DNA of 64,000 nt from a virus. The translations under genes were made by a program, and so were the position numbers. The stretch is taken from the IMG/VR virus record IMGVR_UViG_3300011116_001048, positions 1 through 64,000 of that record. One strand, given 5' to 3'. Under the pieces are notes generated by a model. The model was not told where the DNA came from. It did not search any database and saw only the letters and a list, made by a program, of their open reading frames with translations. This document shows positions 1-64,000 of the stretch, in pieces; the first letter of the stretch is position 1, and each line of letters opens with the position of its first letter.

Positions 1-281
1 AAAGAACAGGAACTGCTGTTTTATTAAATCTACAAAACGGAAATCTGCGTGGTCTTTCTTATGACAAAGTAAAAGACGATCAGCCAGTTTATTCTAGAAA
101 AATTCAAAAAGCAGCAGTAAAAAAGACCAAAAAAAGAAAAGGTAGAACGCCGTCTCAAGACACACAGTTAAGTATTACTAGTGTAGAAAACATGATGAAT
201 GTTCACGATGAGCACACATCCAAAGGCATCGATTCTGTTTTAGCTGGTTTAGAACGAGAACATTCCAGAATACACGATTAA
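1..281 (+). CDS. 3' end of an unidentified protein (5' truncated by window)
   Basis: The frame is open from base 3 to the TAA at 279-281, giving the last 92 residues of a protein that begins before the window. The visible part has a very basic stretch (AVKKTKKRKGRT) followed by an acidic, polar tail ending EREHSRIHD. It has no signal peptide or membrane segment. It runs toward, and converges with, the minus-strand lysozyme-like gene that ends one base later. I do not recognise the family. Confidence 0.6.
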   Translation, partial: RTGTAVLLNLQNGNLRGLSYDKVKDDQPVYSRKIQKAAVKKTKKRKGRTPSQDTQLSITSVENMMNVHDEHTSKGIDSVLAGLEREHSRIHD

Positions 282-282
282 T

Positions 283-981
283 TCACTGTAACGGATTGTC
301 CTTGTAAAAATCTTCTAGTTGTTTAAAGTATCGCGGATCGGTTCCACCTTTAGGACCAAAACGGTGGTATTGGTGGAAACGTATAGCATCTTTCTTAGAG
401 ATAGGCTTGGTATCATCAATACCTAACTCACGCAACTCTCCACGAATAACTGCTACGCCAAGTTTTTGGTAATTTTGATGATGCTTGGGATCACAGAATT
501 CGCCTTTACAACCGGCACCGTACGTAGGATCGTCTAATCCTTTAGCAAGCATGGTTTTACCTTGTTTTATAAACGAAGCGGTAAAATCTTCTATACCCGA
601 GTACAGTTCTTTATTTTCTTTTTTACCAAAAGATCCTGCCACTAGTCCTTTTGTTAGTTGAAGTGGACCGTACGCAGTAGATACTGCTTTAGGATCTTTG
701 GGTCTGGCAGCAGTTCGTACGTATAGTTTAGGATTAAATGATGTAAGTTCTTCGGGTTTGGTTAGTCCAGAGCCAGTGTGTTCGGCTCGAACTGTGGCTG
801 CATATAGTGGTGCAATGTTTTCTGGAATTTTATAAGGTTCGGTTTTGGGAGTTTCTGCTTTTTGTGCTTGTGGTTGTTGTGGAGTTGGGGCTGTTTGTGG
901 AGCACCAGCACCTAAACTGGCCGAAAGCAGCAACGGGGCAACCAGACTTTTCTCTTGAAGGTGAGTTAAAAATGATTTCAT
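283..981 (-). CDS. Lysozyme/lytic-transglycosylase-like secreted protein
   Basis: 232 residues. The N-terminus (about residues 10-27, hydrophobic, ending GAGAP) looks like a signal peptide or anchor, followed by a Pro/Gln-rich linker to about residue 50. The folded part carries RAEHTGSG (Glu67) and STAYGPLQ (101-108). These resemble the catalytic Glu and the S-x-AxGxxQ motif of the SLT/lysozyme superfamily, so cell-wall cleavage is inferred (lysis, or a virion-borne enzyme). The gene is divergent from the peptidase gene at 1014 and has its own late-type octamer (987-994), whose predicted +1 is the A of the ATG. The specific family is not certain. Confidence 0.55.
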   Translation of the reverse strand: MKSFLTHLQEKSLVAPLLLSASLGAGAPQTAPTPQQPQAQKAETPKTEPYKIPENIAPLYAATVRAEHTGSGLTKPEELTSFNPKLYVRTAARPKDPKAVSTAYGPLQLTKGLVAGSFGKKENKELYSGIEDFTASFIKQGKTMLAKGLDDPTYGAGCKGEFCDPKHHQNYQKLGVAVIRGELRELGIDDTKPISKKDAIRFHQYHRFGPKGGTDPRYFKQLEDFYKDNPLQ

Positions 982-986
982 GTTAA

Positions 987-994
987 TATTTAGC
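987..994 (-). promoter_or_regulatory. T4-type late promoter octamer (GCTAAATA)
   Basis: Read on the minus strand the octamer is GCTAAATA. In T4 the late octamer occupies -13 to -6, which puts +1 at base 981, the A of the ATG of the lysozyme-like gene. It lies back to back with the plus-strand octamer at 998-1005. Confidence 0.5.
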
Positions 995-997
995 TTT

Positions 998-1005
998 CAT
1001 AAATA
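998..1005 (+). promoter_or_regulatory. T4-type late promoter octamer (CATAAATA)
   Basis: CATAAATA followed by CTATTG, close to the T4 late consensus TATAAATACTATT. The predicted +1 is near 1011, three bases before the ATG at 1014. Confidence 0.6.
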
Positions 1006-1013
1006 CTATTGTC

Positions 1014-1385
1014 ATGTTAGGATTTAAAAATTATATCACAATCTCATTACTTTTAGAAGAAAAATTGGATGATTTTGTTCAATTTGCGTGCAATCATCTA
1101 AAATTACAAGAAAAACCAAAAATTATGTTGGTGCAAGTGCGTGATGGCAACATGACAACCGCAAATTATTGCCCGAACTCTCAAAAAATCAAAGTTTACG
1201 CTAAGAATAGAGCACTTTTTGATGTTGCTCGTTCAATTGCACACGAATTAGTGCACCATAAACAGAACGTAAACGGAGAAAACTTAGACGGAGAAACCGG
1301 ATCTGACTGTGAGAACGAAGCAAACTCTGTTGCGGGCCAAATAATCCGTTTATACGGACAAAAAAATCCAAATTTTTACGAATAA
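1014..1385 (+). CDS. Small zinc metallopeptidase-like protein (HExxH)
   Basis: 123 residues with SIAHELVHHKQ (His77, Glu78, His81), the zinc-binding HExxH motif. It is followed by CENEANSVAG, where Glu102 is a likely third ligand, as in gluzincin-type minimal peptidases. The N-terminal half is an alpha/beta segment without other motifs. There is no signal peptide, so it probably acts in the cytoplasm or the virion. A late-type promoter sits directly upstream with essentially no leader. The stop codon is immediately followed by the next ATG at 1386, so the two genes are probably co-translated. The substrate is unknown. Confidence 0.6.
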   Translation: MLGFKNYITISLLLEEKLDDFVQFACNHLKLQEKPKIMLVQVRDGNMTTANYCPNSQKIKVYAKNRALFDVARSIAHELVHHKQNVNGENLDGETGSDCENEANSVAGQIIRLYGQKNPNFYE

Positions 1386-1742
1386 ATGAACGAAAAAGAG
1401 AAAAAACAATCACGGTTGATCGGTGAACTTAAAAGTGTTGACCGACCGGTGGTTAGTGTACAAGAAAAACGAGACAATACTGCCGTTGAAATCACAAATC
1501 CGTCGTTTGCCGAACTTATGCAACAGTTAAATGCTGGGATTTGCACACTTTTTTTCTATAAAATCACTAACGGTATGTTTAGACGAATGCGGTGTACACT
1601 AAACGGCGTAACTCCGGTTGAAAATAAATACAATAGACAAGGAGTTGTAGTTGTTTGGGATCTGGATTCAAGCCAATGGAGAAGTTTCTACCCAAATCGC
1701 GTTTTTAAACTAATTAGAAATGAAAAAACTGACATCCAATAA
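1386..1742 (+). CDS. SH3-barrel/WYL_2-like (DUF2693) phage protein
   Basis: 118 residues. The second half has a pattern typical of the DUF2693/WYL_2 proteins of T4-like phages: a central M-F-R-R-M-R-C-T-L strand, then a VVVWDLD strand, and a terminal W-R-S-F-Y-P-N-R-V. That family is a predicted Sm-like/SH3 beta barrel of unknown role, and I infer nucleic-acid or protein binding. It starts one base after the previous stop. The N-terminal 45 residues are charged and probably flexible. Confidence 0.55.
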   Translation: MNEKEKKQSRLIGELKSVDRPVVSVQEKRDNTAVEITNPSFAELMQQLNAGICTLFFYKITNGMFRRMRCTLNGVTPVENKYNRQGVVVVWDLDSSQWRSFYPNRVFKLIRNEKTDIQ

Positions 1743-1773
1743 AAAAACTACCAATAAAACACAGGAGTTGCCA

Positions 1774-1959
1774 ATGGCTGAAGATAAAAAATCAGATCTT
1801 CTTGAAAAGAACTGCCAGAGACTCGCTGAAAGTGCTTCAGAAGCAATCAGTGCGTATGAAGAGTATCTGTTAGACCAAAGGGATTGGCGTTCTCTTGCTA
1901 AAATTATGACAAAATTACGTACGTCTATTTCTGGTTATTTTGCTGCTGGCGGCAAATAA
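1774..1959 (+). CDS. Small helical hypothetical protein
   Basis: 61 residues, mostly helical and charged (MAEDKKSDLLEKN..., then AYEEYLLDQRDWRSL). The start at 1774 is preferred over the in-frame ATG at 1720, because ACAGGAG lies just upstream of 1774 and the 1720 start would overlap the previous gene. Family not recognised. Confidence 0.6.
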   Translation: MAEDKKSDLLEKNCQRLAESASEAISAYEEYLLDQRDWRSLAKIMTKLRTSISGYFAAGGK

Positions 1960-1978
1960 ATATTTTTGTGTTTGATTT

Positions 1979-2006
1979 TTGACTGATTGATTTTTTGGAG
2001 TATATT
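1979..2006 (+). promoter_or_regulatory. Sigma70-like promoter of guaC, leaderless
   Basis: TTGACT (1979-1984), 16-base spacer, TATATT (2001-2006). Counting seven bases from the -10 places +1 at 2013, the A of the guaC ATG. Confidence 0.65.
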
Positions 2007-2012
2007 ATCGCC

Positions 2013-3068
2013 ATGAAGATTGAAGATGACATCAAGCTAGATTTTGCAGACGTTCTGATTCGCCCAAAACGCAGCAATCTGGACAGCCGTAACAAGGTTC
2101 AAGTCCACCGACAGTTTAATTTTAAGCTTCCGGATAACAAAGAGTTTAGTTGGACCGGTGTTCCAATTATGGCATCCAATATGGATACGATTGGAACATT
2201 TGTGATGGCTGATGCCATGCATCGCCACGACTCCATGTGTGCTATTCACAAGTATTATAGTGTTGATGAATGGGATCATGAGTTTAGTGGCTGGATGCGC
2301 AATAACTCTGGTCAGTGTAGTGTAGTGTACACCATGGGAATGGGAGACGGTAGCAAGAATTTTGAAGAGATTGATAAGGCTCGTCAAATTCTAAAGAAGC
2401 ATCCTCAGATTAATTTTATCTGTATTGATGTTGCTAACGGTTATACCGAAAAGTTTGTGAATTATGTACAAACAGTGCGTGATCTGTTTCCTGACAAGGT
2501 ACTGATTGCAGGAAATGTGGTTACACGTGAAATGACTGAAGCCCTGATTCTGGCTGGTGCTAATATTGTTAAGATTGGTATTGGTCCCGGATCGGTCTGC
2601 ACGACTCGCAAGGTTGCAGGTGTGGGATATCCGCAACTGTCGTGCATCATGGAGTGTGCTGATGCCGCACACGGGCTGGGTGGTTACGTTCTTTCGGACG
2701 GTGGTTGCACTTGTCCGGGTGATGTAGCCAAGGCATTTGGAGCGGGTGCAGATTTTGTTATGATTGGTGGTATGTTTGCTGGCACGGATGAAGCAGCAGG
2801 TCGGATGACGGATGAGGGTAAGGAGTTCTACGGGATGTCCTCAGCGGCAGCAATGGAAAAGCACTCCGGAGGAGTGGCAACGTATCGTGCAGCAGAAGGA
2901 AAGCGAGTGTTTGTTGAGCCGGTTGGCCCTGTAGACGGCGTTATGCAACAAATTCTTGGTGGTGTTCGTTCTACTTGCACATACGTTGGTGCTGCTCGCC
3001 TCAAGGATCTACCTAAGTGTACCACGTTTGTTCGTGTGAATCGCCAACTTAACAATATCTTTACGTGA
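2013..3068 (+). CDS. guaC: GMP reductase
   Basis: 351 residues, near the usual length of about 347 for GuaC. It is a TIM-barrel enzyme of the IMPDH/GMPR family that reductively deaminates GMP to IMP with NADPH. It shows [11 protein letters not shown] (catalytic Cys loop), then [30 protein letters not shown] and FYGMSS, and it has no CBS domains, all typical of GuaC rather than IMP dehydrogenase. The ATG at 2013 is chosen over an upstream TTG because it coincides with the predicted +1 of the promoter. With the purA gene at 6463 it could convert guanine to adenine nucleotides during infection. Confidence 0.9.
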
Positions 3069-3307
3069 TGTGTGACAAAAAATGCCAAGACGCTCATATT
3101 CAGTACCAAGAATTGCTGTTAAAGCAAATCAAGGTATTGTCTAATGAAGTAAAAGCATGGCGTATGACTTCTTCCAGTTCTCATCGAATGAGTTTGGAAG
3201 AATTTATGCGTTCTACAGACCTGTGTGGTTGGCAGTACAGTCTGGAACGAGGAGTGCTAGGATTCCCCGGAATCCTTAAACGTTGGTGGCATAAGATATT
3301 TGGATAA
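3068..3307 (+). CDS. Small hypothetical protein, coupled to guaC
   Basis: 79 residues beginning MCDKKCQD, with a helical N-terminal half and a Trp-rich end (ILKRWWHKIFG). The ATG overlaps the guaC stop by one base (TGATG), suggesting translational coupling. A GTG three bases earlier is an alternative start. The amphipathic Trp-rich end could contact a membrane or protein. Family unknown. Confidence 0.55.
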   Translation: MCDKKCQDAHIQYQELLLKQIKVLSNEVKAWRMTSSSSHRMSLEEFMRSTDLCGWQYSLERGVLGFPGILKRWWHKIFG

Positions 3308-3310
3308 ATA
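3303..3310 (+). promoter_or_regulatory. T4-type late promoter octamer (GATAAATA)
   Basis: GATAAATA whose predicted +1, six positions after the last A, is base 3316, exactly the A of the ATG of the PAP2-like gene. Confidence 0.55.
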
Positions 3311-3315
3311 TCCGT

Positions 3316-3975
3316 ATGAACCCAGTTTTACACGGAATCCAACTAACAGATCTTGTTTACGGTAGTCCTAATGTACCACAAATAAAAAAAATACAAGATC
3401 AAGGAAAGGCTCTTAGGGCACTTTATAACGATCCTGTAACCAAACAACGATTTTTTAATAAACCGTATCCGTCTAACGTTTCGCCTGAAGTTCGTCGTGA
3501 ACTGGAAACTTTACAAAAACAAGTAAAAAATATTAGTGGCCCTGATCTGGAATTTGCAAAACAAAGCGAAAAAGATCATTACGGGATGTGGATACAGATG
3601 CTGTATAATCACGGAATTTCTGTCCAGCGTTCGTGGTTTGAAACTATTACAGACAACACAGACGGGCTGTTATACGCTTTAAAGTACCATTACAATCGTC
3701 CTCGTCCGTTTCAGTTAGGCCACTACCACAAAATCCAAGTTACTCCCACAATCTACACAAACGCCAACAGTCCTGCGTTTCCTTCTGGGCATTCTATGGA
3801 AGCACGATTGTTTGCATTGGTATTATCTCAAAAGCATCCGTTTCTTGCAGATAAAATAATGAATATGAGTGACCGAATTTCTAAATCCAGAATGGATGCG
3901 GGAGTACACTACGAATCAGATCTTGCATTTGGTCACGAAATAGCACAGTGGATATTTTCTACGAAATGTTTTTGA
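3316..3975 (+). CDS. Soluble PAP2-family phosphatase
   Basis: 219 residues with all three motifs of the PAP2/vanadium-haloperoxidase superfamily: K-Y-H-Y-N-R-P-R-P (Lys123, Arg128-Pro129), PSGHS (156-160, catalytic His159) and SRMDAGVHYESD (Ser191-Arg192, His198, Asp202). No transmembrane segments are visible, so this is a soluble version, perhaps acting on nucleotides or cell-wall intermediates rather than membrane lipids. The substrate is not shown by sequence. A late-type promoter with no leader precedes it, so late expression is likely. Confidence 0.8.
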   Translation: MNPVLHGIQLTDLVYGSPNVPQIKKIQDQGKALRALYNDPVTKQRFFNKPYPSNVSPEVRRELETLQKQVKNISGPDLEFAKQSEKDHYGMWIQMLYNHGISVQRSWFETITDNTDGLLYALKYHYNRPRPFQLGHYHKIQVTPTIYTNANSPAFPSGHSMEARLFALVLSQKHPFLADKIMNMSDRISKSRMDAGVHYESDLAFGHEIAQWIFSTKCF

Positions 3976-3999
3976 CACCACGTTTTTATGATGTATATT
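3972..3999 (+). promoter_or_regulatory. Sigma70-like promoter, near-leaderless
   Basis: TTGACA (3972-3977), 16-base spacer, TATATT (3994-3999). The predicted +1 at about 4006 is one base before the ATG at 4007. The -35 overlaps the stop region of the PAP2 gene. Confidence 0.65.
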
Positions 4000-4006
4000 G
4001 ATTATT

Positions 4007-4177
4007 ATGCCTAATGCCCCTACTCGTAAAGTTTTTTGGAAGCACCGTAAGCGTAAGAAGAACGCTACTCGTCAGCGTCAAGAGATGATTGCTCAAAACG
4101 CTAAGAAGAAGACCCGCGAAGCTCTGGCCAAGATTGGTCGTCTTCCTAAGATTGCTAGGATTGGTTATGATATTTAA
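4007..4177 (+). CDS. Highly basic 56-residue protein
   Basis: 56 residues, MPNAPTRKV then KHRKRKKNATRQRQ and NAKKKTREALAKIGRLPKIARIGYDI. About a third of the residues are Lys or Arg. It is predicted helical and likely to bind nucleic acid (DNA, RNA or ribosome), but no family is recognised. A strong consensus promoter lies immediately upstream and there is no room for a ribosome-binding site, so translation would be leaderless. Codons such as CGT, AAG and CTG are frequent, suggesting high expression. Confidence 0.65.
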   Translation: MPNAPTRKVFWKHRKRKKNATRQRQEMIAQNAKKKTREALAKIGRLPKIARIGYDI

Positions 4178-4283
4178 TAATATTTTGCATTTTATTATAT
4201 TTTAAAAGCTTTCTGGAGGTGCTTCAACTTCAGCGTTGTCTGTGATTGGGATCTAGCAGAATCGTACCAATAATCCACTAAAG
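4178..4283 (+). other. 3' untranslated stretch, no gene seen
   Basis: About 106 bases between the basic-protein stop and the terminator hairpin. I see no open frame with a plausible start and no tRNA-like T-loop. A short AAGC...GCTT pairing around 4208-4226 is the only visible structure. It is probably the 3' end of the 4007 transcript. Confidence 0.3.
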
Positions 4284-4307
4284 CCTCACGTAAAAGTGAG
4301 GTTTTTT
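4284..4307 (+). terminator. Rho-independent terminator
   Basis: CCTCAC / GTGAGG six-base-pair stem with a GTAAAA loop, followed by T6. It ends the 4007 transcript just before the tRNA promoter. Confidence 0.85.
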
Positions 4308-4318
4308 GTTTGAATTAC

Positions 4319-4346
4319 TTGACACGTGCTTTTTTTGGTGTATATT
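4319..4346 (+). promoter_or_regulatory. Sigma70-like promoter for the first tRNA genes
   Basis: TTGACA (4319-4324), 16-base spacer, TATATT (4341-4346). The predicted +1 is at about 4353, fourteen bases before the tRNA-Lys 5' end. Confidence 0.75.
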
Positions 4347-4366
4347 ATGGGAGTGACAAGTGAATA

Positions 4367-4439
4367 GCCCTCTTAGCTCAGTTGGTAGAGCAGTTGACTT
4401 TTAATCAATAGGTCGTAGGTTCAATTCCTACAGGGGGCA
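4367..4439 (+). tRNA. tRNA-Lys(UUU)
   Basis: 73 bases. Acceptor GCCCTCT/AGGGGGC, anticodon loop CTTTTAA (UUU), and T-arm GTAGG-TTCAATT-CCTAC. The discriminator is A, and CCA is not encoded. It is the first gene after its promoter. Confidence 0.93.
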
Positions 4440-4443
4440 CTTT

Positions 4444-4516
4444 GGGACGGTAGACCAATGGCAGAGTCAAGACACTTAAAATGTCTGTAGTGTGGGTTCG
4501 AGTCCCACCCGTCCTA
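4444..4516 (+). tRNA. tRNA with UAA anticodon (nominal Leu) but short variable loop
   Basis: 73 bases. Acceptor GGGACGG/CCGTCCT, a perfect anticodon stem AGACA/TGTCT with loop CTTAAAA (UAA), a 5-base variable region GTAGT, and T-arm GTGGG-TTCGAGT-CCCAC. The anticodon reads UUA (Leu), but bacterial tRNA-Leu normally has a long variable arm, which is absent here. Charging identity is therefore uncertain. Confidence 0.85.
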
Positions 4517-4529
4517 CTTAGGAGAAATT

Positions 4530-4838
4530 ATGTCAGGTAAAGTAACTTGGAATTACAGAATTATCATGGACGATACTACCGAAGATCCACACGATTTTTG
4601 GTATGCTATCTACGAAGTGTATTATCTGGACGGCAAGCCTATTGATCACACTGTGAGCCAGTCTTCGGTATTTGGCGACAGTATGGAAGATCTTGCCCGA
4701 ACTCTTGCACACATGCGAGACGCACTAAACCATCCAGTTCTCAAGAAGTCGGAGTTTCCACCTATGGACAACTACCGTCGTGAAGAGTGGATGAAGGTCA
4801 AAGAATTTTCTCAAGATATTTCATTTGACAACGGTTAA
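4530..4838 (+). CDS. Hypothetical protein
   Basis: 102 residues, MSGKVTWNYRIIMDD..., with a beta-rich N-terminal part (WNYRIIMD, FWYAIYEVYYLDGKPI) and a helical second half. TTAGGAGA precedes the ATG with good spacing. The N-terminal strand pattern resembles small phage proteins built on a W-x-Y-R-I beta sheet, but I cannot name the family. It follows the two tRNAs and may share their transcript. Confidence 0.65.
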   Translation: MSGKVTWNYRIIMDDTTEDPHDFWYAIYEVYYLDGKPIDHTVSQSSVFGDSMEDLARTLAHMRDALNHPVLKKSEFPPMDNYRREEWMKVKEFSQDISFDNG

Positions 4839-4852
4839 TTCCGTAGTATAAT
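4825..4852 (+). promoter_or_regulatory. Consensus sigma70 promoter
   Basis: TTGACA, 16-base spacer, TATAAT: perfect hexamers. It lies over the 3' end of the previous gene. The predicted +1 at about 4859 gives a 76-base structured leader before the winged-helix gene. Confidence 0.85.
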
Positions 4853-4864
4853 GAAACAGCGTAA

Positions 4865-4908
4865 CTCGTTCATACAGGACAGTGAACGAGCTTAATATGA
4901 GATGTCCT
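4865..4908 (+). promoter_or_regulatory. H-type pseudoknot in mRNA leader
   Basis: Stem 1 is CTCGTTCA (4865-4872) with TGAACGAG (4883-4890), 8 bp. The loop bases AGGACA (4876-4881) are complementary to TGTCCT (4903-4908), 6 bp, giving a classic H-type pseudoknot with 3-, 1- and 12-base connecting loops. It begins about six bases after the predicted +1 and ends before the ribosome site (GAAAGG, 4921-4926). Function is inferred: autoregulation or ligand control of the downstream gene. Confidence 0.6.
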
Positions 4909-4934
4909 AAAATTTCTATAGAAAGGTTTACATT

Positions 4935-5207
4935 ATGCGTACAATTACAAAGCAAAACAAGGTAATCAACTACCTCACCAAGCGTGGTCGTACTCTCACC
5001 GCAGCCGAGGCTCGTGCTCGTTTCGGTGTACGTAACCTCCGTGCCACGATGAGCGATATCCGCGAAGTCGTTGAGGAGTTCGGTAACTGGCGTATTGAGA
5101 CTCGTACCAGCCCAACTGGTCGCACTCAATACATGATGCGTGACACGCATCCCGGTCGTCGTGTATTCAAGTTCCGTGCAGACGGTACTCGTTACAAGAC
5201 TCGCTGA
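4935..5207 (+). CDS. Small winged-helix DNA-binding protein
   Basis: 90 residues. NKVINYLTKRGRTLTAAEARARFGVRNLRATMSDIR is a helix-turn-helix: recognition-type helix after RFGV, then a wing-like GNWRIETRTSPTGRTQYMM. The C-terminal RRVFKFRADGTRYKTR is basic. It is likely a phage transcription regulator or nucleoid-type protein. It has a perfect promoter, a pseudoknot leader and its own terminator, so it is an independent, probably highly expressed and regulated unit. Codons are enriched in CGT/CTC compared with neighbours. Confidence 0.75.
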   Translation: MRTITKQNKVINYLTKRGRTLTAAEARARFGVRNLRATMSDIREVVEEFGNWRIETRTSPTGRTQYMMRDTHPGRRVFKFRADGTRYKTR

Positions 5208-5240
5208 TACACAATTTGGGAGTTTGTTCATCATGGAGAT

Positions 5241-5268
5241 CTGTCCCTTTAAAAGGACAGATTTTCTT
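5241..5268 (+). terminator. Rho-independent terminator
   Basis: CTGTCC / GGACAG stem (5241-5246, 5255-5260) with an 8-base loop, followed by ATTTTCTTT. It ends the winged-helix transcript. The GGACAG arm repeats the loop sequence of the leader pseudoknot. Confidence 0.7.
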
Positions 5269-5276
5269 TATAAATA
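5269..5276 (+). promoter_or_regulatory. T4 late promoter (TATAAATA)
   Basis: An exact match to the T4 late consensus octamer. The predicted +1 is about 5282, followed by GAGG and the ATG at 5291. Confidence 0.75.
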
Positions 5277-5290
5277 CCATGGAGGTTTTT

Positions 5291-5503
5291 ATGAGTGATT
5301 TATATTACGCAAAAACTGAAATAAATGGTAGAATTTTAGACCTTGTTCTTAATGAAGAGCAAGTGATTAGTGGAGTAAAGGCCGCAATAGATAATTCAGA
5401 ACTTGTATGCAAGATGAATCCCGGAAATTGTTGGCCTGTTGAAAAACCCGAAGACTGTCCACTTTGGAAGAAAATCTTCGGACTTTGTGGTTGCAAATCT
5501 TAA
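5291..5503 (+). CDS. Small cysteine-containing hypothetical protein
   Basis: 70 residues from the ATG at 5291, preceded by GGAGG. An upstream in-frame ATG at 5216 would precede the late promoter and terminator and is not used here. The C-terminal part has five Cys (CKMNPGNC, DCPLWKKIFGLCGC), possibly a small metal or disulfide knot. Expected late. Family unknown. Confidence 0.65.
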   Translation: MSDLYYAKTEINGRILDLVLNEEQVISGVKAAIDNSELVCKMNPGNCWPVEKPEDCPLWKKIFGLCGCKS

Positions 5504-5518
5504 TTTAGGAGATATAAT

Positions 5519-5851
5519 ATGAGTACTATGAAAAACACTGAAACTTTAATTATGCGTATGAAGACAGGTGAAGACGTTCTTTGCCGTGCCACTAAGACTG
5601 AGACCGGTTGGAATCTGGAGGATCCAATGGCTCTAATTCCAACACCAGACGGTCGTCTGGCGTTTGTTGGTTGGATGCCATTTGCCGATACCAAGAACGG
5701 TATTGACATTCCTGCAGATTTTGTGTACCTGACTCTAAAGCCTATGGACGATATTGCTACTCAATACATGTCGTTCAAGAGTGGTCTTGCCACTCCGGGC
5801 CCAAAGAAGGTTGTTGCTCCCGAGGGTCTAAAGCTCGTGGGTGCTGACTAA
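5519..5851 (+). CDS. Sm-like (Lsm-fold) small protein
   Basis: 110 residues. LIMRMKTGEDVLCRATKT is the typical first Sm strand-turn-strand (MKTGEEVI type), followed by LEDPMALI, AFVGWMPFAD and IPADFVYLTL strands. The same pattern appears in the N-terminal half of the protein at 52289, so the two are probable paralogues. Sm-like rings bind RNA or proteins; here the role is inferred only. TTAGGAGA precedes the ATG. The gene ends ten bases before tRNA-Arg. Confidence 0.6.
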   Translation: MSTMKNTETLIMRMKTGEDVLCRATKTETGWNLEDPMALIPTPDGRLAFVGWMPFADTKNGIDIPADFVYLTLKPMDDIATQYMSFKSGLATPGPKKVVAPEGLKLVGAD

Positions 5852-5861
5852 ACATCAGCAT

Positions 5862-5935
5862 ACACCCGTAACTCAGCTGGACAGAGTAACAGATTTCTAA
5901 TCTGTGGGTCGCTGGTTCGAATCCAGCCGGGTGTG
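5862..5935 (+). tRNA. tRNA-Arg(UCU)
   Basis: 74 bases. Acceptor ACACCCG/CGGGTGT, anticodon stem ACAGA/TCTGT with loop TTTCTAA (UCU), T-arm GCTGG-TTCGAAT-CCAGC, discriminator G. No encoded CCA. It reads AGA, a codon common in the AT-rich genes here. Confidence 0.93.
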
Positions 5936-5957
5936 TTTTTACTAAGGAGATTTATAA

Positions 5958-6188
5958 ATGAGTGTACCAAATTACATTCCCGGTCAAGCGTACAATATCG
6001 GTTACAATGCCCGCATGGAAGGCAAAGAAATGCCTGACGTTTCGGAAGTTGGTTTGTATTGGGACGAATATCGTGCTGGTTGGTTTGATGCTCATCGTGT
6101 AGTTCTTGAAAATGCTCGTAAAGATTATCAAGCATTCAAAACCAAGTTAGACGAAAATTCAGAAAAGCGTGAATTTCTACAGGATTAA
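5958..6188 (+). CDS. Ribosome-modulation-factor-like small protein
   Basis: 76 residues. AYNIGYNARMEGKE...YWDEYRAGWFDAHR matches the RMF pattern of a GY-x-A-x-x-x-G half followed, after a short turn, by an aromatic/Arg pair and a G-W helix. The homology is suggested by pattern only. If correct it could bind host ribosomes, as RMF does when it promotes 100S dimers. An AAGGAG site lies ten bases upstream of the ATG. The C-terminal 25 residues are charged and helical. Confidence 0.45.
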   Translation: MSVPNYIPGQAYNIGYNARMEGKEMPDVSEVGLYWDEYRAGWFDAHRVVLENARKDYQAFKTKLDENSEKREFLQD

Positions 6189-6191
6189 AAT

Positions 6192-6470
6192 ATGATGTCT
6201 AAGTACAAGACTTTTGTTGCAAATGGTGTGCAGCGTCATACTGACGCTCGTAGGCCCAGTATTACAGTTTATCCCGACCCTCTAAACGAAGGAAAGTACG
6301 TTGCGTGTTTTGAAGCGACAGACTGCGATGAACTTGTTAACGGTTATTCGTATAACGAATTACTGTCTATTCGTAATGCTATTAACGATGCACTTACTGA
6401 TATCGATGTTCGTGAAAGTGTAGCAGAACTAAACAAACACGATCCAAGGATTTATCCTTTCAATGATTGA
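6192..6470 (+). CDS. Hypothetical protein
   Basis: 92 residues beginning with two Met codons. It looks like a small alpha/beta protein: ITVYPDPLNEGKYVACFEATDCDEL strands, then SYNELLSIRNAINDAL helix. It overlaps the start of purA by eight bases. Family not recognised. Confidence 0.6.
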   Translation: MMSKYKTFVANGVQRHTDARRPSITVYPDPLNEGKYVACFEATDCDELVNGYSYNELLSIRNAINDALTDIDVRESVAELNKHDPRIYPFND

Positions 6471-7455
6471 ACAAGTAGACATTATTTACGGTCTTGCTTG
6501 GGGGGACGAAGGCAAAGGCAAAATTGCTAATGCCATGGCAAAGCATTACGATTACGTTTGCCGTTGGAATGGTGGTCCAAACGCTGGTCATACCGTTTAC
6601 GTGAACGGCCAGAAGCACAAAACCCATATCATTCCTTCCGGTATTTTTGCTGGCAAGAAGTGTGTGATAGGACCGGGGTGTGTTATAAATATTGATAAAT
6701 TCTTTGAAGAAGTGCGTACACTTCGTTCTGCAGGATTTAATACTGATCTTGTAAAGATATCACCTAATGCTCACATCATTACTCAAGAACACATTGAATA
6801 CGATAAGAGAAATCTTGGTCACTTGGGAACAACTGCTCAAGGCATCGCTCCCTGTTATTCCGACAAAATGCTCCGACGAGGCCGACGAGCGATTGAGATG
6901 ATGGATGCCCAGTGGCTCTGGGATGGTGAATTAAACGGTAAAATTTTATGTGAGGGTGCACAGAGTGTATGGCTTGATATTGATCATGGTGATTATCCAT
7001 ACGTTACTAGTAGTACTACGATGCCGTATGGTGCGTGCTCTCTGGGTTTCTCACCCCAAAAGATACGCCGAATCATCGGTGTGGCAAAAGCTTACGACAC
7101 GAAGAGTGGAGTAGATCCCCTATTCCCAACATCTTTGTGGGATGATCCGGTTCTAAACAAAATTATTGAACTGGGTGGCGAATACGGATCTACTACCGGG
7201 CGTAAGCGTTTGGTGAATTGGCTGAATTTAGATAAACTAAAGAAAGCTATACTACTATCCGGTTGCACAGAACTTATCATTAATAAGTACGATATTCTAC
7301 AACAAGTTAATGAATATAAGGTAATACACGGCAACGAAACACAAAATTTTGTAAGTTTTACTGATATGAAACGTTATGTTATGGATACGCTTCTTATGTG
7401 TGCGGGTTCTGCTCTTCACGATATTACTTGGTCTGATAGTCCAGAAAAAATTTAA
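6463..7455 (+). CDS. purA: Adenylosuccinate synthetase, compact form
   Basis: 330 residues, about 100 shorter than the bacterial enzyme (about 430). It joins IMP and aspartate with GTP to make adenylosuccinate, the first step from IMP to AMP. Motifs in order: LAWGDEGKGK (P-loop with the catalytic Asp retained), WNGGPNAGHT (catalytic His), GTTAQGIAPCYSDK, CEGAQSVWLDIDHG, PYVTSSTT, KAYDTKSG, GSTTGRKR and NKYD. The Asp in GDEGKGK distinguishes it from PurZ of 2-aminoadenine phages, where that residue is replaced. The start overlaps the previous gene. It pairs functionally with guaC at 2013. Confidence 0.87.
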   Translation: MIEQVDIIYGLAWGDEGKGKIANAMAKHYDYVCRWNGGPNAGHTVYVNGQKHKTHIIPSGIFAGKKCVIGPGCVINIDKFFEEVRTLRSAGFNTDLVKISPNAHIITQEHIEYDKRNLGHLGTTAQGIAPCYSDKMLRRGRRAIEMMDAQWLWDGELNGKILCEGAQSVWLDIDHGDYPYVTSSTTMPYGACSLGFSPQKIRRIIGVAKAYDTKSGVDPLFPTSLWDDPVLNKIIELGGEYGSTTGRKRLVNWLNLDKLKKAILLSGCTELIINKYDILQQVNEYKVIHGNETQNFVSFTDMKRYVMDTLLMCAGSALHDITWSDSPEKI

Positions 7456-7461
7456 TAGTAA

Positions 7462-7535
7462 TCCCGAATAGCTCAGTTGGTAGTAGCGCGAAGCTGTTAA
7501 CTTCGATGTCACTGGTTCGAGTCCAGTTTCGGGAG
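7462..7535 (+). tRNA. tRNA-Asn(GUU)
   Basis: 74 bases. Acceptor TCCCGAA/TTCGGGA, anticodon stem CGAAG/CTTCG with loop CTGTTAA (GUU), T-arm ACTGG-TTCGAGT-CCAGT, discriminator G. No encoded CCA. It lies six bases after purA. Confidence 0.93.
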
Positions 7536-7548
7536 TTTGGAGGTTGAT

Positions 7549-7692
7549 ATGGGCGGTAAACACGATGCAGGAAAAGGTGACCAGTATCGTTCGGTAAATT
7601 GGGAACAGTATTCCAAAAACTGGGACGATATATTTGGTAAAAAGAAAACCAAGAAAAAAGACACCAAAAAGGTTGACTCTAAGAAAAAATAG
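7549..7692 (+). CDS. Small phage protein with N-W-D-D-I-F-G-K motif
   Basis: 47 residues, MGGKHDAGKGDQYR..., then YSKNWDDIFGKKK and a Lys-rich tail. Very short proteins with a central NWDxIFG box are common in large myophages, but their function is unknown to me. GGAGG lies four bases before the ATG. The 3' end contains the -35 and spacer of the next gene's promoter. Confidence 0.6.
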   Translation: MGGKHDAGKGDQYRSVNWEQYSKNWDDIFGKKKTKKKDTKKVDSKKK

Positions 7693-7700
7693 AGTATAGT
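7673..7700 (+). promoter_or_regulatory. Sigma70-like promoter, leaderless
   Basis: TTGACT, 16-base spacer, TATAGT (7695-7700). The predicted +1 is 7707, the A of the deaminase-like ATG. Confidence 0.6.
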
Positions 7701-7706
7701 TACAGT

Positions 7707-8078
7707 ATGACCAATACTCTGATCGATTCGTATTTGGAGCAGGCGTTTCCGTTGTGTATGGAACTGCCTCGCCAAAAGAAGCACGTTTCTTTCATTCTCC
7801 ACAAGAACCGAATCGTAGCTACAGGTCGTAATTTCTTCAAAACTCATCCCAAGGCCAAGGTTATTGGTTATCCGTTTGACGAGATGCATTCAGAACTGGA
7901 TGCGTACCGTAAGGTGCCGTACAATCTTCGTAATAAGAAGTTGACGCTTCTCAACGTTCGTTTTAATCGTTTTGGTGAACTTCGTATGGCCAAGCCGTGC
8001 GAACTGTGTCTTCCGTGGTGTCGTGAAATTTTTCATGAAATTAACTACACCACCGATCAGGGAATTATTACTCTATGA
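7707..8078 (+). CDS. Cytidine-deaminase-fold protein
   Basis: 123 residues with HSELDA (His61 ligand, Glu63 catalytic) and PCELC (Cys98, Cys101), the zinc signature of the cytidine/deoxycytidylate deaminase superfamily. The length matches free-nucleoside or small nucleic-acid deaminases and is shorter than T4 dCMP deaminase (193). The substrate could be a nucleotide, tRNA or a guanine derivative; sequence does not decide. It is transcribed from its own promoter without a leader. Confidence 0.75.
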   Translation: MTNTLIDSYLEQAFPLCMELPRQKKHVSFILHKNRIVATGRNFFKTHPKAKVIGYPFDEMHSELDAYRKVPYNLRNKKLTLLNVRFNRFGELRMAKPCELCLPWCREIFHEINYTTDQGIITL

Positions 8079-8269
8079 GAAATTGTAAACCTAGTGATGT
8101 GCAAGCCCTAGAAGTTATATGCGGTAATTTACACCAGATAAGCACAGAAATCTCTGTAATAAATGGTAAGTTAAACAAGCTTCGTAAAGAGATTGAAAAT
8201 TACGTAAATCAAGAACAGGAACCAATCGATGTTTCGACTCCACATGGACTTTCCGCTGACAACGCCTGA
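8075..8269 (+). CDS. Small helical hypothetical protein
   Basis: 64 residues with a heptad-like helix (LEVICGNLHQISTEISVINGKLNKLRKEIENY), probably a short coiled coil. The ATG overlaps the previous stop (ATGA), suggesting translational coupling. Family unknown. Confidence 0.55.
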   Translation: MRNCKPSDVQALEVICGNLHQISTEISVINGKLNKLRKEIENYVNQEQEPIDVSTPHGLSADNA

Positions 8270-8483
8270 AACAGATTCTGCTAATACTTGTAATCGTTTT
8301 GTCGAATTTCTTCAGCAACACAAGGACGTTTTGATTGATATGGGATTTGCTGATATCAATTTTCGCCTTGGTCACGATCAAGATCGTCAAAAGTCAAACT
8401 ATCTGATCAAGAATGAAAACGGGCATGTTGCTAATAAAAAGTCACGAATTAACTTGCTTCCCGCCGAATCTGATGTAGAATAA
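8229..8483 (+). CDS. Hypothetical protein
   Basis: 84 residues from the first ATG. A second in-frame ATG at 8244 would shorten the overlap with the preceding gene from 41 to 26 bases and is an equally likely start. The core has a helix RFVEFLQQHKDVLIDMGF followed by a strand. It ends six bases before the tRNA-Ile 5' end. Family unknown. Confidence 0.5.
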   Translation: MFRLHMDFPLTTPETDSANTCNRFVEFLQQHKDVLIDMGFADINFRLGHDQDRQKSNYLIKNENGHVANKKSRINLLPAESDVE

Positions 8484-8489
8484 GACTAT

Positions 8490-8561
8490 GGGATGCACGT
8501 GTCGGGTGGCACAGGATTGCTTATAACGATCTACCGCAGAGTTCGAGTCTCTGGCATCCTA
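8490..8561 (+). tRNA. tRNA-Ile(UAU)
   Basis: 72 bases. Acceptor GGGATGC/GCATCCT, anticodon stem GATTG/CGATC with loop CTTATAA (UAU), T-arm CAGAG-TTCGAGT-CTCTG, discriminator A. The UAU anticodon reads AUA directly; most bacteria use a lysidine-modified CAU instead. Confidence 0.85.
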
Positions 8562-8567
8562 CTACAT

Positions 8568-8765
8568 ATGTACATGAATAAACCCAATCCTCTAGCAGAT
8601 AAAGTGACCAAGTATGTGCTGGAATATCTACTGAATAGATTTGATCTACAACCCGGTGATGTTAATAATATCCGAATGATTATTACCAGATCACTAAACA
8701 AAAACAACAAACAACCAATCGTTCCAGTAATTAAAAAGAAAAAGAACAAAGGCCCCATAGATTAA
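8568..8765 (+). CDS. Small basic hypothetical protein ending inside tRNA-Glu
   Basis: 65 residues. An upstream in-frame extension would begin inside tRNA-Ile, so the ATG at 8568 (or 8574) is used. It has a helical body (VTKYVLEYLLNRF), then a Lys-rich tail (KKKKNKGPID). The final five codons including the stop lie inside the tRNA-Glu gene. Family unknown. Confidence 0.5.
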   Translation: MYMNKPNPLADKVTKYVLEYLLNRFDLQPGDVNNIRMIITRSLNKNNKQPIVPVIKKKKNKGPID

Positions 8766-8824
8766 CTGGCCAAATCCTCGCCCTTTCACGGCGATGACTG
8801 CGGGTTCGAGTCCCGCTGGGGTCA
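8751..8824 (+). tRNA. tRNA-Glu(UUC)
   Basis: 74 bases. Acceptor GGCCCCA/TGGGGTC, anticodon stem TCGCC/GGCGA with loop CTTTCAC (UUC), T-arm GCGGG-TTCGAGT-CCCGC, discriminator A. The first 15 bases double as the end of the preceding coding sequence. Confidence 0.93.
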
Positions 8825-8831
8825 CTACATT

Positions 8832-9761
8832 ATGCCTATTCGCAATATCGGTTACGCCTGTCAAAACCTGTCCATCAATGAGAACGTCAAGAAGAAAGAT
8901 TATATTACTTCTGATCGTACTCTCCGTATGTCAGGGTTTAGCCTTGATCGCTGCGGTCAGCTTGCTGCGGTTAATACGCGAGATCTGGTAAAGATCATGG
9001 AATGGAATGCTGATAACGGAATTAAACTATTCCGTGTCGGTAGTGGAATTTTTCCGTTCATGGATCATCCAGAACTAGGATACAAGCTTCATTATCTGGA
9101 CGAAGCCCACCAGAAGCTCATTACAGCCCATATGAACGAGGCTGGCCGTATTGCCCGTGAGGCGGGTATTCGCCTGTCATGCCATCCGGGGCCGTATACG
9201 TGCCTTGCAAGCCCTAATACAGCCATCGTACAAAAGTCTATCATGTGTCTGGAAATGCACCAGCTGATTGGTGACCTGTTGGGTCATGCAGACGACTTTA
9301 ATATTAATATTCACGTTGGTGGTGTGTATGAGGACAAGGCTACTACCGCCAAGCGTTTCTGCGACACGTACAAGATCTTGAACCCCAACCTTCAGCGTCA
9401 ACTCACTGTGGAAAACGATGACAAGGAATCTATGTGGAGTCCCATGGATCTGTACAATATGATTTACTCTGGTTGTGGTGTGCGTCTGGTGTACGATTAC
9501 CATCACCATAGATTTTGTCATAATATGGAAACTGTTGACCGTGCTGTGGAACTGTGTTTTTCCACTTGGCCAGAAGATCAAGTTCCGGACACGCACTATT
9601 CTGAATCTGCGATTGGTAAGCGTCCTCAGGCCCATTCTGATTATATCGAAGGTCCTCTGCCTGTATTCGATACGGACAGAGAATACGATGTTATGCTGGA
9701 GACCAAGGCCAAGGATCTTGCTCTCAAAAAGTACTTGACAGAACACGCGGGTGTGGTATAA
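8832..9761 (+). CDS. uvsE: UV-damage endonuclease
   Basis: 309 residues of the UvsE/UVDE TIM-barrel family, which nicks DNA 5' of UV photoproducts and other lesions. Motifs: NIGYACQN at the start, LFRVGSGIFPFMDHP, LSCHPGPYTCLASP, INIHVGG, LTVENDD (metal-binding Glu), VYDYHHHRFC and AHSDYI. The full barrel is present. The stop codon TAA lies inside tRNA-Gly (bases 9759-9761). Confidence 0.9.
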   Translation: MPIRNIGYACQNLSINENVKKKDYITSDRTLRMSGFSLDRCGQLAAVNTRDLVKIMEWNADNGIKLFRVGSGIFPFMDHPELGYKLHYLDEAHQKLITAHMNEAGRIAREAGIRLSCHPGPYTCLASPNTAIVQKSIMCLEMHQLIGDLLGHADDFNINIHVGGVYEDKATTAKRFCDTYKILNPNLQRQLTVENDDKESMWSPMDLYNMIYSGCGVRLVYDYHHHRFCHNMETVDRAVELCFSTWPEDQVPDTHYSESAIGKRPQAHSDYIEGPLPVFDTDREYDVMLETKAKDLALKKYLTEHAGVV

Positions 9762-9762
9762 T
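9735..9762 (+). promoter_or_regulatory. Consensus sigma70 promoter hidden in tRNA-Gly
   Basis: TTGACA (9735-9740), 16-base spacer, TATAAT (9757-9762). Both hexamers are perfect, with the same spacing as all other promoters of this class here. The -10 falls in the D-arm region of tRNA-Gly, so it could be coincidence or could drive the gene at 9820. Confidence 0.4.
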
Positions 9763-9817
9763 GGTAGCACGACTGCCTTCCAAGCAGTAGACAAGGGTTC
9801 GATTCCCTTTACCCGCA
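9747..9817 (+). tRNA. tRNA-Gly(UCC)
   Basis: 71 bases. Acceptor GCGGGTG/TACCCGC, anticodon stem ACTGC/GCAGT with loop CTTCCAA (UCC), T-arm AAGGG-TTCGATT-CCCTT, discriminator A. Its first 15 bases overlap the end of uvsE. Confidence 0.93.
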
Positions 9818-9819
9818 TT

Positions 9820-10170
9820 ATGAAAAAGTTTAATACATTTAAAATCTGGTTTGGTAAAAAACTGATTGATTGGGGATTTGGTATTCTACTCCGTATGGAC
9901 GACCGTAGTTGGAGTCCTCAACGAGAGTGCTATACAGGATCTATTAAACAGTTTAAATACACTGTTGGTTCGTGGTTAGTAAAACACGGAATGCGTATGG
10001 AAAGTCACGGCTTAAATAAAGTAGGCTGGCCAGGATTTTCAGAATTTAAGTATTACGACAAGAATTTTTATCTAGGTAACAACCCGTACACTCAAAAGTT
10101 TAAGAAAAAGAAGAAGCGCAACAATGACGACGGACCCGACTTTGGAAACTTGTTCAAGGACTGGCAGTGA
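9820..10170 (+). CDS. Hypothetical basic protein
   Basis: 116 residues from the ATG two bases after tRNA-Gly; the open frame extends upstream only through tRNA sequence. The N-terminal amphipathic segment is FKIWFGKKLIDWGFGILL, which could touch a membrane. There is a middle aromatic region and a Lys-rich then acidic tail (KKKKKRNNDDGPDFG). It overlaps the following methylase gene by 47 bases. Family unknown. Confidence 0.5.
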   Translation: MKKFNTFKIWFGKKLIDWGFGILLRMDDRSWSPQRECYTGSIKQFKYTVGSWLVKHGMRMESHGLNKVGWPGFSEFKYYDKNFYLGNNPYTQKFKKKKKRNNDDGPDFGNLFKDWQ

Positions 10171-10708
10171 ATCACGAAACATCATTGATCACTACCATTA
10201 CTGGAAGCATGAAGCGATTCTCGCAGACCTTGACACACGAGCGAATAACTTCTCTGTTCTTTGCAGCAATCTATATAACGACTTTAACATCGCTACTTGC
10301 ATTAGGAACAGTAACGCTTTTTTGGCTAAGAAAGTGGTTATCTACGGGTCTAAGCAATATGATCGTCGTGGTACTGTTGGTACTCACCACTATGTGCGTA
10401 TGCTACACGCTGGAACGTTTCCGGGGCTGGTGCAAACGCTGGATTCCCTGAGACAAGAGGTAGGGATGCCTCTCCACCTTGTGGCCGTGGATAACGTGCC
10501 AGGAGCCAGTAGGATCGATTCGTACGCGTGGCCCAAGGAGAAGCACGTAGTTATGATGTTTGGTCAGGAACAGGTGGGCTTGCCCGAGGAACTGCTCCGT
10601 ATTGCGGATGATGTAGTGTACATTGCACAATACGGTTCCGTACGTAGTCTAAACGTGGGAACCGCATCGGGAGTCGTGATGTACGATTACTGTGCTAAGG
10701 TTTTGTAA
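10124..10708 (+). CDS. SpoU-family RNA 2'-O-methyltransferase
   Basis: 194 residues of the SPOUT/TrmH class, which methylates ribose in tRNA or rRNA using S-adenosylmethionine. Motif 1: NLYNDFNIATCIRNSNAF (the N...R of this class). Motif 2: MMFGQEQVGLPEE. Motif 3: YIAQYGSVRSLNVGTASG, which forms the trefoil knot. The gene lies at the end of a region with seven tRNA genes, so a phage tRNA target is plausible (inference). The start may be later, since the first 25 residues overlap the previous gene. Confidence 0.85.
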   Translation: MTTDPTLETCSRTGSESRNIIDHYHYWKHEAILADLDTRANNFSVLCSNLYNDFNIATCIRNSNAFLAKKVVIYGSKQYDRRGTVGTHHYVRMLHAGTFPGLVQTLDSLRQEVGMPLHLVAVDNVPGASRIDSYAWPKEKHVVMMFGQEQVGLPEELLRIADDVVYIAQYGSVRSLNVGTASGVVMYDYCAKVL

Positions 10709-10709
10709 A

Positions 10710-11171
10710 TTACTTTTTTGATGGTTTGGACGGTTTTATTTTTTGTGTGGTAGTAAACGGATTTTGTTCTTTACCTAATCCGTAAGCAATTCCACCCATT
10801 CCGCCAAGAGTTCCGTAACCAATACCGGATCCTGCTATAACAGCACCTAACGGTTCGCCTGTTGCCATAGCTGCACCACCTATACCACCGATTACAGGAA
10901 TTGCTGGAACTCCTACTGCTGCAATTGTTTTTAGATTGGCACTCTGCCTTTCTTCTTCTGCAGTGTCCCATTCTTTTTCCAGTTCTTTTTTGACTCGTTT
11001 ACCGTACTCTTGATATTGGGCAGGAGCCTCTCCAGGTCTAATGGGTCTCATGGCAGGCTGCATGGGTTCGCCTTGCTGACCTGGAGCACCAACGTTCAAG
11101 CTGCTTTCAGCTAAACGCATGTGAACCATATCCACATACGTTTCTTTAAGTTGTTGCATCCAGCGTTCCAT
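10710..11171 (-). CDS. Hypothetical protein with glycine-rich hydrophobic region
   Basis: 153 residues. A helical charged N-terminal 90 residues (AQYQEYGKRVKKELEKEWDTAEEERQ) is followed by hydrophobic Gly/Ala-rich segments (about 82-135, IPVIGGIGGAAMATG, VIAGSGIGYGTLGGMGGIAYG) and a Lys/Pro tail. The Gly-zipper-like region could insert in a membrane or pack in a virion. AAAAAGGAAA lies before the ATG. It converges with the methylase gene, with stops one base apart. Confidence 0.6.
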   Translation of the reverse strand: MERWMQQLKETYVDMVHMRLAESSLNVGAPGQQGEPMQPAMRPIRPGEAPAQYQEYGKRVKKELEKEWDTAEEERQSANLKTIAAVGVPAIPVIGGIGGAAMATGEPLGAVIAGSGIGYGTLGGMGGIAYGLGKEQNPFTTTQKIKPSKPSKK

Positions 11172-11218
11172 GGGTGTTTTCCTTTTTAATTATATATTAA
11201 TTTCATAAAAAGAACTAA

Positions 11219-11250
11219 GGGCTCTCACCGTCACAGGTGGGAGCCCTTTT
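11219..11250. terminator. Strong bidirectional-looking terminator hairpin
   Basis: An 11-bp stem, GGGCTCTCACC with GGTGGGAGCCC, and a 6-base loop. On the plus strand it is followed by TTTTGTT, and on the minus strand by TTAGTTCTTTTT. Given gene directions it most likely ends the 11273-11386 minus-strand transcript. Confidence 0.7.
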
Positions 11251-11272
11251 GTTCCATTCGGATGTAAAATCT

Positions 11273-11386
11273 TTACTTTTTGCGGCTGGACTTCTTACAG
11301 GTTTTTTTGGTGCAGGTTTGGGGGTTGAGGTTTAGTTTGACTAATATTGCGTTAAATTTGGATTTAATCCAGTTTAATAATTTCAT
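11273..11386 (-). CDS. 37-residue basic peptide gene
   Basis: MKLLNWIKSKFNAILVKLNLN then a Cys/Lys tail, PQTCTKKTCKKSSRKK. The first half is an amphipathic helix (Trp, Lys, Ile and Leu spaced as in membrane-active peptides) and the second is strongly basic with a CTKKTC pair. It has its own late-type octamer, an AAAGGGA ribosome site and a terminator, which supports a real gene. The function could be membrane- or DNA-related and is not known. Confidence 0.6.
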   Translation of the reverse strand: MKLLNWIKSKFNAILVKLNLNPQTCTKKTCKKSSRKK

Positions 11387-11405
11387 GTAAATTCCCTTTC
11401 TACTG

Positions 11406-11413
11406 TATTTATT
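11406..11413 (-). promoter_or_regulatory. T4-type late promoter octamer (AATAAATA)
   Basis: Read on the minus strand it is AATAAATA followed by CAG. The predicted +1 is about 11400, fourteen bases before the ATG of the 37-residue gene, with AAAGGGA in the leader. Confidence 0.5.
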
Positions 11414-11482
11414 GAAAACGGATTTTCTATAGATACTGTGCATCCCCACCCGGGTGCATTATATACTGTAGGAGAACACGCA

Positions 11483-11830
11483 ATGGTAGATAAACTGTTA
11501 GGACTTCAAACTCAACTACGAATGCTTCACTGGGGTACTGGTTCTTACGCAGAGCATAAAGCTCTAGGTAAGGCGTACGAAGGTCTAGACGGTCTTATCG
11601 ACACTTTTGTGGAAACGTGGATGGGTGTACACGGTAAGAGCCTACCAACCGTGCGTCTAGAGCTCAAGCCGTACACTCCCGGTGCTGCTGACAAGCTTCT
11701 AGACCAAGCGGTACTGTTCCTGACCGGTGAATTAAACAACACTGTTACTCACAACACCGATCTGTTAAACATCCGTGACGAAATGTTAGGTCTGGTTCAC
11801 CACACTAAATACTTACTGACATTGAAATAA
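11483..11830 (+). CDS. Ferritin/Dps-like four-helix protein (DUF5856-like)
   Basis: 115 residues. LQTQLRMLHWGTGSYAEHKALGKAYEGLDGLIDTFVETWMG resembles the first two helices of Dps/ferritin-like proteins (LHW-x-T-x-S and H-x-A-L-G-x-x-Y-x-x-L-x-x-x-I-D). Such short versions occur in many large phages (DUF5856). Whether it binds iron is unknown. The ATG at 11483 has GTAGGAGA upstream; an earlier in-frame ATG is rejected because it lies in a GC-rich hairpin (11437-11456). Confidence 0.6.
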   Translation: MVDKLLGLQTQLRMLHWGTGSYAEHKALGKAYEGLDGLIDTFVETWMGVHGKSLPTVRLELKPYTPGAADKLLDQAVLFLTGELNNTVTHNTDLLNIRDEMLGLVHHTKYLLTLK

Positions 11831-11845
11831 AGTGTTCTTTATTTC
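11824..11845 (+). other. Perfect 9-bp hairpin across a stop codon
   Basis: GAAATAAAG (11824-11832), loop TGTT, CTTTATTTC (11837-11845). It contains the stop codon of the ferritin-like gene and lies 10 bases before the next ATG. There is no U-run, so it is not a classical terminator; an mRNA-processing or regulatory role is possible. Confidence 0.5.
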
Positions 11846-11855
11846 CGTGTAGATT

Positions 11856-14171
11856 ATGAGCAGAATTCCTCCTTGTTGTTGTGAGCCACTGGACCAATGC
11901 GCTTATATGTTTCTCAGACCAAAGGCTTTAAGCATATGGCCGAGTTTTGCTACACCTTCTATAAAATTATGGGCAAATAAAATTATAGGTTATACTGGCA
12001 CTAATGCGGAAGGTTATTTTGAACACGCATCAGGAATCACTGGGTGTACTGCTTACGTTAATAATGGTAAAAAATATTTAAAAAATATTGGTATTTTTCC
12101 GGATAAAGTTATTCATTCTGCTAATTTTTTAGCAGAAATACCAGGAGACAATCTTAATTTTTATGGAGCTACACCAGCAGTTCCTAATCCCCCATATAGA
12201 ACATTCGTATTTGGTAGTATAGTATTGCCTAAAAAATATGAAGGTATTACCTTACAAAATACTGTTGTTACAGAAACAGGAGAAATAAAATACGTTTACG
12301 CTAAAGGCAGAACCCCACCTTCTATTTCTTTGTTTTTTGAAACTGGAGCATGCCCCACATATCAAAGAGACGATAACGATAGAGCTGTGGCAGGAGATAC
12401 AGCAGGATATAATGAAAATAATGTGGCATATTTTTCGGTGGTATATTCTGATGATGCTAATAATTTATTTAAAGATAAAAATTTAAGTGTAATTTATTCT
12501 GTAGACCCTACAATAAATATTCCTAACGGAATATGGAATCCCAATCCGGCAATATTTCCCGGCTGTAGTCCGTGTAGAGTAAGAAATCCGGTAACAGATT
12601 TGTACAGGTGTTGGAACAGACCAGATATTGAGTGTGGTGGAGTTCCTTATGCGTATTTTCAAACGATACCAGAACCGATTGAAATATTGTCTTTAAATCT
12701 TGCACAATGTCGAACAGATGCTGGAGAAAGATTTATATCTGTAACAGATACAACTAAAATTGCCCAATTTGAACTATTAAAGGCAATAGAAACAAGTAAT
12801 TCAGAGTGTAAAAATACGATAATACCTTCTGGCTGTATAGACCAAAAAACATTTGCAGTAGAACAATGCAATCCCAGCGAACCAACTGTGCCTTCAGGAA
12901 CAATAAACTGTAAACCAAATTCTAATATTGGTAAAGGTAAAAAAAATACAGTTCAATGTAACAAATATTCCGAAGTTGACTGCAATAATAATCCTGCTTG
13001 TCAAGATTGTAGTATCATGTGTCCGTCTAGAACTTTAGTGGTAGAATTTGTATTTGAGCGATATAAAAGATTTTTCAATGTATGTGATCAGTTTGATTAT
13101 TGTGGTTGTTTCACTGATGAAGAAATATATTCACTTGTTGCAACAAACACAAAAGATCTTGATACTTTTGTTCCAGATTCTCGTTGTGGTACAACCACAG
13201 GAACACTAGAAGGTGGTCAAAGAACCTACGAATGTGTGTATTCTACTGTTGTTGTTGGGCCCTGCGATATAGAAAAACAGTTTACTTTTAATTATACAGA
13301 ATTTGGTAAAGGAACTTATGGTGGAGAAGGCTGTAATCCTGCTGGTAATTTTGATTACAACTCTCCAAAAGTAGCAACACTTGGTCCGTTTTGGGGATCT
13401 TGCTCTCCGTTTGTGATAAATGGTAAAATTAGTTGTGGATTTCAAGGTCCGGGATCCGGATGCTGTTGCTGTTGTGCGGTGACAGACGATAGTTGCGGAA
13501 CTGCTACACCAAATAATCCACCAGATGGTAATGCGGTATTTTTAAAATACACACACGTACCAAATTATACTATAAATCCTTATTTAATGTTTACTAATAA
13601 TCGTGAGTATTTTGATATTGATAATATCAAAGGAATTTCATATCCTAATTTTAGTAAATATATAGCAGATTACACTAAAACATGGATAGCAGATAGACAA
13701 GATTTATACCCTGCTGCTCAGGGATATAAACCATACTTTAAAAATCCTCAATGTTCTATTTCTGTCCCAAGATATTTTATATTCAATGAATCGTTACCGT
13801 TTACTCTTTCGCCCAATTTAGCATACGATTCGTCTATATGTGCAATAAAATATGAACAATTACCAAATTATGATGTTCCGTGTCAGGCTATGTTTGGTGT
13901 AACTGGCGGTACAATTTATTCTTGCGCAAAAAATATAAAACATAATTTGTTGGAAGAAAGATCATTTCAAATAGCATGTGCTAATCAGTATGACACATCC
14001 GCATGCTGGAAAGAAATAAAAACACATTATGAAATATATGAAAAGGAATACTATGGTATTTGTAATGGTATTGGTGTTACGTTAACAATACAACTTCCTA
14101 TAGGGTTAACATTAACAGACTGTACCAATATTTTATCTTGGGATATTTTAAGTAAAGCTCCAAAACGTTAA
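11856..14171 (+). CDS. Very cysteine-rich large protein, possibly a virion surface protein
   Basis: 771 residues with roughly 43 Cys, including PPCCCEP near the start and a five-Cys run (GSGCCCCCAV) at about residue 540. CxxC-type clusters (CNNNPACQDCSIMC) and many Asn/Thr/Tyr/Gly suggest a beta-rich structure stabilised by disulfides or metals. No signal peptide and no enzymatic motif is seen. The neighbouring minus-strand beta proteins and the virion genes further on suggest a structural or fibre-related role, which is inference. Converges with the gene ending at 14173. Confidence 0.55.
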   Translation: MSRIPPCCCEPLDQCAYMFLRPKALSIWPSFATPSIKLWANKIIGYTGTNAEGYFEHASGITGCTAYVNNGKKYLKNIGIFPDKVIHSANFLAEIPGDNLNFYGATPAVPNPPYRTFVFGSIVLPKKYEGITLQNTVVTETGEIKYVYAKGRTPPSISLFFETGACPTYQRDDNDRAVAGDTAGYNENNVAYFSVVYSDDANNLFKDKNLSVIYSVDPTINIPNGIWNPNPAIFPGCSPCRVRNPVTDLYRCWNRPDIECGGVPYAYFQTIPEPIEILSLNLAQCRTDAGERFISVTDTTKIAQFELLKAIETSNSECKNTIIPSGCIDQKTFAVEQCNPSEPTVPSGTINCKPNSNIGKGKKNTVQCNKYSEVDCNNNPACQDCSIMCPSRTLVVEFVFERYKRFFNVCDQFDYCGCFTDEEIYSLVATNTKDLDTFVPDSRCGTTTGTLEGGQRTYECVYSTVVVGPCDIEKQFTFNYTEFGKGTYGGEGCNPAGNFDYNSPKVATLGPFWGSCSPFVINGKISCGFQGPGSGCCCCCAVTDDSCGTATPNNPPDGNAVFLKYTHVPNYTINPYLMFTNNREYFDIDNIKGISYPNFSKYIADYTKTWIADRQDLYPAAQGYKPYFKNPQCSISVPRYFIFNESLPFTLSPNLAYDSSICAIKYEQLPNYDVPCQAMFGVTGGTIYSCAKNIKHNLLEERSFQIACANQYDTSACWKEIKTHYEIYEKEYYGICNGIGVTLTIQLPIGLTLTDCTNILSWDILSKAPKR

Positions 14172-14172
14172 A

Positions 14173-15552
14173 TTAACTAGAAATATAATAGTCTGTTTTT
14201 GTTAATGTAACTTCTTTTGAATTTATTGATATTTTACTCTCAAGATACAAATATAGTGTAGGATAATCATAATAAGTTGTATTAAATAAATGAATACTGT
14301 TCAATCCAGTTCTTTGAACCCCGCCATATATTCCCGTGGTGTATGGGGTATATGTGTTTTCAGTGGTCGAGAATCTAATTATATGATCGGTATTAGATAC
14401 ATCGGATTCTGTTATAGCATATTTAGTTTGTGGTTTTAATATTAATTTTTTATCAGATAATAAATTAGTATTACCACTCAATATGTTTAATGTCAAATTT
14501 GGAGTAGTTTCGTCAATAAAATTGATATATGAACCAAAAACAACATCAGCGGTTTGTAATTCTGCAGCAGAATCAAAACTATTGGATATAACAATTGTCG
14601 TATTAACTACCTCTACAGTTCCAGTTTGATTTGTTATAACATTTAAAACATCAGAACACGAATCGGTTGTGAAAGTGTAACCACTTCTAATACTGCACTG
14701 GTATTCTGTATTATTTGATATTTTATTGCCAGCAGAATTATAACAACACCCAAGATCTCCAGTTAATCCTGCAGTTGAAGTAGTTGTGCCCTTTACGTAA
14801 ACATTTAGTGTGGAAGGCGAACCAATCAGCGACTCTATCGTAGGTGGTATTCCGTAGATAGAATTTATTTTTAAAACTTCTTTATTGTTTATTGTGGTTA
14901 TTTCTGTAATTTCAAATAAACTGTGATTGTTGGTAGAAGACGAATTAACCACTTCTACCACATCTCCTACTGCAACACCCATATACGTTAACGGCTTACT
15001 GGTATTAGGATTCACAGACACCAAAGCGTAATTTACAGTTGAAGCAGTGTATCCCAACGAACCGGTTTTACTTAATTGTGGTGTTCCTGTAAAATAATCA
15101 CCCAGATACACATCAGATGCAGGATTTGTTTCTGTTACTGATACCACATTAGCAAAAGCTTTATAATCACTGTAACTAGCAAACGTTACCGTACAGCTAA
15201 GGTCTGCACTTAATTCTGCAACGTCTAAGTAGTCTCCTTTAATCATGGAGAACGTTTCACCACCGGAAGTCATGTTAGCAAAAAAGCTGTTTATATATTT
15301 TTTATCGGTGGCATTTGCTAAAGTGTAATCAAAGATTACTTTGTTTGTGGCACTTTCGGTGTAAAAAATTAATGTGGGTTTAGACGTTAGGTTTGAGGCG
15401 GTTTTAAACAGCTCTTTATCGTAATTGATAAACTCTAAGTAATAAAATGTGTCGGAACGTGCTAGTGTATACGTTTTACCGTTTACGTATATTACCCCAC
15501 CATCAGTAGAAGTAGTATTTCTATTGGTAAATGTACTAGGATTTGTTCCCAT
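14173..15552 (-). CDS. Beta-rich hypothetical virion protein
   Basis: 459 residues, rich in Thr, Ser, Val, Asn and Tyr with short alternating strands (VIYVNGKTYTLARSDTFYYLEF), as in fibre or baseplate-attached domains. A small Cys-bearing insert lies near residues 267-300 (DLGCCYNSAG, YQCSIRSGY, TDSC). No enzyme motif. It starts one base after the stop of the other minus-strand protein, so the two form an operon on the strand opposite to most neighbours. Confidence 0.5.
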   Translation of the reverse strand: MGTNPSTFTNRNTTSTDGGVIYVNGKTYTLARSDTFYYLEFINYDKELFKTASNLTSKPTLIFYTESATNKVIFDYTLANATDKKYINSFFANMTSGGETFSMIKGDYLDVAELSADLSCTVTFASYSDYKAFANVVSVTETNPASDVYLGDYFTGTPQLSKTGSLGYTASTVNYALVSVNPNTSKPLTYMGVAVGDVVEVVNSSSTNNHSLFEITEITTINNKEVLKINSIYGIPPTIESLIGSPSTLNVYVKGTTTSTAGLTGDLGCCYNSAGNKISNNTEYQCSIRSGYTFTTDSCSDVLNVITNQTGTVEVVNTTIVISNSFDSAAELQTADVVFGSYINFIDETTPNLTLNILSGNTNLLSDKKLILKPQTKYAITESDVSNTDHIIRFSTTENTYTPYTTGIYGGVQRTGLNSIHLFNTTYYDYPTLYLYLESKISINSKEVTLTKTDYYISS

Positions 15553-15553
15553 A

Positions 15554-16801
15554 TTAGGTTGCTATGTAATATAGAGTTGCATTACCTGCAGTAGTCTGGA
15601 ATGTTAGATTGTTTAGATTGTTGGTTTCTACGAACAACACATCACCGGACGACATTAAATATGCGCCTGTAGAGCCTGTGAAACCTGATCCGTAAACTAA
15701 CATGTTGTTATTTACCACTTTAAGCGTAATACCAGTTTTTAACGATTGAGAACTTAAAGTAGTACCTGTAAGACCAACGCTAATATTTCCTGTGTACACA
15801 CTACCGGGACGAGTAAATCCTACTATTTGTGCGTTTACACCAGTGGTTCCTACTAAACTATTGTAGATGTTGGGAATAGAAGCAGTGTTGGTGTTTATGG
15901 TGTTTACAGCAGTAACACCACTAATACCAGTTGTTATGTTTGCGGTGTTTAATCCCACAGTGTTGGATACATTTACGTATTGTGTTCCCGTCCAACCAAC
16001 TTCAACCGCAGTCCCGGACGCACTGTGAACGTAATCGCCTTTTACACGAACGGCAGGACCAGCAGTTGCACCGGCGACGTAAAACGGAACCGCAGTATTG
16101 GCTTGGCAAACGCCTACCACAGGATTAATAGTAACTGTAGCGGTTACGCCAGTACCAACGATATTCACATTTAAAGCGTTACCGCTGGAACCTATAACAT
16201 TTCCAGATCCATCACGAAGGGTGACAGGAATCATGGTTTCGCCAGCGTTAGCACCGTAAATTCTTACACCATCGGTAGATTGTAGTAAATAACGACCACC
16301 GGATACGCCTACGGTACCGGAAACAGTTACGCTATCGGTTGTTGACGATAATGGTCTACCACCAGTAATGGTTACTGGATAGCCAGAAACAGTGCCTTGT
16401 ATGGTTGCTCCTGAATTTATTGTAACGGTTCCCGAAACGCTAACGGGGGTGCCACTAGTTATACCTTGAACTCTTCCACTAATTTGTACAGGAATAGTTC
16501 CAGAATCAACGGTTCCTGCAACAACAACAGGCACAGTGGCACTACCAGAAATACCATTTACTATCTTAAAATTTCCAATTCCGTAAACACCACCAGTAAT
16601 ACCAACAGTAGCATTGGATGCTCGAATATCTACAGGAAGAGGGCTGGTTGTGGTGACACGGGTAGCAGTAGTTTGGTCACCAAACGAAACTTTCATTATT
16701 TGGACGTGAGCGTTGGTAACGCCAATAGTGGTGTAGTCTGTAGCTATAGAGGCAGTGTTACCGGTTACGTCAACTGTAATATTTTGGTCAATATCTGGCA
16801 T
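15554..16801 (-). CDS. Val/Thr/Gly-rich beta-repeat structural protein
   Basis: 415 residues of low-complexity beta character. Repeated V-T-I/V-x-G-T-V and SGTVTI segments suggest a beta-helix or beta-prism fibre, and only one Cys is present. The N-terminus MPDIDQNITVDVTGNTASI and a conserved-looking YTTIGVTNAHVQIMKVSFGDQTTATRV may be the attachment domain. It is likely a virion or fibre protein (inference). GGAGAAATA precedes the ATG. It is divergent from gene 33. Confidence 0.5.
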   Translation of the reverse strand: MPDIDQNITVDVTGNTASIATDYTTIGVTNAHVQIMKVSFGDQTTATRVTTTSPLPVDIRASNATVGITGGVYGIGNFKIVNGISGSATVPVVVAGTVDSGTIPVQISGRVQGITSGTPVSVSGTVTINSGATIQGTVSGYPVTITGGRPLSSTTDSVTVSGTVGVSGGRYLLQSTDGVRIYGANAGETMIPVTLRDGSGNVIGSSGNALNVNIVGTGVTATVTINPVVGVCQANTAVPFYVAGATAGPAVRVKGDYVHSASGTAVEVGWTGTQYVNVSNTVGLNTANITTGISGVTAVNTINTNTASIPNIYNSLVGTTGVNAQIVGFTRPGSVYTGNISVGLTGTTLSSQSLKTGITLKVVNNNMLVYGSGFTGSTGAYLMSSGDVLFVETNNLNNLTFQTTAGNATLYYIAT

Positions 16802-16860
16802 TTATTTCTCCGTGATTTAGTGGAAAAAAGTTTTGGAAATCATCTATATATAGGTATATT

Positions 16861-17091
16861 ATGGTCTTATTTTTTGATAATGAAACACAAAACGATTTCT
16901 GCAGAGAAGTCGAAAAATACGTAGAAAAATGGAAAACTAATTATCTAGACGCAGTTATAAGCATCTGCGAAGCTAAAGATATTCCGGTAGAAAGTATTGC
17001 TAAAATTTTATCTAAGCCTATAACTGAAAAAATTAAACAGGAAGGGCAAGATTTAAACTTTTTACCCAAATCGTCAAAATTACCTATTTAA
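16861..17091 (+). CDS. 33: Late-transcription co-activator gp33
   Basis: 76 residues resembling T4-family gp33: a FCREVEKYVEKWKTNYLDAVISICE helix pair, then IPVESIAKIL, and the C-terminal NLNFLPK motif. The family binds the RNA polymerase beta-flap and connects gp55 to the gp45 clamp to activate late promoters. T4 gp33 is 112 residues; marine relatives are shorter, like this one. Start ATG 16861 follows TATATT directly. The partners (55, 45, 44, 62) are encoded in the same window. Confidence 0.75.
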   Translation: MVLFFDNETQNDFCREVEKYVEKWKTNYLDAVISICEAKDIPVESIAKILSKPITEKIKQEGQDLNFLPKSSKLPI

Positions 17092-17095
17092 TTAT

Positions 17096-17123
17096 TTGAC
17101 TTACAACAAATTGGCGGTATACT
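17096..17123 (+). promoter_or_regulatory. Sigma70-like promoter of gene 32
   Basis: TTGACT, 16-base spacer, TATACT (17118-17123). The predicted +1 is about 17130, giving a 17-base leader with GGAG (17133-17136) before the ATG at 17147. Confidence 0.7.
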
Positions 17124-17146
17124 AAAAACAATGGAGAACTATTCAT

Positions 17147-18019
17147 ATGGCATTTAAAGATCTAAAGAAGAATTCATCAAACATGGCAAGCAAGCTCCAA
17201 GAGGAGCTTGAGAAGAGTAACAAGAGCAATGATTACAAGGATGACCGTTTTTGGCGTCCTACTCTGGACTCTGCAAGCAACGGTTATGCGGTTATTCGAT
17301 TTCTTCCAGCAGTGGAAGGCGAAGACATTCCATGGGTTAAGCTGTACTCTCACGCGTTTAAGGGTAAGGGTGGTTGGTTTATTCACAACTGCCCCACGAC
17401 TCTTGGTGAGAAGTGCCCGGTTTGTGAGGCAAACGGTGAACTATGGAATAGTGGTACTGAAAGCGATAAGCGTATTGCTCGTGATCGTAAGCGTAAGCTT
17501 AATTACGTGTCTAATATTCTTGTTGTGGAAGATCCTGCTGCTCCTCAAAACAAGGGTAAGGTGTTCCTGTTCAAGTACGGCAAGAAGATCTTTGAGAAGA
17601 TCCAAGAGCAGATGAATCCGGAATTTGATGACGAGACTGCAGTTAATCCGTTTGACTTCTGGAAGGGTGCCAACTTCAAGCTTAAGGTTCGTAAGGTTGA
17701 GGGGTATGTGAACTACGACAAGTCGGAGTTTAGTGCTGCCTCAGGACTGTTTGATGGCGATGACGCCAAGCTTGAGGCTCTATGGAAAAAGCAATACGCT
17801 CTCAAGGAGTTTGTGAATCCCAAGGAGTTCAAGAGTTATCCTGAGCTAAAGACCAAGCTTGTGGATGCTCTTGGTGGTGATCTACGTGCTGATGCCGGTG
17901 AAGACGACACTATTGAGTCGGAAACACCGGTTAGTCGTGCGCCTCGTCGTCCTGCCAAGCAAGAGGCAGACGAAGATGTGGATGTAGACGATTATCTGAA
18001 GAGTCTAGGCGAAGAGTAA
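17147..18019 (+). CDS. 32: Single-stranded DNA-binding protein gp32
   Basis: 290 residues (T4: 301). It coats ssDNA during replication, recombination and repair. The N-terminal basic domain (FKDLKKNSSNMASKL) drives cooperativity. The OB-fold core begins at RFWRPTLDSASNGYAVIRFLP. The zinc ligands are probably His69, Cys82, Cys90 and Cys93, spaced 13-8-3 compared with 13-10-3 in T4. The acidic C-terminal tail (DVDVDDYLKSLGEE) recruits partner proteins. GGAG lies 10 bases upstream. A terminator follows directly. An eight-codon frame, ATG at 17131, overlaps the start. Confidence 0.95.
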   Translation: MAFKDLKKNSSNMASKLQEELEKSNKSNDYKDDRFWRPTLDSASNGYAVIRFLPAVEGEDIPWVKLYSHAFKGKGGWFIHNCPTTLGEKCPVCEANGELWNSGTESDKRIARDRKRKLNYVSNILVVEDPAAPQNKGKVFLFKYGKKIFEKIQEQMNPEFDDETAVNPFDFWKGANFKLKVRKVEGYVNYDKSEFSAASGLFDGDDAKLEALWKKQYALKEFVNPKEFKSYPELKTKLVDALGGDLRADAGEDDTIESETPVSRAPRRPAKQEADEDVDVDDYLKSLGEE

Positions 18020-18024
18020 AATAA

Positions 18025-18048
18025 AAAAGGCCCCGAAAGGGGCCTTTT
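18025..18048. terminator. Bidirectional terminator between gene 32 and the minus-strand set
   Basis: AAAAGGCCCC / GGGGCCTTTT, a 10-bp stem with a GAAA tetraloop, flanked by A-rich and T-rich runs. It can terminate both gene 32 and the convergent minus-strand operon. Confidence 0.9.
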
Positions 18049-18051
18049 CTT

Positions 18052-18564
18052 TTATCCTATATCTGCTCTCCACTGAGGACTTCTTTGGTAATCAGATCTA
18101 ATATTTCTTAAATAATCAGAGGTTACTTGTGTTACGTTATTGGTGTGGTTGCTTACGTTTGTGTTTGTATTAGCAACTTGATTACCGCCAGATTCTTTGC
18201 CCATGACTGATGCTGCTCCGGATAGGTTTGCAATCTGGGCCATTTTTTGTTCCATATCAGAAACACTGCGTTGTGCGTATTTTATAGCATCGGCTTCATT
18301 CATTCCGTAAACTGCATTAGGGTTAATTGAAGCTGCTGTTTGTCTTGCTTGTTGTATAGCCTGTGAAAACGAAATCTGTCTGGGTTGCTCTTGTTGAGTT
18401 AGTTGGTTGTGTTCGTTTACTGCCGTTGCTGCTGCTTCCTGTGTTGATGTTCTGGTTGGTTTTTGTGGAGAAGCCGGTTTAGGCTTTTTAGGAGTCACAT
18501 CAGATGTGGCAAAAAATTTACCAGTTTTTGTAAAGTCTTCGTTAACAACGTTAGGATCAATCAT
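18052..18564 (-). CDS. Hypothetical protein of the minus-strand baseplate operon
   Basis: 170 residues. Disordered Pro/Thr/Gln-rich N-terminal 70 residues, a helical middle (QAIQQARQTAASINPNAVYGMNEADAIKYAQ), a Asn/Thr-rich linker, and a conserved-looking end SDYLRNIRSDYQRSPQWRADIG. It overlaps the stop of the 51-like frame (18557-18559), suggesting translational coupling. It is probably tail- or baseplate-associated by position. Family not recognised. Confidence 0.55.
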   Translation of the reverse strand: MIDPNVVNEDFTKTGKFFATSDVTPKKPKPASPQKPTRTSTQEAAATAVNEHNQLTQQEQPRQISFSQAIQQARQTAASINPNAVYGMNEADAIKYAQRSVSDMEQKMAQIANLSGAASVMGKESGGNQVANTNTNVSNHTNNVTQVTSDYLRNIRSDYQRSPQWRADIG

Positions 18565-18754
18565 TGGGCATTATTCCTTTGTTTTGTGATACTCTTTGTT
18601 TTTCTTCGTTTAAATATGCTCGTACTTGTTCTACGTATACTGCACGTTCCCACGGAATCATCATTTCTACCTCTTGTATACTGTAATTGTGGTGATACTT
18701 TAATTGAAAATTTTGTCTGTAGTACAGCTGTAAGTTTAAATGATTAAAAAAAAA
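18557..18754 (-). CDS. 51: gp51-like frame without its own start (likely -1 frameshift extension of gene 26)
   Basis: An open frame of 65 codons between an in-frame TAG (18755-18757) and a TGA (18557-18559). Its product is YYRQNFQLKYHHNYSIQEVEMMIPWER..., with the short helical YSIQEVE-x-MIPWER-x-x-YV pattern I associate with the small gp51-type hub-assembly proteins of marine T4-like phages. There is no ATG before the internal MM at 18664/18661, which would remove the first half of that motif. The frame starts on a T9 run (18746-18754) inside the end of gene 26. A -1 slip on U-UUU-UUU would join it to gp26 as a product of about 297 residues. The other possibility is a non-ATG start. Confidence 0.5.
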   Translation of the reverse strand, partial: FFFNHLNLQLYYRQNFQLKYHHNYSIQEVEMMIPWERAVYVEQVRAYLNEEKQRVSQNKGIMPND

Positions 18755-19449
18755 CTAATAAAATCAAACAACCCTTTAATTTTTATTTCACGAGTTTTTT
18801 CGTCTGAGGTCTGATATGTGGAGAAAACTTCAACTTGCGGTAAAGTGTCAAAATACGAAACAACGGCTTTAAACTGCCCGGATGTAAGATTTTTAACAAA
18901 ATCAATCACTTCTTTTTCTGAAACTTCTGAACAATCAATTACCTCTTTTTGATTTTGTATCTGTTTAATACACGAAGCAATAAATGCGTAAGTTTCTTCT
19001 GTGGATGTTTTGTAATTTGGATATTTTAATAGTAATTTTATTGTAGGTTCATTAAATACAACAATTAAATTTTCATTTAATTTTACTTTATTGGTGTTTT
19101 TATTTTTTATTAATCGTATTTGTTTCGTTAAATCTACTTTTATAGATACTTCTTCACCAGTATCTGGACATTTAATTGTAAACCCTTCTAGTTCTCCTAC
19201 AGATTTTGCCCGTAATAGCAAAAACATGTGCTCAAAATCTGCAACAGTCCAGTCTTTACTACTACCAAAACATGCAGAAATAACGTTTGTAAGGGTTTTT
19301 AACAGTGTTTGATTATTTCCTGATTGTATTGCTAGCAGTAAAGCTTTTTCTTCTGACACAATCATGGGCCTAAAATACACTTCTTTACCAGAAATTAATG
19401 TATCAGAATATTGAGGTAATGACGATATTAATAAATCTTTAAGAGCCAT
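18736..19449 (-). CDS. 26: Baseplate hub assembly protein gp26
   Basis: 237 residues resembling T4-family gp26, with GKEVYFRPMIVSEEKALLLAIQSGN, ADFEHMFLLLRAKSVGE and FTIKCPDTGEEVSIKVDL. The family acts in assembly of the central baseplate hub. The last codons read through a T9 homopolymer into ATC ATT TAA, and the -1 frame beyond continues into the 51-like sequence. The start lies two bases after the stop of the tube-fold gene in the same operon. Confidence 0.8.
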   Translation of the reverse strand: MALKDLLISSLPQYSDTLISGKEVYFRPMIVSEEKALLLAIQSGNNQTLLKTLTNVISACFGSSKDWTVADFEHMFLLLRAKSVGELEGFTIKCPDTGEEVSIKVDLTKQIRLIKNKNTNKVKLNENLIVVFNEPTIKLLLKYPNYKTSTEETYAFIASCIKQIQNQKEVIDCSEVSEKEVIDFVKNLTSGQFKAVVSYFDTLPQVEVFSTYQTSDEKTREIKIKGLFDFISFFLII

Positions 19450-19451
19450 AA

Positions 19452-20024
19452 TTACTTATCACTTGTTGTATAATATCTATAGTTCATATCTACAGTTAAA
19501 GTTAAATAATCATTTGTTGCATCATTCATCATTTGTGTTGGTAATATGGTGCTAGGATACGCATCATACAGAGTTATTCGGCGATTTGTTTGCTCATTGT
19601 TGTCTAGGGCATAAATATCAACAGTCCCGGTAATTTCGCCAAAATAACGAACAAATAAAGAATTATTTCTGGTATTTCTTCTATCACCGATAAACATATA
19701 GTCAATCCAATCATCAAAGAATTTTCTAGTTTTCCAAGTTTTGTCTACAATAAAATCGATAATAAATCGTTCGTCGTATTCTCGTTTTACCGGAATGTCT
19801 ATGTTAGGTCCTGAAGGAGCCACAGTATCAGGATAATACGTGACAACTTGTTGTGGAATTTGAACGTTGGTAGCAAAAAGTACAGTTTGATCTAAATTTG
19901 CTCCTGTTGGAGGAGTAACGTCTACTCTAAATCTATTAGATCTTTGAAATCCTGATAAATTTTGAAAAAATGAAACTAATGTACCGATATCTGAATTTTG
20001 TAGTGATTTATTTACTGAAGCCAT
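19452..20024 (-). CDS. Tail-tube-fold protein (gp54/gp19-like)
   Basis: 190 residues with the strand pattern of the gp19 tail-tube family: SNRFRVDVTPP, FATNVQIPQQVVTYYPDT, VKREYDERFIIDFIVDKTWKTRKFFDDWIDYM and the terminal YLTLTVDMNYRYY. Among T4 proteins gp19 (tube) and gp54 (tube initiator on the baseplate) share this fold. Its position beside gene 26 and gene 4 favours an initiator or hub role, since a clear gp19 is at 42019. AAAGG precedes the ATG. Confidence 0.65.
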   Translation of the reverse strand: MASVNKSLQNSDIGTLVSFFQNLSGFQRSNRFRVDVTPPTGANLDQTVLFATNVQIPQQVVTYYPDTVAPSGPNIDIPVKREYDERFIIDFIVDKTWKTRKFFDDWIDYMFIGDRRNTRNNSLFVRYFGEITGTVDIYALDNNEQTNRRITLYDAYPSTILPTQMMNDATNDYLTLTVDMNYRYYTTSDK

Positions 20025-20026
20025 GA

Positions 20027-20458
20027 TTAGCCTTTAAATAAGCTGTCTTCTGTTAATATTTTAAAAGTCCATCCTTTTTCTTCGCAATACGCCGTTGCTG
20101 CTTTCCATTTACACATATTTGTTTCATAAGTTATACATTCATTCAGATACGCTTTTTTGTTTTTTCTTGGTGCTGGTTGTTGTGTTTGCTTTTTAGGTTT
20201 AATTTCCACCATAAACGTCTTAACTTCATTTTCTTTAACCGCTTCAAACACAAAATCCGGATAATAGTGATGTAATTGTCTGTCTATAGTAGATAGATAC
20301 GGAATTTTTATCTCTTCACTGGACCATCGGATAATATTGGAATTTTCATCTAAATATTTACAAAATCTACGTTCCCAGTTAGAACGACAGACAATATTGT
20401 GTACATTACCAACATACTTGTTGGGATTTTGAGGTTCAAATTTGGTTTTATATGCCAT
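20027..20458 (-). CDS. 4: Head completion protein gp4
   Basis: 143 residues with VCRSNWERRFCKYLDENSNIIRWSSEE, HYYPDFVFEA and TFMVEIKPKKQTQQP, a TnsA/VRR-type nuclease-like pattern (Glu, Asp, Glu-x-Lys) characteristic of T4 gp4 (also called gp50), which finishes filled heads before tail joining. It is the first gene of the minus-strand operon, with a late-type octamer (20473-20480) upstream. It is divergent from gene 48. Confidence 0.85.
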   Translation of the reverse strand: MAYKTKFEPQNPNKYVGNVHNIVCRSNWERRFCKYLDENSNIIRWSSEEIKIPYLSTIDRQLHHYYPDFVFEAVKENEVKTFMVEIKPKKQTQQPAPRKNKKAYLNECITYETNMCKWKAATAYCEEKGWTFKILTEDSLFKG

Positions 20459-20472
20459 GAAATTTCAATATA

Positions 20473-20480
20473 TATTTAGA
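20473..20480 (-). promoter_or_regulatory. Late-type promoter octamer (TCTAAATA) for the minus-strand operon
   Basis: On the minus strand it reads TCTAAATA. The predicted +1 is about 20467, nine bases before the gp4 ATG. Confidence 0.4.
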
Positions 20481-20487
20481 GAAAAAT

Positions 20488-21279
20488 ATGGCATCCACCT
20501 TACAATTTCCACCCAAAAACGATCCGTTTGAGAGAGATGTGCCTGTTTGGATGGCATTTTATGTTGCTGAATACAGTACTTTTAATAAAAATAGAACCAG
20601 AGCAGCGGTAAAAAATGGAGCATTTGGTAAAATTCTTATACCGTATCCCAAAGAACATGCTACTCTTAATAGCCAAAACTATACAGCTGGTGGTAGTCTA
20701 AACGTACAATCGGTAGAAACCGGCAGCCTTTTAGGCACATTAGCACAACAAATAACCGGCACAAAAGAACTGTTTAACAGTTTTTTAAGTGGTGGCAGTG
20801 TTATTCGTTTTGATCACTTTGAAACCATTTTAGAGCCCGGTGCCAGAAGAACCCACGCATTTAATATTAATTTTATGGCAAAGACAAAAGCTCAAGCGGA
20901 AGCAGCAAACGCCATAGCATTAACATTTCAAGCAAACATGTATCCTATAGCAGGAACCCAATCACTGTTAACCATGAACCATCCTCCGTTGTGGTATTTT
21001 GAGGCTGTTGTTCCCAACGGCAGTGGTTACGGTGTTCCGTATGCTCCAGCATTATATTGGGATGGTCATCCTCTAGTTTCTGTATTAAAAAATGTTGATA
21101 TTAATCGTTCTCCTATTATTAATACTCCGTTTACTACTTCTGATTTTCGCCCATTAGCAATCAATGTAAAATTAACATTTATCGAACTAGAACCAGCGAT
21201 GGCACCCGGAGACGGTTCCGCAAATATTATATCCAGATCCGAAAGATTTACTCAAACAGGAAGACCACGAACGTCATAA
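20488..21279 (+). CDS. 48: Baseplate tail-tube cap gp48-like
   Basis: 263 residues, resembling the gp48 family of T4-like phages: a conserved FDHFETILEPGARRTHAFNINFMAKTKAQAEAANAIA and a C-terminal LAINVKLTFIELEPAM. gp48 caps the baseplate and starts tail-tube polymerisation together with gp54. It is the first gene of the plus-strand baseplate operon; the next gene starts four bases after its stop. Confidence 0.65.
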   Translation: MASTLQFPPKNDPFERDVPVWMAFYVAEYSTFNKNRTRAAVKNGAFGKILIPYPKEHATLNSQNYTAGGSLNVQSVETGSLLGTLAQQITGTKELFNSFLSGGSVIRFDHFETILEPGARRTHAFNINFMAKTKAQAEAANAIALTFQANMYPIAGTQSLLTMNHPPLWYFEAVVPNGSGYGVPYAPALYWDGHPLVSVLKNVDINRSPIINTPFTTSDFRPLAINVKLTFIELEPAMAPGDGSANIISRSERFTQTGRPRTS

Positions 21280-21283
21280 TAAC

Positions 21284-23086
21284 ATGTTTCAATATTTTCC
21301 AAAAATAAATTACGGATTTAGTGGTGGGACGTTTGAAGTAACCGATATTTTTAAATCTATTAATTTAGTTTTTGATAGACCAGATGCTCTTTTAACAACT
21401 ACTGCTTTGCCCGGAGAACGTCCCGATCAAATATCAGATCGTTTATATAAAGACCCTCAGTATTATTGGTCTTTATTTTTAACAAATGGTGTAAAAAATC
21501 CGTTAAGAGAATGGGCGCAATCTCAAGAAAGTTATAATGCCCAAATAGAAACAGAATATAGTGGTTGGGTGTATCAATTTGCTAATACGTCAGATTTTCT
21601 TCCTGCTGCCGGTTCTACTGGTTTTACAGGAGATTTTTTAAAGCGTTACGAAGGTACAGATTTAAGCTCTGTCATGGCTGGCGATCTGCTTATCTACGAA
21701 ACCGGAACTGGTCCGTTTAGTATTAAATGTTATGGTGCAGGAGGCGTTACTTCTGCTAATTCGTGTGGTTCTCCCCAATATGGCCAGTGCATAATTCCAG
21801 ACAATTTTAATCAACAGCAAAATGTTGTTCAAATTTCTGCCGGTAATTATTTTGTGTCTGCTTTGGATTCTAAAGGATACATTTACGCGTGGGGAAATAT
21901 AACACCAGGCAGTTCTTTTACCGCTTTTGACCGTTTATACAAGTCTGTATCCGGTAACTACAAGTATATTGACGCTTCCGGAGATAGAATAGTCGCAGTT
22001 AACAGTAATAACCAGATGGAATGTTTTGGTGATTGTTCAGACTTTATCGCATACAATGCTTCAGCAACAACAAACGTTGCAAGAACTGCATGGACCAGTA
22101 ATTCGTCTGGTGGTGTTGCTATTAGACTAGACGGAACCGCAGTAGGATACGGTTACACCCCGCCAGCATCCTTATACAGAGTCGATTGCGGTAACGGATA
22201 TTGTGTAGGGATATTACCAACCACGTTCGGTTTAACCGCTTTTGGTACTAATGCTGGTAATGGAAACCTAGTAGTTCCTCCGGGCGTTTTGGGAATAACA
22301 ATGATTTCGGTTACAGACACCCATGCACTGGCACTAGATACCTCAGGACAAATATATTCGTGGGGCAATAATAATGATGGCCAGTTAAATTATCCGTCTG
22401 GAACTTTCAAGAAAGTATCCGCTGGAAGATCACATTCTGCTGCTATAGACACTAATAATAATTTAGTAGTTTGGGGTCAAATATTGTACTATGGAGACGC
22501 TAGTTGCGACGGTCAATCGTATCAAAAAGCAACACCACTAGGGTTGAGTGGAGCGTTTTTTGATGTGCAATCTGGTTACGATCATTTAATATTAAAAGGT
22601 GTAGGCACAAATTACAAATATGTTGGTGTTGTAGATTCCATCGACACCATATCAAAACGAGTGTTTATAAAAACGTATCAATTCCCAAATACAACTCCTG
22701 TAAAATTTCAAGATCCTTCTGGCACTGTAGTTTCTGTTTGGCGATTTAATAATGCAACAAATCGTTACGAACAAATAAAAACTATACAAAATCAATTGCT
22801 AAGTATAGATAAGTATCTGGATTCACCAATCTACGTACAACAAAATGGAGAAATTTTAGATCTAACTGCCACTGGCGTCTGGGAGAACGTTTATCTGGCT
22901 GGTTATCAAACCGCCAATAATAATGATGATTTTATTACTCCTAGAAAACAATTATTGGACGTTGACCTTTACAACAAAACACAAATCAAACAACTCAGTT
23001 TAACTGGTGTTAAAAATTTAGAAACCGCAATACAAGAGTTATTTAATAATAATAATACAAATGAAATAAAAATAAGTAGCTTATGA
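21284..23086 (+). CDS. 53: Baseplate wedge gp53 with an inserted RCC1-like propeller
   Basis: 600 residues, three times the length of T4 gp53 (196). The N-terminus (YFPKINY, DPQYYWSLFLTNGVKNPLREW) matches gp53. From about residue 185 to 440 there are repeats of the RCC1/BLIP-II type, for example VVQISAGNYFVSALDSKG-YIYAWG, MISVTDTHALALDTSG-QIYSWGNN and KKVSAGRSHSAAIDTNN-NLVVWG, which form a beta propeller. The C-terminal part returns to a baseplate-like sequence and ends in a helix. The propeller would be displayed on the baseplate and may bind a host ligand (inference). Overlaps the next gene by four bases. Confidence 0.75.
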   Translation: MFQYFPKINYGFSGGTFEVTDIFKSINLVFDRPDALLTTTALPGERPDQISDRLYKDPQYYWSLFLTNGVKNPLREWAQSQESYNAQIETEYSGWVYQFANTSDFLPAAGSTGFTGDFLKRYEGTDLSSVMAGDLLIYETGTGPFSIKCYGAGGVTSANSCGSPQYGQCIIPDNFNQQQNVVQISAGNYFVSALDSKGYIYAWGNITPGSSFTAFDRLYKSVSGNYKYIDASGDRIVAVNSNNQMECFGDCSDFIAYNASATTNVARTAWTSNSSGGVAIRLDGTAVGYGYTPPASLYRVDCGNGYCVGILPTTFGLTAFGTNAGNGNLVVPPGVLGITMISVTDTHALALDTSGQIYSWGNNNDGQLNYPSGTFKKVSAGRSHSAAIDTNNNLVVWGQILYYGDASCDGQSYQKATPLGLSGAFFDVQSGYDHLILKGVGTNYKYVGVVDSIDTISKRVFIKTYQFPNTTPVKFQDPSGTVVSVWRFNNATNRYEQIKTIQNQLLSIDKYLDSPIYVQQNGEILDLTATGVWENVYLAGYQTANNNDDFITPRKQLLDVDLYNKTQIKQLSLTGVKNLETAIQELFNNNNTNEIKISSL

Positions 23087-25269
23087 GTGATCCAAATATA
23101 AATTTTCCAAATGTTAGTGGCGTACAAATTAAAGTTTCTGCTTTAGATCTGTATCCTAGAGATACCACTTTTGAAAACGAAACTATACTTTTTAGTAGTA
23201 TTACCATCGATGAAGATATGTTTGCTGAATCGGTATTTGGTTCTGTAGAATTTATTGATACATCCAAAAATTTATTTTACACAAACCAAATATCCATAAA
23301 CGATCCGGTGCTTATTAGTTTTGATGGAAAAACTTTTGAATTTAAAATAATAGATATAAACATTGTTAGTGATCTAGCATCCAAACAAATAGTTGGTCCT
23401 GATAGTCGTCCTACAAAAATTATTGTTCGTTTTGCTTCGGATACTTTCTTAAACGCTAATTTTACCAAAACATTTTATGAAGATTTTATAGGAAAAATTT
23501 CTATAAAAGAAGAGGACCAAAGTAAAACTAGTTATTTGCCAGAAGTAAAACTACCGGATGCAAAATCTAAAGTAGACGATTTTGTTCAGTTAACAGGATT
23601 TCTTCAAACCCAAATTGCTCCAATTTTAACTAAGCCATTAAAAGCAGATTCTACATTTAATGATATATGGTTAAAACACGACCCAACTCATTATCCCTAC
23701 TCCAAACTTGGTAGCTCGTTACGTATTTCACAAATTATGAATTATATCTGCGAATATGCATGTGACCTATACAATAAAGATGCAGTAAATTTTTTCTTTT
23801 GGGAAGATTTACAATCGTGGAATTTTAGATCTATTGAAAGTTTATTACGAGAACAAAGTAATTTAAAGGATAAAGATTTACCGTATTTTACACCCACTAC
23901 GGACGAAAATAACGCAGGCGCAATAGTATCCATGGAAGTTATTAACGCAGTATTGCCTAATAAGTTATTAGATGGTGGTGCGTTTGTTAGTGAATATGTA
24001 AGAATTAAACCTAATTGGGAAGAACCGTTTAATTCGTATCTTGATACTGTCGGCAATTTAAAAAGAAAACGAATAGAATACAATTACCAAACTGACCGTT
24101 CTTGGTTGCCCATATCGTCAACTCCTGTTCGATATTTTGAGGGGCTTAGTACAACTGTTCGTATTACAGATACTGTATACGGTTATTACACTAATCCATA
24201 TCAACAAGCGGCTACACCTTGGTGGAATTATTATGATAATTACAACCAATATGAAAACGATGAATCGTTTATTGTTCAATCCGACAGAACAGAAACAGAA
24301 TTTTGGCAATCACAATACGATATGTGTGAATTGCCCGGTGATTATTTAAATATTATCATGAAAAAAATTAAATGGCGAGAAGCTTTGGTTACGTATCGCA
24401 GAGACTATGCAGACCAAAAACGACTAAAACGACAATGGGAAGTGTATAAAAAATCTGCATGTTGTGAAAGAGAACAACCAGAAACATTTTTTGCTTTATT
24501 AACAAAAGCAACTAAATTATATGGTGGAATCGATCAAACTATTTCTGAAAATTCTACTAATAAAATAACAACAGATGCAGGTGGTATTTGGAAATACGAA
24601 TGGACAGAAATAGAATTTTGGCCACGAGCAGATTCTGCACAAATACCAGCGGCAAATATAGACCCTGCGACTGGCCAAGCAAATCCTTGGTCTCAATATT
24701 CTATAATAGAATTTGAAGATAATTCTTTCCCGTTTGTGTTTGTTATGCCACAGGGATATATGCAAGGCATTACTCCAATTGATGCCACATATCCCGATAA
24801 CAGAGCCTATAATTTAAATGAAATTTTAAATTCAAGAGTACCAGAAGAATTTGAATATCTTAATAGTGACGGATCTACCGGTGCTCCTTTTAGTCTAATA
24901 ATGAATCCAGGCATAACAGATACGTTAGGATTTACTGGAGCACGTGCAGATAAGACCTCAATAACATCATATCCTACAGGATTTAAAATGATGCCTATCG
25001 GTAAATTCCGTCTGATTAAAGGACCGTGTCCTGCAACTTGGTCTGGTGATGGTACTGATTCTAATAGTGAGTTTTATCATGCAGGTAGAGTGGTACAAAT
25101 GTTCCGTATCCCGGCAAAAGCACTAACCACGATACGCGGAGAAACTTTACCTATACAGGTGGTAGTAGATACAGAAGACGGACCAACCGTAGGCGAACGA
25201 GATCCTATTTCTAATCTATATGTGTTTGATATAGAAAATGCACACGATGGTTTGTGTGTAGATTGTTAA
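23083..25269 (+). CDS. Baseplate hub protein, gp27-like
   Basis: 728 residues. The N-terminal 120 residues (ETILFSSITIDEDMFAESVFGSVEFIDTSKNL, INDPVLISFDGKTFEFKIIDI) have the strand pattern of the hub barrel in gp27/gpD-type proteins. The middle is aromatic and helical, with Cys-Cys pairs (SACCERE), and the C-terminus returns to beta (AGRVVQMFRIPAKALTTIRGETLPIQVV). It is much longer than T4 gp27 (391), so the assignment is by position and fold pattern. Together with the next protein it may form one split hub. Confidence 0.5.
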   Translation: MSDPNINFPNVSGVQIKVSALDLYPRDTTFENETILFSSITIDEDMFAESVFGSVEFIDTSKNLFYTNQISINDPVLISFDGKTFEFKIIDINIVSDLASKQIVGPDSRPTKIIVRFASDTFLNANFTKTFYEDFIGKISIKEEDQSKTSYLPEVKLPDAKSKVDDFVQLTGFLQTQIAPILTKPLKADSTFNDIWLKHDPTHYPYSKLGSSLRISQIMNYICEYACDLYNKDAVNFFFWEDLQSWNFRSIESLLREQSNLKDKDLPYFTPTTDENNAGAIVSMEVINAVLPNKLLDGGAFVSEYVRIKPNWEEPFNSYLDTVGNLKRKRIEYNYQTDRSWLPISSTPVRYFEGLSTTVRITDTVYGYYTNPYQQAATPWWNYYDNYNQYENDESFIVQSDRTETEFWQSQYDMCELPGDYLNIIMKKIKWREALVTYRRDYADQKRLKRQWEVYKKSACCEREQPETFFALLTKATKLYGGIDQTISENSTNKITTDAGGIWKYEWTEIEFWPRADSAQIPAANIDPATGQANPWSQYSIIEFEDNSFPFVFVMPQGYMQGITPIDATYPDNRAYNLNEILNSRVPEEFEYLNSDGSTGAPFSLIMNPGITDTLGFTGARADKTSITSYPTGFKMMPIGKFRLIKGPCPATWSGDGTDSNSEFYHAGRVVQMFRIPAKALTTIRGETLPIQVVVDTEDGPTVGERDPISNLYVFDIENAHDGLCVDC

Positions 25270-25290
25270 TAATTCAAATATATATTAAAA

Positions 25291-26115
25291 ATGCTTCAAT
25301 TTCCATACAACAATCAATCAGATGAATACGTATATCCTCCATCAAAAAGGACAATTACTTCGTCCAATTACGATGAAGCATTAAAATGTTTGAGTCCATT
25401 TGGGCCGGTTTCAAATATGAATTGTCCAAAAACCTCTCCCGATTGTAATTGTCCTGCAGCTCTTTCACAACTCAGACCAATAGATGATGAACCCACTGAT
25501 GCAAGTTTAGCTGTAGCAAAAAATGCAACAACCGAGTGTGATTACATATTATCAGAATTAGGTGACGTAGAATGGCTTGGTATAGATTTTAATAATCCAC
25601 ATTCTACTTATAATTGCAATTATTGTGTAGAAAAATATGGTGATAATAATCTAACAAATATAAATTATGAAAATGTAAAAGGTGCCCCCTCTGATTGGAA
25701 AAAATATTTTAAAACCGACGAAAACACTTATTTTTTTAATTACGATAAACGAAAAACTTATAACGGTCTAGCGTATCCTCCAAATATAAACCAAACACAA
25801 ACAGATCCTAGCGGGGAATGTGATACAGTGATTGGTAATTATTTTAAATATTACAAAGAATATTCAAATACAGCAGCAACATTTTGGAATACACCAGCAA
25901 AAACCCCATTATTTAGAAAAGCACAAACTGCTTTAATGATGGCTCAACGTATTAAAATTTTAGTTCACGGTGATATCAGAGCAAAACCAGGAAGATTAAT
26001 CTACGTTGATTATCCCAATTTTGGTGGCCGTTGGATGATCTATAAAGTTCAAAGAGTTATCACAGCACAAAAACATTCTATGTACCTGTATCTTATGAGA
26101 GACGGAGTATCATAA
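25291..26115 (+). CDS. Hub/baseplate protein with Cys-rich N-terminus and hub-barrel C-terminus
   Basis: 274 residues. The N-terminal half carries Cys clusters (NMNCPKTSPDCNCPAAL, NCNYCVEKYG) and the C-terminal 70 residues (RIKILVHGDIRAKPGRLIYVDYPNFGGRWMIYKVQRVITAQKHSMYLYLMRDG) match the final barrel of hub proteins that follow the G-D-x-x-x-x-P-G-x-x-I motif. It probably completes the hub begun by the preceding gene. A late-like TTCAAATA lies at 25273-25280. Confidence 0.55.
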   Translation: MLQFPYNNQSDEYVYPPSKRTITSSNYDEALKCLSPFGPVSNMNCPKTSPDCNCPAALSQLRPIDDEPTDASLAVAKNATTECDYILSELGDVEWLGIDFNNPHSTYNCNYCVEKYGDNNLTNINYENVKGAPSDWKKYFKTDENTYFFNYDKRKTYNGLAYPPNINQTQTDPSGECDTVIGNYFKYYKEYSNTAATFWNTPAKTPLFRKAQTALMMAQRIKILVHGDIRAKPGRLIYVDYPNFGGRWMIYKVQRVITAQKHSMYLYLMRDGVS

Positions 26116-26116
26116 A

Positions 26117-26497
26117 ATGGCAAAATACACAGATATTGATCTTTATTTTACTAAAAACGAACTAACAAACGATGCTAATTTTAAATTGGATATCGCGGCA
26201 ATATCTCAAGCAATTAAAAATATAGTACTAACAACTAAAGGCGAAAAATTATTTGAATCTGCATTTGGCGGTAATGCATACGATCTGGTTTTTAATGAAT
26301 TCAATCCTTTAGAAATAAATATAAAAGCGTCTGAAATAGCAGCAGCAATACAATTATACGAACCAAGGGCAATAGTTCAAACCATAAATATTACAGATTC
26401 GGGATTAGGATATTGGAATATTAACATTTCGTATTCTCCAATATACGACCAATCTGTCACTAAAGATATAGTCTTAACTGTAGGTAACGACAAATAA
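26117..26497 (+). CDS. 25: Baseplate wedge gp25
   Basis: 126 residues (T4: 132) of the GPW/gp25 family. It has DIDLYFTKNELTNDANFKLDIAAISQAIKNIVLTTKGEKLFESAFGGNAYDLVFNEF, with the family's typical G-E-x-x-F/P-x-x-x-x-G. gp25 joins wedge to sheath and starts sheath polymerisation. It overlaps gene 6 by one base. Confidence 0.92.
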   Translation: MAKYTDIDLYFTKNELTNDANFKLDIAAISQAIKNIVLTTKGEKLFESAFGGNAYDLVFNEFNPLEINIKASEIAAAIQLYEPRAIVQTINITDSGLGYWNINISYSPIYDQSVTKDIVLTVGNDK

Positions 26498-28197
26498 TGG
26501 CAAATCCAAAAATAAACATATCTTCATTAGACTTTGACAGCATAAAAACGTCTTTAAAGGGGTATTTAAGTACTCTTCCACAATTTGTTGGATATGATTT
26601 TGAAGGTGCGGGCGTTAATACGTTATTGGATGTATTGTCGTATAACACACTATATTATAGTTTTTACAGCAACATGATTGCTAATGAGACTTTTTTAGAT
26701 ACAGCACAATTAGAAAATAATATAGTATCTCTAGTAAAACCATTAGGATATCTTGTAACGGGAAAATCATGTTCAAAAACTGAAATAGTTGCTAAATCCG
26801 TAGCAACCACTAACGTTTTACTTGCTTATACTGATTACTTTTTGGGTTCTAGCTCATCAGGCACTACTTATAGATTTTATCCTATACAAGACCAAACTTT
26901 AACCTCTGGAACAACATCCAGTTTTACATTATATGAAGCAAATTCGGTTGTTGATGGGCTACAAGTTACAGTAGACATCGCTCAACAAAAAGCGTTTTTG
27001 GGAAACACTAATATCGATTTAAATACATTAACAGTTAAAGTTAATGGTGTGGCTTGGAACAAATTTAATAATTATCAAGTAGATCAAGGTCCAGATGGGC
27101 AGATATATTTCTTAGATAGAACTTCCAATGGATTTTATATTATATTTGGTAAACGAACATTAAACGATTATCAAACAACGTACGGCAAAAATATAGCAGA
27201 AAATGATGTTGTTACTGTATCTTACTTAATACCAAGTGGCACTAAAGCAAACGGCATTTCTTCAATAACAAACAACAAAGTTACTGTGACGTCTTCGTCA
27301 GTTTCTGCCAGTGGTACCGATGCGGTAGATTTAAATCTAATAAAATTCTTTGCTCCCAAATTATTTGCAGCAAATGATCGTGCAGTGACCAAGGATGATT
27401 TTTACGGCCTACTGTTCTCTTCAAACATTTTACCGGCATCGATCACGCAAACCACACAAGTAAACGTTTGGGGTGGTGAAGAAGCAGACCCTGCTTCATT
27501 TGGTCGTGTGTTTGTTTCGTATGCAGATCCAACACTAACAACTACAACATCTTCGGTTAAAAACAGTATTGCATTTTTAAAGAGTAAATCTGTAGTTACT
27601 GTTCTTCCAGAATATGTTCAGCCTCAGGTAGTTACCATTAATATAGGAATATTAACAACAGGAGCAAATACTGCACAACTAACAGGAATTAAATCCCTTG
27701 TTGAATCATATTATAATGATAATTATAAATTTAATAATTCTGTTAAATTAATTGATGTTAAAAATTTAATTATTAATAACTACACAACAGTAAAAGGTGT
27801 TAATATAACATCTGGTGGTTTAAAGGTGCAAGTAATTGGTTCCGGTTCTGATCGTGTAATTTATTTAAAGAATGAGCTACAAACCCCACCGACTACTGTT
27901 GGTGGAGTGGTTACTAGTGATTCGTTTACGTACAACAGCACCACCATAAAACTGGCAGACAAAAAAATAACAAATACTAGCGGTTCGTTGGTTGCAGTGA
28001 ACACCAGTGGCGTGGAACAAACAGCTCTTGGTATTTTAGGGAGCGTAGATTACAGCACTGGCGCAATTTTTATAAAACCAAATGTGCTGTCAACAGGAAC
28101 AACAATAAATGTAACAGCAAATCTTCAATATCCAGATTCGGTCACGATAAAGAATGAATTTTTAGGAATAGTATCTGCAACAGTAACTGGAGCTTAA
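26497..28197 (+). CDS. 6: Baseplate wedge gp6
   Basis: 566 residues (T4: 660), baseplate J-like. The N-terminus INISSLDFDSIKTSLKGYLSTLPQFVGYDFEGAGVNTLLDVLSYNTLYYSFYSNMIANETFLDTA is diagnostic. The middle has KFFAPKLFAANDRAVTKDDFYGLLFS. gp6 forms the inner ring holding the wedges and drives baseplate rearrangement. Confidence 0.92.
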   Translation: MANPKINISSLDFDSIKTSLKGYLSTLPQFVGYDFEGAGVNTLLDVLSYNTLYYSFYSNMIANETFLDTAQLENNIVSLVKPLGYLVTGKSCSKTEIVAKSVATTNVLLAYTDYFLGSSSSGTTYRFYPIQDQTLTSGTTSSFTLYEANSVVDGLQVTVDIAQQKAFLGNTNIDLNTLTVKVNGVAWNKFNNYQVDQGPDGQIYFLDRTSNGFYIIFGKRTLNDYQTTYGKNIAENDVVTVSYLIPSGTKANGISSITNNKVTVTSSSVSASGTDAVDLNLIKFFAPKLFAANDRAVTKDDFYGLLFSSNILPASITQTTQVNVWGGEEADPASFGRVFVSYADPTLTTTTSSVKNSIAFLKSKSVVTVLPEYVQPQVVTINIGILTTGANTAQLTGIKSLVESYYNDNYKFNNSVKLIDVKNLIINNYTTVKGVNITSGGLKVQVIGSGSDRVIYLKNELQTPPTTVGGVVTSDSFTYNSTTIKLADKKITNTSGSLVAVNTSGVEQTALGILGSVDYSTGAIFIKPNVLSTGTTINVTANLQYPDSVTIKNEFLGIVSATVTGA

Positions 28198-28200
28198 TTG

Positions 28201-29316
28201 ATGATTTTACTTTTCACTAAAACTCTTGAAAATAAAACGTATACGACAAATTATGATTTGTCCACTGTAGAGATTGAGCCCAAAGTTCAATTCGAGAGTC
28301 TAGTCCAGCCGGTTTCTTCATTTTTCGTTCCGACACCACAACCACCAACCACTTGCAAATATCCTTTAAATATCAGAGAACTATTTCCATATTGGTTACG
28401 ATTAAACAGCAATGGAAATTCAGTATTAGTTTCATTGACACAAGCGTATTACGATTGGTTATGTTGTAATACTACAGACATCAATGATTTAAGTTTTTTC
28501 AGATTGGAAGATCTGATTGATCTACAATACATTCCAGATAATTTGGTAGAACATTTATCTAATACGTATTTAAATGCATTACCAACAGATTCTATAGGAA
28601 AGTATGTAACTCATGAAAAGGTTAAAAATTTAATAGACAATATTAAAATAAATTTATATTCTTCAAAAGGATCAGAAAACAGTTTTAAACTGGTTATTAA
28701 TGATTTTTTTGGTGTAGATCCTGACGATATATCACTTACGTATCCTAAAAAGTACGTATTGCGTTTAAATGGCGGTCGTTACGACTGGATGCGAGACAAT
28801 TTAAATGCTACTGGCGATTATTCTACAAATATTAGTGATTTTTATCCACAACTAACAGGAAGTTATTTAAATTATTCTGTAATTTATGATAATAATTTTT
28901 GGCAAGAATTTTCGTACGAAGTTAGTGTTGCTGGTATAAGCCTAGAAACGTATACAAATACTGTAAGACCTATACTACATCCTGCCGGTACCAAAGATTT
29001 CTTTAATGCAAAATTTACAACAAAAACTACAGTCCAAAATCCAACAACAGCAACCACAAATGAAATTTCAATTTTTGCTAATTATGCACTGTATACCCTT
29101 GGTTCTACTGCCAGTATTGGTCATACTTTTGGTTGTTCTGGTGCTTACGGTGGAGTTACAGGATACCCTATCTACAAATTCCCGTCTTGGGATGTTGATA
29201 TTGACGGGAAATATTATACAGGAATGACTTTTGGACAGATAAATATTGGAGATTTCTTATATTTAACGCCAGTTCCCGGTTTTACTTATCCCAATTCAGG
29301 CTTAACTTGTTCATAA
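28201..29316 (+). CDS. 7: Baseplate wedge gp7-like
   Basis: 371 residues from the ATG at 28201; a TTG one codon upstream is rejected. It contains FRLEDLIDLQYIPDNLVEHLSNTYLNALP, IKINLYSSKGSENSFKLVINDFFG and the start of an extended beta region, the pattern seen in gp7 of short marine T4-like phages and in P2 gpI-type tail proteins. T4 gp7 is far longer (1032). Its position between 6 and 8 supports the call. A Cys-Cys pair occurs at YDWLCCNTTD. Confidence 0.6.
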   Translation: MILLFTKTLENKTYTTNYDLSTVEIEPKVQFESLVQPVSSFFVPTPQPPTTCKYPLNIRELFPYWLRLNSNGNSVLVSLTQAYYDWLCCNTTDINDLSFFRLEDLIDLQYIPDNLVEHLSNTYLNALPTDSIGKYVTHEKVKNLIDNIKINLYSSKGSENSFKLVINDFFGVDPDDISLTYPKKYVLRLNGGRYDWMRDNLNATGDYSTNISDFYPQLTGSYLNYSVIYDNNFWQEFSYEVSVAGISLETYTNTVRPILHPAGTKDFFNAKFTTKTTVQNPTTATTNEISIFANYALYTLGSTASIGHTFGCSGAYGGVTGYPIYKFPSWDVDIDGKYYTGMTFGQINIGDFLYLTPVPGFTYPNSGLTCS

Positions 29317-29323
29317 ATTAAAA

Positions 29324-30694
29324 ATGACTAAAACATTATTACAAAACATTATACCGCAAATACAGTCTAAGCTGTTAACAGAATTACATTTAGTTTTAGG
29401 CGGTCTGCCCGGGCAAACCCCAGAAGGCGAATACGTCCGCGAATCCGATGGTATTCTTGCCAGACGTATTGCACTGTCAGAAAAGGCACTGATTGCGGAT
29501 AATAACGAATGGCAATACGGAAAAGTGTATACCGAATGGGCACCAGATGTAACATCAAATTTTTACGTGTACAACCCAGAAAACAGAATTGTTTACATCT
29601 GCACCGACAACAAAACGTATAATCGAATAGATCAAGAACCTGCAATCTCTACGGTGATTCCTTCTCACACCGATCCTGTTATTCAACAATACAGTGACGG
29701 ATACAGCTGGATTCCAGTATACAAAGTTGATGTCACTAAACTGGAATTTTTATCGCAAACAGATCTGCCTATTCCAGATATTACTAATATCACCACATTT
29801 ACTAATTTTACAGACGTGTACACTCCTCTATGTGGTACAGGAATAACGTCATACGGTTGTTGTTGTCTGTACTTTAAAGACAACAGCATAGACGAAGTAA
29901 CCGGAGAAGTGTACAACAAAGGAGACGTAACTAATGAAGTTATTTTCTCTGATTGCTTTGAATGCCAAAAATTGGCAGATGCACTAGATCGTGATGTGGT
30001 GTTTTTAAGTGGAGTCACGTCGGGAGGTATTACCAGTTCTCATCCTCTAGAAAACCCACTATGTCCGGCCACAAAAACAATCCAAACAACACAACAACTA
30101 TTAGATACCAATAAATACAATTTAATTCCCGGTTCTAGTCAGGAATATGCTCTTATCTGTTTGAATAACTTTACAAACGAAAGCGGCATAATGTCGGCTA
30201 GAATAGACCTTACCGGGTTAACGGACGCACAGCGAACCGTAACAACGGAAAATCCATCTATCACTCTGTTGGATAAAACCGGTACTGGTGCTGAAGTACG
30301 ACTACTAACACAACCCAGTGGCTACAACCAATACCTAGTCGTAGGAATTGAACTGGTTAGTTCGGGTACAAATTACAGTACTGTAACCGACTGGGTTGCT
30401 CCTAATACGTCATTGTACAATGCTATAAAACTAGTTAATTTTCCAACTAATTTTTATAACGACCCGACAACACTAATTCATCCAAAACGTATTCGTGCAA
30501 TAATTCAAATAACCAGTGATGATTTAGACAATAATGTAACAACCAAGAATTTTACTAAATTTGCAGTTCTTGCCAATCCGTCAATTTACGGTTCCAATGC
30601 TCCAGCAATATACGCACCCGAAGATAAGAGCTTCAATAATCTTCAAACGTTTGCATTCGGTGGAACCGGAACCATTACAACAGTTGTACCATAA
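29324..30694 (+). CDS. 8: Baseplate wedge gp8-like
   Basis: 456 residues (T4: 334). YGKVYTEWAPDVTSNFYVYNPENRIVYICTDN and QYSDGYSWIPVYKVD...FLSQTDLPIPDI are typical of gp8, an outer wedge component. The middle has a Cys-rich insert (YGCCCLYFKDN, FSDCFECQKL) about where T4 has none. A late-like CATAAATT sits at its start. Confidence 0.7.
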   Translation: MTKTLLQNIIPQIQSKLLTELHLVLGGLPGQTPEGEYVRESDGILARRIALSEKALIADNNEWQYGKVYTEWAPDVTSNFYVYNPENRIVYICTDNKTYNRIDQEPAISTVIPSHTDPVIQQYSDGYSWIPVYKVDVTKLEFLSQTDLPIPDITNITTFTNFTDVYTPLCGTGITSYGCCCLYFKDNSIDEVTGEVYNKGDVTNEVIFSDCFECQKLADALDRDVVFLSGVTSGGITSSHPLENPLCPATKTIQTTQQLLDTNKYNLIPGSSQEYALICLNNFTNESGIMSARIDLTGLTDAQRTVTTENPSITLLDKTGTGAEVRLLTQPSGYNQYLVVGIELVSSGTNYSTVTDWVAPNTSLYNAIKLVNFPTNFYNDPTTLIHPKRIRAIIQITSDDLDNNVTTKNFTKFAVLANPSIYGSNAPAIYAPEDKSFNNLQTFAFGGTGTITTVVP

Positions 30695-30696
30695 CC

Positions 30697-31113
30697 ATGA
30701 ACAAACCAGACAATCAAACCCTGCTAATTTCCGACGTAGATCCAGCAAATACGTCAGTTCAACTTCCCACAAACGGATACAATATCCATTACACAGGTCG
30801 TAGAACTGGTGTCTCTCTGGGAGGAACGTACTACGCCAATAAAATTAGCGTAAGTGCAGACGGTTATCAGATTCAAACCGGATTTAGAGTAGATACTAGT
30901 GATGTGATTAATATCGTCAACGTAGGAGACACCATTAAAATAGGCTCTACCAACTATAAAGTACAGCGTTTAGTGTTTCCGTCTATAGATAAAACTACTG
31001 GAAAAGTAGTTTCTTTTCAGGATATCACGTCTTCGCCGGTTGAAGTGTATCCCCAAACCGTCCGTTCATATAAGTTTGATATTAGTATAAATATAAGTGA
31101 TTTACCATCATGA
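30697..31113 (+). CDS. Baseplate-operon hypothetical protein
   Basis: 138 residues, beta-rich (GYQIQTGFRVDTSDVINIVNVGDTIKIGSTNYKVQRLVFPSID). The strand-turn-strand pattern VGDTIKIGSTNYKV suggests a small barrel. It overlaps the next gene by four bases. Position between gp8 and the fibre genes suggests a small wedge or fibre-attachment protein. Confidence 0.55.
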   Translation: MNKPDNQTLLISDVDPANTSVQLPTNGYNIHYTGRRTGVSLGGTYYANKISVSADGYQIQTGFRVDTSDVINIVNVGDTIKIGSTNYKVQRLVFPSIDKTTGKVVSFQDITSSPVEVYPQTVRSYKFDISINISDLPS

Positions 31114-31820
31114 CAATACCAGCCCCATTTGTAAGCGAATTTCCGCTCCACCCAATTCCGTTTAAAAGTAGGATCCAAGACCAGATGGATCTTACAAAAA
31201 ATTATTTTGCTGTTGCGTTTAAACCTGGATTTCCTTTACAGGCTGCAGAGTTAAACGAACTTCAAGAAATTTTTTACGTTCAACAAACGTTAACACAAAC
31301 TTTATTTGCAAACTGGCACCAAAACGCGTATCTGTCTCAGAGTGGAACCTCTATGACCGGAACGCCGTGGAACGGGTGTACTCCTTTAAGTGCTGGTTTA
31401 GTCACATCAGCCACCGCTAACAATTTAAAATCAATAACCGTGAATCCCGGCTGGTACCTGTTAAAACAAACAGACGTAAACGGTGGATTTGGCGTCTGGG
31501 TGTATAGCACCGCTACAACGGTAGTGCTGTCTGGGTATAACAACACCACAACCGTTAAAGACGGCGATTACGGTATAATTATCAGTCAAGCAACTGTAAA
31601 TTGCACCACAAGTAATCCTGCAGGTACTAACGAAGACCGTACTTTACAAGACGCATCAAACATAAACGTGATTAACGGCCCGTGTGGTGCAGCCCGCTTA
31701 CAACTTCAAGTTGTAGGATTTGGTAAATCTGGAACCCAGACAACTGGGCAAACTTTCTTGCCTATATTTAATGCAACTAGTGGTATCGTAAAATACAAAA
31801 ACAATTATACTATAACCTAA
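31110..31820 (+). CDS. Tail/baseplate protein with DUF4815-like N-terminus
   Basis: 236 residues. DLTKNYFAVAFKPGFPLQAAELNELQEIFYVQQTL matches the N-terminal box of DUF4815-type structural proteins of marine T4-like phages (F-N-Y-F-x-V-x-F-x-P-G-x-P-L-Q-A-x-E-L-N). The rest is beta-rich with three Cys. It is likely an attachment protein for fibres. Confidence 0.6.
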   Translation: MTIPAPFVSEFPLHPIPFKSRIQDQMDLTKNYFAVAFKPGFPLQAAELNELQEIFYVQQTLTQTLFANWHQNAYLSQSGTSMTGTPWNGCTPLSAGLVTSATANNLKSITVNPGWYLLKQTDVNGGFGVWVYSTATTVVLSGYNNTTTVKDGDYGIIISQATVNCTTSNPAGTNEDRTLQDASNINVINGPCGAARLQLQVVGFGKSGTQTTGQTFLPIFNATSGIVKYKNNYTIT

Positions 31821-31824
31821 TCCT

Positions 31825-34473
31825 ATGCCCCAAATAAACAATTTATCATACACCGATACGTTTAAAACGTGGTTTGACAGAACCAATAGTGTTATTAACA
31901 CATTAAATGGTGTTACGGTATATAATATATTAGCCGGAGATGGCGTAGGCGTGACTAGTAGTGGTGGTTTATTTACTATTAGTCACGGATCAAATGTGGC
32001 CACTGGTGTAACTTTTGCCGGTAATGTAAATTTCAACGGAACCGTTTCATTTACCACAGCACCAACCGTTTCGTCCATGGTTGTGGGAGTGACTCCAAAA
32101 ATTACAGGTATCACTGCCGGTAACGTGGTTCGTGTATCCACCAACGGGTTAACTCTAGCAAAAGCAGACACCGCACAAAATGCAGAAGTTTTAGGAATTG
32201 TTGTAGGCGAAAATGCATCGTCAAACATTGTTGCGGTTAGTGGTGTTATCAACAACACAACCTTTGCAAACACCATAGCCAATGCTTTACAGATCAGTGG
32301 CGGCACACTGTCTCCCAATCAAGCGTACTTTTTGAGTCCTGATGTGGCCGGTGGTATTACCACCGTAGAACCCACGGCATTTAATACAGTATCAAAACCC
32401 ATATTATTAGGCATTACTGGAAATGTTGGTTGCGTACTTCCGTATCGCGGGCAGCTAATAGGATTAAGTTCTGGTAGTAGTTCTAATGGCGGGTCAAAAC
32501 GCGTAATTACCATAGACAAATCTGGATTTGATGCAGCGAATCTGGATACAACACAGTCAGTAAAAGTTGGAGATCTGGTTTTCTTTTTTAAAGACTCTTT
32601 TGATGGCCAACAACAACTTTTACAAAGATTTGGTCCTGAATCATCTGAATACACATTAAGTTTTTTAAAATGGGCGGGCAAATTAGACGGTTGTGTATAC
32701 AATACGTGTGGTATTTATGGTGCTCAATCATTAGGAGCATTACAAGAGATATTTACACCATACGATGACTTTATTTTGGGTTTGGTTAGTAAAGTTATTT
32801 CTACATCCGCTACTGTTTTGACCGTAGAAGTCACACAGCCAGGTGGAAACTTTGATGTAAATACTGCAGATTTGGATGCACTTTTGTGGAGAGAGATTTT
32901 TATAGAAAGTAGTGGATCTTATACATTACCATTTAATAGTTTTACGTTTACTAAATATACTAATTTAAATAGTAATTATCCAAAATTGTTTGATTTTATT
33001 AAAACTGGCCCAACCACAGCAAATATTAGTGTTTACGACGTTTCTCCCAGATCGTCTGTCGATGCTGTTACTGCAGCAACAGGCGTATTTAACCGTTTGG
33101 CAACACTGTTAGAAAACAGAATAGTGTCTGTAAACGGAGCATTAAACGCAAACCAGTACTCAAACACGTACACGTACGTCACAGGAAAACCACAAAAGTA
33201 CATAAATCCCATAACAGACGGCTGGTATTTTGTGACCACAGGAATAACGTATAACAATCTAAAAATAACTCCCGGTTTACCAAGCCAACCAATAAAAATT
33301 GACAAAATGGACTACGATTGGAGTCCATCAAAATGCCCAAATCTTCACTATTTTATAACAGGAGCAACACTAATTTCTGGTGTTTGTGGTGCGACGGGCT
33401 ACCAAAACGATTTAAAATCTATAATGCTTCCGTCTATTCAAAATATACGAAAATTTGATGCGGGAGACTTTTATTCTGGTACAAATTTAATAAAATTAAA
33501 ATTTAATTGTGCTACAGGACCAGGATATACAGGAACTTATCCAGGAATAACCCTCCAAGGTATTACTGTGTATGTGGATCGAACATACTACGCGGGTACA
33601 CAACATCCCGTAGGTCTTAGTGGGGCTATTGCGTTAAATAACTGGAGAGTTCTTAGATTGTATAATGTGCCCGGGGTTGATGGTGTAGAAAGGCAAGGAC
33701 CGCCAGCAATACCTTATGCGTTTATTCCGTTTGGTACTTCAAAAGAAATATCGTTTACTGTGAATGACACGTATTATAACCCAAGTATATCTTGGTATAC
33801 TTTTGACAGGTCTGGACTTCCATCTGTAGTGTACTTTCCGTCAGGAATATCTCAAGACATGCAGCAGTATCGTGAAACTTATTACAAGCGAAACGATGTC
33901 TGGGTAGGAACTTCCATATGGATGGAACCGTGGGCAGAACAGTTTGGTTTAAATATAGTAAGTCTTTCAGAATCTTTAACTCCATATGAAGGAAAATTAA
34001 GCGGAGCATCTCTGGCTGCATTTGATTATAAAACCGCCCAGCGGTATTATTTAAGAACGTATCCTGCAGGAGTAACAACAGGATTTCCAGAAACTGCCAG
34101 TTTAAATTACACAGAATTGTTATTAGGCAATTTAAGCACACAAAAACAGTACAAAATAAATTTTCCTGTAAAAACTGTTATTGTTCCTACAGGTATTACT
34201 CTTTATTCTCCCGTGTCTGGAACAGCAAACGAAGCGTATAACGTAAACGCAAGTAACGACATGCGAGAAACCGCAGGAAGTCTTAAAAATTTACCGTGGA
34301 GTACTGCATCAACAACCAGGACTTCTTTGACCACAAATAATATTACAGTTGCTGGTTACAATAAAGGTGCTATGACAGTACAGATTAATGATGGTGCGGA
34401 AAGTTTAGATTCATTACGATTCCACTACGTTGTTGACGCAACGTATAAAGATCAGCTTGAGCCCGGTTCTTAA
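31825..34473 (+). CDS. Long tail-fibre-like protein
   Basis: 882 residues. The N-terminal TFKTWFDRTNSVINTLN is a typical attachment helix, followed by fibre-type beta repeats (GVTFAGNVNFNGTVSFTTAP). Residues about 120-210 (NAEVLGIVVGE...VSGVI...YFLSPDVAGGITT) form a domain also present in the next protein. The C-terminal half is beta-rich with aromatic-rich loops, probably the receptor-facing part. No catalytic motif. The bases 32000-34400 are AT-rich with varied codon use. Confidence 0.65.
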   Translation: MPQINNLSYTDTFKTWFDRTNSVINTLNGVTVYNILAGDGVGVTSSGGLFTISHGSNVATGVTFAGNVNFNGTVSFTTAPTVSSMVVGVTPKITGITAGNVVRVSTNGLTLAKADTAQNAEVLGIVVGENASSNIVAVSGVINNTTFANTIANALQISGGTLSPNQAYFLSPDVAGGITTVEPTAFNTVSKPILLGITGNVGCVLPYRGQLIGLSSGSSSNGGSKRVITIDKSGFDAANLDTTQSVKVGDLVFFFKDSFDGQQQLLQRFGPESSEYTLSFLKWAGKLDGCVYNTCGIYGAQSLGALQEIFTPYDDFILGLVSKVISTSATVLTVEVTQPGGNFDVNTADLDALLWREIFIESSGSYTLPFNSFTFTKYTNLNSNYPKLFDFIKTGPTTANISVYDVSPRSSVDAVTAATGVFNRLATLLENRIVSVNGALNANQYSNTYTYVTGKPQKYINPITDGWYFVTTGITYNNLKITPGLPSQPIKIDKMDYDWSPSKCPNLHYFITGATLISGVCGATGYQNDLKSIMLPSIQNIRKFDAGDFYSGTNLIKLKFNCATGPGYTGTYPGITLQGITVYVDRTYYAGTQHPVGLSGAIALNNWRVLRLYNVPGVDGVERQGPPAIPYAFIPFGTSKEISFTVNDTYYNPSISWYTFDRSGLPSVVYFPSGISQDMQQYRETYYKRNDVWVGTSIWMEPWAEQFGLNIVSLSESLTPYEGKLSGASLAAFDYKTAQRYYLRTYPAGVTTGFPETASLNYTELLLGNLSTQKQYKINFPVKTVIVPTGITLYSPVSGTANEAYNVNASNDMRETAGSLKNLPWSTASTTRTSLTTNNITVAGYNKGAMTVQINDGAESLDSLRFHYVVDATYKDQLEPGS

Positions 34474-34492
34474 TTGTATAAAGAAAAAATAA

Positions 34493-35626
34493 ATGCCTAC
34501 ATCTTCAAGTCAAAACACAACAGTATATTCTCCGTACATAGTACTACAACAAAGCCCGTCTCGTGTTGCTATAAATTTATTAAATACAGACGGAATAACC
34601 TTTGTCGGGTTAACTCTAGGAGACGTAATCAGATATGATGCAATTAATGGTGGTTACACTTTAGCTATTGCTACTTCCGAAGCAAATGCAGAAGTTTTAG
34701 GTGTAGTAGAAAGTATTTCCACGACTAGTTGTACCGTTGTTACTTCTGGTTCTATAAAATACCCATCAGTACGTCTTAGTGGTATAACTTACGGTGGTGA
34801 TGGTGGAGTAGATATTTTATATCTAGACGAAACTGTTCGTGGAGGATTGACTGGTGCTGTAATAGTGGGCCTTACATCAGGTCAAAAAATTGTAAAACCT
34901 GTTATACAAGTCGCACCACACGGGCAGTACAATGGAATTGTAGTAAATTATCCTGGCTATAAATCGTGGTATACTCCTTCCACCGCAGAAGAAGGGGTTG
35001 TTTTAGCTCCTGGTGCTATTGTGTTTGCTGTTAATTCCGTGTCTCCGGGTCCAAATTGGTTGAACGTTTCAAACGATCTAACCGTTTCTGTCACTGCATA
35101 TCCTAATTTATATTCCATATACGCAAACAAAACAGATTTTATTGAAACAACAAAAATCTCATATGGAGCAATTTCTTCAGCATTAATAGGAAAAGAAGCG
35201 TATCAATTAGGAGGACTTAACAATACAACTAAAATAAACACAGGAACAGTTGTTGATGTTAATTTGTCTTCTGGATCTTTGGATATTAAAAAACTTGTTG
35301 GCACTTCACAGATGGATCCGGCCAAAATTTTATATATTACCACAGACACAAATCCGTTTAGTATATCTAATTCCAGTATTAGCAAAATAATTATACCTGC
35401 TGTTTCTTCAGGCAATCTGCCCTCGCAAAATGGTGTAACATTGGCCCCATATATCAAAGCATACGAAAGTATAAAAACCTTTATACCAAGTACTTTAAAA
35501 ATTGATAAATTAGTTGTTGATACCATTGCTCAGATTGGTACTGTTACAGACGTTCAACAAAAATTTAATACAATAGATTCTAAACTTAATGCAATTAATG
35601 CACGTTTAGGTGGTGGATTGTTTTAA
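34493..35626 (+). CDS. Fibre/baseplate protein sharing a domain with the preceding fibre
   Basis: 377 residues. Residues about 45-130 (GDVIRYDAINGGYTLAIATSEANAEVLGVVESIS...VVTSGSIKYPS, then LYLDETVRGGLTG) parallel the NAEVLGIV domain of the 882-residue protein. The C-terminus (LKIDKLVVDTIAQIGTVTDVQQKFNTIDSKLNAINARLGGG) is a coiled coil ending in a Gly-rich tail, as in trimeric fibre ends. Confidence 0.6.
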   Translation: MPTSSSQNTTVYSPYIVLQQSPSRVAINLLNTDGITFVGLTLGDVIRYDAINGGYTLAIATSEANAEVLGVVESISTTSCTVVTSGSIKYPSVRLSGITYGGDGGVDILYLDETVRGGLTGAVIVGLTSGQKIVKPVIQVAPHGQYNGIVVNYPGYKSWYTPSTAEEGVVLAPGAIVFAVNSVSPGPNWLNVSNDLTVSVTAYPNLYSIYANKTDFIETTKISYGAISSALIGKEAYQLGGLNNTTKINTGTVVDVNLSSGSLDIKKLVGTSQMDPAKILYITTDTNPFSISNSSISKIIIPAVSSGNLPSQNGVTLAPYIKAYESIKTFIPSTLKIDKLVVDTIAQIGTVTDVQQKFNTIDSKLNAINARLGGGLF

Positions 35627-35674
35627 TTAAAAATTTGTTGGTGTGATTGATATATACTTGTAGGAGTTTATATT

Positions 35675-36199
35675 ATGGGTTGTAATTGCAATAAAAACAA
35701 GCAAAACAATATTCAGTTTAGACAAGAAACTACTAATCAAAAGGTAGAAAGTATTCTGTCCAAAAAGATAGGCATGGTACAGAGTTTTGCTACAGCTTTG
35801 GCGTCTCGTGGTTTATCAAATCATAAAATAAACACACCAGCTAAACAGTTACGTGTTCTTAGTTGTTTTGGTAATCAACATACGGGAGGAGAACTTCTCC
35901 CGTGTCAACATCTAAAAGAAAGTGAAACTCCGGGAAAGCACTTCTGTGGTGGTTGTGGTTGTGGCGACAAACCCCACACATGGTTAATGGCTCAAGATCA
36001 AGAATACAGTAAATTAGACTACCCAAAACTAAACTGTCCGCTAAATATGCCTGGATTTACTAATTACGAACCCAGCAAACCGGATGAAGCAAACGAACCT
36101 ATAAGCAGACGATATTACATAGAAAATATTGATTACAGTGAAATTGCCAAAATTTTAGTGAGTCTTCCAGAAAAGAAGGAAGAACCTCCACAATCTTAA
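35675..36199 (+). CDS. Cysteine-rich hypothetical protein, possible metal-binding
   Basis: 174 residues. MGCNCNKNK at the start, then LLPCQHLKESE...HFCGGCGCGDKPHTW and KLDYPKLNCPLNMPGFTNYEP. The Cys/His arrangement looks like a zinc or iron-sulphur site, though no family is recognised. GTAGGAG precedes the ATG. It sits between the fibre genes and gene 13. Confidence 0.55.
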   Translation: MGCNCNKNKQNNIQFRQETTNQKVESILSKKIGMVQSFATALASRGLSNHKINTPAKQLRVLSCFGNQHTGGELLPCQHLKESETPGKHFCGGCGCGDKPHTWLMAQDQEYSKLDYPKLNCPLNMPGFTNYEPSKPDEANEPISRRYYIENIDYSEIAKILVSLPEKKEEPPQS

Positions 36200-36210
36200 A
36201 TTAATTTTGC

Positions 36211-36218
36211 CATAAATA
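36211..36218 (+). promoter_or_regulatory. T4-type late promoter octamer (CATAAATA) before gene 13
   Basis: CATAAATA followed by CTG. The predicted +1 is about 36224, giving a 12-base leader with AAGGAAG before the ATG at 36236. Confidence 0.65.
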
Positions 36219-36235
36219 CTGTTAAGGAAGTATAA

Positions 36236-37036
36236 ATGGCAAAACCTAATTCAAGACAAGCAATAATTGAATATGCTTACAGACAACTGGGTTCTCCGGT
36301 TATCGATATAAACGTAGATTGGCAACAAGCCGAAGACCGTTTAGACGATGCTTTACAATATTTTACTGAACGCCATTTTGATGGTGTTGAAAAGGTATTC
36401 TTTAAATATCAGTTAACACAAAACGATATTACCAATCGATACATCAATACCGAAGACATCCTTTCTCCAAATGAGGTTGATGGTCCTACAGGTAAAGAAA
36501 TAGTGTCTGTAATTAAAGTAATGCAATTTGGTCAGTTTACAAACATTAATATGTTTGATGTACGATACCAATTAGCCCTAACCGATTACTTTGGTATCAA
36601 TAGAAATCTTAGTGGTACTTATTCTATGGGCCTTGCATCATACGATGCCACAAAGAGATACATTCAATTAATTCAAGATCTATTTCAACCCGAAAAAGCA
36701 GTAGTGTTTAGTAAAGTAACAAATAGACTGTATCTAGACATGAATTGGGATGCTGAAACTAAAGCAGGAGACTGGATTTGTATCTGGGCATACGCTGCTT
36801 TAGATCCAGAAAAATACACAGAAATTTTTAATGACCGATATTTAAAACGATACGTGACTGCACTAATTAAACGCCAATGGGGTGCAAACATGGCAAAGTT
36901 TGATGGTGTTGCTCTTCCCGGTGGTGTTACTATGCGTGGTGGTCAAATATACGCAGAAGCAAACGCAGAAATTGCAGCGATTGAACAACAAATTCAGCGC
37001 GAATACGAACTGCCAGTTGATTTCATGACAGGCTAA
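36236..37036 (+). CDS. 13: Neck protein gp13
   Basis: 266 residues (T4: 309). It begins MAKPNSRQAIIEYAYRQLGSPVIDINVDWQQAEDRLDDALQYFTERHFDG, which is typical of gp13. gp13 forms the head-proximal neck ring. Start of the neck-packaging-head operon under a late promoter. Confidence 0.9.
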   Translation: MAKPNSRQAIIEYAYRQLGSPVIDINVDWQQAEDRLDDALQYFTERHFDGVEKVFFKYQLTQNDITNRYINTEDILSPNEVDGPTGKEIVSVIKVMQFGQFTNINMFDVRYQLALTDYFGINRNLSGTYSMGLASYDATKRYIQLIQDLFQPEKAVVFSKVTNRLYLDMNWDAETKAGDWICIWAYAALDPEKYTEIFNDRYLKRYVTALIKRQWGANMAKFDGVALPGGVTMRGGQIYAEANAEIAAIEQQIQREYELPVDFMTG

Positions 37037-37037
37037 T

Positions 37038-37967
37038 ATGGCAATCAATCCGTACTTTAAAGATTATTCTGGCGAGCAAGATCTAACAGAAGATCTAACC
37101 ATTGAAATTATCAAAACAATGGGTAGAGATATGATGTATATTCCCAGAAATATTGTGGAACTAGACAAAATTTTTGGTGAAGGAAAACAAGTAAACTATA
37201 AAAATGCTATTCCTATTGAAATGTATATTGATTCTGTTTCTGGATTTCAGGGGCAAGGCGATATAGCCAGCAAATTTGGTATAGAAATTAAAGATAACGT
37301 GTTTTTAACTTTATCAAAAAAACGTTTTACTCAAGAAGTTCAGACTCGTTTTCCGTCAATAACGAGACCACGTGAAGGGGATTTGGTATATTTTCCTCTT
37401 TCAAAATCCGTATTTGAAATTAATTTTGTGGAACACGAAAATCCTTTTTATCAGCACGGAAAATTACACTCGTATCGTTTAACATGTGAACTGTTCACTT
37501 ATAACGAAGAAAATGTAAATACTGGCAATACCGATATAGACGCAGTAGCAGAGGAAAACAAAGAATATGCTCGTCAACTGTATATGCTAGACGATGTAAA
37601 CGGAATAACTTTGTATGGCTACTATCCCGGAGAGCTTGTATATCAAGTTGACGGATTGAGTGGTGCTAATGCTAAACTAGAAAACGCAACAGCAACCGGT
37701 ATCGTGGCATTTGCTGATCGTGTTACCGGCTCTCTACAGCTAATCAATATTACAGGCAATTTCAAACAAGCAAACACAATAAAGGGAGTTCAAAGCAGTA
37801 TAGAGTGTGTTATGCAAACTGATGGTGGTCTTAGCTCCAATGCCGTTCTCAAGAATAGCGAAGACCGTACACCTCTTGGTGATAACGATGAACTAGAAAC
37901 CGAAAAAACTAAACTAGATATTTTTGATTTTACTGATGTAGATCCGTTCTCTGAGGGCAAATACTAA
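37038..37967 (+). CDS. 14: Neck protein gp14
   Basis: 309 residues (T4: 256). MAINPYFKDYSGEQDLTEDLTIEIIKTMGRDMMYIPRNIVELDKIFGEG is characteristic of gp14, which joins the neck to the tail terminator. It begins one base after gene 13 and overlaps gene 15 by one base. Confidence 0.9.
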   Translation: MAINPYFKDYSGEQDLTEDLTIEIIKTMGRDMMYIPRNIVELDKIFGEGKQVNYKNAIPIEMYIDSVSGFQGQGDIASKFGIEIKDNVFLTLSKKRFTQEVQTRFPSITRPREGDLVYFPLSKSVFEINFVEHENPFYQHGKLHSYRLTCELFTYNEENVNTGNTDIDAVAEENKEYARQLYMLDDVNGITLYGYYPGELVYQVDGLSGANAKLENATATGIVAFADRVTGSLQLINITGNFKQANTIKGVQSSIECVMQTDGGLSSNAVLKNSEDRTPLGDNDELETEKTKLDIFDFTDVDPFSEGKY

Positions 37968-38641
37968 TGTTTACGCACTATAAAAATGACAGTATCAGAA
38001 AATTAGTAATTGCTTTTGGTAGTCTTTTTAATAATATTAAATTAGAACAAAAAGACGAAAACGGAAATCAGCGACTGTTCACCGTTCCTCTTTCATATGC
38101 AGCAAAAGAAAAATTTGTAAAACGTTTAACAGAGCCAAGTTCTATTAGCGACAAAACGCGTATACAACTATCTTTACCACGAATGTCGTTTGAATTATTA
38201 GGTTTAGTGTACGACAATACACGAAAATTTAATAAAATGAATAAAATTGCCGATTGTAATTCCACCAACGGTTCGTACACATATTCTCCAGTTCCATACA
38301 ATTTTACATTTGGATTAAACGTTTTTACGCGAAATTTTGAAGAAAACTTACAAATAATGGAACAAATATTACCGTATTTTTCTCCAGAATTTATAGTTTC
38401 TATAAAAATGAACTCTATATTTCCCAGTGTGGACGTTCCTCTAGCTATTGCTAACACAACACTAACCCAGGAATATGAAAGCGATTTTAGCACTAGGCGA
38501 TTTATTGTTAGTACTTATCAGTTTGTGGCAAAATCGTATGTTTACGGAGAAATTCGTACAAAATACACTATTAATGATATTAACTTTAAAATGTATGATT
38601 TTAATGGACTGACGTTTTCTTCGTTTGGTATAACCGGATAA
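37967..38641 (+). CDS. 15: Tail terminator / sheath stabiliser gp15
   Basis: 224 residues (T4: 272). HYKNDSIRKLVIAFGSLFNNIKLEQKDENG, then VPLSYAAKEKFVKRL and PRMSFELLGLVYD, match the gp15/gp3-type tail-terminator family. Its place after 14 and before 16 identifies gp15. Confidence 0.85.
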   Translation: MFTHYKNDSIRKLVIAFGSLFNNIKLEQKDENGNQRLFTVPLSYAAKEKFVKRLTEPSSISDKTRIQLSLPRMSFELLGLVYDNTRKFNKMNKIADCNSTNGSYTYSPVPYNFTFGLNVFTRNFEENLQIMEQILPYFSPEFIVSIKMNSIFPSVDVPLAIANTTLTQEYESDFSTRRFIVSTYQFVAKSYVYGEIRTKYTINDINFKMYDFNGLTFSSFGITG

Positions 38642-38644
38642 ATA
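38637..38644 (+). promoter_or_regulatory. T4-type late promoter octamer (GATAAATA) before gene 16
   Basis: GATAAATA at the end of gene 15. The predicted +1 is 38650, one base before the gene 16 ATG. Confidence 0.5.
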
Positions 38645-38650
38645 TAATGT

Positions 38651-39100
38651 ATGGAATCTTCTGATATTATTTCTGAAAATTTAGGTATTGAATTTAAAGA
38701 ATCAACACCAACACCAATAATAAAAAAACCAGAAACTACTTCTGGTATTAGTTTAGATGCGGATTTTAATTATGTTCGTGAAAATATCAAAGGATTGATT
38801 GATAATGGGTCTTGTGCTATAGACGAAATACTAAAGGTAGCAAAGGCGGGTGACTCCCCACGAGCATACGAAGTACTTGGTCAATTATTAAAAACTGTAT
38901 CAGAAATGAATAAAGATCTGATTGACCTGTATCAAAAAACTAAACACGTCAAAAAAGAAGAGATCAAAGTTAATAACACAACAAATAATTCAATATATGT
39001 GGGCTCTACAAGCGAACTGCAAGATCTTATCAATAAAGATCGTAGTAGAAGAAAAGCACTAGACAGTCAACATTTTTTAGACGGTAACAATGGGATATAA
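38651..39100 (+). CDS. 16: Small terminase gp16
   Basis: 149 residues (T4: 164). The central helical hairpin DFNYVRENIKGLIDNGSCAIDEILKVAKAGDSPRAYEVLGQLLKTVSEMNKDLIDLYQK is typical of T4-type small terminase, which recognises concatemeric DNA and stimulates gp17. Overlaps gene 17 by 11 bases. Confidence 0.88.
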   Translation: MESSDIISENLGIEFKESTPTPIIKKPETTSGISLDADFNYVRENIKGLIDNGSCAIDEILKVAKAGDSPRAYEVLGQLLKTVSEMNKDLIDLYQKTKHVKKEEIKVNNTTNNSIYVGSTSELQDLINKDRSRRKALDSQHFLDGNNGI

Positions 39101-40769
39101 AAAAAAATCAGGATATCTTGGTAATCCCAATCTTAAAGAGATTGGTACCGAAATACAGTTTACAAAAGAGCAGGTTGAAGAATATATTAAATGCTCTAAT
39201 GATCCTGTTTATTTTATTAAAAAATATATTAAGATTGTAACTACAGATAAAGGACTTGAATCGTTCGGATTATACGATTATCAAGAAGATATCGTAAACA
39301 CCATTCAGAATAATCGGTTTGTTATTGCAAAGCTGCCACGCCAGACAGGCAAGAGCACAACAACCGTTGCGTGGATGGTTCATTATCTGGTCTTTAATCA
39401 AAACGTAAATATAGCCATTCTTGCAAACAAAATGAAAACGGCTATGGAGATCATGAAACGTTTAAAAGAAGCGTATGAGTATCTTCCTAAATGGTTACAA
39501 CATGGCGTTGTAGAGTGGAACAAGACTTCTATTCAGCTAGAAAACGGATCCCGTGTAATGGCGTCCGCAACATCTGCATCTGCCGTTCGTGGTGGTTCAT
39601 ACAACGTGATATTCATGGATGAGTTTGCTCACGTTCCTGCTAATATTGCTGACGAATTCTTTAGTTCCGTATACCCAACTATTACTTCGGGTCAAACCAC
39701 CAAAGTTATTATAGTATCCACTCCAAACGGCTTAAACATGTTTTATAACCTTTGGCAAGGAGCTAATCGCAAACCCGGTGAAGAAGGCAAAAACGAATAT
39801 GTGCCCATCGAAGTTCATTGGAGTGAAGTTCCCCTGTATCCGGGTGGTCCATTACGCGATCAAAAATGGAAAGAACGAACCATCAAACAGTTAGGTGGTG
39901 GTTCTGGTGGAGAACAAAAGTTTAAAAGCGAGTACGATTGCGATTTTATTGGTTCTTCTAATACTCTTATTTCCACAGCAAAATTACACACTTTAGTTGC
40001 CAAAACACCGGAGTCAAGAATGGCAGAAGGGCTTTGGGTCTACGAAGAACCCAAATCTAATCGAGTGTATGTAATGACTGCGGACACTTCTCGTGGGCAA
40101 GGAAAAGATTATAGTGCTGCTATTGTTTTTGATATAACAGAAACCCCGTATCGTATTGTAGCAAGATATAGAAATAATATTATATCTCCTATGTTATACC
40201 CAACAATACTAGCTGCCTTGGGCAGAAAATACAATAATGCATACATGTTGGTTGAGGTTAATGATATTGGAGGGCAGGTAGCGGATATTTTACATTATGA
40301 TTTGGAATACGAAAATTTACTAACAAGCATGAATAAAGGCCGTGCTGGTATGGTTTTAAATGGTGGATTTGGTAGAGGCGAAACTTTACTGGGCGTTCGA
40401 ACAACGGCTGTAGTTAAAAAATTAGGCTGTTCTATTCTTAAAAGTCTTATAGAACAAGACAAATTGATAATACAAGACGAGGACACCATAAAAGAACTGT
40501 TATCATTTGTTGCAAAATGGAATAGTTTTTCTGCGGATGATGGTCACACCGACGATCTTGTTATGTGTTTAGTTTTGTTTTCTTGGGTAACCAAACAGCC
40601 ATATTTTAAAGAAATTACAAACATTGATATTCGAAAAGAATTGTTTGACGGAGAAATCAAAAAAATCGAAGATGATGATTGGTTTAGTTTTGGATTTATT
40701 TCCACAATTGACGACAATCCTCGGGCTCCAACAAAAACTGAAGACGGAGAGACTTGGTTTATGGCTTAA
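39090..40769 (+). CDS. 17: Large terminase gp17
   Basis: 559 residues (T4: 610). It is the ATP-driven packaging motor and headful nuclease. Walker A is LPRQTGKST (82-90) and Walker B with catalytic Glu is VIFMDEFA (173-180). The RNase-H-fold nuclease has ADTSRG (Asp332), VEVNDIGG (Glu389) and a terminal DGHTDDLVM. No intron or intein is present. Confidence 0.96.
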   Translation: MGYKKKSGYLGNPNLKEIGTEIQFTKEQVEEYIKCSNDPVYFIKKYIKIVTTDKGLESFGLYDYQEDIVNTIQNNRFVIAKLPRQTGKSTTTVAWMVHYLVFNQNVNIAILANKMKTAMEIMKRLKEAYEYLPKWLQHGVVEWNKTSIQLENGSRVMASATSASAVRGGSYNVIFMDEFAHVPANIADEFFSSVYPTITSGQTTKVIIVSTPNGLNMFYNLWQGANRKPGEEGKNEYVPIEVHWSEVPLYPGGPLRDQKWKERTIKQLGGGSGGEQKFKSEYDCDFIGSSNTLISTAKLHTLVAKTPESRMAEGLWVYEEPKSNRVYVMTADTSRGQGKDYSAAIVFDITETPYRIVARYRNNIISPMLYPTILAALGRKYNNAYMLVEVNDIGGQVADILHYDLEYENLLTSMNKGRAGMVLNGGFGRGETLLGVRTTAVVKKLGCSILKSLIEQDKLIIQDEDTIKELLSFVAKWNSFSADDGHTDDLVMCLVLFSWVTKQPYFKEITNIDIRKELFDGEIKKIEDDDWFSFGFISTIDDNPRAPTKTEDGETWFMA

Positions 40770-40770
40770 C

Positions 40771-40813
40771 CTCCTAAAAATATAAATATTATGTAAATTA
40801 GACATTTTAGGAG
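40771..40813 (+). promoter_or_regulatory. Inverted repeat sequestering the gene 18 ribosome site on read-through RNA
   Basis: CTCCTAAAA (40771-40779) pairs perfectly with TTTTAGGAG (40805-40813). The right arm contains the gene 18 Shine-Dalgarno AGGAG. The late promoter lies in the loop, so transcripts beginning there (about 40794) lack the left arm. T4 uses a similar arrangement for lysozyme gene e. Confidence 0.6.
40781..40788 (+). promoter_or_regulatory. T4 late promoter (TATAAATA) before gene 18
   Basis: An exact consensus octamer, in the loop of the inverted repeat. The predicted +1 is about 40794. Confidence 0.8.
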
Positions 40814-40818
40814 AAAAA

Positions 40819-42006
40819 ATGCCAGTAACTACACAAAATAACGTTTTTACTTCCACAACATTCAGTGAAGCAGCTTCTCCACTGGTGGCTGGTGTGGTTT
40901 CTTTTAGAGGATTAGTTCAACTGTTTGGTAAAACTGGAAGTAATGGTACATCTGAAGTAGAAATTGGTTTAATGGGCGTTTCTAGCGTAAACGAATGGTT
41001 TAGCAGACTATATTCCAGCAGTGTTGGTGTGTCTGGTCCAACCGGATCTTGGGCTGGCGAATGGTGGGCAGTTCATAATTATTTACAATACGGTGGTGTC
41101 TGTTTAGTAGGTGCCACTGGTTCAACCGGTGATTATTATAGCGCAAATGGTGTATTAGGAATCACCAAAACCCCACTCCACAACAAATCTTTAGCATCTA
41201 TTGATGTGGTTTTTGAAGCAGGAAATACATTCTCAGTTGGTGCTGCCGTAGATATTGCAACAAATAGAAAAGATTGTATTGCCATAATTGGTAATATCAA
41301 TAAAATAACAGGAATTCCTCTAAGCACAACTTATACTAATCAACTATTAGATTTTGGTACAAACGCAACCAGTGAATACGTGGTTTACGTTGCTGGTAGA
41401 AAGAAATTTACTGCTGGTGTTGGTACCGACGTAATTATTTTAGAAAACAATCTAAGTCCAGATGTTGCTGGTTGTATGGCTCGTTCTGCCAGAGATTTTA
41501 CTATTTGGTCGTCGCCTGCAGGAAAAACCCGTGGACGAATATTAGGAGTTATTGCTTTACAACAAACATTTAACGAGACAGATTCAGATTATTTAGTTGC
41601 AGGAAATGTAAATCCTGTAATGGTTCTTCCCGGAGAAGGAACATTTTTAATGGGTAATGAAACCTCATACACTAGTACTGGTTCATTAAGTAAGATTAGC
41701 ACCACTAGTATGGTTGCATACCTGAAAAAACAACTACTATCTGTCGCTCAAGGGTTACTGTTTGAAGTAAATGATGCCAGTACTCGTCAAAGAATGGTGT
41801 CTTCAGCTACACCCATTTTAGAATCAATTAAATCTGGAAATGGAATTACAGATTATCGTGTGGTTTGTGATGACACCAACAACACGAGCACAACAATCTC
41901 TCAAAATAAACTAGTTGTAGACGTGTACGTTAAACCAACATTTACAGCAGAAACACTGGTAATTACCATTATAAATACTACAACTTCTCAAGCATTTAGT
42001 GGCTGA
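40819..42006 (+). CDS. 18: Tail sheath gp18, compact
   Basis: 395 residues, much shorter than T4 gp18 (659). It keeps an N-terminal MPVTTQNNVFTSTTFSEAASPLVAGVVSFRGLVQLFG segment, the AGEWWAVHNYLQYGGVCLVG region and a C-terminal polymerisation domain with SVAQGLLFEVNDASTRQRMVSSATPILESIKSGNGITDYRVVCDDTNNT. The protruding domains of T4 appear to be missing. AGGAG lies five bases before the ATG. Confidence 0.9.
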   Translation: MPVTTQNNVFTSTTFSEAASPLVAGVVSFRGLVQLFGKTGSNGTSEVEIGLMGVSSVNEWFSRLYSSSVGVSGPTGSWAGEWWAVHNYLQYGGVCLVGATGSTGDYYSANGVLGITKTPLHNKSLASIDVVFEAGNTFSVGAAVDIATNRKDCIAIIGNINKITGIPLSTTYTNQLLDFGTNATSEYVVYVAGRKKFTAGVGTDVIILENNLSPDVAGCMARSARDFTIWSSPAGKTRGRILGVIALQQTFNETDSDYLVAGNVNPVMVLPGEGTFLMGNETSYTSTGSLSKISTTSMVAYLKKQLLSVAQGLLFEVNDASTRQRMVSSATPILESIKSGNGITDYRVVCDDTNNTSTTISQNKLVVDVYVKPTFTAETLVITIINTTTSQAFSG

Positions 42007-42018
42007 TAAGGAATTTCA

Positions 42019-42591
42019 ATGGCCAATCATTCAATAACAGATTTTATTTCTAAATTTGGTGGTGGAACCAGAATTAACCGTTTTCACGTAACCGGTAAAT
42101 TGGGTGAATCTACAGTATTGGATGATAATGGTGGTACGTTTCATATTCGTGCTGCATCTTTGCCCGCATCCCAAATAGGCGGAATACCAATAAATTACAG
42201 GGGAAGAACTGTGGTGTACCCCGGCGATAGAGTTTACGCACCTTGGCAAATTACAGTTATTGATGAGAATCCAAAATCAACACAAACCGGTAAAACGCTT
42301 TATAAGGCGTTTCACGACTGGAGCAACCAGATCAATAATCACAAAATAAATACAAGTACCCAAACAAATCCGTCTAAGCATTTTTCTGACCAATCTTCCA
42401 GTGCAGCTTCAACGTGGTCCATCAAGCAACTAGATACTAACGGAACAACAGTTATACGCGAATTTAAATTATATAATTGCTGGCCCATGGTTGTTGGAGC
42501 AATCGAACTGGATATGAGTCAGGACAACGTTTTAGCGTCATTTTCTGTGGTCCTTGCGTACAGTCATTTTGATTATGTACTTTCTAACTAA
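42019..42591 (+). CDS. 19: Tail tube gp19
   Basis: 190 residues (T4: 163). FISKFGGGTRINRFHVTGKLG, the ASLPASQIGGIPINYRGRTVVYPGDRVYAPWQITVIDE strand block and a C-terminal YNCWPMVVGAIELDMSQDNVLASFSVVLAYSHF identify the tube protein. It directly follows the sheath gene, as usual. Confidence 0.92.
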   Translation: MANHSITDFISKFGGGTRINRFHVTGKLGESTVLDDNGGTFHIRAASLPASQIGGIPINYRGRTVVYPGDRVYAPWQITVIDENPKSTQTGKTLYKAFHDWSNQINNHKINTSTQTNPSKHFSDQSSSAASTWSIKQLDTNGTTVIREFKLYNCWPMVVGAIELDMSQDNVLASFSVVLAYSHFDYVLSN

Positions 42592-42609
42592 AGGAATAGG
42601 TGAAAATAT

Positions 42610-44184
42610 ATGGAATTAGAACTGTTCGGATTCTCAATAGGCCGTAAAAAACAACCACAAGAAACTCGTGATGTTATCACGCCAGAAGCATACGATGGTG
42701 CGTATGTTTTAGAAACTGGTGGTGTTTTTGGTACTTTTGTTGATTTCTCTGGTTCGATTCGTGATGAAAATCAGATGATTCAACACTACCGTTCCATGTC
42801 ATTATATCCAGAAGTAGACATGGCGATTGAAGATATTGTTAATGAAGCAATAGTATTAGATCTAGACCGCAAACCAATTAAATTAAATTTAGATCATGTT
42901 AATCTATCAGAAACTATTAAAACTAAGATATATTCTGAGTTTAATCACATTTTAAAGCTGTTGGATTTTGCCAATAAAGGTCCAGAAATTTTTCGTAGAT
43001 GGTATATTGATTCTCGACTATTTTACTACAAAAAAGTAGATAAAAACGATCTACGTAAAGGGATCACCGAACTTATTCCAGTTGATCCTGTTAAAATTAA
43101 AAAAATTAGAAAGATAGAAAAAGACCGAGCTGTTTACGGCGGTTCTGGTCCTTTCTCTCCCACCAAAGAAATTCAAGAATACTTTGTGTACACTGATACC
43201 GATAAAGAATCCACGTTTCCAACCACTTCGTCTGGGTGGAAAATTGCTCCCGACACTATGGCGTATGTACACTCTGGTATAGTAGACAGTGTTACTCGTC
43301 GTATAGTTGGTCATTTACAAAAAGCTGTACGCCCACTAAATCTTCTACGTCAAATTGAAGACGCCGTTGCCATTTATCGTATTTCTCGTGCACCGGAACG
43401 TCGTATTTTTTATGTAGACGTAGGTAATCTTCCTAAACAAAAGGCAGAACAATATTTACGCGAAATCATGAATCGGTATCGTAACAAAGTAATTTACGAT
43501 CCTAATACTGGTCAAATTAAAGACGAACGCAACCACATGAGTATGCTTGAGGATTTTTGGATGCCTCGTCGTGAGGGTGGCCGTGGTACCGAAATTAGCA
43601 CCTTAGATGGTGGCCAAAATCTAGGTCAAATGGAAGACGTAATGTACTTACAACAAAAGCTTTTCCGTGCTCTTGGTGTACCTATTTCCAGAATGATGGG
43701 CGAAAGTGGCTTTAACATGGGTCGTTCTGCAGAAATTACACGCGATGAAGTTAAATTTAATAAATTTATTGATCGTCTACGTCATCGTTTTTGTGGGCTG
43801 TTTTTAGACGTTCTTAAGACTCAGATAATTCTTAAAGGAATTATGACTGAAGAAGATTGGAACCGTATTAATCAAGATATTACGTTTAGATTTAATAACG
43901 ATTCTTATTTTACTGAATTAAAAAATAATGATATTTTAAGAGAACGTTTAGATATTATTGCTGCTGTTACGCCTTATCTTGGAAGATTTTTCTCTAACGA
44001 ATACGTCAGAAAGAACTTCTTAAAACAATCTGAAGAAGACATTTTACAGATTGATGCAGAAATTACTCGTGAAATGCAAAAACAAGCAGAAGCACAAGAA
44101 ATGCAAGCGTATCAACAAATGTTGGCCGGAGAAGACCCAGAAGCAACTGAAGAAGAAACACCACAGGAAGAATCGCCAGAATGA
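42610..44184 (+). CDS. 20: Portal vertex protein gp20
   Basis: 524 residues (T4: 524). The conserved core MIQHYRSMSLYPEVDMAIEDIVNEAI, FRRWYIDSRLFYYK, APERRIFYVDVGNLPKQKAEQYLREIMNRYRNK and EFWMPRREGGRGTEI-type (here EDFWMPRREGGRGTEI) is diagnostic. The acidic Gln/Glu-rich C-terminus is usual. It forms the dodecameric DNA gate and nucleates prohead assembly. Confidence 0.96.
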   Translation: MELELFGFSIGRKKQPQETRDVITPEAYDGAYVLETGGVFGTFVDFSGSIRDENQMIQHYRSMSLYPEVDMAIEDIVNEAIVLDLDRKPIKLNLDHVNLSETIKTKIYSEFNHILKLLDFANKGPEIFRRWYIDSRLFYYKKVDKNDLRKGITELIPVDPVKIKKIRKIEKDRAVYGGSGPFSPTKEIQEYFVYTDTDKESTFPTTSSGWKIAPDTMAYVHSGIVDSVTRRIVGHLQKAVRPLNLLRQIEDAVAIYRISRAPERRIFYVDVGNLPKQKAEQYLREIMNRYRNKVIYDPNTGQIKDERNHMSMLEDFWMPRREGGRGTEISTLDGGQNLGQMEDVMYLQQKLFRALGVPISRMMGESGFNMGRSAEITRDEVKFNKFIDRLRHRFCGLFLDVLKTQIILKGIMTEEDWNRINQDITFRFNNDSYFTELKNNDILRERLDIIAAVTPYLGRFFSNEYVRKNFLKQSEEDILQIDAEITREMQKQAEAQEMQAYQQMLAGEDPEATEEETPQEESPE

Positions 44185-44594
44185 AAACGCCAGCTAGACT
44201 GATGAACATGGTCCTCAGGGGGCATGCAGACAAATTTAAAACCGTACTGCAAGAAGAACTAGCAGAACGTGCTTCTGTGATATTACAAGAATTCTATAAA
44301 CTAGAAGGCCAAAAAATACTAGACAGTATACAGGATACTAATGTTTCTGTTTCGGTACCACAATCCACACTAGAACGCCCCGCAGAATCTACGTCAAATT
44401 TTTTTCCAGAAAGTACGTATCAATTAAAAGATGGAAATATTGGAATATTAACCGAAAACGAACGACACTTAATAGCCAAATTACACAAAAATCTAAATAT
44501 TGATAATAAAGAAAGAATGGTAAAATTATTGTCAGAATCACGAGAATCTTTTAATAGAGTTCTCAAATTAGCAAAAACAGAGAATAAAAAGTAA
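44181..44594 (+). CDS. Prohead core protein candidate (gp67/68 position)
   Basis: 137 residues, helical. VLRGHADKFKTVLQEELAERASVILQEFYKLEGQKIL is like the opening helix of the next protein (SHA-x-x-x-x-x-x-E-L-x-x-R). T4 has small core proteins 67 and 68 between portal and protease, so a core role is inferred by position. It overlaps gene 20 by four bases. Confidence 0.6.
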   Translation: MKTPARLMNMVLRGHADKFKTVLQEELAERASVILQEFYKLEGQKILDSIQDTNVSVSVPQSTLERPAESTSNFFPESTYQLKDGNIGILTENERHLIAKLHKNLNIDNKERMVKLLSESRESFNRVLKLAKTENKK

Positions 44595-44603
44595 GGAATA
44601 CCC

Positions 44604-44978
44604 ATGGAAAATAACAAATTAAAATCATTTATTGGTTCTGTCATGAGTGAAAATTTAGCTCATGCTAAAACAATCATTCACGACGAATTAAATAAAAGAT
44701 TAGGCTCTGCTCTAGAAGATAAGTTTGAAACTTACGCTTCTTCAATATACGAAGCTTCCGATGCCAAACCTGATTTCTTAGACTTAGATAAAGATGGAGA
44801 CACCGACGAGCCAATGAAAAAGGCTGCAAAAGAGGCTGAAGAAGGAGACGAAGATGAGACCGAGAGCGAGGACGAGTCTGAAGAAAAAGAAGAAGGTGAG
44901 TCCGAAGACGAAGAAGATGAGGAAAGTGATGAGGACTCAGAAGAAGATGAAGAAGATTCGGAGGAAGAGCAAGACTAA
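44604..44978 (+). CDS. Acidic prohead core protein, gp67-like
   Basis: 124 residues. A helical N-terminal third (SVMSENLAHAKTIIHDELNKRLGSALEDKF) precedes DFLDLDKDGDTDEPMKKA, an EF-hand/dockerin-like D-x-D-x-D-G-x-x-D loop, and a tail of about 45 residues that is almost entirely Asp, Glu and Ser. T4 gp67, the internal peptide precursor, also has a long acidic tail. Likely cleaved by gp21. Confidence 0.65.
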   Translation: MENNKLKSFIGSVMSENLAHAKTIIHDELNKRLGSALEDKFETYASSIYEASDAKPDFLDLDKDGDTDEPMKKAAKEAEEGDEDETESEDESEEKEEGESEDEEDEESDEDSEEDEEDSEEEQD

Positions 44979-45625
44979 TGAAACTAATAACCGAGACAGT
45001 TGAACAAGTAGAATTTATTACTGAGGCCGCTGCTGATGGTGCAAAGTCTTATTTTATTGAGGGTACCTTCATGCAAGCGGATACCCTTAATCGTAACAAG
45101 AGAATGTACCCCAAGCACATTCTACTAAATGAAGTGGCTCGTTACACCAAAGAGTTTGTGAACAACAGCCGTGCTTTTGGTGAATTAAACCATCCATCAG
45201 GTCCAACTGTAAATCTTGATCGCGTTGCAATTATTATTAAAGAACTTAACTGCAACGGCACGGATGTGTACGGTAAAGCCAAAGTAATGAGCACCCCCAT
45301 GGGCGAAATTGTCAAGAACCTTATCAACGAAGGTGCTCGTCTTGGCGTTTCAACTCGTGGCATGGGTTCACTTAAAGCCAAGAACGGATACAATGAAGTT
45401 CAACCAGACTTTATGCTTTCTGCCGTAGATATCGTTGCAGATCCATCTGCTCCAAACGCTTTCGTAAACGGTATCATGGAAGGCAAAGAGTGGATCTGGG
45501 ACAACGGAATTCTAGTTGAACGTCACATCGAAGAGTACCGCAAACAAATTTCTAAAACTGCTGCTCGCAATTTAGAACAAAAAGGCATCAAGCTGTTTGA
45601 AGACTTCCTTAAGAGACTAAAATGA
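44978..45625 (+). CDS. 21: Prohead core protease gp21
   Basis: 215 residues (T4: 212), a serine protease of the herpes-like assemblin fold. It has GELNHPSGP (His72), RLGVSTRGMG (Ser125) and a conserved Asp in SAVDIVADPSAP. It processes the scaffold and capsid during head maturation. It overlaps its neighbours by one and four bases. Confidence 0.93.
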   Translation: MKLITETVEQVEFITEAAADGAKSYFIEGTFMQADTLNRNKRMYPKHILLNEVARYTKEFVNNSRAFGELNHPSGPTVNLDRVAIIIKELNCNGTDVYGKAKVMSTPMGEIVKNLINEGARLGVSTRGMGSLKAKNGYNEVQPDFMLSAVDIVADPSAPNAFVNGIMEGKEWIWDNGILVERHIEEYRKQISKTAARNLEQKGIKLFEDFLKRLK

Positions 45626-47244
45626 AAACAAAATTCACAGACTTAACCGAAGCTTTTGTTCAGATACAAAATCCCATGCTTACTTTTGGTGGAGTCCAAA
45701 AACAGTACTCTCCAATCAATACCCCACAACAACGTGGCCAAAAGATAGCCAGTGGTATTATGGGCGGTATTCGAGACACGTACCGCCAAATGCAAGGCCA
45801 AAATATAGCAAGTGGTATTATGGGCGGTATTCAAGACACGTATCGCCAGATGCAAGGCCAAAAGATAGCCAGCGGTATTATGAGTGGTATTCAAGACACT
45901 GCTAAAGAAATGGGAATCGGTGCAGCACAACCAGAATTTACACCAGTAGGTCAAGCAGGTCCTAAAGTAACTCCCGGTTTTACACCAACACCTTTTGGTC
46001 AAATTCCCGGAAAATTAACATCAGTACCGGGTAAACTACCAGAACAACCAATGGATCGTGCGGTACAAGATTTTAAAAATACTCCACCAGCAGGAAGTAA
46101 ACCCGGAGAAACAAATTTATTACAAAAACCATCAGAACTTCAAAAACATTTATTAAGCAGAATGAGCAAAGCTCAGTATGATGCTTATCGCGGAAAAGGA
46201 ATGACTGATGAAGACATAATGAAACAAACTTGGAAACTCCGAGAACAAGGTAAAGCTTGGACTAAACCGGCTGGGGTTTCTCAAGAAGATTGGGATAAAC
46301 TTGACGATAAAAGACAAGGAGAATATTGGGCAAACGAACGAAAAGTTCAAGACCGAATAAACGCACAAAATAAACCTGCTGGTTTAGGCGATATATCCGC
46401 TGGTGGAGAAGAGGCCCGCAGACAACAACGAGTCAGAACCGGAGAAACTAGTGGACGAGTAGTTCAACCCGGTGAAGTTGTTTCATCTGGTGCAGTTGGT
46501 ATGGGTGCTGCTCGTAGTGCTGGAGAAGGTATGCTTGGCGCAAACTGGGGCCAAAGTGTACAAACTAAATACACCGGTTATTATCAATACCCCCACCCCA
46601 AAGCTGGTATGCCCATAACTGCTGCAGATAAAAAATCACTACAAGATCGTGGTGTTGCGGTAACCGAGGGATTTAGATTTGGTAAAAATGTTTTAAAAAG
46701 TTTATTAAACGATGCGTTTGATCCCAAAAATCCATTAGGTTTGCCTAATGTTTTAGTGCCGGGATCGGTTGGTAAACCACAACCTCCAGCCGTAACTCCA
46801 AGCGGCCCGTACGTTCCAACCCCCGGTGGTGTTAAACCCAAAAACCCAAAAGTTAAATACCCCCCAATAACATCAAAAGCTCCTACTGGCAGAACAACAA
46901 AACAATCACAACTTTCACCAGAAGCAAAACAAGCACAGGACCAAGCTTTAGGTTTAATAGACAAAGTATCTGGTACAATATCCGGATTTTTAAAAGACCC
47001 TCTTGGCTCAATACGAACAGTAGCCGGTCTTGCTCTTGATCCGGGTCTTGGTCTTGTTTCCACTCCACCGGGAGAACTCGCATCTGCTACCACCGGAAGA
47101 CTGGCGGATCAAGGATTTAGTGCGTCTGGCAGCAAACGAAGACGAGATTATTATGAAAAAACATTAGGTATGCCAAGAGAAATGTCTACCATGTTGGGGA
47201 TGGCTACCTATGATCCCCGATTTGGTGCCTTGGAATCACGATAA
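45622..47244 (+). CDS. Pro/Gly/Gln-rich protein with tandem repeats in the head operon
   Basis: 540 residues. Residues about 39-93 are three near-identical 20-residue repeats (GQKIASGIMGGIRDTYRQMQ type). The rest is rich in Pro, Gly, Lys and Gln (VTPSGPYVPTPGGVKPKNPKVKYPP), probably extended or disordered, with a short helical block around 170-230. It lies between protease and scaffold genes, so it may be an internal head or core protein (inference). The first 20 residues resemble the propeptides of head proteins. No family is recognised. Confidence 0.55.
   Translation: MKTKFTDLTEAFVQIQNPMLTFGGVQKQYSPINTPQQRGQKIASGIMGGIRDTYRQMQGQNIASGIMGGIQDTYRQMQGQKIASGIMSGIQDTAKEMGIGAAQPEFTPVGQAGPKVTPGFTPTPFGQIPGKLTSVPGKLPEQPMDRAVQDFKNTPPAGSKPGETNLLQKPSELQKHLLSRMSKAQYDAYRGKGMTDEDIMKQTWKLREQGKAWTKPAGVSQEDWDKLDDKRQGEYWANERKVQDRINAQNKPAGLGDISAGGEEARRQQRVRTGETSGRVVQPGEVVSSGAVGMGAARSAGEGMLGANWGQSVQTKYTGYYQYPHPKAGMPITAADKKSLQDRGVAVTEGFRFGKNVLKSLLNDAFDPKNPLGLPNVLVPGSVGKPQPPAVTPSGPYVPTPGGVKPKNPKVKYPPITSKAPTGRTTKQSQLSPEAKQAQDQALGLIDKVSGTISGFLKDPLGSIRTVAGLALDPGLGLVSTPPGELASATTGRLADQGFSASGSKRRRDYYEKTLGMPREMSTMLGMATYDPRFGALESR
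45736..45900 (+). repeat. 60-bp tandem repeat, 2.75 copies
   Basis: Units start at 45736, 45796 and 45856 with few differences, and the third stops after about 45 bases. Encodes the 20-residue repeat of the head-operon protein. Recent duplication is likely, as differences are mostly single bases. Confidence 0.9.
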
Positions 47245-47265
47245 AACAGTTAAAAATTACTAAAT

Positions 47266-47273
47266 TATAAATA
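47266..47273 (+). promoter_or_regulatory. T4 late promoter (TATAAATA) before gene 22
   Basis: An exact consensus octamer. The predicted +1 is about 47279, giving a 16-base leader with AGGA before the ATG at 47295. Confidence 0.75.
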
Positions 47274-47294
47274 AAAAAGTACTAGGAAAAAAAT

Positions 47295-48296
47295 ATGAAA
47301 AAATCACAACAACAACGACCCGTAGTAATGGATGCCACCGGAAAAGGTGACATGGACGCAACAGGCAAAGGTTCATTCCTTGGCACACTAGACACTAGTG
47401 CCATGGAAGGCCAAGCTCAAATGAATCAAGCAAGCCTAAGACCGAACGGCAGTCAGTTTGCTGGCGATCCGTCTCGTCTAAAGCACGAGATGAAGGATCG
47501 TACCAAGGCTGCTGCCACTAATTTTGGTGTAGACGTTCCAGACACCGAAGGTGCTCACGAAGACCAAATTTCGGACACCGTTCAAGAGCACTTAACCGCT
47601 CTCTTTGGTGGCGAGAATCTTTCCGAGGAGTTTATGAACAAAGCTTCAGTAATTTTTGAAGCAGCAATCAACGAAAGAACCACCACAATTCGTGAACAAC
47701 TAGCACAAGAGAGTGCTGCTCTTCTAGAAGAACAAGTACAAAACACTGTAAACGAACTAGCTACTCGTCTAGACGAATATCTAAGTTACGTTGTAGAAGA
47801 GTGGCTCAAGGACAACAAGCTTGCAGTTGAAAGTGGTATTCGTACCGAAATCGCTGAGAGTTTTATCGGTGGTCTAAAGAATCTTTTTGAAACCCACTAC
47901 ATTGAAGTTCCAGAAAAGAAACACGACATTCTAGAAGACCTGTTCACCGAAAACAACAAGCTAGAAGAAGCACTAAACGAGCAAATTCAAGCCAACATTG
48001 ATCTCAACAAAGAAATTACTGCTGGTAAAGCTCGTTCAATCTTCCTAGAATCGGTTGCAGATCTGTCCAACGTAGACGCTGAACGTCTAGCTTCTTTAGC
48101 TGAAAGCATCGATTTTAGTAACGCAGAAGACTTCCAAAATAAGCTTCTTATTCTGAAAGAAAATTACCTTAAGGCTGCTCCTGTTGCTGCCAAAGAACCC
48201 GAAACACTTACAGAGCAAAGGAACACCACACAAGTTTCTGAAGGTCCAATGTCTGTATATGTAAACGCTCTGTCTCGTCAAACCAAAACTTACTAA
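47295..48296 (+). CDS. 22: Prohead scaffold gp22
   Basis: 333 residues (T4: 269). Long coiled-coil helices (ASVIFEAAINERTTTIREQLAQESAALLEEQVQNTVNELATRLDEYLSYVVEEWLKDN) are typical of gp22, the major scaffold removed by gp21. The N-terminus has a short repeat DATGKGDMDATGKGS. The gene is late and is followed by the capsid gene's own late promoter. Confidence 0.92.
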   Translation: MKKSQQQRPVVMDATGKGDMDATGKGSFLGTLDTSAMEGQAQMNQASLRPNGSQFAGDPSRLKHEMKDRTKAAATNFGVDVPDTEGAHEDQISDTVQEHLTALFGGENLSEEFMNKASVIFEAAINERTTTIREQLAQESAALLEEQVQNTVNELATRLDEYLSYVVEEWLKDNKLAVESGIRTEIAESFIGGLKNLFETHYIEVPEKKHDILEDLFTENNKLEEALNEQIQANIDLNKEITAGKARSIFLESVADLSNVDAERLASLAESIDFSNAEDFQNKLLILKENYLKAAPVAAKEPETLTEQRNTTQVSEGPMSVYVNALSRQTKTY

Positions 48297-48298
48297 TC

Positions 48299-48306
48299 CA
48301 TAAATA
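48299..48306 (+). promoter_or_regulatory. T4-type late promoter (CATAAATA) of the capsid gene
   Basis: CATAAATA. The predicted +1 is about 48312, giving a 23-base leader with AAGGAG before the ATG at 48335. Confidence 0.7.
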
Positions 48307-48334
48307 ACTAAAACTTTTCAAGGAGAAAATTAAA

Positions 48335-49756
48335 ATGTCAATGGATTTTGCAAACCAAACCCCCTACGATACACTCGTAGAAAAATGGAATCCTCTACTA
48401 AACCACGAGGCACTTCCAGAAATTCAAGATACTTACAAGAAAAAGTGCACTGCTATACTACTAGAAAACCAAGAGAAGGCTCTTCGTGAGCAATATCTTG
48501 TTGAAGCTCCAACCAACTCTATGGGCGGCAACCCAGCCACTGGTCAAGTAGGTGCTGCTTCCGGCGGTATCGCAGGTTACGACCCAATTCTTATCAGCCT
48601 AGTTCGTCGTAGCATGCCTAATCTCATGGCCTACGATCTAACCGGCGTTCAACCAATGAGCGCACCAACCGGCCTAATCTTTGCCATGCGTAGCCGTTAC
48701 GGTGGTCAAGGCACAAGAGGCAACGTAACTGGCGAAGCTCTGTTCCAAGAGCCATGGGCTAAGTTTGGTGGTTCAGCCGGTACTTCAGCCGGTGCACCAT
48801 TCTCAGCTACCGGCGGTATTAACCCAGTCGGTGTAAGCGGTGGTACTAGCGGTGGTTTTGCTCAAGGTCCTAACTTTGGTATCCGCGATAGCGCATTTGA
48901 CATCAACGGATTCCGTGGTTTGCTTACCAGCACTAGTGAAAATCTTTCAAACACTTCACCAGCGTTCCAAGAAATGGCGTTCAGCATTGAGCGTCTAGCT
49001 GTAGAAGCCAAGACTCGTGCCCTAAAGGCTGAGTACAGCACTGAGCTAGCTCAAGACCTCAAGGCTGTTCACGGCCTAGACGCTGAGAGCGAGCTTGCTA
49101 ACATCCTTAGCACCGAAATTCTCAGTGAAATTAACCGCGAGCTAATTTATACTCTATACCGCACAGCTAAAGCCGGTTGCCAACAAAGCGATCTAGACAA
49201 CAGAGGCGTGTACGATCTTAACACCGACTCTGACGGTCGTTGGAGTGCCGAGCGTTTCCGTGGCCTCATGTTCCAAATTGAGCGTGAAGCTAACGTAATT
49301 GCCAAGGAAACTCGTCGTGGTAAGGGTAACTTTGTTGTTTGCAGCAGCGACGTTGCTTCAGCTCTCGCCATGGGTGGCTTCCTAAACCTCACTCCTGCCT
49401 TACAACCTCAACTAGAGGTTGACGACACCGGCAACACTTTTGCTGGTATCCTCAACGGCAAGTTCAAGGTTTACATTGATCCGTACGCTGCTCTAGGTTC
49501 AAACTTCTGCCTAGTCGGCTATCGTGGTGCAAGCCCATACGATGCCGGTATGTTCTACTGCCCATACGTTCCTCTACAAATGGTAAGAGCAGTTGATACC
49601 AATACTTTCCAACCAAAGATTGGTTTCAAGACTCGTTACGGCATGGTAGCCAACCCCTTCGCTGAGAACACTGACATCAATGCTCTCGGTGGAAACCAAT
49701 ACTACCGTCTTTTTGCCGTTACCAACCTCCACGGTAACACCGGTTTCGGTCTCTGA
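48335..49756 (+). CDS. 23: Major capsid protein gp23
   Basis: 473 residues (T4: 521 before cleavage), HK97 fold. PYDTLVEKWNPLLNHEALPEIQDTYKKKCTAILLENQE is the removed propeptide region, followed by LVRRSMPNLMAYDLTGVQPMSAPTGLIFAMRSRYG, the classic gp23 core signature. The C-terminal FQPKIGFKTRYGMVANPFAE is also conserved. Codon use is richer in GCT/CTA/CGT than its neighbours, as expected for the most abundant protein. A strong terminator follows. Confidence 0.97.
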   Translation: MSMDFANQTPYDTLVEKWNPLLNHEALPEIQDTYKKKCTAILLENQEKALREQYLVEAPTNSMGGNPATGQVGAASGGIAGYDPILISLVRRSMPNLMAYDLTGVQPMSAPTGLIFAMRSRYGGQGTRGNVTGEALFQEPWAKFGGSAGTSAGAPFSATGGINPVGVSGGTSGGFAQGPNFGIRDSAFDINGFRGLLTSTSENLSNTSPAFQEMAFSIERLAVEAKTRALKAEYSTELAQDLKAVHGLDAESELANILSTEILSEINRELIYTLYRTAKAGCQQSDLDNRGVYDLNTDSDGRWSAERFRGLMFQIEREANVIAKETRRGKGNFVVCSSDVASALAMGGFLNLTPALQPQLEVDDTGNTFAGILNGKFKVYIDPYAALGSNFCLVGYRGASPYDAGMFYCPYVPLQMVRAVDTNTFQPKIGFKTRYGMVANPFAENTDINALGGNQYYRLFAVTNLHGNTGFGL

Positions 49757-49790
49757 TCTAAACCGTAACTAATCACTAAACCCTAACGTT

Positions 49791-49821
49791 AAGGGCTCCC
49801 CCCAAAAAGGGGAGCCCTTTT
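49791..49821 (+). terminator. Strong terminator after the capsid gene
   Basis: AAGGGCTCCCC / GGGGAGCCCTT, an 11-bp stem with a CCAAAAA loop, followed by TTC. It ends the head operon. Confidence 0.9.
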
Positions 49822-49827
49822 CGTTTG

Positions 49828-49835
49828 CATAAATA
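49828..49835 (+). promoter_or_regulatory. T4-type late promoter octamer (CATAAATA), leaderless
   Basis: CATAAATA followed by TTATT. The predicted +1 is 49841, the A of the ATG of the tube-fold gene. Confidence 0.65.
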
Positions 49836-49840
49836 TTATT

Positions 49841-50335
49841 ATGACAGCACCATGCAATCGTTCTACCAATCCATTATTAGTAAATTATTTTCAATTTATA
49901 TTGGATCGTGTTCCTAACATGGTTTTCTTTTGTCAGAGTGTAAATTTACCGGGAATTGGATACGGTGTAGAAGAACAGCCAACAACCTTAGGCCATCCTG
50001 TAAAAATTCCAACCGGAGCTTTTCGGTTTGAAGATCTGGAAGTTACGTTTCGTGTAGACGAAAATCTTACCAACTGGAGAGAGCTACACGAATGGATACG
50101 AACAACCGGTAACTATACTGACGATATAGCAACATTACCGTACAATAAAAAAACCTCAGACGCCACATTAATAATCACAAACAGTGCGTTTAATCCAAAA
50201 TATAAAATTCATTTTAAAAATGTGTTTCCGCAGTACATAAGTGGAATTAATTTTACTGTAAACGCTGCTTCATCCACAGAAGTGATTGCTAGTGCTAAGT
50301 TTGCACACACAGGATATACTGTAGAATTAGCTTGA
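49841..50335 (+). CDS. Tail-tube-fold protein (gp19-like), third copy
   Basis: 164 residues. MVFFCQSVNLPGIGYGVEEQPTTLGHPVKIPTGAFRFEDLEVTFRVDENLTNWRELHEWIRTTGNY has the tube-protein strand order, and the C-terminus NFTVNAASSTEVIASAKFAHTGYTVE completes the barrel. It is possibly a baseplate or tail-completion component. It has its own leaderless late promoter just after the capsid terminator. Confidence 0.65.
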   Translation: MTAPCNRSTNPLLVNYFQFILDRVPNMVFFCQSVNLPGIGYGVEEQPTTLGHPVKIPTGAFRFEDLEVTFRVDENLTNWRELHEWIRTTGNYTDDIATLPYNKKTSDATLIITNSAFNPKYKIHFKNVFPQYISGINFTVNAASSTEVIASAKFAHTGYTVELA

Positions 50336-50359
50336 ATTTTTTATAATTTATTGTATAAT
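50332..50359 (+). promoter_or_regulatory. Sigma70-like promoter of uvsY, leaderless
   Basis: TTGAAT (50332-50337), 16-base spacer, TATAAT (50354-50359). The predicted +1 is 50366, the second of two ATG codons, which fixes the start. Confidence 0.6.
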
Positions 50360-50365
50360 ATGAGT

Positions 50366-50800
50366 ATGAACCTAGATGAATTAAAAAACATGATCAAAAA
50401 AGATCTGGAAATCGACCAAACTGCTTTAGACGCAGAATCGTCCAGAACTCCGCAAATACACAACAAATATCTGATTATGTACATGGATGAGAAGTTAAAA
50501 CTTAAGCGGATGGAAAACGAGTTAGCCGTTCTTCGTCGTAATAAATGGTTATACTATACTGGCCGCATGAGCAAAGAAGAGCTAGACCAGCACGGTTGGG
50601 AGCCGTTTGAACTAAACATCCTCAAGAACGAAGCAGACCAAATGATTGAATCAGATTCAGATTACATTAAAGCATCAGAAAAAGTAAACTTTCAACAAGA
50701 AAAAGTTAACTATCTGGAAGATGTAGTAAAAATTGTTAATAATCGCCAATGGCAGATTCGTTCAATTATAGATTGGCTTAAATTTACCCAAGGGGTTTAA
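50366..50800 (+). CDS. uvsY: Recombination mediator UvsY
   Basis: 144 residues (T4: 137). MNLDELKNMIKKDLEIDQTALDAESSRTPQIHNKYLIMYMDEKLKLK, then RRNKWLYYTGRMSKEEL and the C-terminal VNNRQWQIRSIIDWLKFTQG are typical of UvsY, which loads UvsX recombinase on gp32-coated DNA. The start at 50366 matches the predicted +1 and excludes an upstream TTG and ATG. It overlaps uvsW by one base. Confidence 0.92.
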   Translation: MNLDELKNMIKKDLEIDQTALDAESSRTPQIHNKYLIMYMDEKLKLKRMENELAVLRRNKWLYYTGRMSKEELDQHGWEPFELNILKNEADQMIESDSDYIKASEKVNFQQEKVNYLEDVVKIVNNRQWQIRSIIDWLKFTQGV

Positions 50801-52329
50801 TGGCTGATATAACGATCACACAACCGGATTCGGTTAATTTAAAGATTGATTGTGATCGCTCTTTAGCCAAAGAGTTGAACGGCTACTTCACGTTTACTGT
50901 TCCTAATTTTCAATACACCCCTGCGTTTAAAAAACGTCTCTGGGACGGTAAGATTCGTCTGTTTAATCTGTATACCCAGACTGTATACGCTGGCCTTATA
51001 GACCATGTGGTTAAATTTGCCAAAGATCGGGGGTACACTTGGGAGCATATTCCTGCTCCATACGATATCCCTAAACCAGAAAAAGTCAAGGAGTTTATAC
51101 ACGGGTTACCGCTGTCTGCAGGAGGCAAGCCCATTCAACCCTACGACTACCAGATAGAAGCCGTACAACACGCCCTAGAGCGTTCTAGGGCCCTTCTAGT
51201 GTCTCCTACAGGCTCTGGTAAGTCTATGATGATCTACCTCCTGTGTCGTTGGATGCTAGACCAAAACCCAACCGGAAAACTCCTGATAATTGTTCCTACA
51301 ACCAGCCTTGTGGCGCAGATGTTGGCAGACTTTCGAGACTATTCCAAACAAGATACGTGGAAAGCGGATAGAAACATCCATACCGTCATGTCCGGTAAAG
51401 ACAAAACCTCTACCAAACGAATAATTATTTCCACATGGCAAAGCATTTACAACCAGCCATTTGAGTACTTTGACGATTTTATTGGAGTGTTTGGCGATGA
51501 GTGCCACCTGTTTAAAGCCAAATCACTTACTTCAATCATGAGTAAGGCCAAGAAAACCAAGTACAGAATAGGCACAACCGGTACATTAGACGGTACTCAA
51601 ACACACAAATTGGTTATTGAGGGGCTGTTTGGTCCAACGTATCACACCACCACAACCAAAAAACTTATAGACCAGGATTTGTTGTCGCAGATTAGTATTG
51701 ATTGTTTACAACTTCAGTACAGCCCCGAAGACGTTCAAACAACTAAAAAAATGACGTATGTGGACGAAATTCGTTGGGTTGTGAGTAATCCACAACGAAA
51801 TCAATTTATTAAAACCCTGTGTAAAAAATTACCCGGTAATACATTAGTGCTGTTTAACTTTGTGGAACTGCAAGGCAAACCGCTTCACGAACTATTACAA
51901 TCAGAATTGGATAAACCTGTTTATTTTATCCATGGTGAAACAGAAGTAGAATCCCGTGAACAAATCCGTAAAGCAGTCGATAAAGGATCCGATTCAGTTC
52001 TTCTTGCTTCGTACGGTACATGCAGCACAGGTATAAATATTAAGAACATTCACAACGTTATTTTTGCTTCACCATCCAAATCAGTCGTTCGTGTATTACA
52101 ATCAATCGGTCGTGGATTACGTAAGAGTGACACTAAACAGCACATGAAGCTGTTTGATATAGCTGACGATCTTCGTTATAAGAGCTACATCAACCACGGC
52201 ATGAACCATTTAGATGCTCGTTTAAAAATATATAATAATGAGAGATTTCCTTACAAAATTTTCTCTATTCAGTTACCAAAGGAGTCCAATGAGAAAACCG
52301 TACAAGATACTCAAAATGAAATCGGGTGA
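50800..52329 (+). CDS. uvsW: Recombination helicase UvsW
   Basis: 509 residues (T4: 503), an SF2 helicase. Its N-terminal domain is followed by YQIEAVQHAL (Q-like), Walker A SPTGSGKS (135-142), GDECH (motif II), GTTGTLDG (motif III) and a C-terminal ASYGTCSTGINIKN and QSIGRGLRKS (motif VI). UvsW unwinds R-loops and branched DNA and turns off origin-dependent replication. Its 3' end overlaps the next gene by 41 bases. Confidence 0.94.
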   Translation: MADITITQPDSVNLKIDCDRSLAKELNGYFTFTVPNFQYTPAFKKRLWDGKIRLFNLYTQTVYAGLIDHVVKFAKDRGYTWEHIPAPYDIPKPEKVKEFIHGLPLSAGGKPIQPYDYQIEAVQHALERSRALLVSPTGSGKSMMIYLLCRWMLDQNPTGKLLIIVPTTSLVAQMLADFRDYSKQDTWKADRNIHTVMSGKDKTSTKRIIISTWQSIYNQPFEYFDDFIGVFGDECHLFKAKSLTSIMSKAKKTKYRIGTTGTLDGTQTHKLVIEGLFGPTYHTTTTKKLIDQDLLSQISIDCLQLQYSPEDVQTTKKMTYVDEIRWVVSNPQRNQFIKTLCKKLPGNTLVLFNFVELQGKPLHELLQSELDKPVYFIHGETEVESREQIRKAVDKGSDSVLLASYGTCSTGINIKNIHNVIFASPSKSVVRVLQSIGRGLRKSDTKQHMKLFDIADDLRYKSYINHGMNHLDARLKIYNNERFPYKIFSIQLPKESNEKTVQDTQNEIG

Positions 52330-53002
52330 AGAACTTATAGCTGGTGTTACCAGAACCAGAGACGGTAAATATAAGCTACATCGACCCATGGTTTTTAGAT
52401 CAATGGTTTCTCAAGACTTGTTTGGTAGCATGAAAGAAATTTTTATGTTAAAAAATTGGTTGATATTATCAACCGATAAACAAACTGTTATTCCGCAAGA
52501 TGCTGTGAACGCATTATTAGAACCATCCAAAGATGTAACATTTTTATACGAATCAGAAAAGCGTAAGGAAGATAAATCTGTATTAAAAGCTAAACCGTTT
52601 AAGCCACATTTACCTCCCTTAGGTTTGCCAGAATTGCCCCCAAATGCAACGGAAATGGATGAACAATCGTTGGACAAGATTCAGCAAAATCTCGAAAAGA
52701 TGATGGAAGATCTGTTTAATTTACCCGAAGAAGATTCTAACTTAAAAGATCTTGCAAAACCCAAAAAAGATGATAAAATGGTGTTTATGAACATGGTCTT
52801 TTCACCCGAAGTACTTGTTGAACTTCTTCGTTCAGGCATTCTTGATCGAAAAGAATTAGGTGAAATGATCAATGAAATTACCAATGGAAATGGCGAAGGT
52901 ATGAACCCCACCAAGTACACTGGTAATAAGAAGGACAAGAAGGATTTGGGTAATGAGTGGACGGATTGGAGTGCTGATCCGTCTTCAGAAGACTACAGAT
53001 AA
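52289..53002 (+). CDS. Sm-like N-terminal domain protein next to uvsW
   Basis: 237 residues from the ATG at 52289 with AAAGGAG upstream. Residues 1-90 (KILKMKSGEELIAGVTRTRDG, RPMVFRS, WLILSTDKQTVIPQDAV) match the Sm-like protein at 5519. This is followed by a Pro-rich linker, a helix (DKIQQNLEKMMEDLFNL) and FMNMVFSPEVLVELLRSGILDRKELGEMINEITNG. Possibly an RNA-binding or recombination-linked protein by context; the function is unknown. Confidence 0.6.
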   Translation: MRKPYKILKMKSGEELIAGVTRTRDGKYKLHRPMVFRSMVSQDLFGSMKEIFMLKNWLILSTDKQTVIPQDAVNALLEPSKDVTFLYESEKRKEDKSVLKAKPFKPHLPPLGLPELPPNATEMDEQSLDKIQQNLEKMMEDLFNLPEEDSNLKDLAKPKKDDKMVFMNMVFSPEVLVELLRSGILDRKELGEMINEITNGNGEGMNPTKYTGNKKDKKDLGNEWTDWSADPSSEDYR

Positions 53003-53053
53003 TCTAATATTCCTTTTTACTCAGACAATATATTATATCAGGATTTTTATAGC

Positions 53054-53647
53054 ATGTCAAGTGGAAAATTAAAAAAAGTTAAAAAGAAGATAAAACCAGA
53101 AAAACAAATAGAAAAATTAGTAGAAAAAGAATTAAACAACGATCATTACGTAGACAACAAGCAATTCTTAGCGGAAATGATCAAGTGGAAAAGAGAAATA
53201 CGAGAAGCTGAAGATAGTGGCGATGAAAAACCACCAGTTTCTGAATATATTGGAAGTTGCTTTTTAAAGATTGCAGAACGATTATGTTCTAAATCTAATT
53301 TTATGAACTATCCGTACAAAGATGAAATGATCGGTGATGGAATTGAAAATTGTTTGATGTACGCTCACAATTTTAATCCACGTAAATCAAAAAATCCATT
53401 TTCATATTTTACTCAAATAATATATTATGCATTTTTACGCCGAATAGAAAGAGAAAAGAAACAAGCATACATAAAATTTAAGTTGACAGAGAACATGGAT
53501 GATGGTACACTACATAAGTGGTTTAAAGAAAATTATTTTGATAAATCAACCGAACGTGAAGCTCTAAGTGAGCATTTTAGTATTTCTGAACGTGATATAG
53601 AAAAGTACGAACCAAAAAAACGTAAAAAGCGTAAATCTACAAAATGA
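53054..53647 (+). CDS. 55: Late sigma factor gp55
   Basis: 197 residues (T4: 185). AERLCSKSNFMNYPYKDEMIGDGIENCLMYAHNFNPRKSKNPFSYFTQIIYYAFLRRIEREKKQAYIK is the sigma-region-2-like core that recognises TATAAATA late promoters. The C-terminal helix near YFDKSTEREALSEHFS may contact the gp45 clamp. The N-terminus is very basic. Overlaps gene 47 by four bases. Confidence 0.93.
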   Translation: MSSGKLKKVKKKIKPEKQIEKLVEKELNNDHYVDNKQFLAEMIKWKREIREAEDSGDEKPPVSEYIGSCFLKIAERLCSKSNFMNYPYKDEMIGDGIENCLMYAHNFNPRKSKNPFSYFTQIIYYAFLRRIEREKKQAYIKFKLTENMDDGTLHKWFKENYFDKSTEREALSEHFSISERDIEKYEPKKRKKRKSTK

Positions 53648-54681
53648 AAATTGCAGTTATTAGTGATACGCATTTTGGAGCACGTGGCGATTCTCCTCTG
53701 TTCCTTAATCATTTTTTAAAGTTTTTTGAAGACCAGTTTTTTCCGTATCTTAAAAAACACGGAATTACTAAAGTTCTTCACTTAGGTGATCTGTTTGACC
53801 GTCGAAAGTTTGTGAACTTTAATACCCTTCATCACACCAAGAAGCGATTTATTGATTGGTTTGACCAGAATGGTGTAGAGTTACACTGCATCTTGGGTAA
53901 CCACGATGTGTTTTACAAGAACACAAACCGGCTAAACTCACCCAAAGAAGTGCTGGCAGAATGTCATCCTTCGTTCCATCTGTATGAAGATGCACAAGAA
54001 GTGTGCTTCAACGGTGCTACTATTCTTATGGTTCCGTGGATCAACGAAGAAAATCAAGACCGGTTCATGCAAAAAATCAAGAACACCAAGGCAACTATAC
54101 TAGCAGGCCACTTGGAATTAAGTGGTTACGAAGTTATGCCCGGTGTAAAGTTCGGTGAAGGCATGGACGATAAGTTCCTAGAAAAGTTTGATCTGGTGCT
54201 GTCTGGTCACTTTCACAAGAAAAGTTCCAAGGGAAATGTACACTATCTGGGCACACAATACCAGATGACCAGTATTGATACCAATGAGATTAAGGGATTC
54301 CATGTGCTGGACACAGAGACCCGAGATCTTCAATTTATTCCCAATCCCATGAAAATGTTCCATAATGTGGAATGGCGAAACGGAACTCTGATTCAAGACT
54401 TTGATCCGGCCCGTTACAAGGGAACGTATGTAAAAGTGCTGGTGTACGAGAAGAAGAGTGAAACTAAGTTTGATCAGTTTATTGACAACCTGTACGCTGC
54501 TGAACCAGCAAACGTTAGTATTATTGAAGATCTGACTGATCGTACCAAGGAAGAGGGCGAACTGGATATCTCCGAAGACACTCTAAGTCTTATCAACAAA
54601 GAGATTGATGGGATGGAAGCAGAAAACAAAGAAGAGTTAAAGAATATTGTGCGTGAGCTTTATATGGAGAGTTTAGAGTGA
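53644..54681 (+). CDS. 47: Recombination nuclease subunit gp47 (Mre11-like)
   Basis: 345 residues (T4: 339). Metallophosphoesterase motifs: VISDTHFGARGD, LHLGDLFDRR, LGNHDVF, LAGHLE and LSGHFHKK. With gp46 it resects DNA ends to start recombination-dependent replication. Its stop overlaps the GTG start of gene 46. Confidence 0.96.
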   Translation: MKIAVISDTHFGARGDSPLFLNHFLKFFEDQFFPYLKKHGITKVLHLGDLFDRRKFVNFNTLHHTKKRFIDWFDQNGVELHCILGNHDVFYKNTNRLNSPKEVLAECHPSFHLYEDAQEVCFNGATILMVPWINEENQDRFMQKIKNTKATILAGHLELSGYEVMPGVKFGEGMDDKFLEKFDLVLSGHFHKKSSKGNVHYLGTQYQMTSIDTNEIKGFHVLDTETRDLQFIPNPMKMFHNVEWRNGTLIQDFDPARYKGTYVKVLVYEKKSETKFDQFIDNLYAAEPANVSIIEDLTDRTKEEGELDISEDTLSLINKEIDGMEAENKEELKNIVRELYMESLE

Positions 54682-56402
54682 TCACATTCAAGACTGTTCG
54701 TTTTAAGAATTTTGGTTCTTTCGGTAATACCTTTACTGAAATTAACCTAAACAAAAATAACACAACTCTGGTGTGTGGTTCTAATGGTAACGGTAAGTCG
54801 TTTGCTTTCCTAGACTCTATCTCGTTTGCCCTATTTGGCAAACCGTTTCGTAACATGAACATTCCCCAACTTGTAAATAGCATCAACAAGAAAAATTGTG
54901 TGGTGGAATTAGAATTCAGTATTGGTAAAACCGAATACAAAATTGTTCGTGGTTTGGCTCCCAAAGTGTTTAAGATCTACAAGGACGATGAGCTACTGAA
55001 TGAAGACGCTAAGAGTAAAGACTACCAGAAGATCCTAGAAGAACAAATTGTGGGCATGAATCATAAGACGTTCTCTCAAGTGGTTGTGCTTGGCTCATCT
55101 TCGTTTATTCCGTTCATGCAGTTAACCCCAGCAGATCGTCGTCTAGTTATTGAAAATATTTTAGACATCGGTATCTTCTCAGAGATGAATGGTGTACTAA
55201 AAACCAAGATTGGTACTGCCAAAGGCAACCTACAGGCAGTAGAGTCTGAACTATTGTTAGTAAACGAAAAAGTTTCTGCAACCAAAGAGGTGTTGGAGTC
55301 GTACCAACGCAACACGTCAGATCGTGTGGCAGACCGTAAAAAGACTCTGGAAGAAAACACCGAAACCATCAAGGCCCTTTCCAAGGAGATCAAAGCTCTT
55401 CAAAAGACCATGAAGGAACTGGAAGCCGAAACAGAACCGGGAGATCAGATCAGTGCTGAACTTAAAAAACAACAAATTGTACTTTTTAAACTGGAAAGTA
55501 CTATTGAGGGAGTTCAAGAAGACATCAAGTTCTTTGAAAAGAACCAAAGTTGCCCAACCTGCAAACAAACCATCAGCAAGGAACACAAAGAAACAGTTAT
55601 TGCTGAAAAGACAGAAAAAGCACAAGAACATAACCGTTCACTGGAACGCATAAAAGAAGCAATCAATATGTCTAAGAATAATTTGAACAAGATTACCAGT
55701 GTTCAAAATAAACTTAATGATCTAATCATCAAAGCTTCTGCCAAAGAGCAAACAGTAGAGTCTCTGGTTAAACTAAACCAAAAGTTAGATCAGGAGATGC
55801 TGGCGGTTGTAGAAACCGCAGACACACAAGCCAAGATTCAAGAAGCACAGGAACGTCTTTCTGATCTGCTATCCAAACAAGAAAAACTTTTGGAAAAAAA
55901 ACAGAAAGCTCTTGACACGCTCCGTTCGTATGATAAACTGGTATTCTTGTTCAAGGACAGTGGAATCAAAGCCAAGATTGTAAAATACTATATTCCACTA
56001 ATTAACAAGTACGTGAACAAGTATCTAAACAACATGGACTTCTACGCAAACTTCCATCTAGACGAGGAGTTTAACGAAGTCATTAAGAGCCGCCATCGTG
56101 ACGAGTTCTGTTACGAATCGTTCAGCGAAGGCGAGAAAATGAGAATCGATCTGGCACTGCTTCTGACATGGCGAGAGATCGCAAAGTTGAAGAACAGTGT
56201 CAATACTAATCTGCTTATTCTGGATGAAGTATTTGATTCCAGTTTGGACAGTGGTGGAGTGGATGAGCTAATGAAACTGCTGTCTAGTTTTGGTGCCCGT
56301 GCAAACGTCTATGTCATTAGCCATAAGACGGACCAACTACTAGATAGATTCAATCACGTTGTTCAATTCGACAAGAAAAAGAACTTTAGTAGGATTGTAT
56401 GA
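54678..56402 (+). CDS. 46: Recombination nuclease subunit gp46 (Rad50-like)
   Basis: 574 residues (T4: 560), an SMC-like ATPase. Walker A is GSNGNGKS (34-41). There are two long coiled coils with a zinc hook CPTCKQ at about residue 291, signature SFSEGEKMRIDLALLL, and Walker B LLILDEVFDSSLDSG. It starts with GTG overlapping the end of gene 47. Overlaps the next gene by four bases. Confidence 0.96.
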   Translation: MITFKTVRFKNFGSFGNTFTEINLNKNNTTLVCGSNGNGKSFAFLDSISFALFGKPFRNMNIPQLVNSINKKNCVVELEFSIGKTEYKIVRGLAPKVFKIYKDDELLNEDAKSKDYQKILEEQIVGMNHKTFSQVVVLGSSSFIPFMQLTPADRRLVIENILDIGIFSEMNGVLKTKIGTAKGNLQAVESELLLVNEKVSATKEVLESYQRNTSDRVADRKKTLEENTETIKALSKEIKALQKTMKELEAETEPGDQISAELKKQQIVLFKLESTIEGVQEDIKFFEKNQSCPTCKQTISKEHKETVIAEKTEKAQEHNRSLERIKEAINMSKNNLNKITSVQNKLNDLIIKASAKEQTVESLVKLNQKLDQEMLAVVETADTQAKIQEAQERLSDLLSKQEKLLEKKQKALDTLRSYDKLVFLFKDSGIKAKIVKYYIPLINKYVNKYLNNMDFYANFHLDEEFNEVIKSRHRDEFCYESFSEGEKMRIDLALLLTWREIAKLKNSVNTNLLILDEVFDSSLDSGGVDELMKLLSSFGARANVYVISHKTDQLLDRFNHVVQFDKKKNFSRIV

Positions 56403-56593
56403 GAAAAAAACAAGATAAAAGAAAAATACCATATCAAGGATCTCCACATAAGTTTAGAGTTCCTGATGCTTATCTTAAAAATCCTAAATTGTGGGAAGCT
56501 AAAATTAAAAAAGAAGAAGATAAAAAGAAAAAAGAAGAAGCAGAATTTTTTGAATGGTATAATAAAGAACTGAAAAAATACGGATATAAATGA
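56399..56593 (+). CDS. Small Lys-rich hypothetical protein
   Basis: 64 residues, MRKKQDKRKIPYQG..., then a long charged helix (KNPKLWEAKIKKEEDKKKKEEAEFFEWYNKEL). It overlaps both neighbours by four bases, suggesting an in-operon translated gene. Function unknown. Confidence 0.6.
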   Translation: MRKKQDKRKIPYQGSPHKFRVPDAYLKNPKLWEAKIKKEEDKKKKEEAEFFEWYNKELKKYGYK

Positions 56594-57330
56594 AAAAGAA
56601 AAAGAAAAAGGTGTCACGCCGCATCGGTAGGGGAGATTCTGTAGACTCGCTAATTATGGGTAGCGAGCCTATATGGAAGGATGCAGACAAGCTAACTCCA
56701 GAAGAATACGATACCAAGATCCTTAAGGCTATTAACTGGTACAGTTATTCGTGTGACAATAACATGTGCAAGCCATGGGTCATCGACTGGATGATGAAGA
56801 ACGAGTATTCTAAAAAGGACATCAAGGCGGCTGCAGCATGCGATATCAATGCTATGGAGTTTATGTATATTGGTAGCCGTTGCCGTATTATGAATCTGGG
56901 GGCTAAACTACGACCAGAAACTCTGGATATGATCAAGAAGAACGTAGACCAGATTATTCATCAGGGGTTGATTCGTCCGGCTAAGATCGAAGATCCTAAC
57001 AAGGAAAGGGTTAATGTTCAAGAACGTATTCTAAAGAAGAGTATAGAATACATGGCCGTAATTGAAGGCCGTATTGATCATTTTTACGATCTTGCAATCC
57101 ACGATGGACTAAAGAACGTAGATCATACTGAATGGCTTCGTAGTGAAGGCATCAAGCCTGTACACTATAAGCGTTTAGCTAAAGTTCTAGACCCACACAT
57201 TAAAGAACTAAAAACAGCATATAAAGGCCAAGATGCAGATCTTAAAGAAGGATTTTCGTTCCTCGGTAAACGTAAGATCAAACAAATGATAACTACATTA
57301 GAGGAATTTAAGGAAATTCTTAATGGCTAA
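56590..57330 (+). CDS. Helical hypothetical protein of the recombination/replication operon
   Basis: 246 residues, all-helical. The start is Lys-rich, and TKILKAINWYSYSCDNNMCKPWVIDWMMKNEYSKKDIKAAAACD is a motif block seen in proteins of this position in marine T4-like phages, without a known function. It overlaps the next gene by eight bases. No catalytic motif. Confidence 0.6.
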   Translation: MKKKKKKVSRRIGRGDSVDSLIMGSEPIWKDADKLTPEEYDTKILKAINWYSYSCDNNMCKPWVIDWMMKNEYSKKDIKAAAACDINAMEFMYIGSRCRIMNLGAKLRPETLDMIKKNVDQIIHQGLIRPAKIEDPNKERVNVQERILKKSIEYMAVIEGRIDHFYDLAIHDGLKNVDHTEWLRSEGIKPVHYKRLAKVLDPHIKELKTAYKGQDADLKEGFSFLGKRKIKQMITTLEEFKEILNG

Positions 57331-57643
57331 TTTTCCAACAATATTTAAAGTAACAGACGGTTCTGGAAATTGTATACAATACGCCAAAGGTGATGTTGTA
57401 TATAAAAATGGAGAAGCGTATATTGCAAAAGTAATTCCTACACCGTGTCTTTCTCCGGAGCACAAAGCGTCAGGATGGGAACCACTAGCAAGTGAAAGAA
57501 CTGGAACAACAGTAACTTATTACAATTCCACTACCGCACCCGCCAGAGTGGTTCAGGGAGATGAATGGTTCAATCCAAGTACTGGAAGATTGTACAAATA
57601 TATTATTGATTCAAATTCCGAACAATGGGTACAAATCTTTTGA
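57323..57643 (+). CDS. Small structural-like protein with carbohydrate-binding-type motifs
   Basis: 106 residues. YAKGDVVYKNGEAYIAKVIPTPCLSPEHKASGWEPL resembles ChiC/CBM5-12 type modules (G-D-x-V-x-Y-x-G-x-x-Y, then G-W). GDEWFNPSTGRLYKYIIDSNSEQWVQI resembles the W-x-D/N-x-x-T-G-x-L-Y...Q-W-V box common in phage fibre proteins. It is likely virion-associated although located among replication genes. Confidence 0.55.
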   Translation: MANFPTIFKVTDGSGNCIQYAKGDVVYKNGEAYIAKVIPTPCLSPEHKASGWEPLASERTGTTVTYYNSTTAPARVVQGDEWFNPSTGRLYKYIIDSNSEQWVQIF

Positions 57644-57667
57644 CTTTTGTTTTTTCTGTGGTATATT
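57640..57667 (+). promoter_or_regulatory. Sigma70-like promoter of rnh, leaderless
   Basis: TTGACT (57640-57645), 16-base spacer, TATATT (57662-57667). The predicted +1 is 57674, the A of the rnh ATG. Confidence 0.65.
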
Positions 57668-57673
57668 TAAATC

Positions 57674-58510
57674 ATGTTACTTATTGACAACAACCAGATT
57701 ATTCTGGCTAATATTTTTCAGGCATCCAAAGATGGCGAACCCTTGAATGAAGATTATGTTCGCCATACGGTTCTGAACACGTATCGTAAATATCGCACAA
57801 AGTTTCGCAATTATGGAGAAATGATTCTCTGTAATGACGGAAATAATTATTGGCGCAAAGAGATTTTTCCTTATTATAAGGCAAATCGTAAAAAGCAGCA
57901 AGAATCTAAGAAAGAAGAATGGAAAGCTGTTTTTGATGTACTGGATAATCTAAGAGAAGAAATTAAAGACGTTTTTCCGTATCCTAGCATTCGTATGCAA
58001 GGAGCAGAAGCAGACGATATTATTTACACTCTTTGCAAGACTTATTCGCCATCCGAAAAAGTTCTTATTATTTCTAACGATAAAGACTTTCAACAATTAC
58101 AGATGTTTCCAAATGTAGAGCAATACAGCCCCACTACAGATAAATATCTTACATGTTCCGATCCTCGTGGATTTCTTTTTGAACATGTAATTGGTGGTGA
58201 TTCTAGTGACGGAATTCCTAATATTCTGAGCGATGACGATACCTTTGTGCAAGACGGAAAGCGCCAAACACCATTAACTCAAAAACGAATTACACAAATT
58301 AAAAAGGACGCGGAATTGTCCACATTTTATGAAAATCCTAAATATGTTAGAAACAGTACACTAATTGATATGAGTAATGTACCACAAGATCTACAAGATC
58401 GTATTTTAGAATCTTATCAGTCTCAGAAAGGAAAAGGCAGAACCAAGCTGCTTCAGTATTTTATTGATCATAAACTGAAGAGTCTCATGCCACATTTAGA
58501 GGAGTTTTGA
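57674..58510 (+). CDS. rnh: RNase H / 5'-3' flap exonuclease
   Basis: 278 residues (T4: 305), FEN-like. Acidic metal sites: LLIDNN, CNDGNNYWR, GAEADDIIY, ISNDKDFQQL and GDSSDGIPNI, then a helix-hairpin region TPLTQKRITQIKK. It removes RNA primers from lagging-strand fragments. Translation appears leaderless. Confidence 0.93.
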   Translation: MLLIDNNQIILANIFQASKDGEPLNEDYVRHTVLNTYRKYRTKFRNYGEMILCNDGNNYWRKEIFPYYKANRKKQQESKKEEWKAVFDVLDNLREEIKDVFPYPSIRMQGAEADDIIYTLCKTYSPSEKVLIISNDKDFQQLQMFPNVEQYSPTTDKYLTCSDPRGFLFEHVIGGDSSDGIPNILSDDDTFVQDGKRQTPLTQKRITQIKKDAELSTFYENPKYVRNSTLIDMSNVPQDLQDRILESYQSQKGKGRTKLLQYFIDHKLKSLMPHLEEF

Positions 58511-58692
58511 TGTATACCCCAGAACCTGAATCAGAGTATGAGCGTTGGAAGCGTGAACAAAAAGAACGTAAGCAAGCGCGAAAAACAAAACGCCCTCGCA
58601 AACCAAATCAACAACAGTGGTTAAATGATCTTCGCCACGGATACACATCTGATGGCGATGATTTTGAAAATTTTGAACGATTTAACAAATAA
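58510..58692 (+). CDS. Small basic hypothetical protein
   Basis: 60 residues, MYTPEPESEYERWKREQKERKQARKTKRPRK..., then an acidic tail. The ATG at 58510 overlaps the rnh stop by one base and has GGAG upstream; a TTG one codon earlier is less likely. Function unknown. Confidence 0.55.
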   Translation: MYTPEPESEYERWKREQKERKQARKTKRPRKPNQQQWLNDLRHGYTSDGDDFENFERFNK

Positions 58693-58707
58693 AAGGAAAT
58701 GTATATT

Positions 58708-59394
58708 ATGACTAAAGCGACAACAACAATCTCTAAGGATACGCTGAACATTCTTAAGAATTTCAGCGGTATTAATTCTAATCTGTATGTAAAGCCCGGT
58801 TCAAAGATTACAACTATGTCCCCTACCAAGAACATCATGGCAGAGGTAGAAGTTGAAGAATCTTTTGATACTGAGTTTGGTATTTGGGATCTGAACAAGC
58901 TTCTGGGTGTTATTTCACTGTTTCAAGAACCAGAATTTGCTTTTGAAAACAAGTACATGACAATTACTGGTGCTAGAGGTTCCACTGTAAAATACTATTA
59001 TTCTGATCCTAAGCTCCTATCATATCCAACTAAGAGCATCAAGAAGATCGATTCTGTCGTAGAGTTTGATCTTACTGCAGATGACTTTAAGGAACTACAA
59101 CGAGCAAGTGCTGTTCTAGGCAATCCAGATTTGTGTTTTATTTCTGAAGATGACAAGGTACTTGCTGTGGTAAAGGATCTCAAGGATCCAACCTGTAACG
59201 TGTTCTCTATTGAGGTTGGTGAAAACAAGAACGAAGCCGAGTTTTCATTTAACTTCAAGATGGAAAACATGAAGATGTTAGATGGAGATTATCACGTAGC
59301 TCTGTCTAAGAGCGTGATTGGTCAGTTTACAAACGCCAGTCGTCCACTAACGTATTGGGTGGCTATGGATGCCAGCAGCACCTACAAGGGATAA
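58708..59394 (+). CDS. 45: Sliding clamp gp45
   Basis: 228 residues, exactly the T4 length. SKDTLNILKNFSGINSNLYVKPGSKITTMSP, then EFGIWDLNKLLGVISLFQ and YHVALSKSVIGQFTNASRPLTYWVAMDASS identify the trimeric clamp. It tethers DNA polymerase and activates late transcription through gp33/gp55. The ATG at 58708 is preferred to 58699 because AAGGA is too close to the earlier one. Confidence 0.96.
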   Translation: MTKATTTISKDTLNILKNFSGINSNLYVKPGSKITTMSPTKNIMAEVEVEESFDTEFGIWDLNKLLGVISLFQEPEFAFENKYMTITGARGSTVKYYYSDPKLLSYPTKSIKKIDSVVEFDLTADDFKELQRASAVLGNPDLCFISEDDKVLAVVKDLKDPTCNVFSIEVGENKNEAEFSFNFKMENMKMLDGDYHVALSKSVIGQFTNASRPLTYWVAMDASSTYKG

Positions 59395-59395
59395 T

Positions 59396-60355
59396 ATGCT
59401 AACTGCAAATGATGCTATTGGACTTCTCGTTGAGAAGTATCGTCCTGCTATTATTGATCATTGCGTACTTCCTCAAGACTTGAAGGACACGTTTAATAGT
59501 ATTGTGGAGTCTGGGGAGTGCCCTAATCTGCTTCTAGCAGGCAAGCCCGGTATGGGTAAGACCACAGTAGCCAAGGCACTGTGTACCCAACTAGGCGCAG
59601 ATTATATTCTGATCAACTGTTCTGAAGACGGTAATATTGATACCCTACGAACCAAGATCCGACAATTTGCCAGTACGGTGTCGCTGTCAGAAGGGGCCAA
59701 GCAGAAGATCGTTATTCTGGACGAGTTCGACTACTCTAACGCCCAGAGCATTCAGCCAGCCCTTCGTGGAGCTATTGAAGAGTTTGCTAAGACTTGCCGG
59801 TTTATCTTGACGTGCAACTACAAGAACCGTATTATTGAGCCTATCCATTCTCGTTGCACGGTTATTGATTTTAATTTCCCTGCAAAGGAACGTCCAGAAC
59901 TGGCCAAGCAGTTTCTGTCCCGTTGTCAAGGTATTCTAGACGAAGAAGGCATCAAGTACGATCTCAAGGTGCTGTCTAAGGTCGTCGTCAAGTTTTTTCC
60001 GGATTTTCGTCGTACCCTAAACGAACTCCAGAGGTACTCTGCGGCTGGGGTTATTGATATTGGAATCCTTAGCACGGCTGGAGAACTTAACATCAAGGAA
60101 TTGATGGGGTTCTTAAAGACCAAGAACTTTACAGAGATTCGTAAGTGGGTAGCCAACAATCTAGACAACAGCCCTCAGGACGTGTTTAGGAAGGTCTACG
60201 ATGGCTTATACGAGCATCTAGATCCCAAGAGCATTCCTCAAGCAGTTGTGATTATAGGCGAATACCAATACAAAACCGCATTTGTAGCGGACCAAGAAAT
60301 CAATCTGTGTGCGTTTATGGTAGAAGTAATGATGAATTGTGAGTTTAAGGAATGA
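59396..60355 (+). CDS. 44: Clamp loader large subunit gp44
   Basis: 319 residues, as in T4, from the ATG at 59396 (AAGGG upstream). It is an AAA+ ATPase with Walker A AGKPGMGKTT, Walker B IVILDEFDYS, sensor 1 RFILTCNYKNRI with SRC (arginine finger region), and a C-terminal collar domain. It opens and loads gp45. Overlaps gene 62 by four bases. Confidence 0.96.
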   Translation: MLTANDAIGLLVEKYRPAIIDHCVLPQDLKDTFNSIVESGECPNLLLAGKPGMGKTTVAKALCTQLGADYILINCSEDGNIDTLRTKIRQFASTVSLSEGAKQKIVILDEFDYSNAQSIQPALRGAIEEFAKTCRFILTCNYKNRIIEPIHSRCTVIDFNFPAKERPELAKQFLSRCQGILDEEGIKYDLKVLSKVVVKFFPDFRRTLNELQRYSAAGVIDIGILSTAGELNIKELMGFLKTKNFTEIRKWVANNLDNSPQDVFRKVYDGLYEHLDPKSIPQAVVIIGEYQYKTAFVADQEINLCAFMVEVMMNCEFKE

Positions 60356-60747
60356 ATCCGTTTGACTTCCTAAATTCCATAAATCAAACAAAAATTCCAC
60401 TTATGGACGAAGACCCCGGGTGCGAACGGGAGTACAATCCATTTCTAGCCAATCGTGGTCTTTCGTACTTTTCTGATACTATATTTTTGGCAAATGAAAT
60501 GAACCGCTTACCAGGTTTGGGCAAAAAGCTCCAGTACGACTTTCTTCGAGTATCTGCCCGAGCCCGTAAACGATACAGTAAGTGGATCAAGGACGAGTCT
60601 AATGACCGTATAGACGCTTTAAAGACCCTATACGGTTACTCCCATACCAAAGCCAAACAGGCAGCAGAACTAATATCAGAAGACGATTGGAAGCTTATTT
60701 TTGCTCGTTTGAATCAAGGTGGCACAAATACTAAAATTCCTAAATAA
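60352..60747 (+). CDS. 62: Clamp loader small subunit gp62
   Basis: 131 residues, shorter than T4 (187). MNPFDFLNSINQTKIPLMDED begins like gp62, and FLANEMNRLPGLGKKLQYDFLRVSARARKRYSKWIK is the helical core that binds gp44. The N-terminal collar region appears reduced. Confidence 0.88.
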   Translation: MNPFDFLNSINQTKIPLMDEDPGCEREYNPFLANRGLSYFSDTIFLANEMNRLPGLGKKLQYDFLRVSARARKRYSKWIKDESNDRIDALKTLYGYSHTKAKQAAELISEDDWKLIFARLNQGGTNTKIPK

Positions 60748-60784
60748 TTCCGTGTTACTGAAATTTTAATGAAAGCGGATTATT

Positions 60785-61189
60785 ATGGAACCCGAAGATA
60801 TTTTTGATGGCCTTGGAGTTGAAATTAAATTAAAATCTAAAGACGATTTTCTCAAGGTCAAAGAAACACTTACCCGCATGGGTGTGTCATCCAAGAAAGA
60901 AAAAAAGCTGTATCAAAGTTGTCACATCCTCCACAAGCGAGGACGTTACGCTATTATGCATTTTAAAGAAATGTTAGATCTTGACGGATTAGAAACAGAT
61001 ATAGACGATACCGACCTTGGCCGTCGTAATATGATTGTAAAGCTGCTAGTAGAATGGGGGCTAGTAGAAGCAGTCGATCCAGAAGAATATAAAGAACCAA
61101 TTATTTCTCTGGCTCAATTAAAAATTATTCCCCATAAAGAAAAGAAAGAATGGCAACTGGTGCCTAAATATCATATAGGAAACTCTTAA
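60785..61189 (+). CDS. regA: Translational repressor RegA
   Basis: 134 residues (T4: 122). VEIKLKSKDDFLKVKETLTRMGVSSKKEKKLYQSCHILHKRGRYAIMHFKEMLDLDG is the RegA signature. RegA binds initiation regions of early mRNAs to shut them off. The last strand region is divergent. It closes the replication operon, as in T4. Confidence 0.93.
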   Translation: MEPEDIFDGLGVEIKLKSKDDFLKVKETLTRMGVSSKKEKKLYQSCHILHKRGRYAIMHFKEMLDLDGLETDIDDTDLGRRNMIVKLLVEWGLVEAVDPEEYKEPIISLAQLKIIPHKEKKEWQLVPKYHIGNS

Positions 61190-61191
61190 TC

Positions 61192-61830
61192 ATGAAAACT
61201 GAAGTGATTTCTTTTTATAGTGACATAGACGGTAAAACATATTACAGCGATCATGCAAAACGGCTACACGAACAGTTAGTTCGTTTAAATATACCACATG
61301 ATATCAGACAAAAAGATTCTTTAGGTTCGTATCAAAAAAATTGTCTGAGTAAACCACAATTCATTTATCAACTGTTAGTCCAAAAACAAAAACCACTTGT
61401 TTGGTTGGATATTGATTCAGACGTGCGAAAAGATCTGAATATATTTGATCAATTTATAGGAAATACAGATTTGGCAGTCGCATGTTCTACCAACAAACTG
61501 CACGCAGCAAAAGCATCACCGATCTATTTAGATTTTAATTCCAAAGTATTGGAATTTTTACAACACTGGACCTTTATGGCAAAACAAATGGCTAACAATG
61601 GCCAATGGTTTGATCATGAAGCTTTAATAGGAATTTTACACTCTTTCTACCAAAAAGAAGGATTTCGTATGAAATTTATAGGTCCAGAATATTGTGTATG
61701 GCCCGGTCAAGAAAATGAACATTCGGCTATTGTAATGGGTCTAGCGGATGCTGATTCAAAGAAAGAAGCTCTGAAAAGATTAGGAATGAGTGAGGATTTA
61801 ATAGCATGGCAGAGTCCCGGTACAAAATAA
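61192..61830 (+). CDS. Glycosyltransferase-like protein (DxD, GT-A type)
   Basis: 212 residues. KPQFIYQLLVQKQKPLVWLDIDSDVRKDL contains a D-x-D metal/sugar-nucleotide motif (WLDIDSDV) as in GT77-type nucleotide-diphospho-sugar transferases, followed by NGQWFDHEALIGILHSFYQKEGF (catalytic-acid-type D-H-E). It is the first gene of a block of sugar-modifying genes. Acceptor unknown. Overlaps the next gene by 25 bases. Confidence 0.6.
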   Translation: MKTEVISFYSDIDGKTYYSDHAKRLHEQLVRLNIPHDIRQKDSLGSYQKNCLSKPQFIYQLLVQKQKPLVWLDIDSDVRKDLNIFDQFIGNTDLAVACSTNKLHAAKASPIYLDFNSKVLEFLQHWTFMAKQMANNGQWFDHEALIGILHSFYQKEGFRMKFIGPEYCVWPGQENEHSAIVMGLADADSKKEALKRLGMSEDLIAWQSPGTK

Positions 61831-62690
61831 AAGGAATAGGTCTTCCTTTTGATGCGTCTCATTCGTCTTGTTCTAATATAAAACCAAAAAAATTTGATTG
61901 GAATTTACAAACAGGAATATGTAACGTCCATGTTGATCGTGGATTGATGATTCGTCCTGATTATTCTTTTGAAAAAAATAAAACATTCGGATGGGTGTGT
62001 GAGTCCAAATTTATTGTTCCGGACGTTTATAATTTTTTAATTCATAATTATAAAATTTTATTTGAAAATTATTATAATAAAATATTTACATGCGATCATG
62101 AATTATTATCTTTGCATAAAAATTTTATATATTGCCCTAATGGTAGTAATTATCCTTGGGTAAATAAAAATGATTGGAAAATTTACTCTAAAAATAAAAC
62201 ATGTTCGATGTTTTGTTCTCCAAAATTGATGACAGAAGGGCATGTATACAGACATCAAATTGCGAGATTAGCTCTTGATTGTGGTTTTGATGTATTTGGC
62301 GGTGCACACGGAACAAAAAGAACAGTAACAGATATACGCAATCCATGGAATACTAAAATAGATGGTATCAGAGATTATATGTTTAGTATCGTGGTAGAAA
62401 ATGGTGTTTACGATGCGTACACCACAGAAAAAATAACAGATTGTTTTGCCACAGGTACTATTCCTATATACGTAGGAACAAAACAAATCCCAAGCTGTTT
62501 TGATCCACAGGGAATTATTTGGTTGGAAATGGACAAAGAAAAACAAATACTTGATACTTTAACCGAAGAATTATACATATCTAAGATTAAGTCAATAGAG
62601 CACAATTTAAATGCTTTGAGTCATTTTAAATTAGCAGATGATTACTTATACGAGATGATAGAACATGAAATTTTTAACCCAACTAAATAG
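61806..62690 (+). CDS. GT10 fucosyltransferase-like protein
   Basis: 294 residues. YMFSIVVENGVYDAYTTEKITDCFATGTIPIYVGTKQIPSCFDPQGIIWL matches the C-terminal sugar-nucleotide motif of alpha-1,3/4-fucosyltransferases (F-x-I-x-x-E-N-x-x...Y-x-T-E-K-x...G-T-x-P-x-x-x-G). Likely transfers a sugar to a glycan. Markedly AT-rich from about 61.9 kb, unlike the replication genes. Confidence 0.7.
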   Translation: MAESRYKIKGIGLPFDASHSSCSNIKPKKFDWNLQTGICNVHVDRGLMIRPDYSFEKNKTFGWVCESKFIVPDVYNFLIHNYKILFENYYNKIFTCDHELLSLHKNFIYCPNGSNYPWVNKNDWKIYSKNKTCSMFCSPKLMTEGHVYRHQIARLALDCGFDVFGGAHGTKRTVTDIRNPWNTKIDGIRDYMFSIVVENGVYDAYTTEKITDCFATGTIPIYVGTKQIPSCFDPQGIIWLEMDKEKQILDTLTEELYISKIKSIEHNLNALSHFKLADDYLYEMIEHEIFNPTK

Positions 62691-63327
62691 TGGCTGTATT
62701 GATATCTGTAAAAATATGATTAAATCTGGAGAATTAGTAGGATTAAATCCAGATGATTTTATTATTGCTTGCCTGGATAAAAATGCACACAACGAATTGA
62801 AGCATTATAAAGGTGCGTTTTTATATCAAGAAACACCATTAACAAATTATCAAAATTGGTCTTTTGATCCGTCTAGTAATTTTAGACAAATTGTTAAAAA
62901 TAAATGGAAATTAATTAAAGAAATATACCAAACACATAAATCTCTTTGTTGGATCGATACGGATATTGTGTTTAAATCAAATCCATTACCCATAATCGAC
63001 AACCACACTCATATACTGTTTCAATGCGATACTCCCGGTTCTTTTATTTGTTCTGGATTTATGGTATTTAATAATACAAAAGAATGTGAACAACTAATAT
63101 CTGAATGTGGAGAAAACACAGAAGAAGACGATCAAATTTTAATCAACAATAAAGTAAGAAAGTACGCAAACAGCTGTGGCATATTAGATCAAGAAAAATT
63201 TCCAAATGGTTATGTGTATCATACACTAGGAAAGAAAGACAAAGCCGTGATAGTGCACAATAATCATATGGTGGGGATTGATACAAAAATTAATAAATTT
63301 AAACAAGAAGGAATGTGGCATATATGA
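62665..63327 (+). CDS. Glycosyltransferase-like protein (DxD)
   Basis: 220 residues. SLCWIDTDIVFKSNPLPII has the D-x-D motif of nucleotide-diphospho-sugar transferases, then SFICSGFMVFNNTKECEQLI and EEDDQILINNKV, with a late HNNHMVGI (His) of the GT77-like pattern. A relative of the protein at 61192. Acceptor unknown. Confidence 0.65.
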   Translation: MKFLTQLNSGCIDICKNMIKSGELVGLNPDDFIIACLDKNAHNELKHYKGAFLYQETPLTNYQNWSFDPSSNFRQIVKNKWKLIKEIYQTHKSLCWIDTDIVFKSNPLPIIDNHTHILFQCDTPGSFICSGFMVFNNTKECEQLISECGENTEEDDQILINNKVRKYANSCGILDQEKFPNGYVYHTLGKKDKAVIVHNNHMVGIDTKINKFKQEGMWHI

Positions 63328-64000
63328 TCTATACAGAAGACCGATTTAGAATTAAACCCAGTTATCCAACATATCCACCATATCATATTGGTGATTATCT
63401 TGAAGATTATTTTTATAATAAATTTTCAAAAGAATTACCACATGTAAATGCAGATTATATTGGTATAAGTTGGACTACACTATACTGTGATAATAAAAAA
63501 CAAGATCTCCAAGAATATTTAAATAATCTTCCTATAAATGGTAACTATTTTACAGTGAGTCAACACGATGATGCTCCCATGGAGCATTTACCAAAAAATA
63601 CTTTGTGTTTTTCTGCTGGAGGAAATATACAAAAATCTGGTATAGTACCAATACCTTTAGTTTGTTCAGAATTACCAATAAAATCACAACAAGAAACACA
63701 TAAACGAGAATTGCTTGCATGTTTTGTTGGTTCTTATACTCACCCTATCAGACAAAAATTAATGAAAATTTGTGAAAATATAAAAGATATTACATTTTAT
63801 ATGAGACAATCAACTGGTAAGCCTTTGATACAAGATGAATTTAAAATGTTTATAAACAGTGCAATAAACAGTAAATTTTGTTTATGTCCTAGAGGATACG
63901 GTTTAAATAGTTTTAGATTATATGAATGTATGCAATTGGGTTGCATACCAGTTATTATAACAAATAAATTTTATTTACCATGGGAAGATGAATTAAATTG
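63324..64000 (+). CDS. Exostosin (GT47)-like glycosyltransferase, 3' end cut by window
   Basis: At least 225 residues before the window end. SKFCLCPRGYGLNSFRLYECMQLGCIPVIITNKFYLPWEDELN is the exostosin-family box (C-P-x-G...R-x-x-E-x-x-x-x-G-C-I-P-V-I). KRELLACFVGSYTHPIRQKL is also typical. It overlaps the previous gene by four bases and ends the AT-rich sugar block. Confidence 0.75.
   Translation, partial: MIYTEDRFRIKPSYPTYPPYHIGDYLEDYFYNKFSKELPHVNADYIGISWTTLYCDNKKQDLQEYLNNLPINGNYFTVSQHDDAPMEHLPKNTLCFSAGGNIQKSGIVPIPLVCSELPIKSQQETHKRELLACFVGSYTHPIRQKLMKICENIKDITFYMRQSTGKPLIQDEFKMFINSAINSKFCLCPRGYGLNSFRLYECMQLGCIPVIITNKFYLPWEDELN

Follow-up and report, generated by a model that had tools for sequence, protein, structure and literature searches.

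The tail-assembly chaperones G and GT of phage lambda, like their counterparts in many tailed phages, are a short protein and a -1-frameshifted long form with a common N-terminus, and a canonical slippery heptamer lies just ahead of the stop codon of the short form in a gene beside the tail tube gene. In phage T4, the hub assembly chaperones gp26 and gp51 are encoded by separate, divergently transcribed genes and no slippery heptamer is present. Both T4 proteins match PF12322, gp26 corresponding to a short form and gp51 to a long form over its whole length. It has been reported that T4 gp51 is required for assembly yet absent from the particle (PMC3004832). For other phages, gp51 was listed as missing in Aeh1 and as lacking about 200 N-terminal residues in cyanophages and vibriophages (PMC3037559), and in GenBank it is annotated as a separate CDS, often truncated or missing. 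A third system to be compared is the dnaX gene of Thermus thermophilus, in which slippage on a T run has been demonstrated experimentally and gives long and short products of one gene. A full-text literature search, largely confined to freely accessible papers, returned no published shift between genes 26 and 51, and several of its matches used these gene numbers for unrelated proteins. Term searches in the PRFect paper and in a frameshifting review did not turn up such a shift either.

The window analysed here, which comprises positions 1 to 64,000 of the IMG/VR virus record IMGVR_UViG_3300011116_001048 (118,564 bases in total), carries a gp26-type gene of 237 aa at 18736..19449 on the minus strand (PF12322, 7e-41; phrog_150, 9.5e-41). 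The PF12322 match reaches 140.7 bits (curated cut-off 24.5), covers positions 9-217 of the 219 in the profile and is the only one in the whole record. The gene directly upstream (19452..20024, minus strand) encodes a tail tube protein (phrog_45 tail tube, 1.7e-27). As claimed in the first-pass annotation, the gp26 stop lies just past a run of nine Ts that reads U UUU UUU in the gp26 frame: the run occupies 18746..18754 and the TAA 18736..18738 (both minus strand), and the codons across it are AGT TTT TTT TTA ATC ATT TAA. The T TTT TTT within this run has the X XXY YYZ form of a slippery heptamer, is in the upstream frame and is located inside the overlap of the two frames.

In the -1 frame, a TAG (18755..18757, minus strand) is found just upstream of the T run, after which the frame is open to a TGA at 18559-18557, giving 63 codons counted from 18748. 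The sequence of this frame (18557..18754, minus strand), which would form the C-terminal part of the predicted fusion, matches phrog_634, described as 'baseplate hub assembly catalyst', with 3.3e-18 over profile positions 62-116 of 121, i.e., its C-terminal half. The frame reading and the profile match thus agree with the earlier description of 63 further codons of gp51 type, and its claim that the frame is closed by an upstream TAG and has no ATG before its middle was also correct. Counted from the gp26 stop, the only ATGs are at +74/+77, in the middle of the domain, and at +167, and no GTG or TTG was found in this frame of the window. Since the TAG bounds the gp51 frame, it can be entered only at the T run or by internal initiation. 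The end of the frame is overlapped by the next gene (18052..18564, minus strand, an uncharacterized 170-aa product; ATGATTGA); the gene downstream in Vibrio phage D484 has a weak match to the tape measure family phrog_4200 (1.1e-6).

We consider it about 90% probable that gp26 and the 'gp51' frame of this locus are one recoded gene with a short product and a -1-slip fusion, a counterpart of G/GT. Standard decoding would give the short gp26 of 237 aa, while a fraction of decoding would shift backwards by one base at T9, with both tRNA-Phe re-pairing at U UUU UUU, and would give a gp26-gp51 fusion of about 297 aa. Many copies of the short form may bind the tail substrate, and the long form, as the rarer product, may contribute a tail that brings in tube or hub subunits. 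T4 and the phages close to it would obtain these two products from the paralogous genes 26 (short) and 51 (long). The observations behind this reading are the frame geometry, the conservation of the heptamer, the missing start codon, the relatives fused in frame and the pattern of two copies versus one copy, all of which can be read directly in the sequences. From them we infer that slippage takes place in infected cells, at some rate and by ribosome or RNA polymerase. A chaperone role is predicted on the basis of the gene architecture, the adjacent tail tube gene and the behaviour of T4 gp51 noted above. The locus most likely belongs to a tail-assembly-chaperone system of G/GT type in the T4 superfamily. 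It differs from lambda G/GT in protein family, being built from PF12322 plus phrog_634 with a longer first domain (~230 aa), and no significant sequence or fold match of gp26/gp51 to known G/GT chaperones was found.

To compare the junction across the family, loci were gathered by protein similarity to gp51 or gp26 and not by the slippery site, and cultured phages were added. In 149 of 154 distinct junctions, the gp26 frame carries a T-TTT-TTN heptamer and the gp51 domain follows it in the -1 frame; the last heptamer base is C in 129, T in 10 and A in 10. The distance from the heptamer to the gp26 stop in these 149 junctions was nearly always 0-2 codons and mostly one codon. The remaining five were four in-frame T10 fusions and one deleted copy. 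The latter (L205, near 1489) is a cyanophage-type contig in which a deletion shortens the 3' end of gp26 and removes the slippery site, and this only heptamer-free junction was treated as defective or mis-assembled. The heptamer was present at the junction of all full-length unfused pairs (104/104) and in all 44 clusters formed at 60% identity, and it occurred at only 9 of 24,504 codons elsewhere in those gp26 genes. Codon choice at the slip site was biased over the 44 clusters, with log10 P of about -7 for a T ahead of the two Phe codons (conditional on the amino acid) and about -6 for TTT as the first Phe codon; both values should be taken as guides, as the clusters are not fully independent.

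The same arrangement was found in cultured phages of Pelagibacter, Methylophilales, Sinorhizobium, Rhizobium, Stenotrophomonas, Acidovorax, Pseudoalteromonas, Cronobacter, Aeromonas (Aeh1) and Vibrio. The suggestion in the first-pass annotation of a possible -1 frameshift joining gp26 to a 51-like frame is therefore strongly supported by the comparison. The arrangement is not local to the window: apart from the T4-type phages with two genes and the Ackermannviridae, it appears to hold throughout the T4 superfamily. In the Ackermannviridae (AG3, Ds16CZ, Bue1) and in Vibrio phage D509, gp51 is in the -1 frame and the canonical heptamer is absent; for this reason the Ackermannviridae were not counted as further members. 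The Ackermannviridae-type junctions without T-TTT-TTN are L227 (Shigella phage AG3), L228, L232 and L230, and the AG3 record annotates the ORF in the -1 frame with the remark 'no identifiable ribosome-binding site'.

The T run is 9-10 bases long in the clade of the window and shorter (T6-T8) in the others. By alignment inspection, the slip site of this clade lies about three codons further downstream than that of cyanophages, and the length of the fusion between the G-L and Y-Y motifs is equal in the two groups. The slip site thus seems to have moved or newly arisen with the product length kept. Two relatives from other samples, L001 (95% identity) and L016 (61%), retain the T9 run with the same geometry as the window, and their gp51 frames are 98% and 69% identical to that of the window. 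In L002-L005 (71-74% identical) and in L149, a T10 run and one continuous frame were found, and the resulting in-frame fusions are collinear with the product predicted for the window (FDYINFFFSHLNLQL vs FDFISFFFNHLNLQL). Close relatives with an ATG-started gp51 and no slippery run were not encountered; the closest ones either keep T9 or are fused at T10.

These default-long T10 genes are the natural one-base counterpart of the T9 gene in the window. A -1 slip in the T10 lineages leads to an immediate stop (TTT TAG in L002-L005, TTT TGA in L149) and a +1 slip to a stop within four codons. Because both non-zero frames are soon stopped, the T10 run could yield a short form from a default-long gene. 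The one-base reversal resembles dnaX, for which it has been reviewed that either product can be the shifted one (PMC5009743); with Thermus dnaX in particular, the phage genes share a run of T9/T10, a long and a short product encoded by a single gene, and close stops in the other frames. Slippage in the phages is only possible, whereas in Thermus dnaX it has been shown, and T6 is the usual run among the phages of this family.

Several other explanations were weighed against this background. A sequencing or assembly error, by which the true run would be T10 and the gene simply fused, might be suspected from the T10 run and continuous frame of L002-L005 and L149. However, T9 is found in the window and in its 95% and 61% identical relatives from different samples, and cultured-phage genomes without a long homopolymer share the -1 geometry. 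Run length is lineage-specific, since the three T9 records come from different samples and T10 is seen in other lineages; a run-length error was rejected as very improbable. It could also be assumed that gp51 is a separate small gene with its own start, at the internal ATG of +74/+77 in the window or by TAATG-type re-initiation elsewhere, and that the T run is incidental. GenBank does have a separate CDS, an ATG is present near the beginning of gp51 in about half of the -1 junctions (73 of 150 unique -1-type junctions), and the +74 ATG of the window is preceded by GAGG at a distance of 5 nt. But this GAGG is absent from L001 and L016, and an ATG start in the window would lose the conserved YY..NF..HH half of the domain. 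No ATG, GTG or TTG precedes the gp51 core in 44 of the 150 junctions, which resemble the window in this respect; moreover, the heptamer does not vary even at positions where other codons would encode the same amino acids, and fused relatives exist. An independent gene was thus rejected as a general account and is unlikely here, but it is possible for single phages with a good ATG. In the 73 junctions with an ATG near the start, gp51 could be initiated separately, in addition to shifting or in its place.

Transcriptional slippage concerns only the T9 step and not the fusion itself, which it predicts as much as ribosomal slippage does. RNA polymerase would add or drop Us on the run to give mixed mRNAs, and those with one extra U (or two fewer) would be read straight into gp51. 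With 9-10 Ts, the run in the clade of the window has the homopolymer length of at least 9 expected for such slippage, and according to a review, runs of 9 As or Ts are efficient slippage sites for bacterial RNA polymerase in vivo (PMC5009743). The Thermus dnaX run likewise has 9 Ts with close stops in both other frames (PMC5009743), as the T10 relatives have within a few codons. On the other hand, the run of the window also carries a heptamer in the correct frame, and the prevailing site in the family is a T6 run with C, A or G after it, a classical ribosomal heptamer that is short for slippage by polymerase. The T6 of most relatives makes ribosomal shifting the likelier family-wide mechanism. 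For the T9 run of the window, which may act through either machine or through both together, slippage by polymerase should be taken seriously, at somewhat below even odds.

Downstream RNA structure and a Shine-Dalgarno-like stimulator are common for -1 ribosomal frameshifts and not obligatory. No downstream structure was found in the window (z 0.31), and no consensus pairs were found over 24 cyanophage junctions. For 25 of 44 clusters, an upstream Shine-Dalgarno-like stretch ranked within the top decile of its own gene; this frequency is confounded by the conserved E-G-L motif encoded at the same place, and the stretch of the window is weak. The AlphaFold model of the long form (L002) had a pLDDT of 82, and its first PDB match was 2OB9, the HK97 tail assembly chaperone, which is suggestive but at a level that is not significant (E 0.4, prob 0.33).

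The T4-type phages carry two genes instead of a recoded one. T4 gp26 (208 aa) terminates where the -1-type junctions have their slip site, but the codons there (GAG TTC TTT GAG) contain no heptamer. T4 gp51 (249 aa) matches PF12322 over residues 1-201 (3.9e-52), phrog_150 over 3-248 and phrog_634 over 147-246, i.e., it is a gp26-plus-tail protein. These profile matches indicate that gp26 and gp51 are paralogues matching the short and the long form. Two PF12322 copies were found in T4, RB43, KARL-1 and Aeromonas 31, and one copy in the other 17 records tested, including Aeh1, KVP40, D484 and cyanophages; none was found in control genomes outside phages. Among the one-copy phages, gp51 is in the -1 frame behind GAT TTT TTC GAC TGA in Aeh1 and behind GAT TTT TTC GTA TAA in KVP40. 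The 'short gp51' of cyanophages and KVP40-like phages in GenBank has the same domain and position as the frame studied here, but there it stands as a gene of its own, often truncated, and here we read it as the 3' portion of gp26, a recoded gene. Judging from sequence, the N-terminal part seemingly absent from the 'short' gp51 is gp26 itself. The gp51 domain in the -1 frame is unannotated in L231 (Cronobacter LPCS28) and L019 (S-WAM1), and in L131 (Aeh1) it had been reported missing.

In the tree, the gp51s of the two-gene phages form one group (100/99). Because the root is not known, we only infer the direction of change, from one recoded gene to two genes. A reasonably probable course is that an ancestral single gene with a -1 shift was duplicated into the pair 26/51 in T4-type phages and, in the clade of the window, was rebuilt on a T9/T10 run, on which a single base would flip the default product between short (T9) and long (T10) in the manner of bacterial dnaX. 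A conserved frameshift would explain why gene 51 looks shortened or missing in many phages, and the annotation of gp51 would be corrected in hundreds of phage genomes. It would also connect T4 gp26/gp51 with the tail-assembly chaperones that lambda-like phages make by frameshifting and provide a testable model in which gp26/gp51 are a short/long chaperone pair. The T9/T10 runs would represent a natural one-base switch between default-short and default-long versions.

Two other genes in the window, both on the plus strand, were recorded. A cysteine-rich ORF of 771 aa at 11856-14171 has no Pfam match. The gene at 21284-23086 encodes a homologue of the baseplate wedge protein gp53 (PF11246, 3.6e-9; phrog_232, 3.4e-18 over residues 1-94), with RCC1-type repeats in the middle of the protein (PF13540, 1.6e-19) that are an unusual addition for gp53.

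Follow-up and report, generated by a model that had tools for sequence, protein, structure and literature searches.

The window analysed here covers positions 1-64,000 of an IMG/VR virus record that is 118,564 bases long, and its genes are those of a T4-type myovirus. The named phages closest to it by DNA were marine T4-type phages, cyanophages among them; 434 of the 435 matching records had only 60-80% identity. One near-identical IMG/VR contig was found (L081/L003; terL 100%, gp18 99%). The tail sheath gene gp18 was located immediately downstream of terL (Table 1). The window also contained genes for homologues of gp55, gp33 and gp45, which serve late transcription in T4 according to PMC3014915 and the T4 annotation. 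Six tRNA genes were dispersed among small ORFs at 4367-9817; they were the sole matches in an Rfam scan of the window, in which 40771-40813 had no match at the gathering score.

Table 1. Coordinates of the genes and sequence features discussed (positions within the 64,000-base window)
Feature	Position	Strand	Remark
gp33 late-transcription coactivator	16861-17091	+	phrog_254, E 5.5e-20
Late-type element CATAAATA	36211-36218	+	motif match only; 25 nt upstream of the gene at 36236; closest promoter-like site found ahead of terL
terS	38651-39100		
terL, terminase large subunit	39090-40769	+	directly upstream of gp18
Predicted outer helix, 5' side	40755-40765	+	last terL codons; pairs with 40821-40831 in read-through RNA
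Left arm CTCCTAAAA	40771-40779	+	begins 2 nt past the terL stop codon
T4-type late promoter element TATAAATA	40781-40788	+	between the arms
Inferred start region of late-promoter RNA	40792-40796	+	spacing taken from T4
Right arm TTTTAGGAG	40805-40813	+	
Shine-Dalgarno (SD) AGGAG of gp18	40809-40813	+	within the right arm
gp18 tail sheath gene	40819-42006	+	395 aa
Predicted outer helix, 3' side	40821-40831	+	third base of the gp18 start codon plus codons 2-5
Tail tube gene	42019-42591		
Portal gene	42610-44184		
gp55 late sigma factor	53054-53647	+	phrog_234, E 8.4e-58
gp45 sliding clamp	58699-59394	+	phrog_223, E 1.4e-73

A sequence-only reading of this DNA had described a perfect 9-bp inverted repeat that brackets the TATAAATA of gene 18 and carries the AGGAG of that gene in its right arm, and both descriptions were confirmed at their coordinates. 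The inverted repeat is real: the arms are 9 nt each, 100% complementary and separated by 25 nt. The copy of TATAAATA between them lies 30 nt upstream of the gp18 start, and the SD lies 5 nt upstream of the gp18 ATG (40819). TATAAATA likewise separated terL from gp18 in those junctions of the clade that were listed, and the element alone was not enriched in the window (7 copies versus 7.04 expected). The start region of the late-promoter RNA was placed with a promoter-to-start distance that we take to be that of T4.

This geometry suggests how gp18 translation may depend on where its RNA begins. Read-through RNA entering from terL includes the left arm; this arm would pair with TTTTAGGAG and hide the SD, and an outer helix predicted in this phage would also close around the gp18 start codon. 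RNA begun at the enclosed late promoter would lack the left arm, and its ribosome site would be open. We expressed this as a penalty, defined as the predicted SD-opening energy in RNA with the upstream sequence minus that in RNA begun 5 nt past TATAAATA. For gp18 of the window the penalty was about 9 kcal/mol (9.0 for the read-through RNA versus 0.0 for the late-promoter RNA; 9.1 in a second run), near the value obtained for T4 gene e (11.7) and the highest among the nine scored TATAAATA-start pairs of the whole contig, the other eight being at most 3.4. Opening of 40807-40821 was predicted to cost 13.7 kcal/mol in the read-through RNA versus 2.4 kcal/mol in the late-promoter RNA. Leaving terL out of the long RNA, by starting it at 40770, lowered the SD penalty from 9.1 to 5.6, which indicates that part of the effect depends on the outer helix. 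An equal or larger penalty arose in 1 of 4000 dinucleotide-shuffled 45-nt left flanks, and when the left flanks of other promoters were set on the gp18 right side, 1 of 83 reached 9; the fold itself stood out only slightly (MFE z about -2.0).

By prediction, then, the three features of a switch of the T4 gene e type were all found at this locus, namely a promoter between the arms, a helix over the SD in the long RNA and an open site in the late RNA. The sequence-only reading had proposed that read-through RNA is folded and blocked and that late-promoter RNA is translated. Its structural half agrees with our predictions, in which the difference between a closed and an open SD was stable at 10-37 °C and whichever of 40792, 40794 and 40796 was taken as the start, and matches a mechanism proven in T4; its translational half would follow if the RNAs fold and repress as predicted.

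To place the hairpin among relatives, loci were gathered by scans with gp18, terL and the gp18 alignment, and the promoter was found in 66 of 105 distinct gp18 junctions. The close clade was defined by gp18 58-76% identical to that of the window, and 22 distinct junctions were scored. The listing of junctions omits three terL-matched loci whose junction lies beyond the contig end, and loci with no terL match. A penalty of 3 kcal/mol or more was reached by 11 of the 22 (L161, L081, L083, L084, L085, L088, L205, L207, L129, L166 and L209), a count that includes both the phage of the window and its near-copy. The other 11 were below 3 kcal/mol (L130 2.3, L208 2.1, L002 1.5 with an incomplete flank, L102 1.2, L210 0.8, L136 0.7, L101 0.5, L195 -0.6, L204 -1.5, L095 -1.6 and L094 -1.8), and some of the closest relatives, such as L136 and L094, have lost the hairpin. 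L095, L101, L102 and L208 lack the left arm, and their terL extends nearer to the promoter.

Where pairing was retained, its sequence often differed. The helix of L129 is formed by ACTCCTAA/TTAGGAGT, that of L207 is retained via a G-U pair, that of L084 is formed, in a shifted register, by TCTCC/GGAGA and AAAATAT/ATATTTT, and a rearranged longer arm does the pairing in L205. The predicted helix is thus not simply copied, being retained by different sequences in these four. CTCCTAAAAA was retained in the window's phage and in the L129/L166/L209 lineage, and the stretch from promoter to SD has diverged with indels. In L129 (2758-2890; also L130, L166 and L209), the SD under hairpin control is followed by a leader ORF of about 24 codons. 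This ORF ends in TAATG and so overlaps the start of gp18, which has shifted about 80 nt downstream. The hairpin is retained in the L129 sister lineage, and both the SD and the left arm are degraded in L133/L210.

Conservation of the left arm, on which the sequence-only reading had made its proposal depend, was therefore partial: half of the clade junctions stayed at or above the 3 kcal/mol mark and half fell below it, and mapping this label on the gp18 tree required at least six changes with no clustering (124 of 500 shuffles were as low). The covariation in relatives that the same reading had suggested looking for did not appear. Over nine pairs and 16 sequences there was no two-sided compensatory change and the score lay within that of shuffles (245 of 500 as high), and RNAalifold returned no consensus structure.

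The close clade nevertheless stood out when left flanks were exchanged between junctions, in tests whose outcome is inflated by relatedness. With the SD alone scored, which could be done for 55 of the 66 junctions (promoter within 48 nt of the start and 25 nt of left flank), all 55 together exceeded their swaps (0 of 150 reached the observed value); the excess was found in the 15 clade members (2 of 150), and the 40 others had none (37 of 150). Swaps made inside the clade were borderline (20 of 300). When the region from the SD to the ATG was scored in 58 junctions (those with 60 nt of left flank and, in addition, L129, L130 and L166 at their upstream leader start), the 18 clade members had a mean penalty of 2.96 versus 1.00 (sd 0.40) after swapping, which 0 of 120 swaps reached, and the 40 other gp18 junctions again showed no excess (70 of 120). 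Across 84 distinct TATAAATA-start pairs of any gene in the fetched loci, a penalty of at least 2 was found in 10 versus 10.0 per swapped set. A general rule for late promoters was rejected on this survey, which indicates that the signal is specific to the sheath gene of the clade.

A second sheath lineage (L254, L256 and L264), with gp18 36-38% identical, carries a different nested hairpin in the same place. In L254 and L256 it consists of CCTAAATAT/ATATTTAGG around TCTAAATA, with a close variant in L264 (MFE -11.9 to -14.8). This independent hairpin, seen at three junctions only, is the strongest hint that the arrangement serves a purpose. Twelve named-phage stretches were also fetched, among which CP220 and S-PM2 had no usable promoter or SD; the unannotated marine loci L405-L408 lay outside the scored set. 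None of the six cultured phages scored had the hairpin (Melnitz 2.0, HTVC008M -0.8, S-B68 -0.6, ACG-2014h -0.4, P-SSM4 -1.1 and S-CREM1 0.3). Two further sheath genes, L279 and L291, which came from the pattern scans described next, were not counted, their left arms lying inside the terL coding sequence and their penalties being about 2.5 and 0.9.

The arrangement was also sought as a sequence pattern in viral_contigs. CTCCTAA..TATAAATA..TTAGGAG was found in 19 stretches versus 6 with the left arm reversed, and CTCCTTT..AAAGGAG in 88 versus 40; after filtering for a gene start downstream of the SD and no divergent gene, 5 versus 1 and 19 versus 10 distinct genes remained. Several matches were near-copies of one family, and 8 of the 19 and 50 of the 88 had no gene start, so that these scans argue only weakly for the arrangement. 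Among the loci recovered, L167/L171/L175/L176, L168, L170/L183 and L177 carry TATAAATA within long CTCCTAA/TTAGGAG hairpins (MFE -11.3 to -21.3), and the genes behind them encode small proteins of 87-145 aa, that of L167 matching phrog_35646. In L280, L344 and L346, CTCCTTT/AAAGGAG hairpins around TATAAATA precede genes that by eye encode putative GIY-YIG or HNH homing endonucleases, which is consistent with I-TevI and mobE.

The stricter claim of the sequence-only reading, that sheath synthesis is restricted to late-promoter RNA, was weakened by what lies upstream. In a motif scan of the gene run before terL, which excluded host-type promoters, the sole promoter-like site was itself of the late type (36211), so that the purpose is less probably timing than making output depend on the promoter of gene 18 itself. 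Moreover, a ribosome stopping at the end of terL would cover the left arm: with 40752-40780 blocked as a rough ribosome footprint, the predicted penalty fell from 9.1 to 0.0 kcal/mol. A wording in which sheath translation is tied to RNA begun at the gp18 promoter is better supported.

The same blocking result makes a coupling role a live rival. In such a valve, gp18 would be closed in read-through RNA except when the left arm is covered by a ribosome completing terL; sheath made from read-through RNA would then be proportional to terL, and the late RNA would be translated freely. The left arm begins just past the terL stop codon, which lies exactly 11 nt upstream of TATAAATA in 15 of 16 aligned junctions (the exception being L205) and inside the left arm in L254 and L256. 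Against this, the SD lies 40 nt past the terL stop, which is far for classical coupling. The left arm of T4 e also reaches the upstream stop codon, yet lysozyme synthesis from the long e transcripts, which fold into the structure, is reported to be reduced 100-fold, the late transcripts lacking the 5' strand (PMC3014915); this favours a plain block. We rate coupling as quite unlikely.

If the AT-rich spacer merely holds a chance complement of the SD, which relatives inherited and which drifts without affecting regulation, this would account for the patchy retention, its scatter over the gp18 tree and the missing covariation; late promoters in general showed no excess, and the site was chosen by a reader seeking oddities. 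The rarity of the penalty among shuffled flanks, the clade excess that no SD-to-ATG swap reached, the retention of CTCCTAAAAA next to a diverged promoter-SD stretch and the separate hairpin of the second lineage all argue against chance or a relic, which we consider unlikely. It is barely credible that the left arm acts as a DNA element, such as an upstream part of the promoter, or as part of a terminator, with RNA pairing irrelevant. Most clade spacers do end in an A-run directly before TATAAATA, but the other late promoters of the contig have no CTCC in that place, and no T-run follows the right arm (the next letters are AAAAAATG), as an intrinsic terminator would have.

The inverted repeat is most likely a working, partly conserved switch of the T4 e type at a sheath gene. 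We lean towards a model in which the bulk of the sheath protein would come from gene 18's own late RNA and little from the read-through RNA, which would be poorly productive. A bolder proposal, to which we give little credence, is that T4-type phages have repeatedly built such a gate between terL and the sheath gene, own-promoter output and a terL-proportional leak together setting the sheath-to-terminase ratio, with gain or rebuilding in at least two lineages and many losses.

The known T4 cases silence lysozyme and homing endonucleases in early RNA (PMC3014915, PMC2988022). The sheath case, if true, would bring the switch into bulk virion assembly, where the issue is probably stoichiometry or premature self-polymerisation of gp18: the T4 tail uses 138 copies of gp18, and full-length gp18 made as a recombinant protein forms polysheaths by polymerisation (PMC3004832). 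It would also offer a readable marker of promoter-specific translation for uncultured T4-type phages. What seems to be new here is the architecture of e, soc, 49 and I-TevI at a sheath gene. Our literature search, which left subscription papers mostly outside its scope, found no earlier report of such a switch at a sheath gene, and neither 'gene 18' nor 'gp18' occurs in the main text of PMC3014915.

T4 itself served as a control. Among the 14 of 19 pairs listed, e came first (11.7) and I-TevII second (11.1), followed by genes 26 and 51 (9.3 and 8.9); 49, I-TevI, I-TevIII and segB were not among these pairs, so a scan for exact TATAAATA may miss proven cases. Genes 26 and 51 are divergent, with mutually complementary SDs around overlapping late promoters (NC_000866, 116428-116479), and the read-through RNA of each would hide its own SD. 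T4 gene 18 resembles the window in the gene order 17-18-19-20 and in having TATAAATA directly upstream, but it has no left arm and its penalty was 0.7. The soc gene, which is listed with gene 49 alongside e among SD-sequestering cases (PMC3014915), belongs to the same class as the candidate described here, yet scored only 2.3. Leaders with a promoter in a hairpin have been described for T4 I-TevI, I-TevII, I-TevIII and segB and for Aeh1 mobE (PMC2988022); they share the arrangement of the window, but their products are homing endonucleases encoded in early or middle transcripts. The switch of T4 gene e is experimentally proven and silences a lysis enzyme in early transcripts, whereas that of the window is a prediction for a structural gene whose upstream RNA is possibly late. 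In both, a late promoter lies inside the hairpin, the SD is in the 3' strand and the left arm reaches the upstream stop codon.
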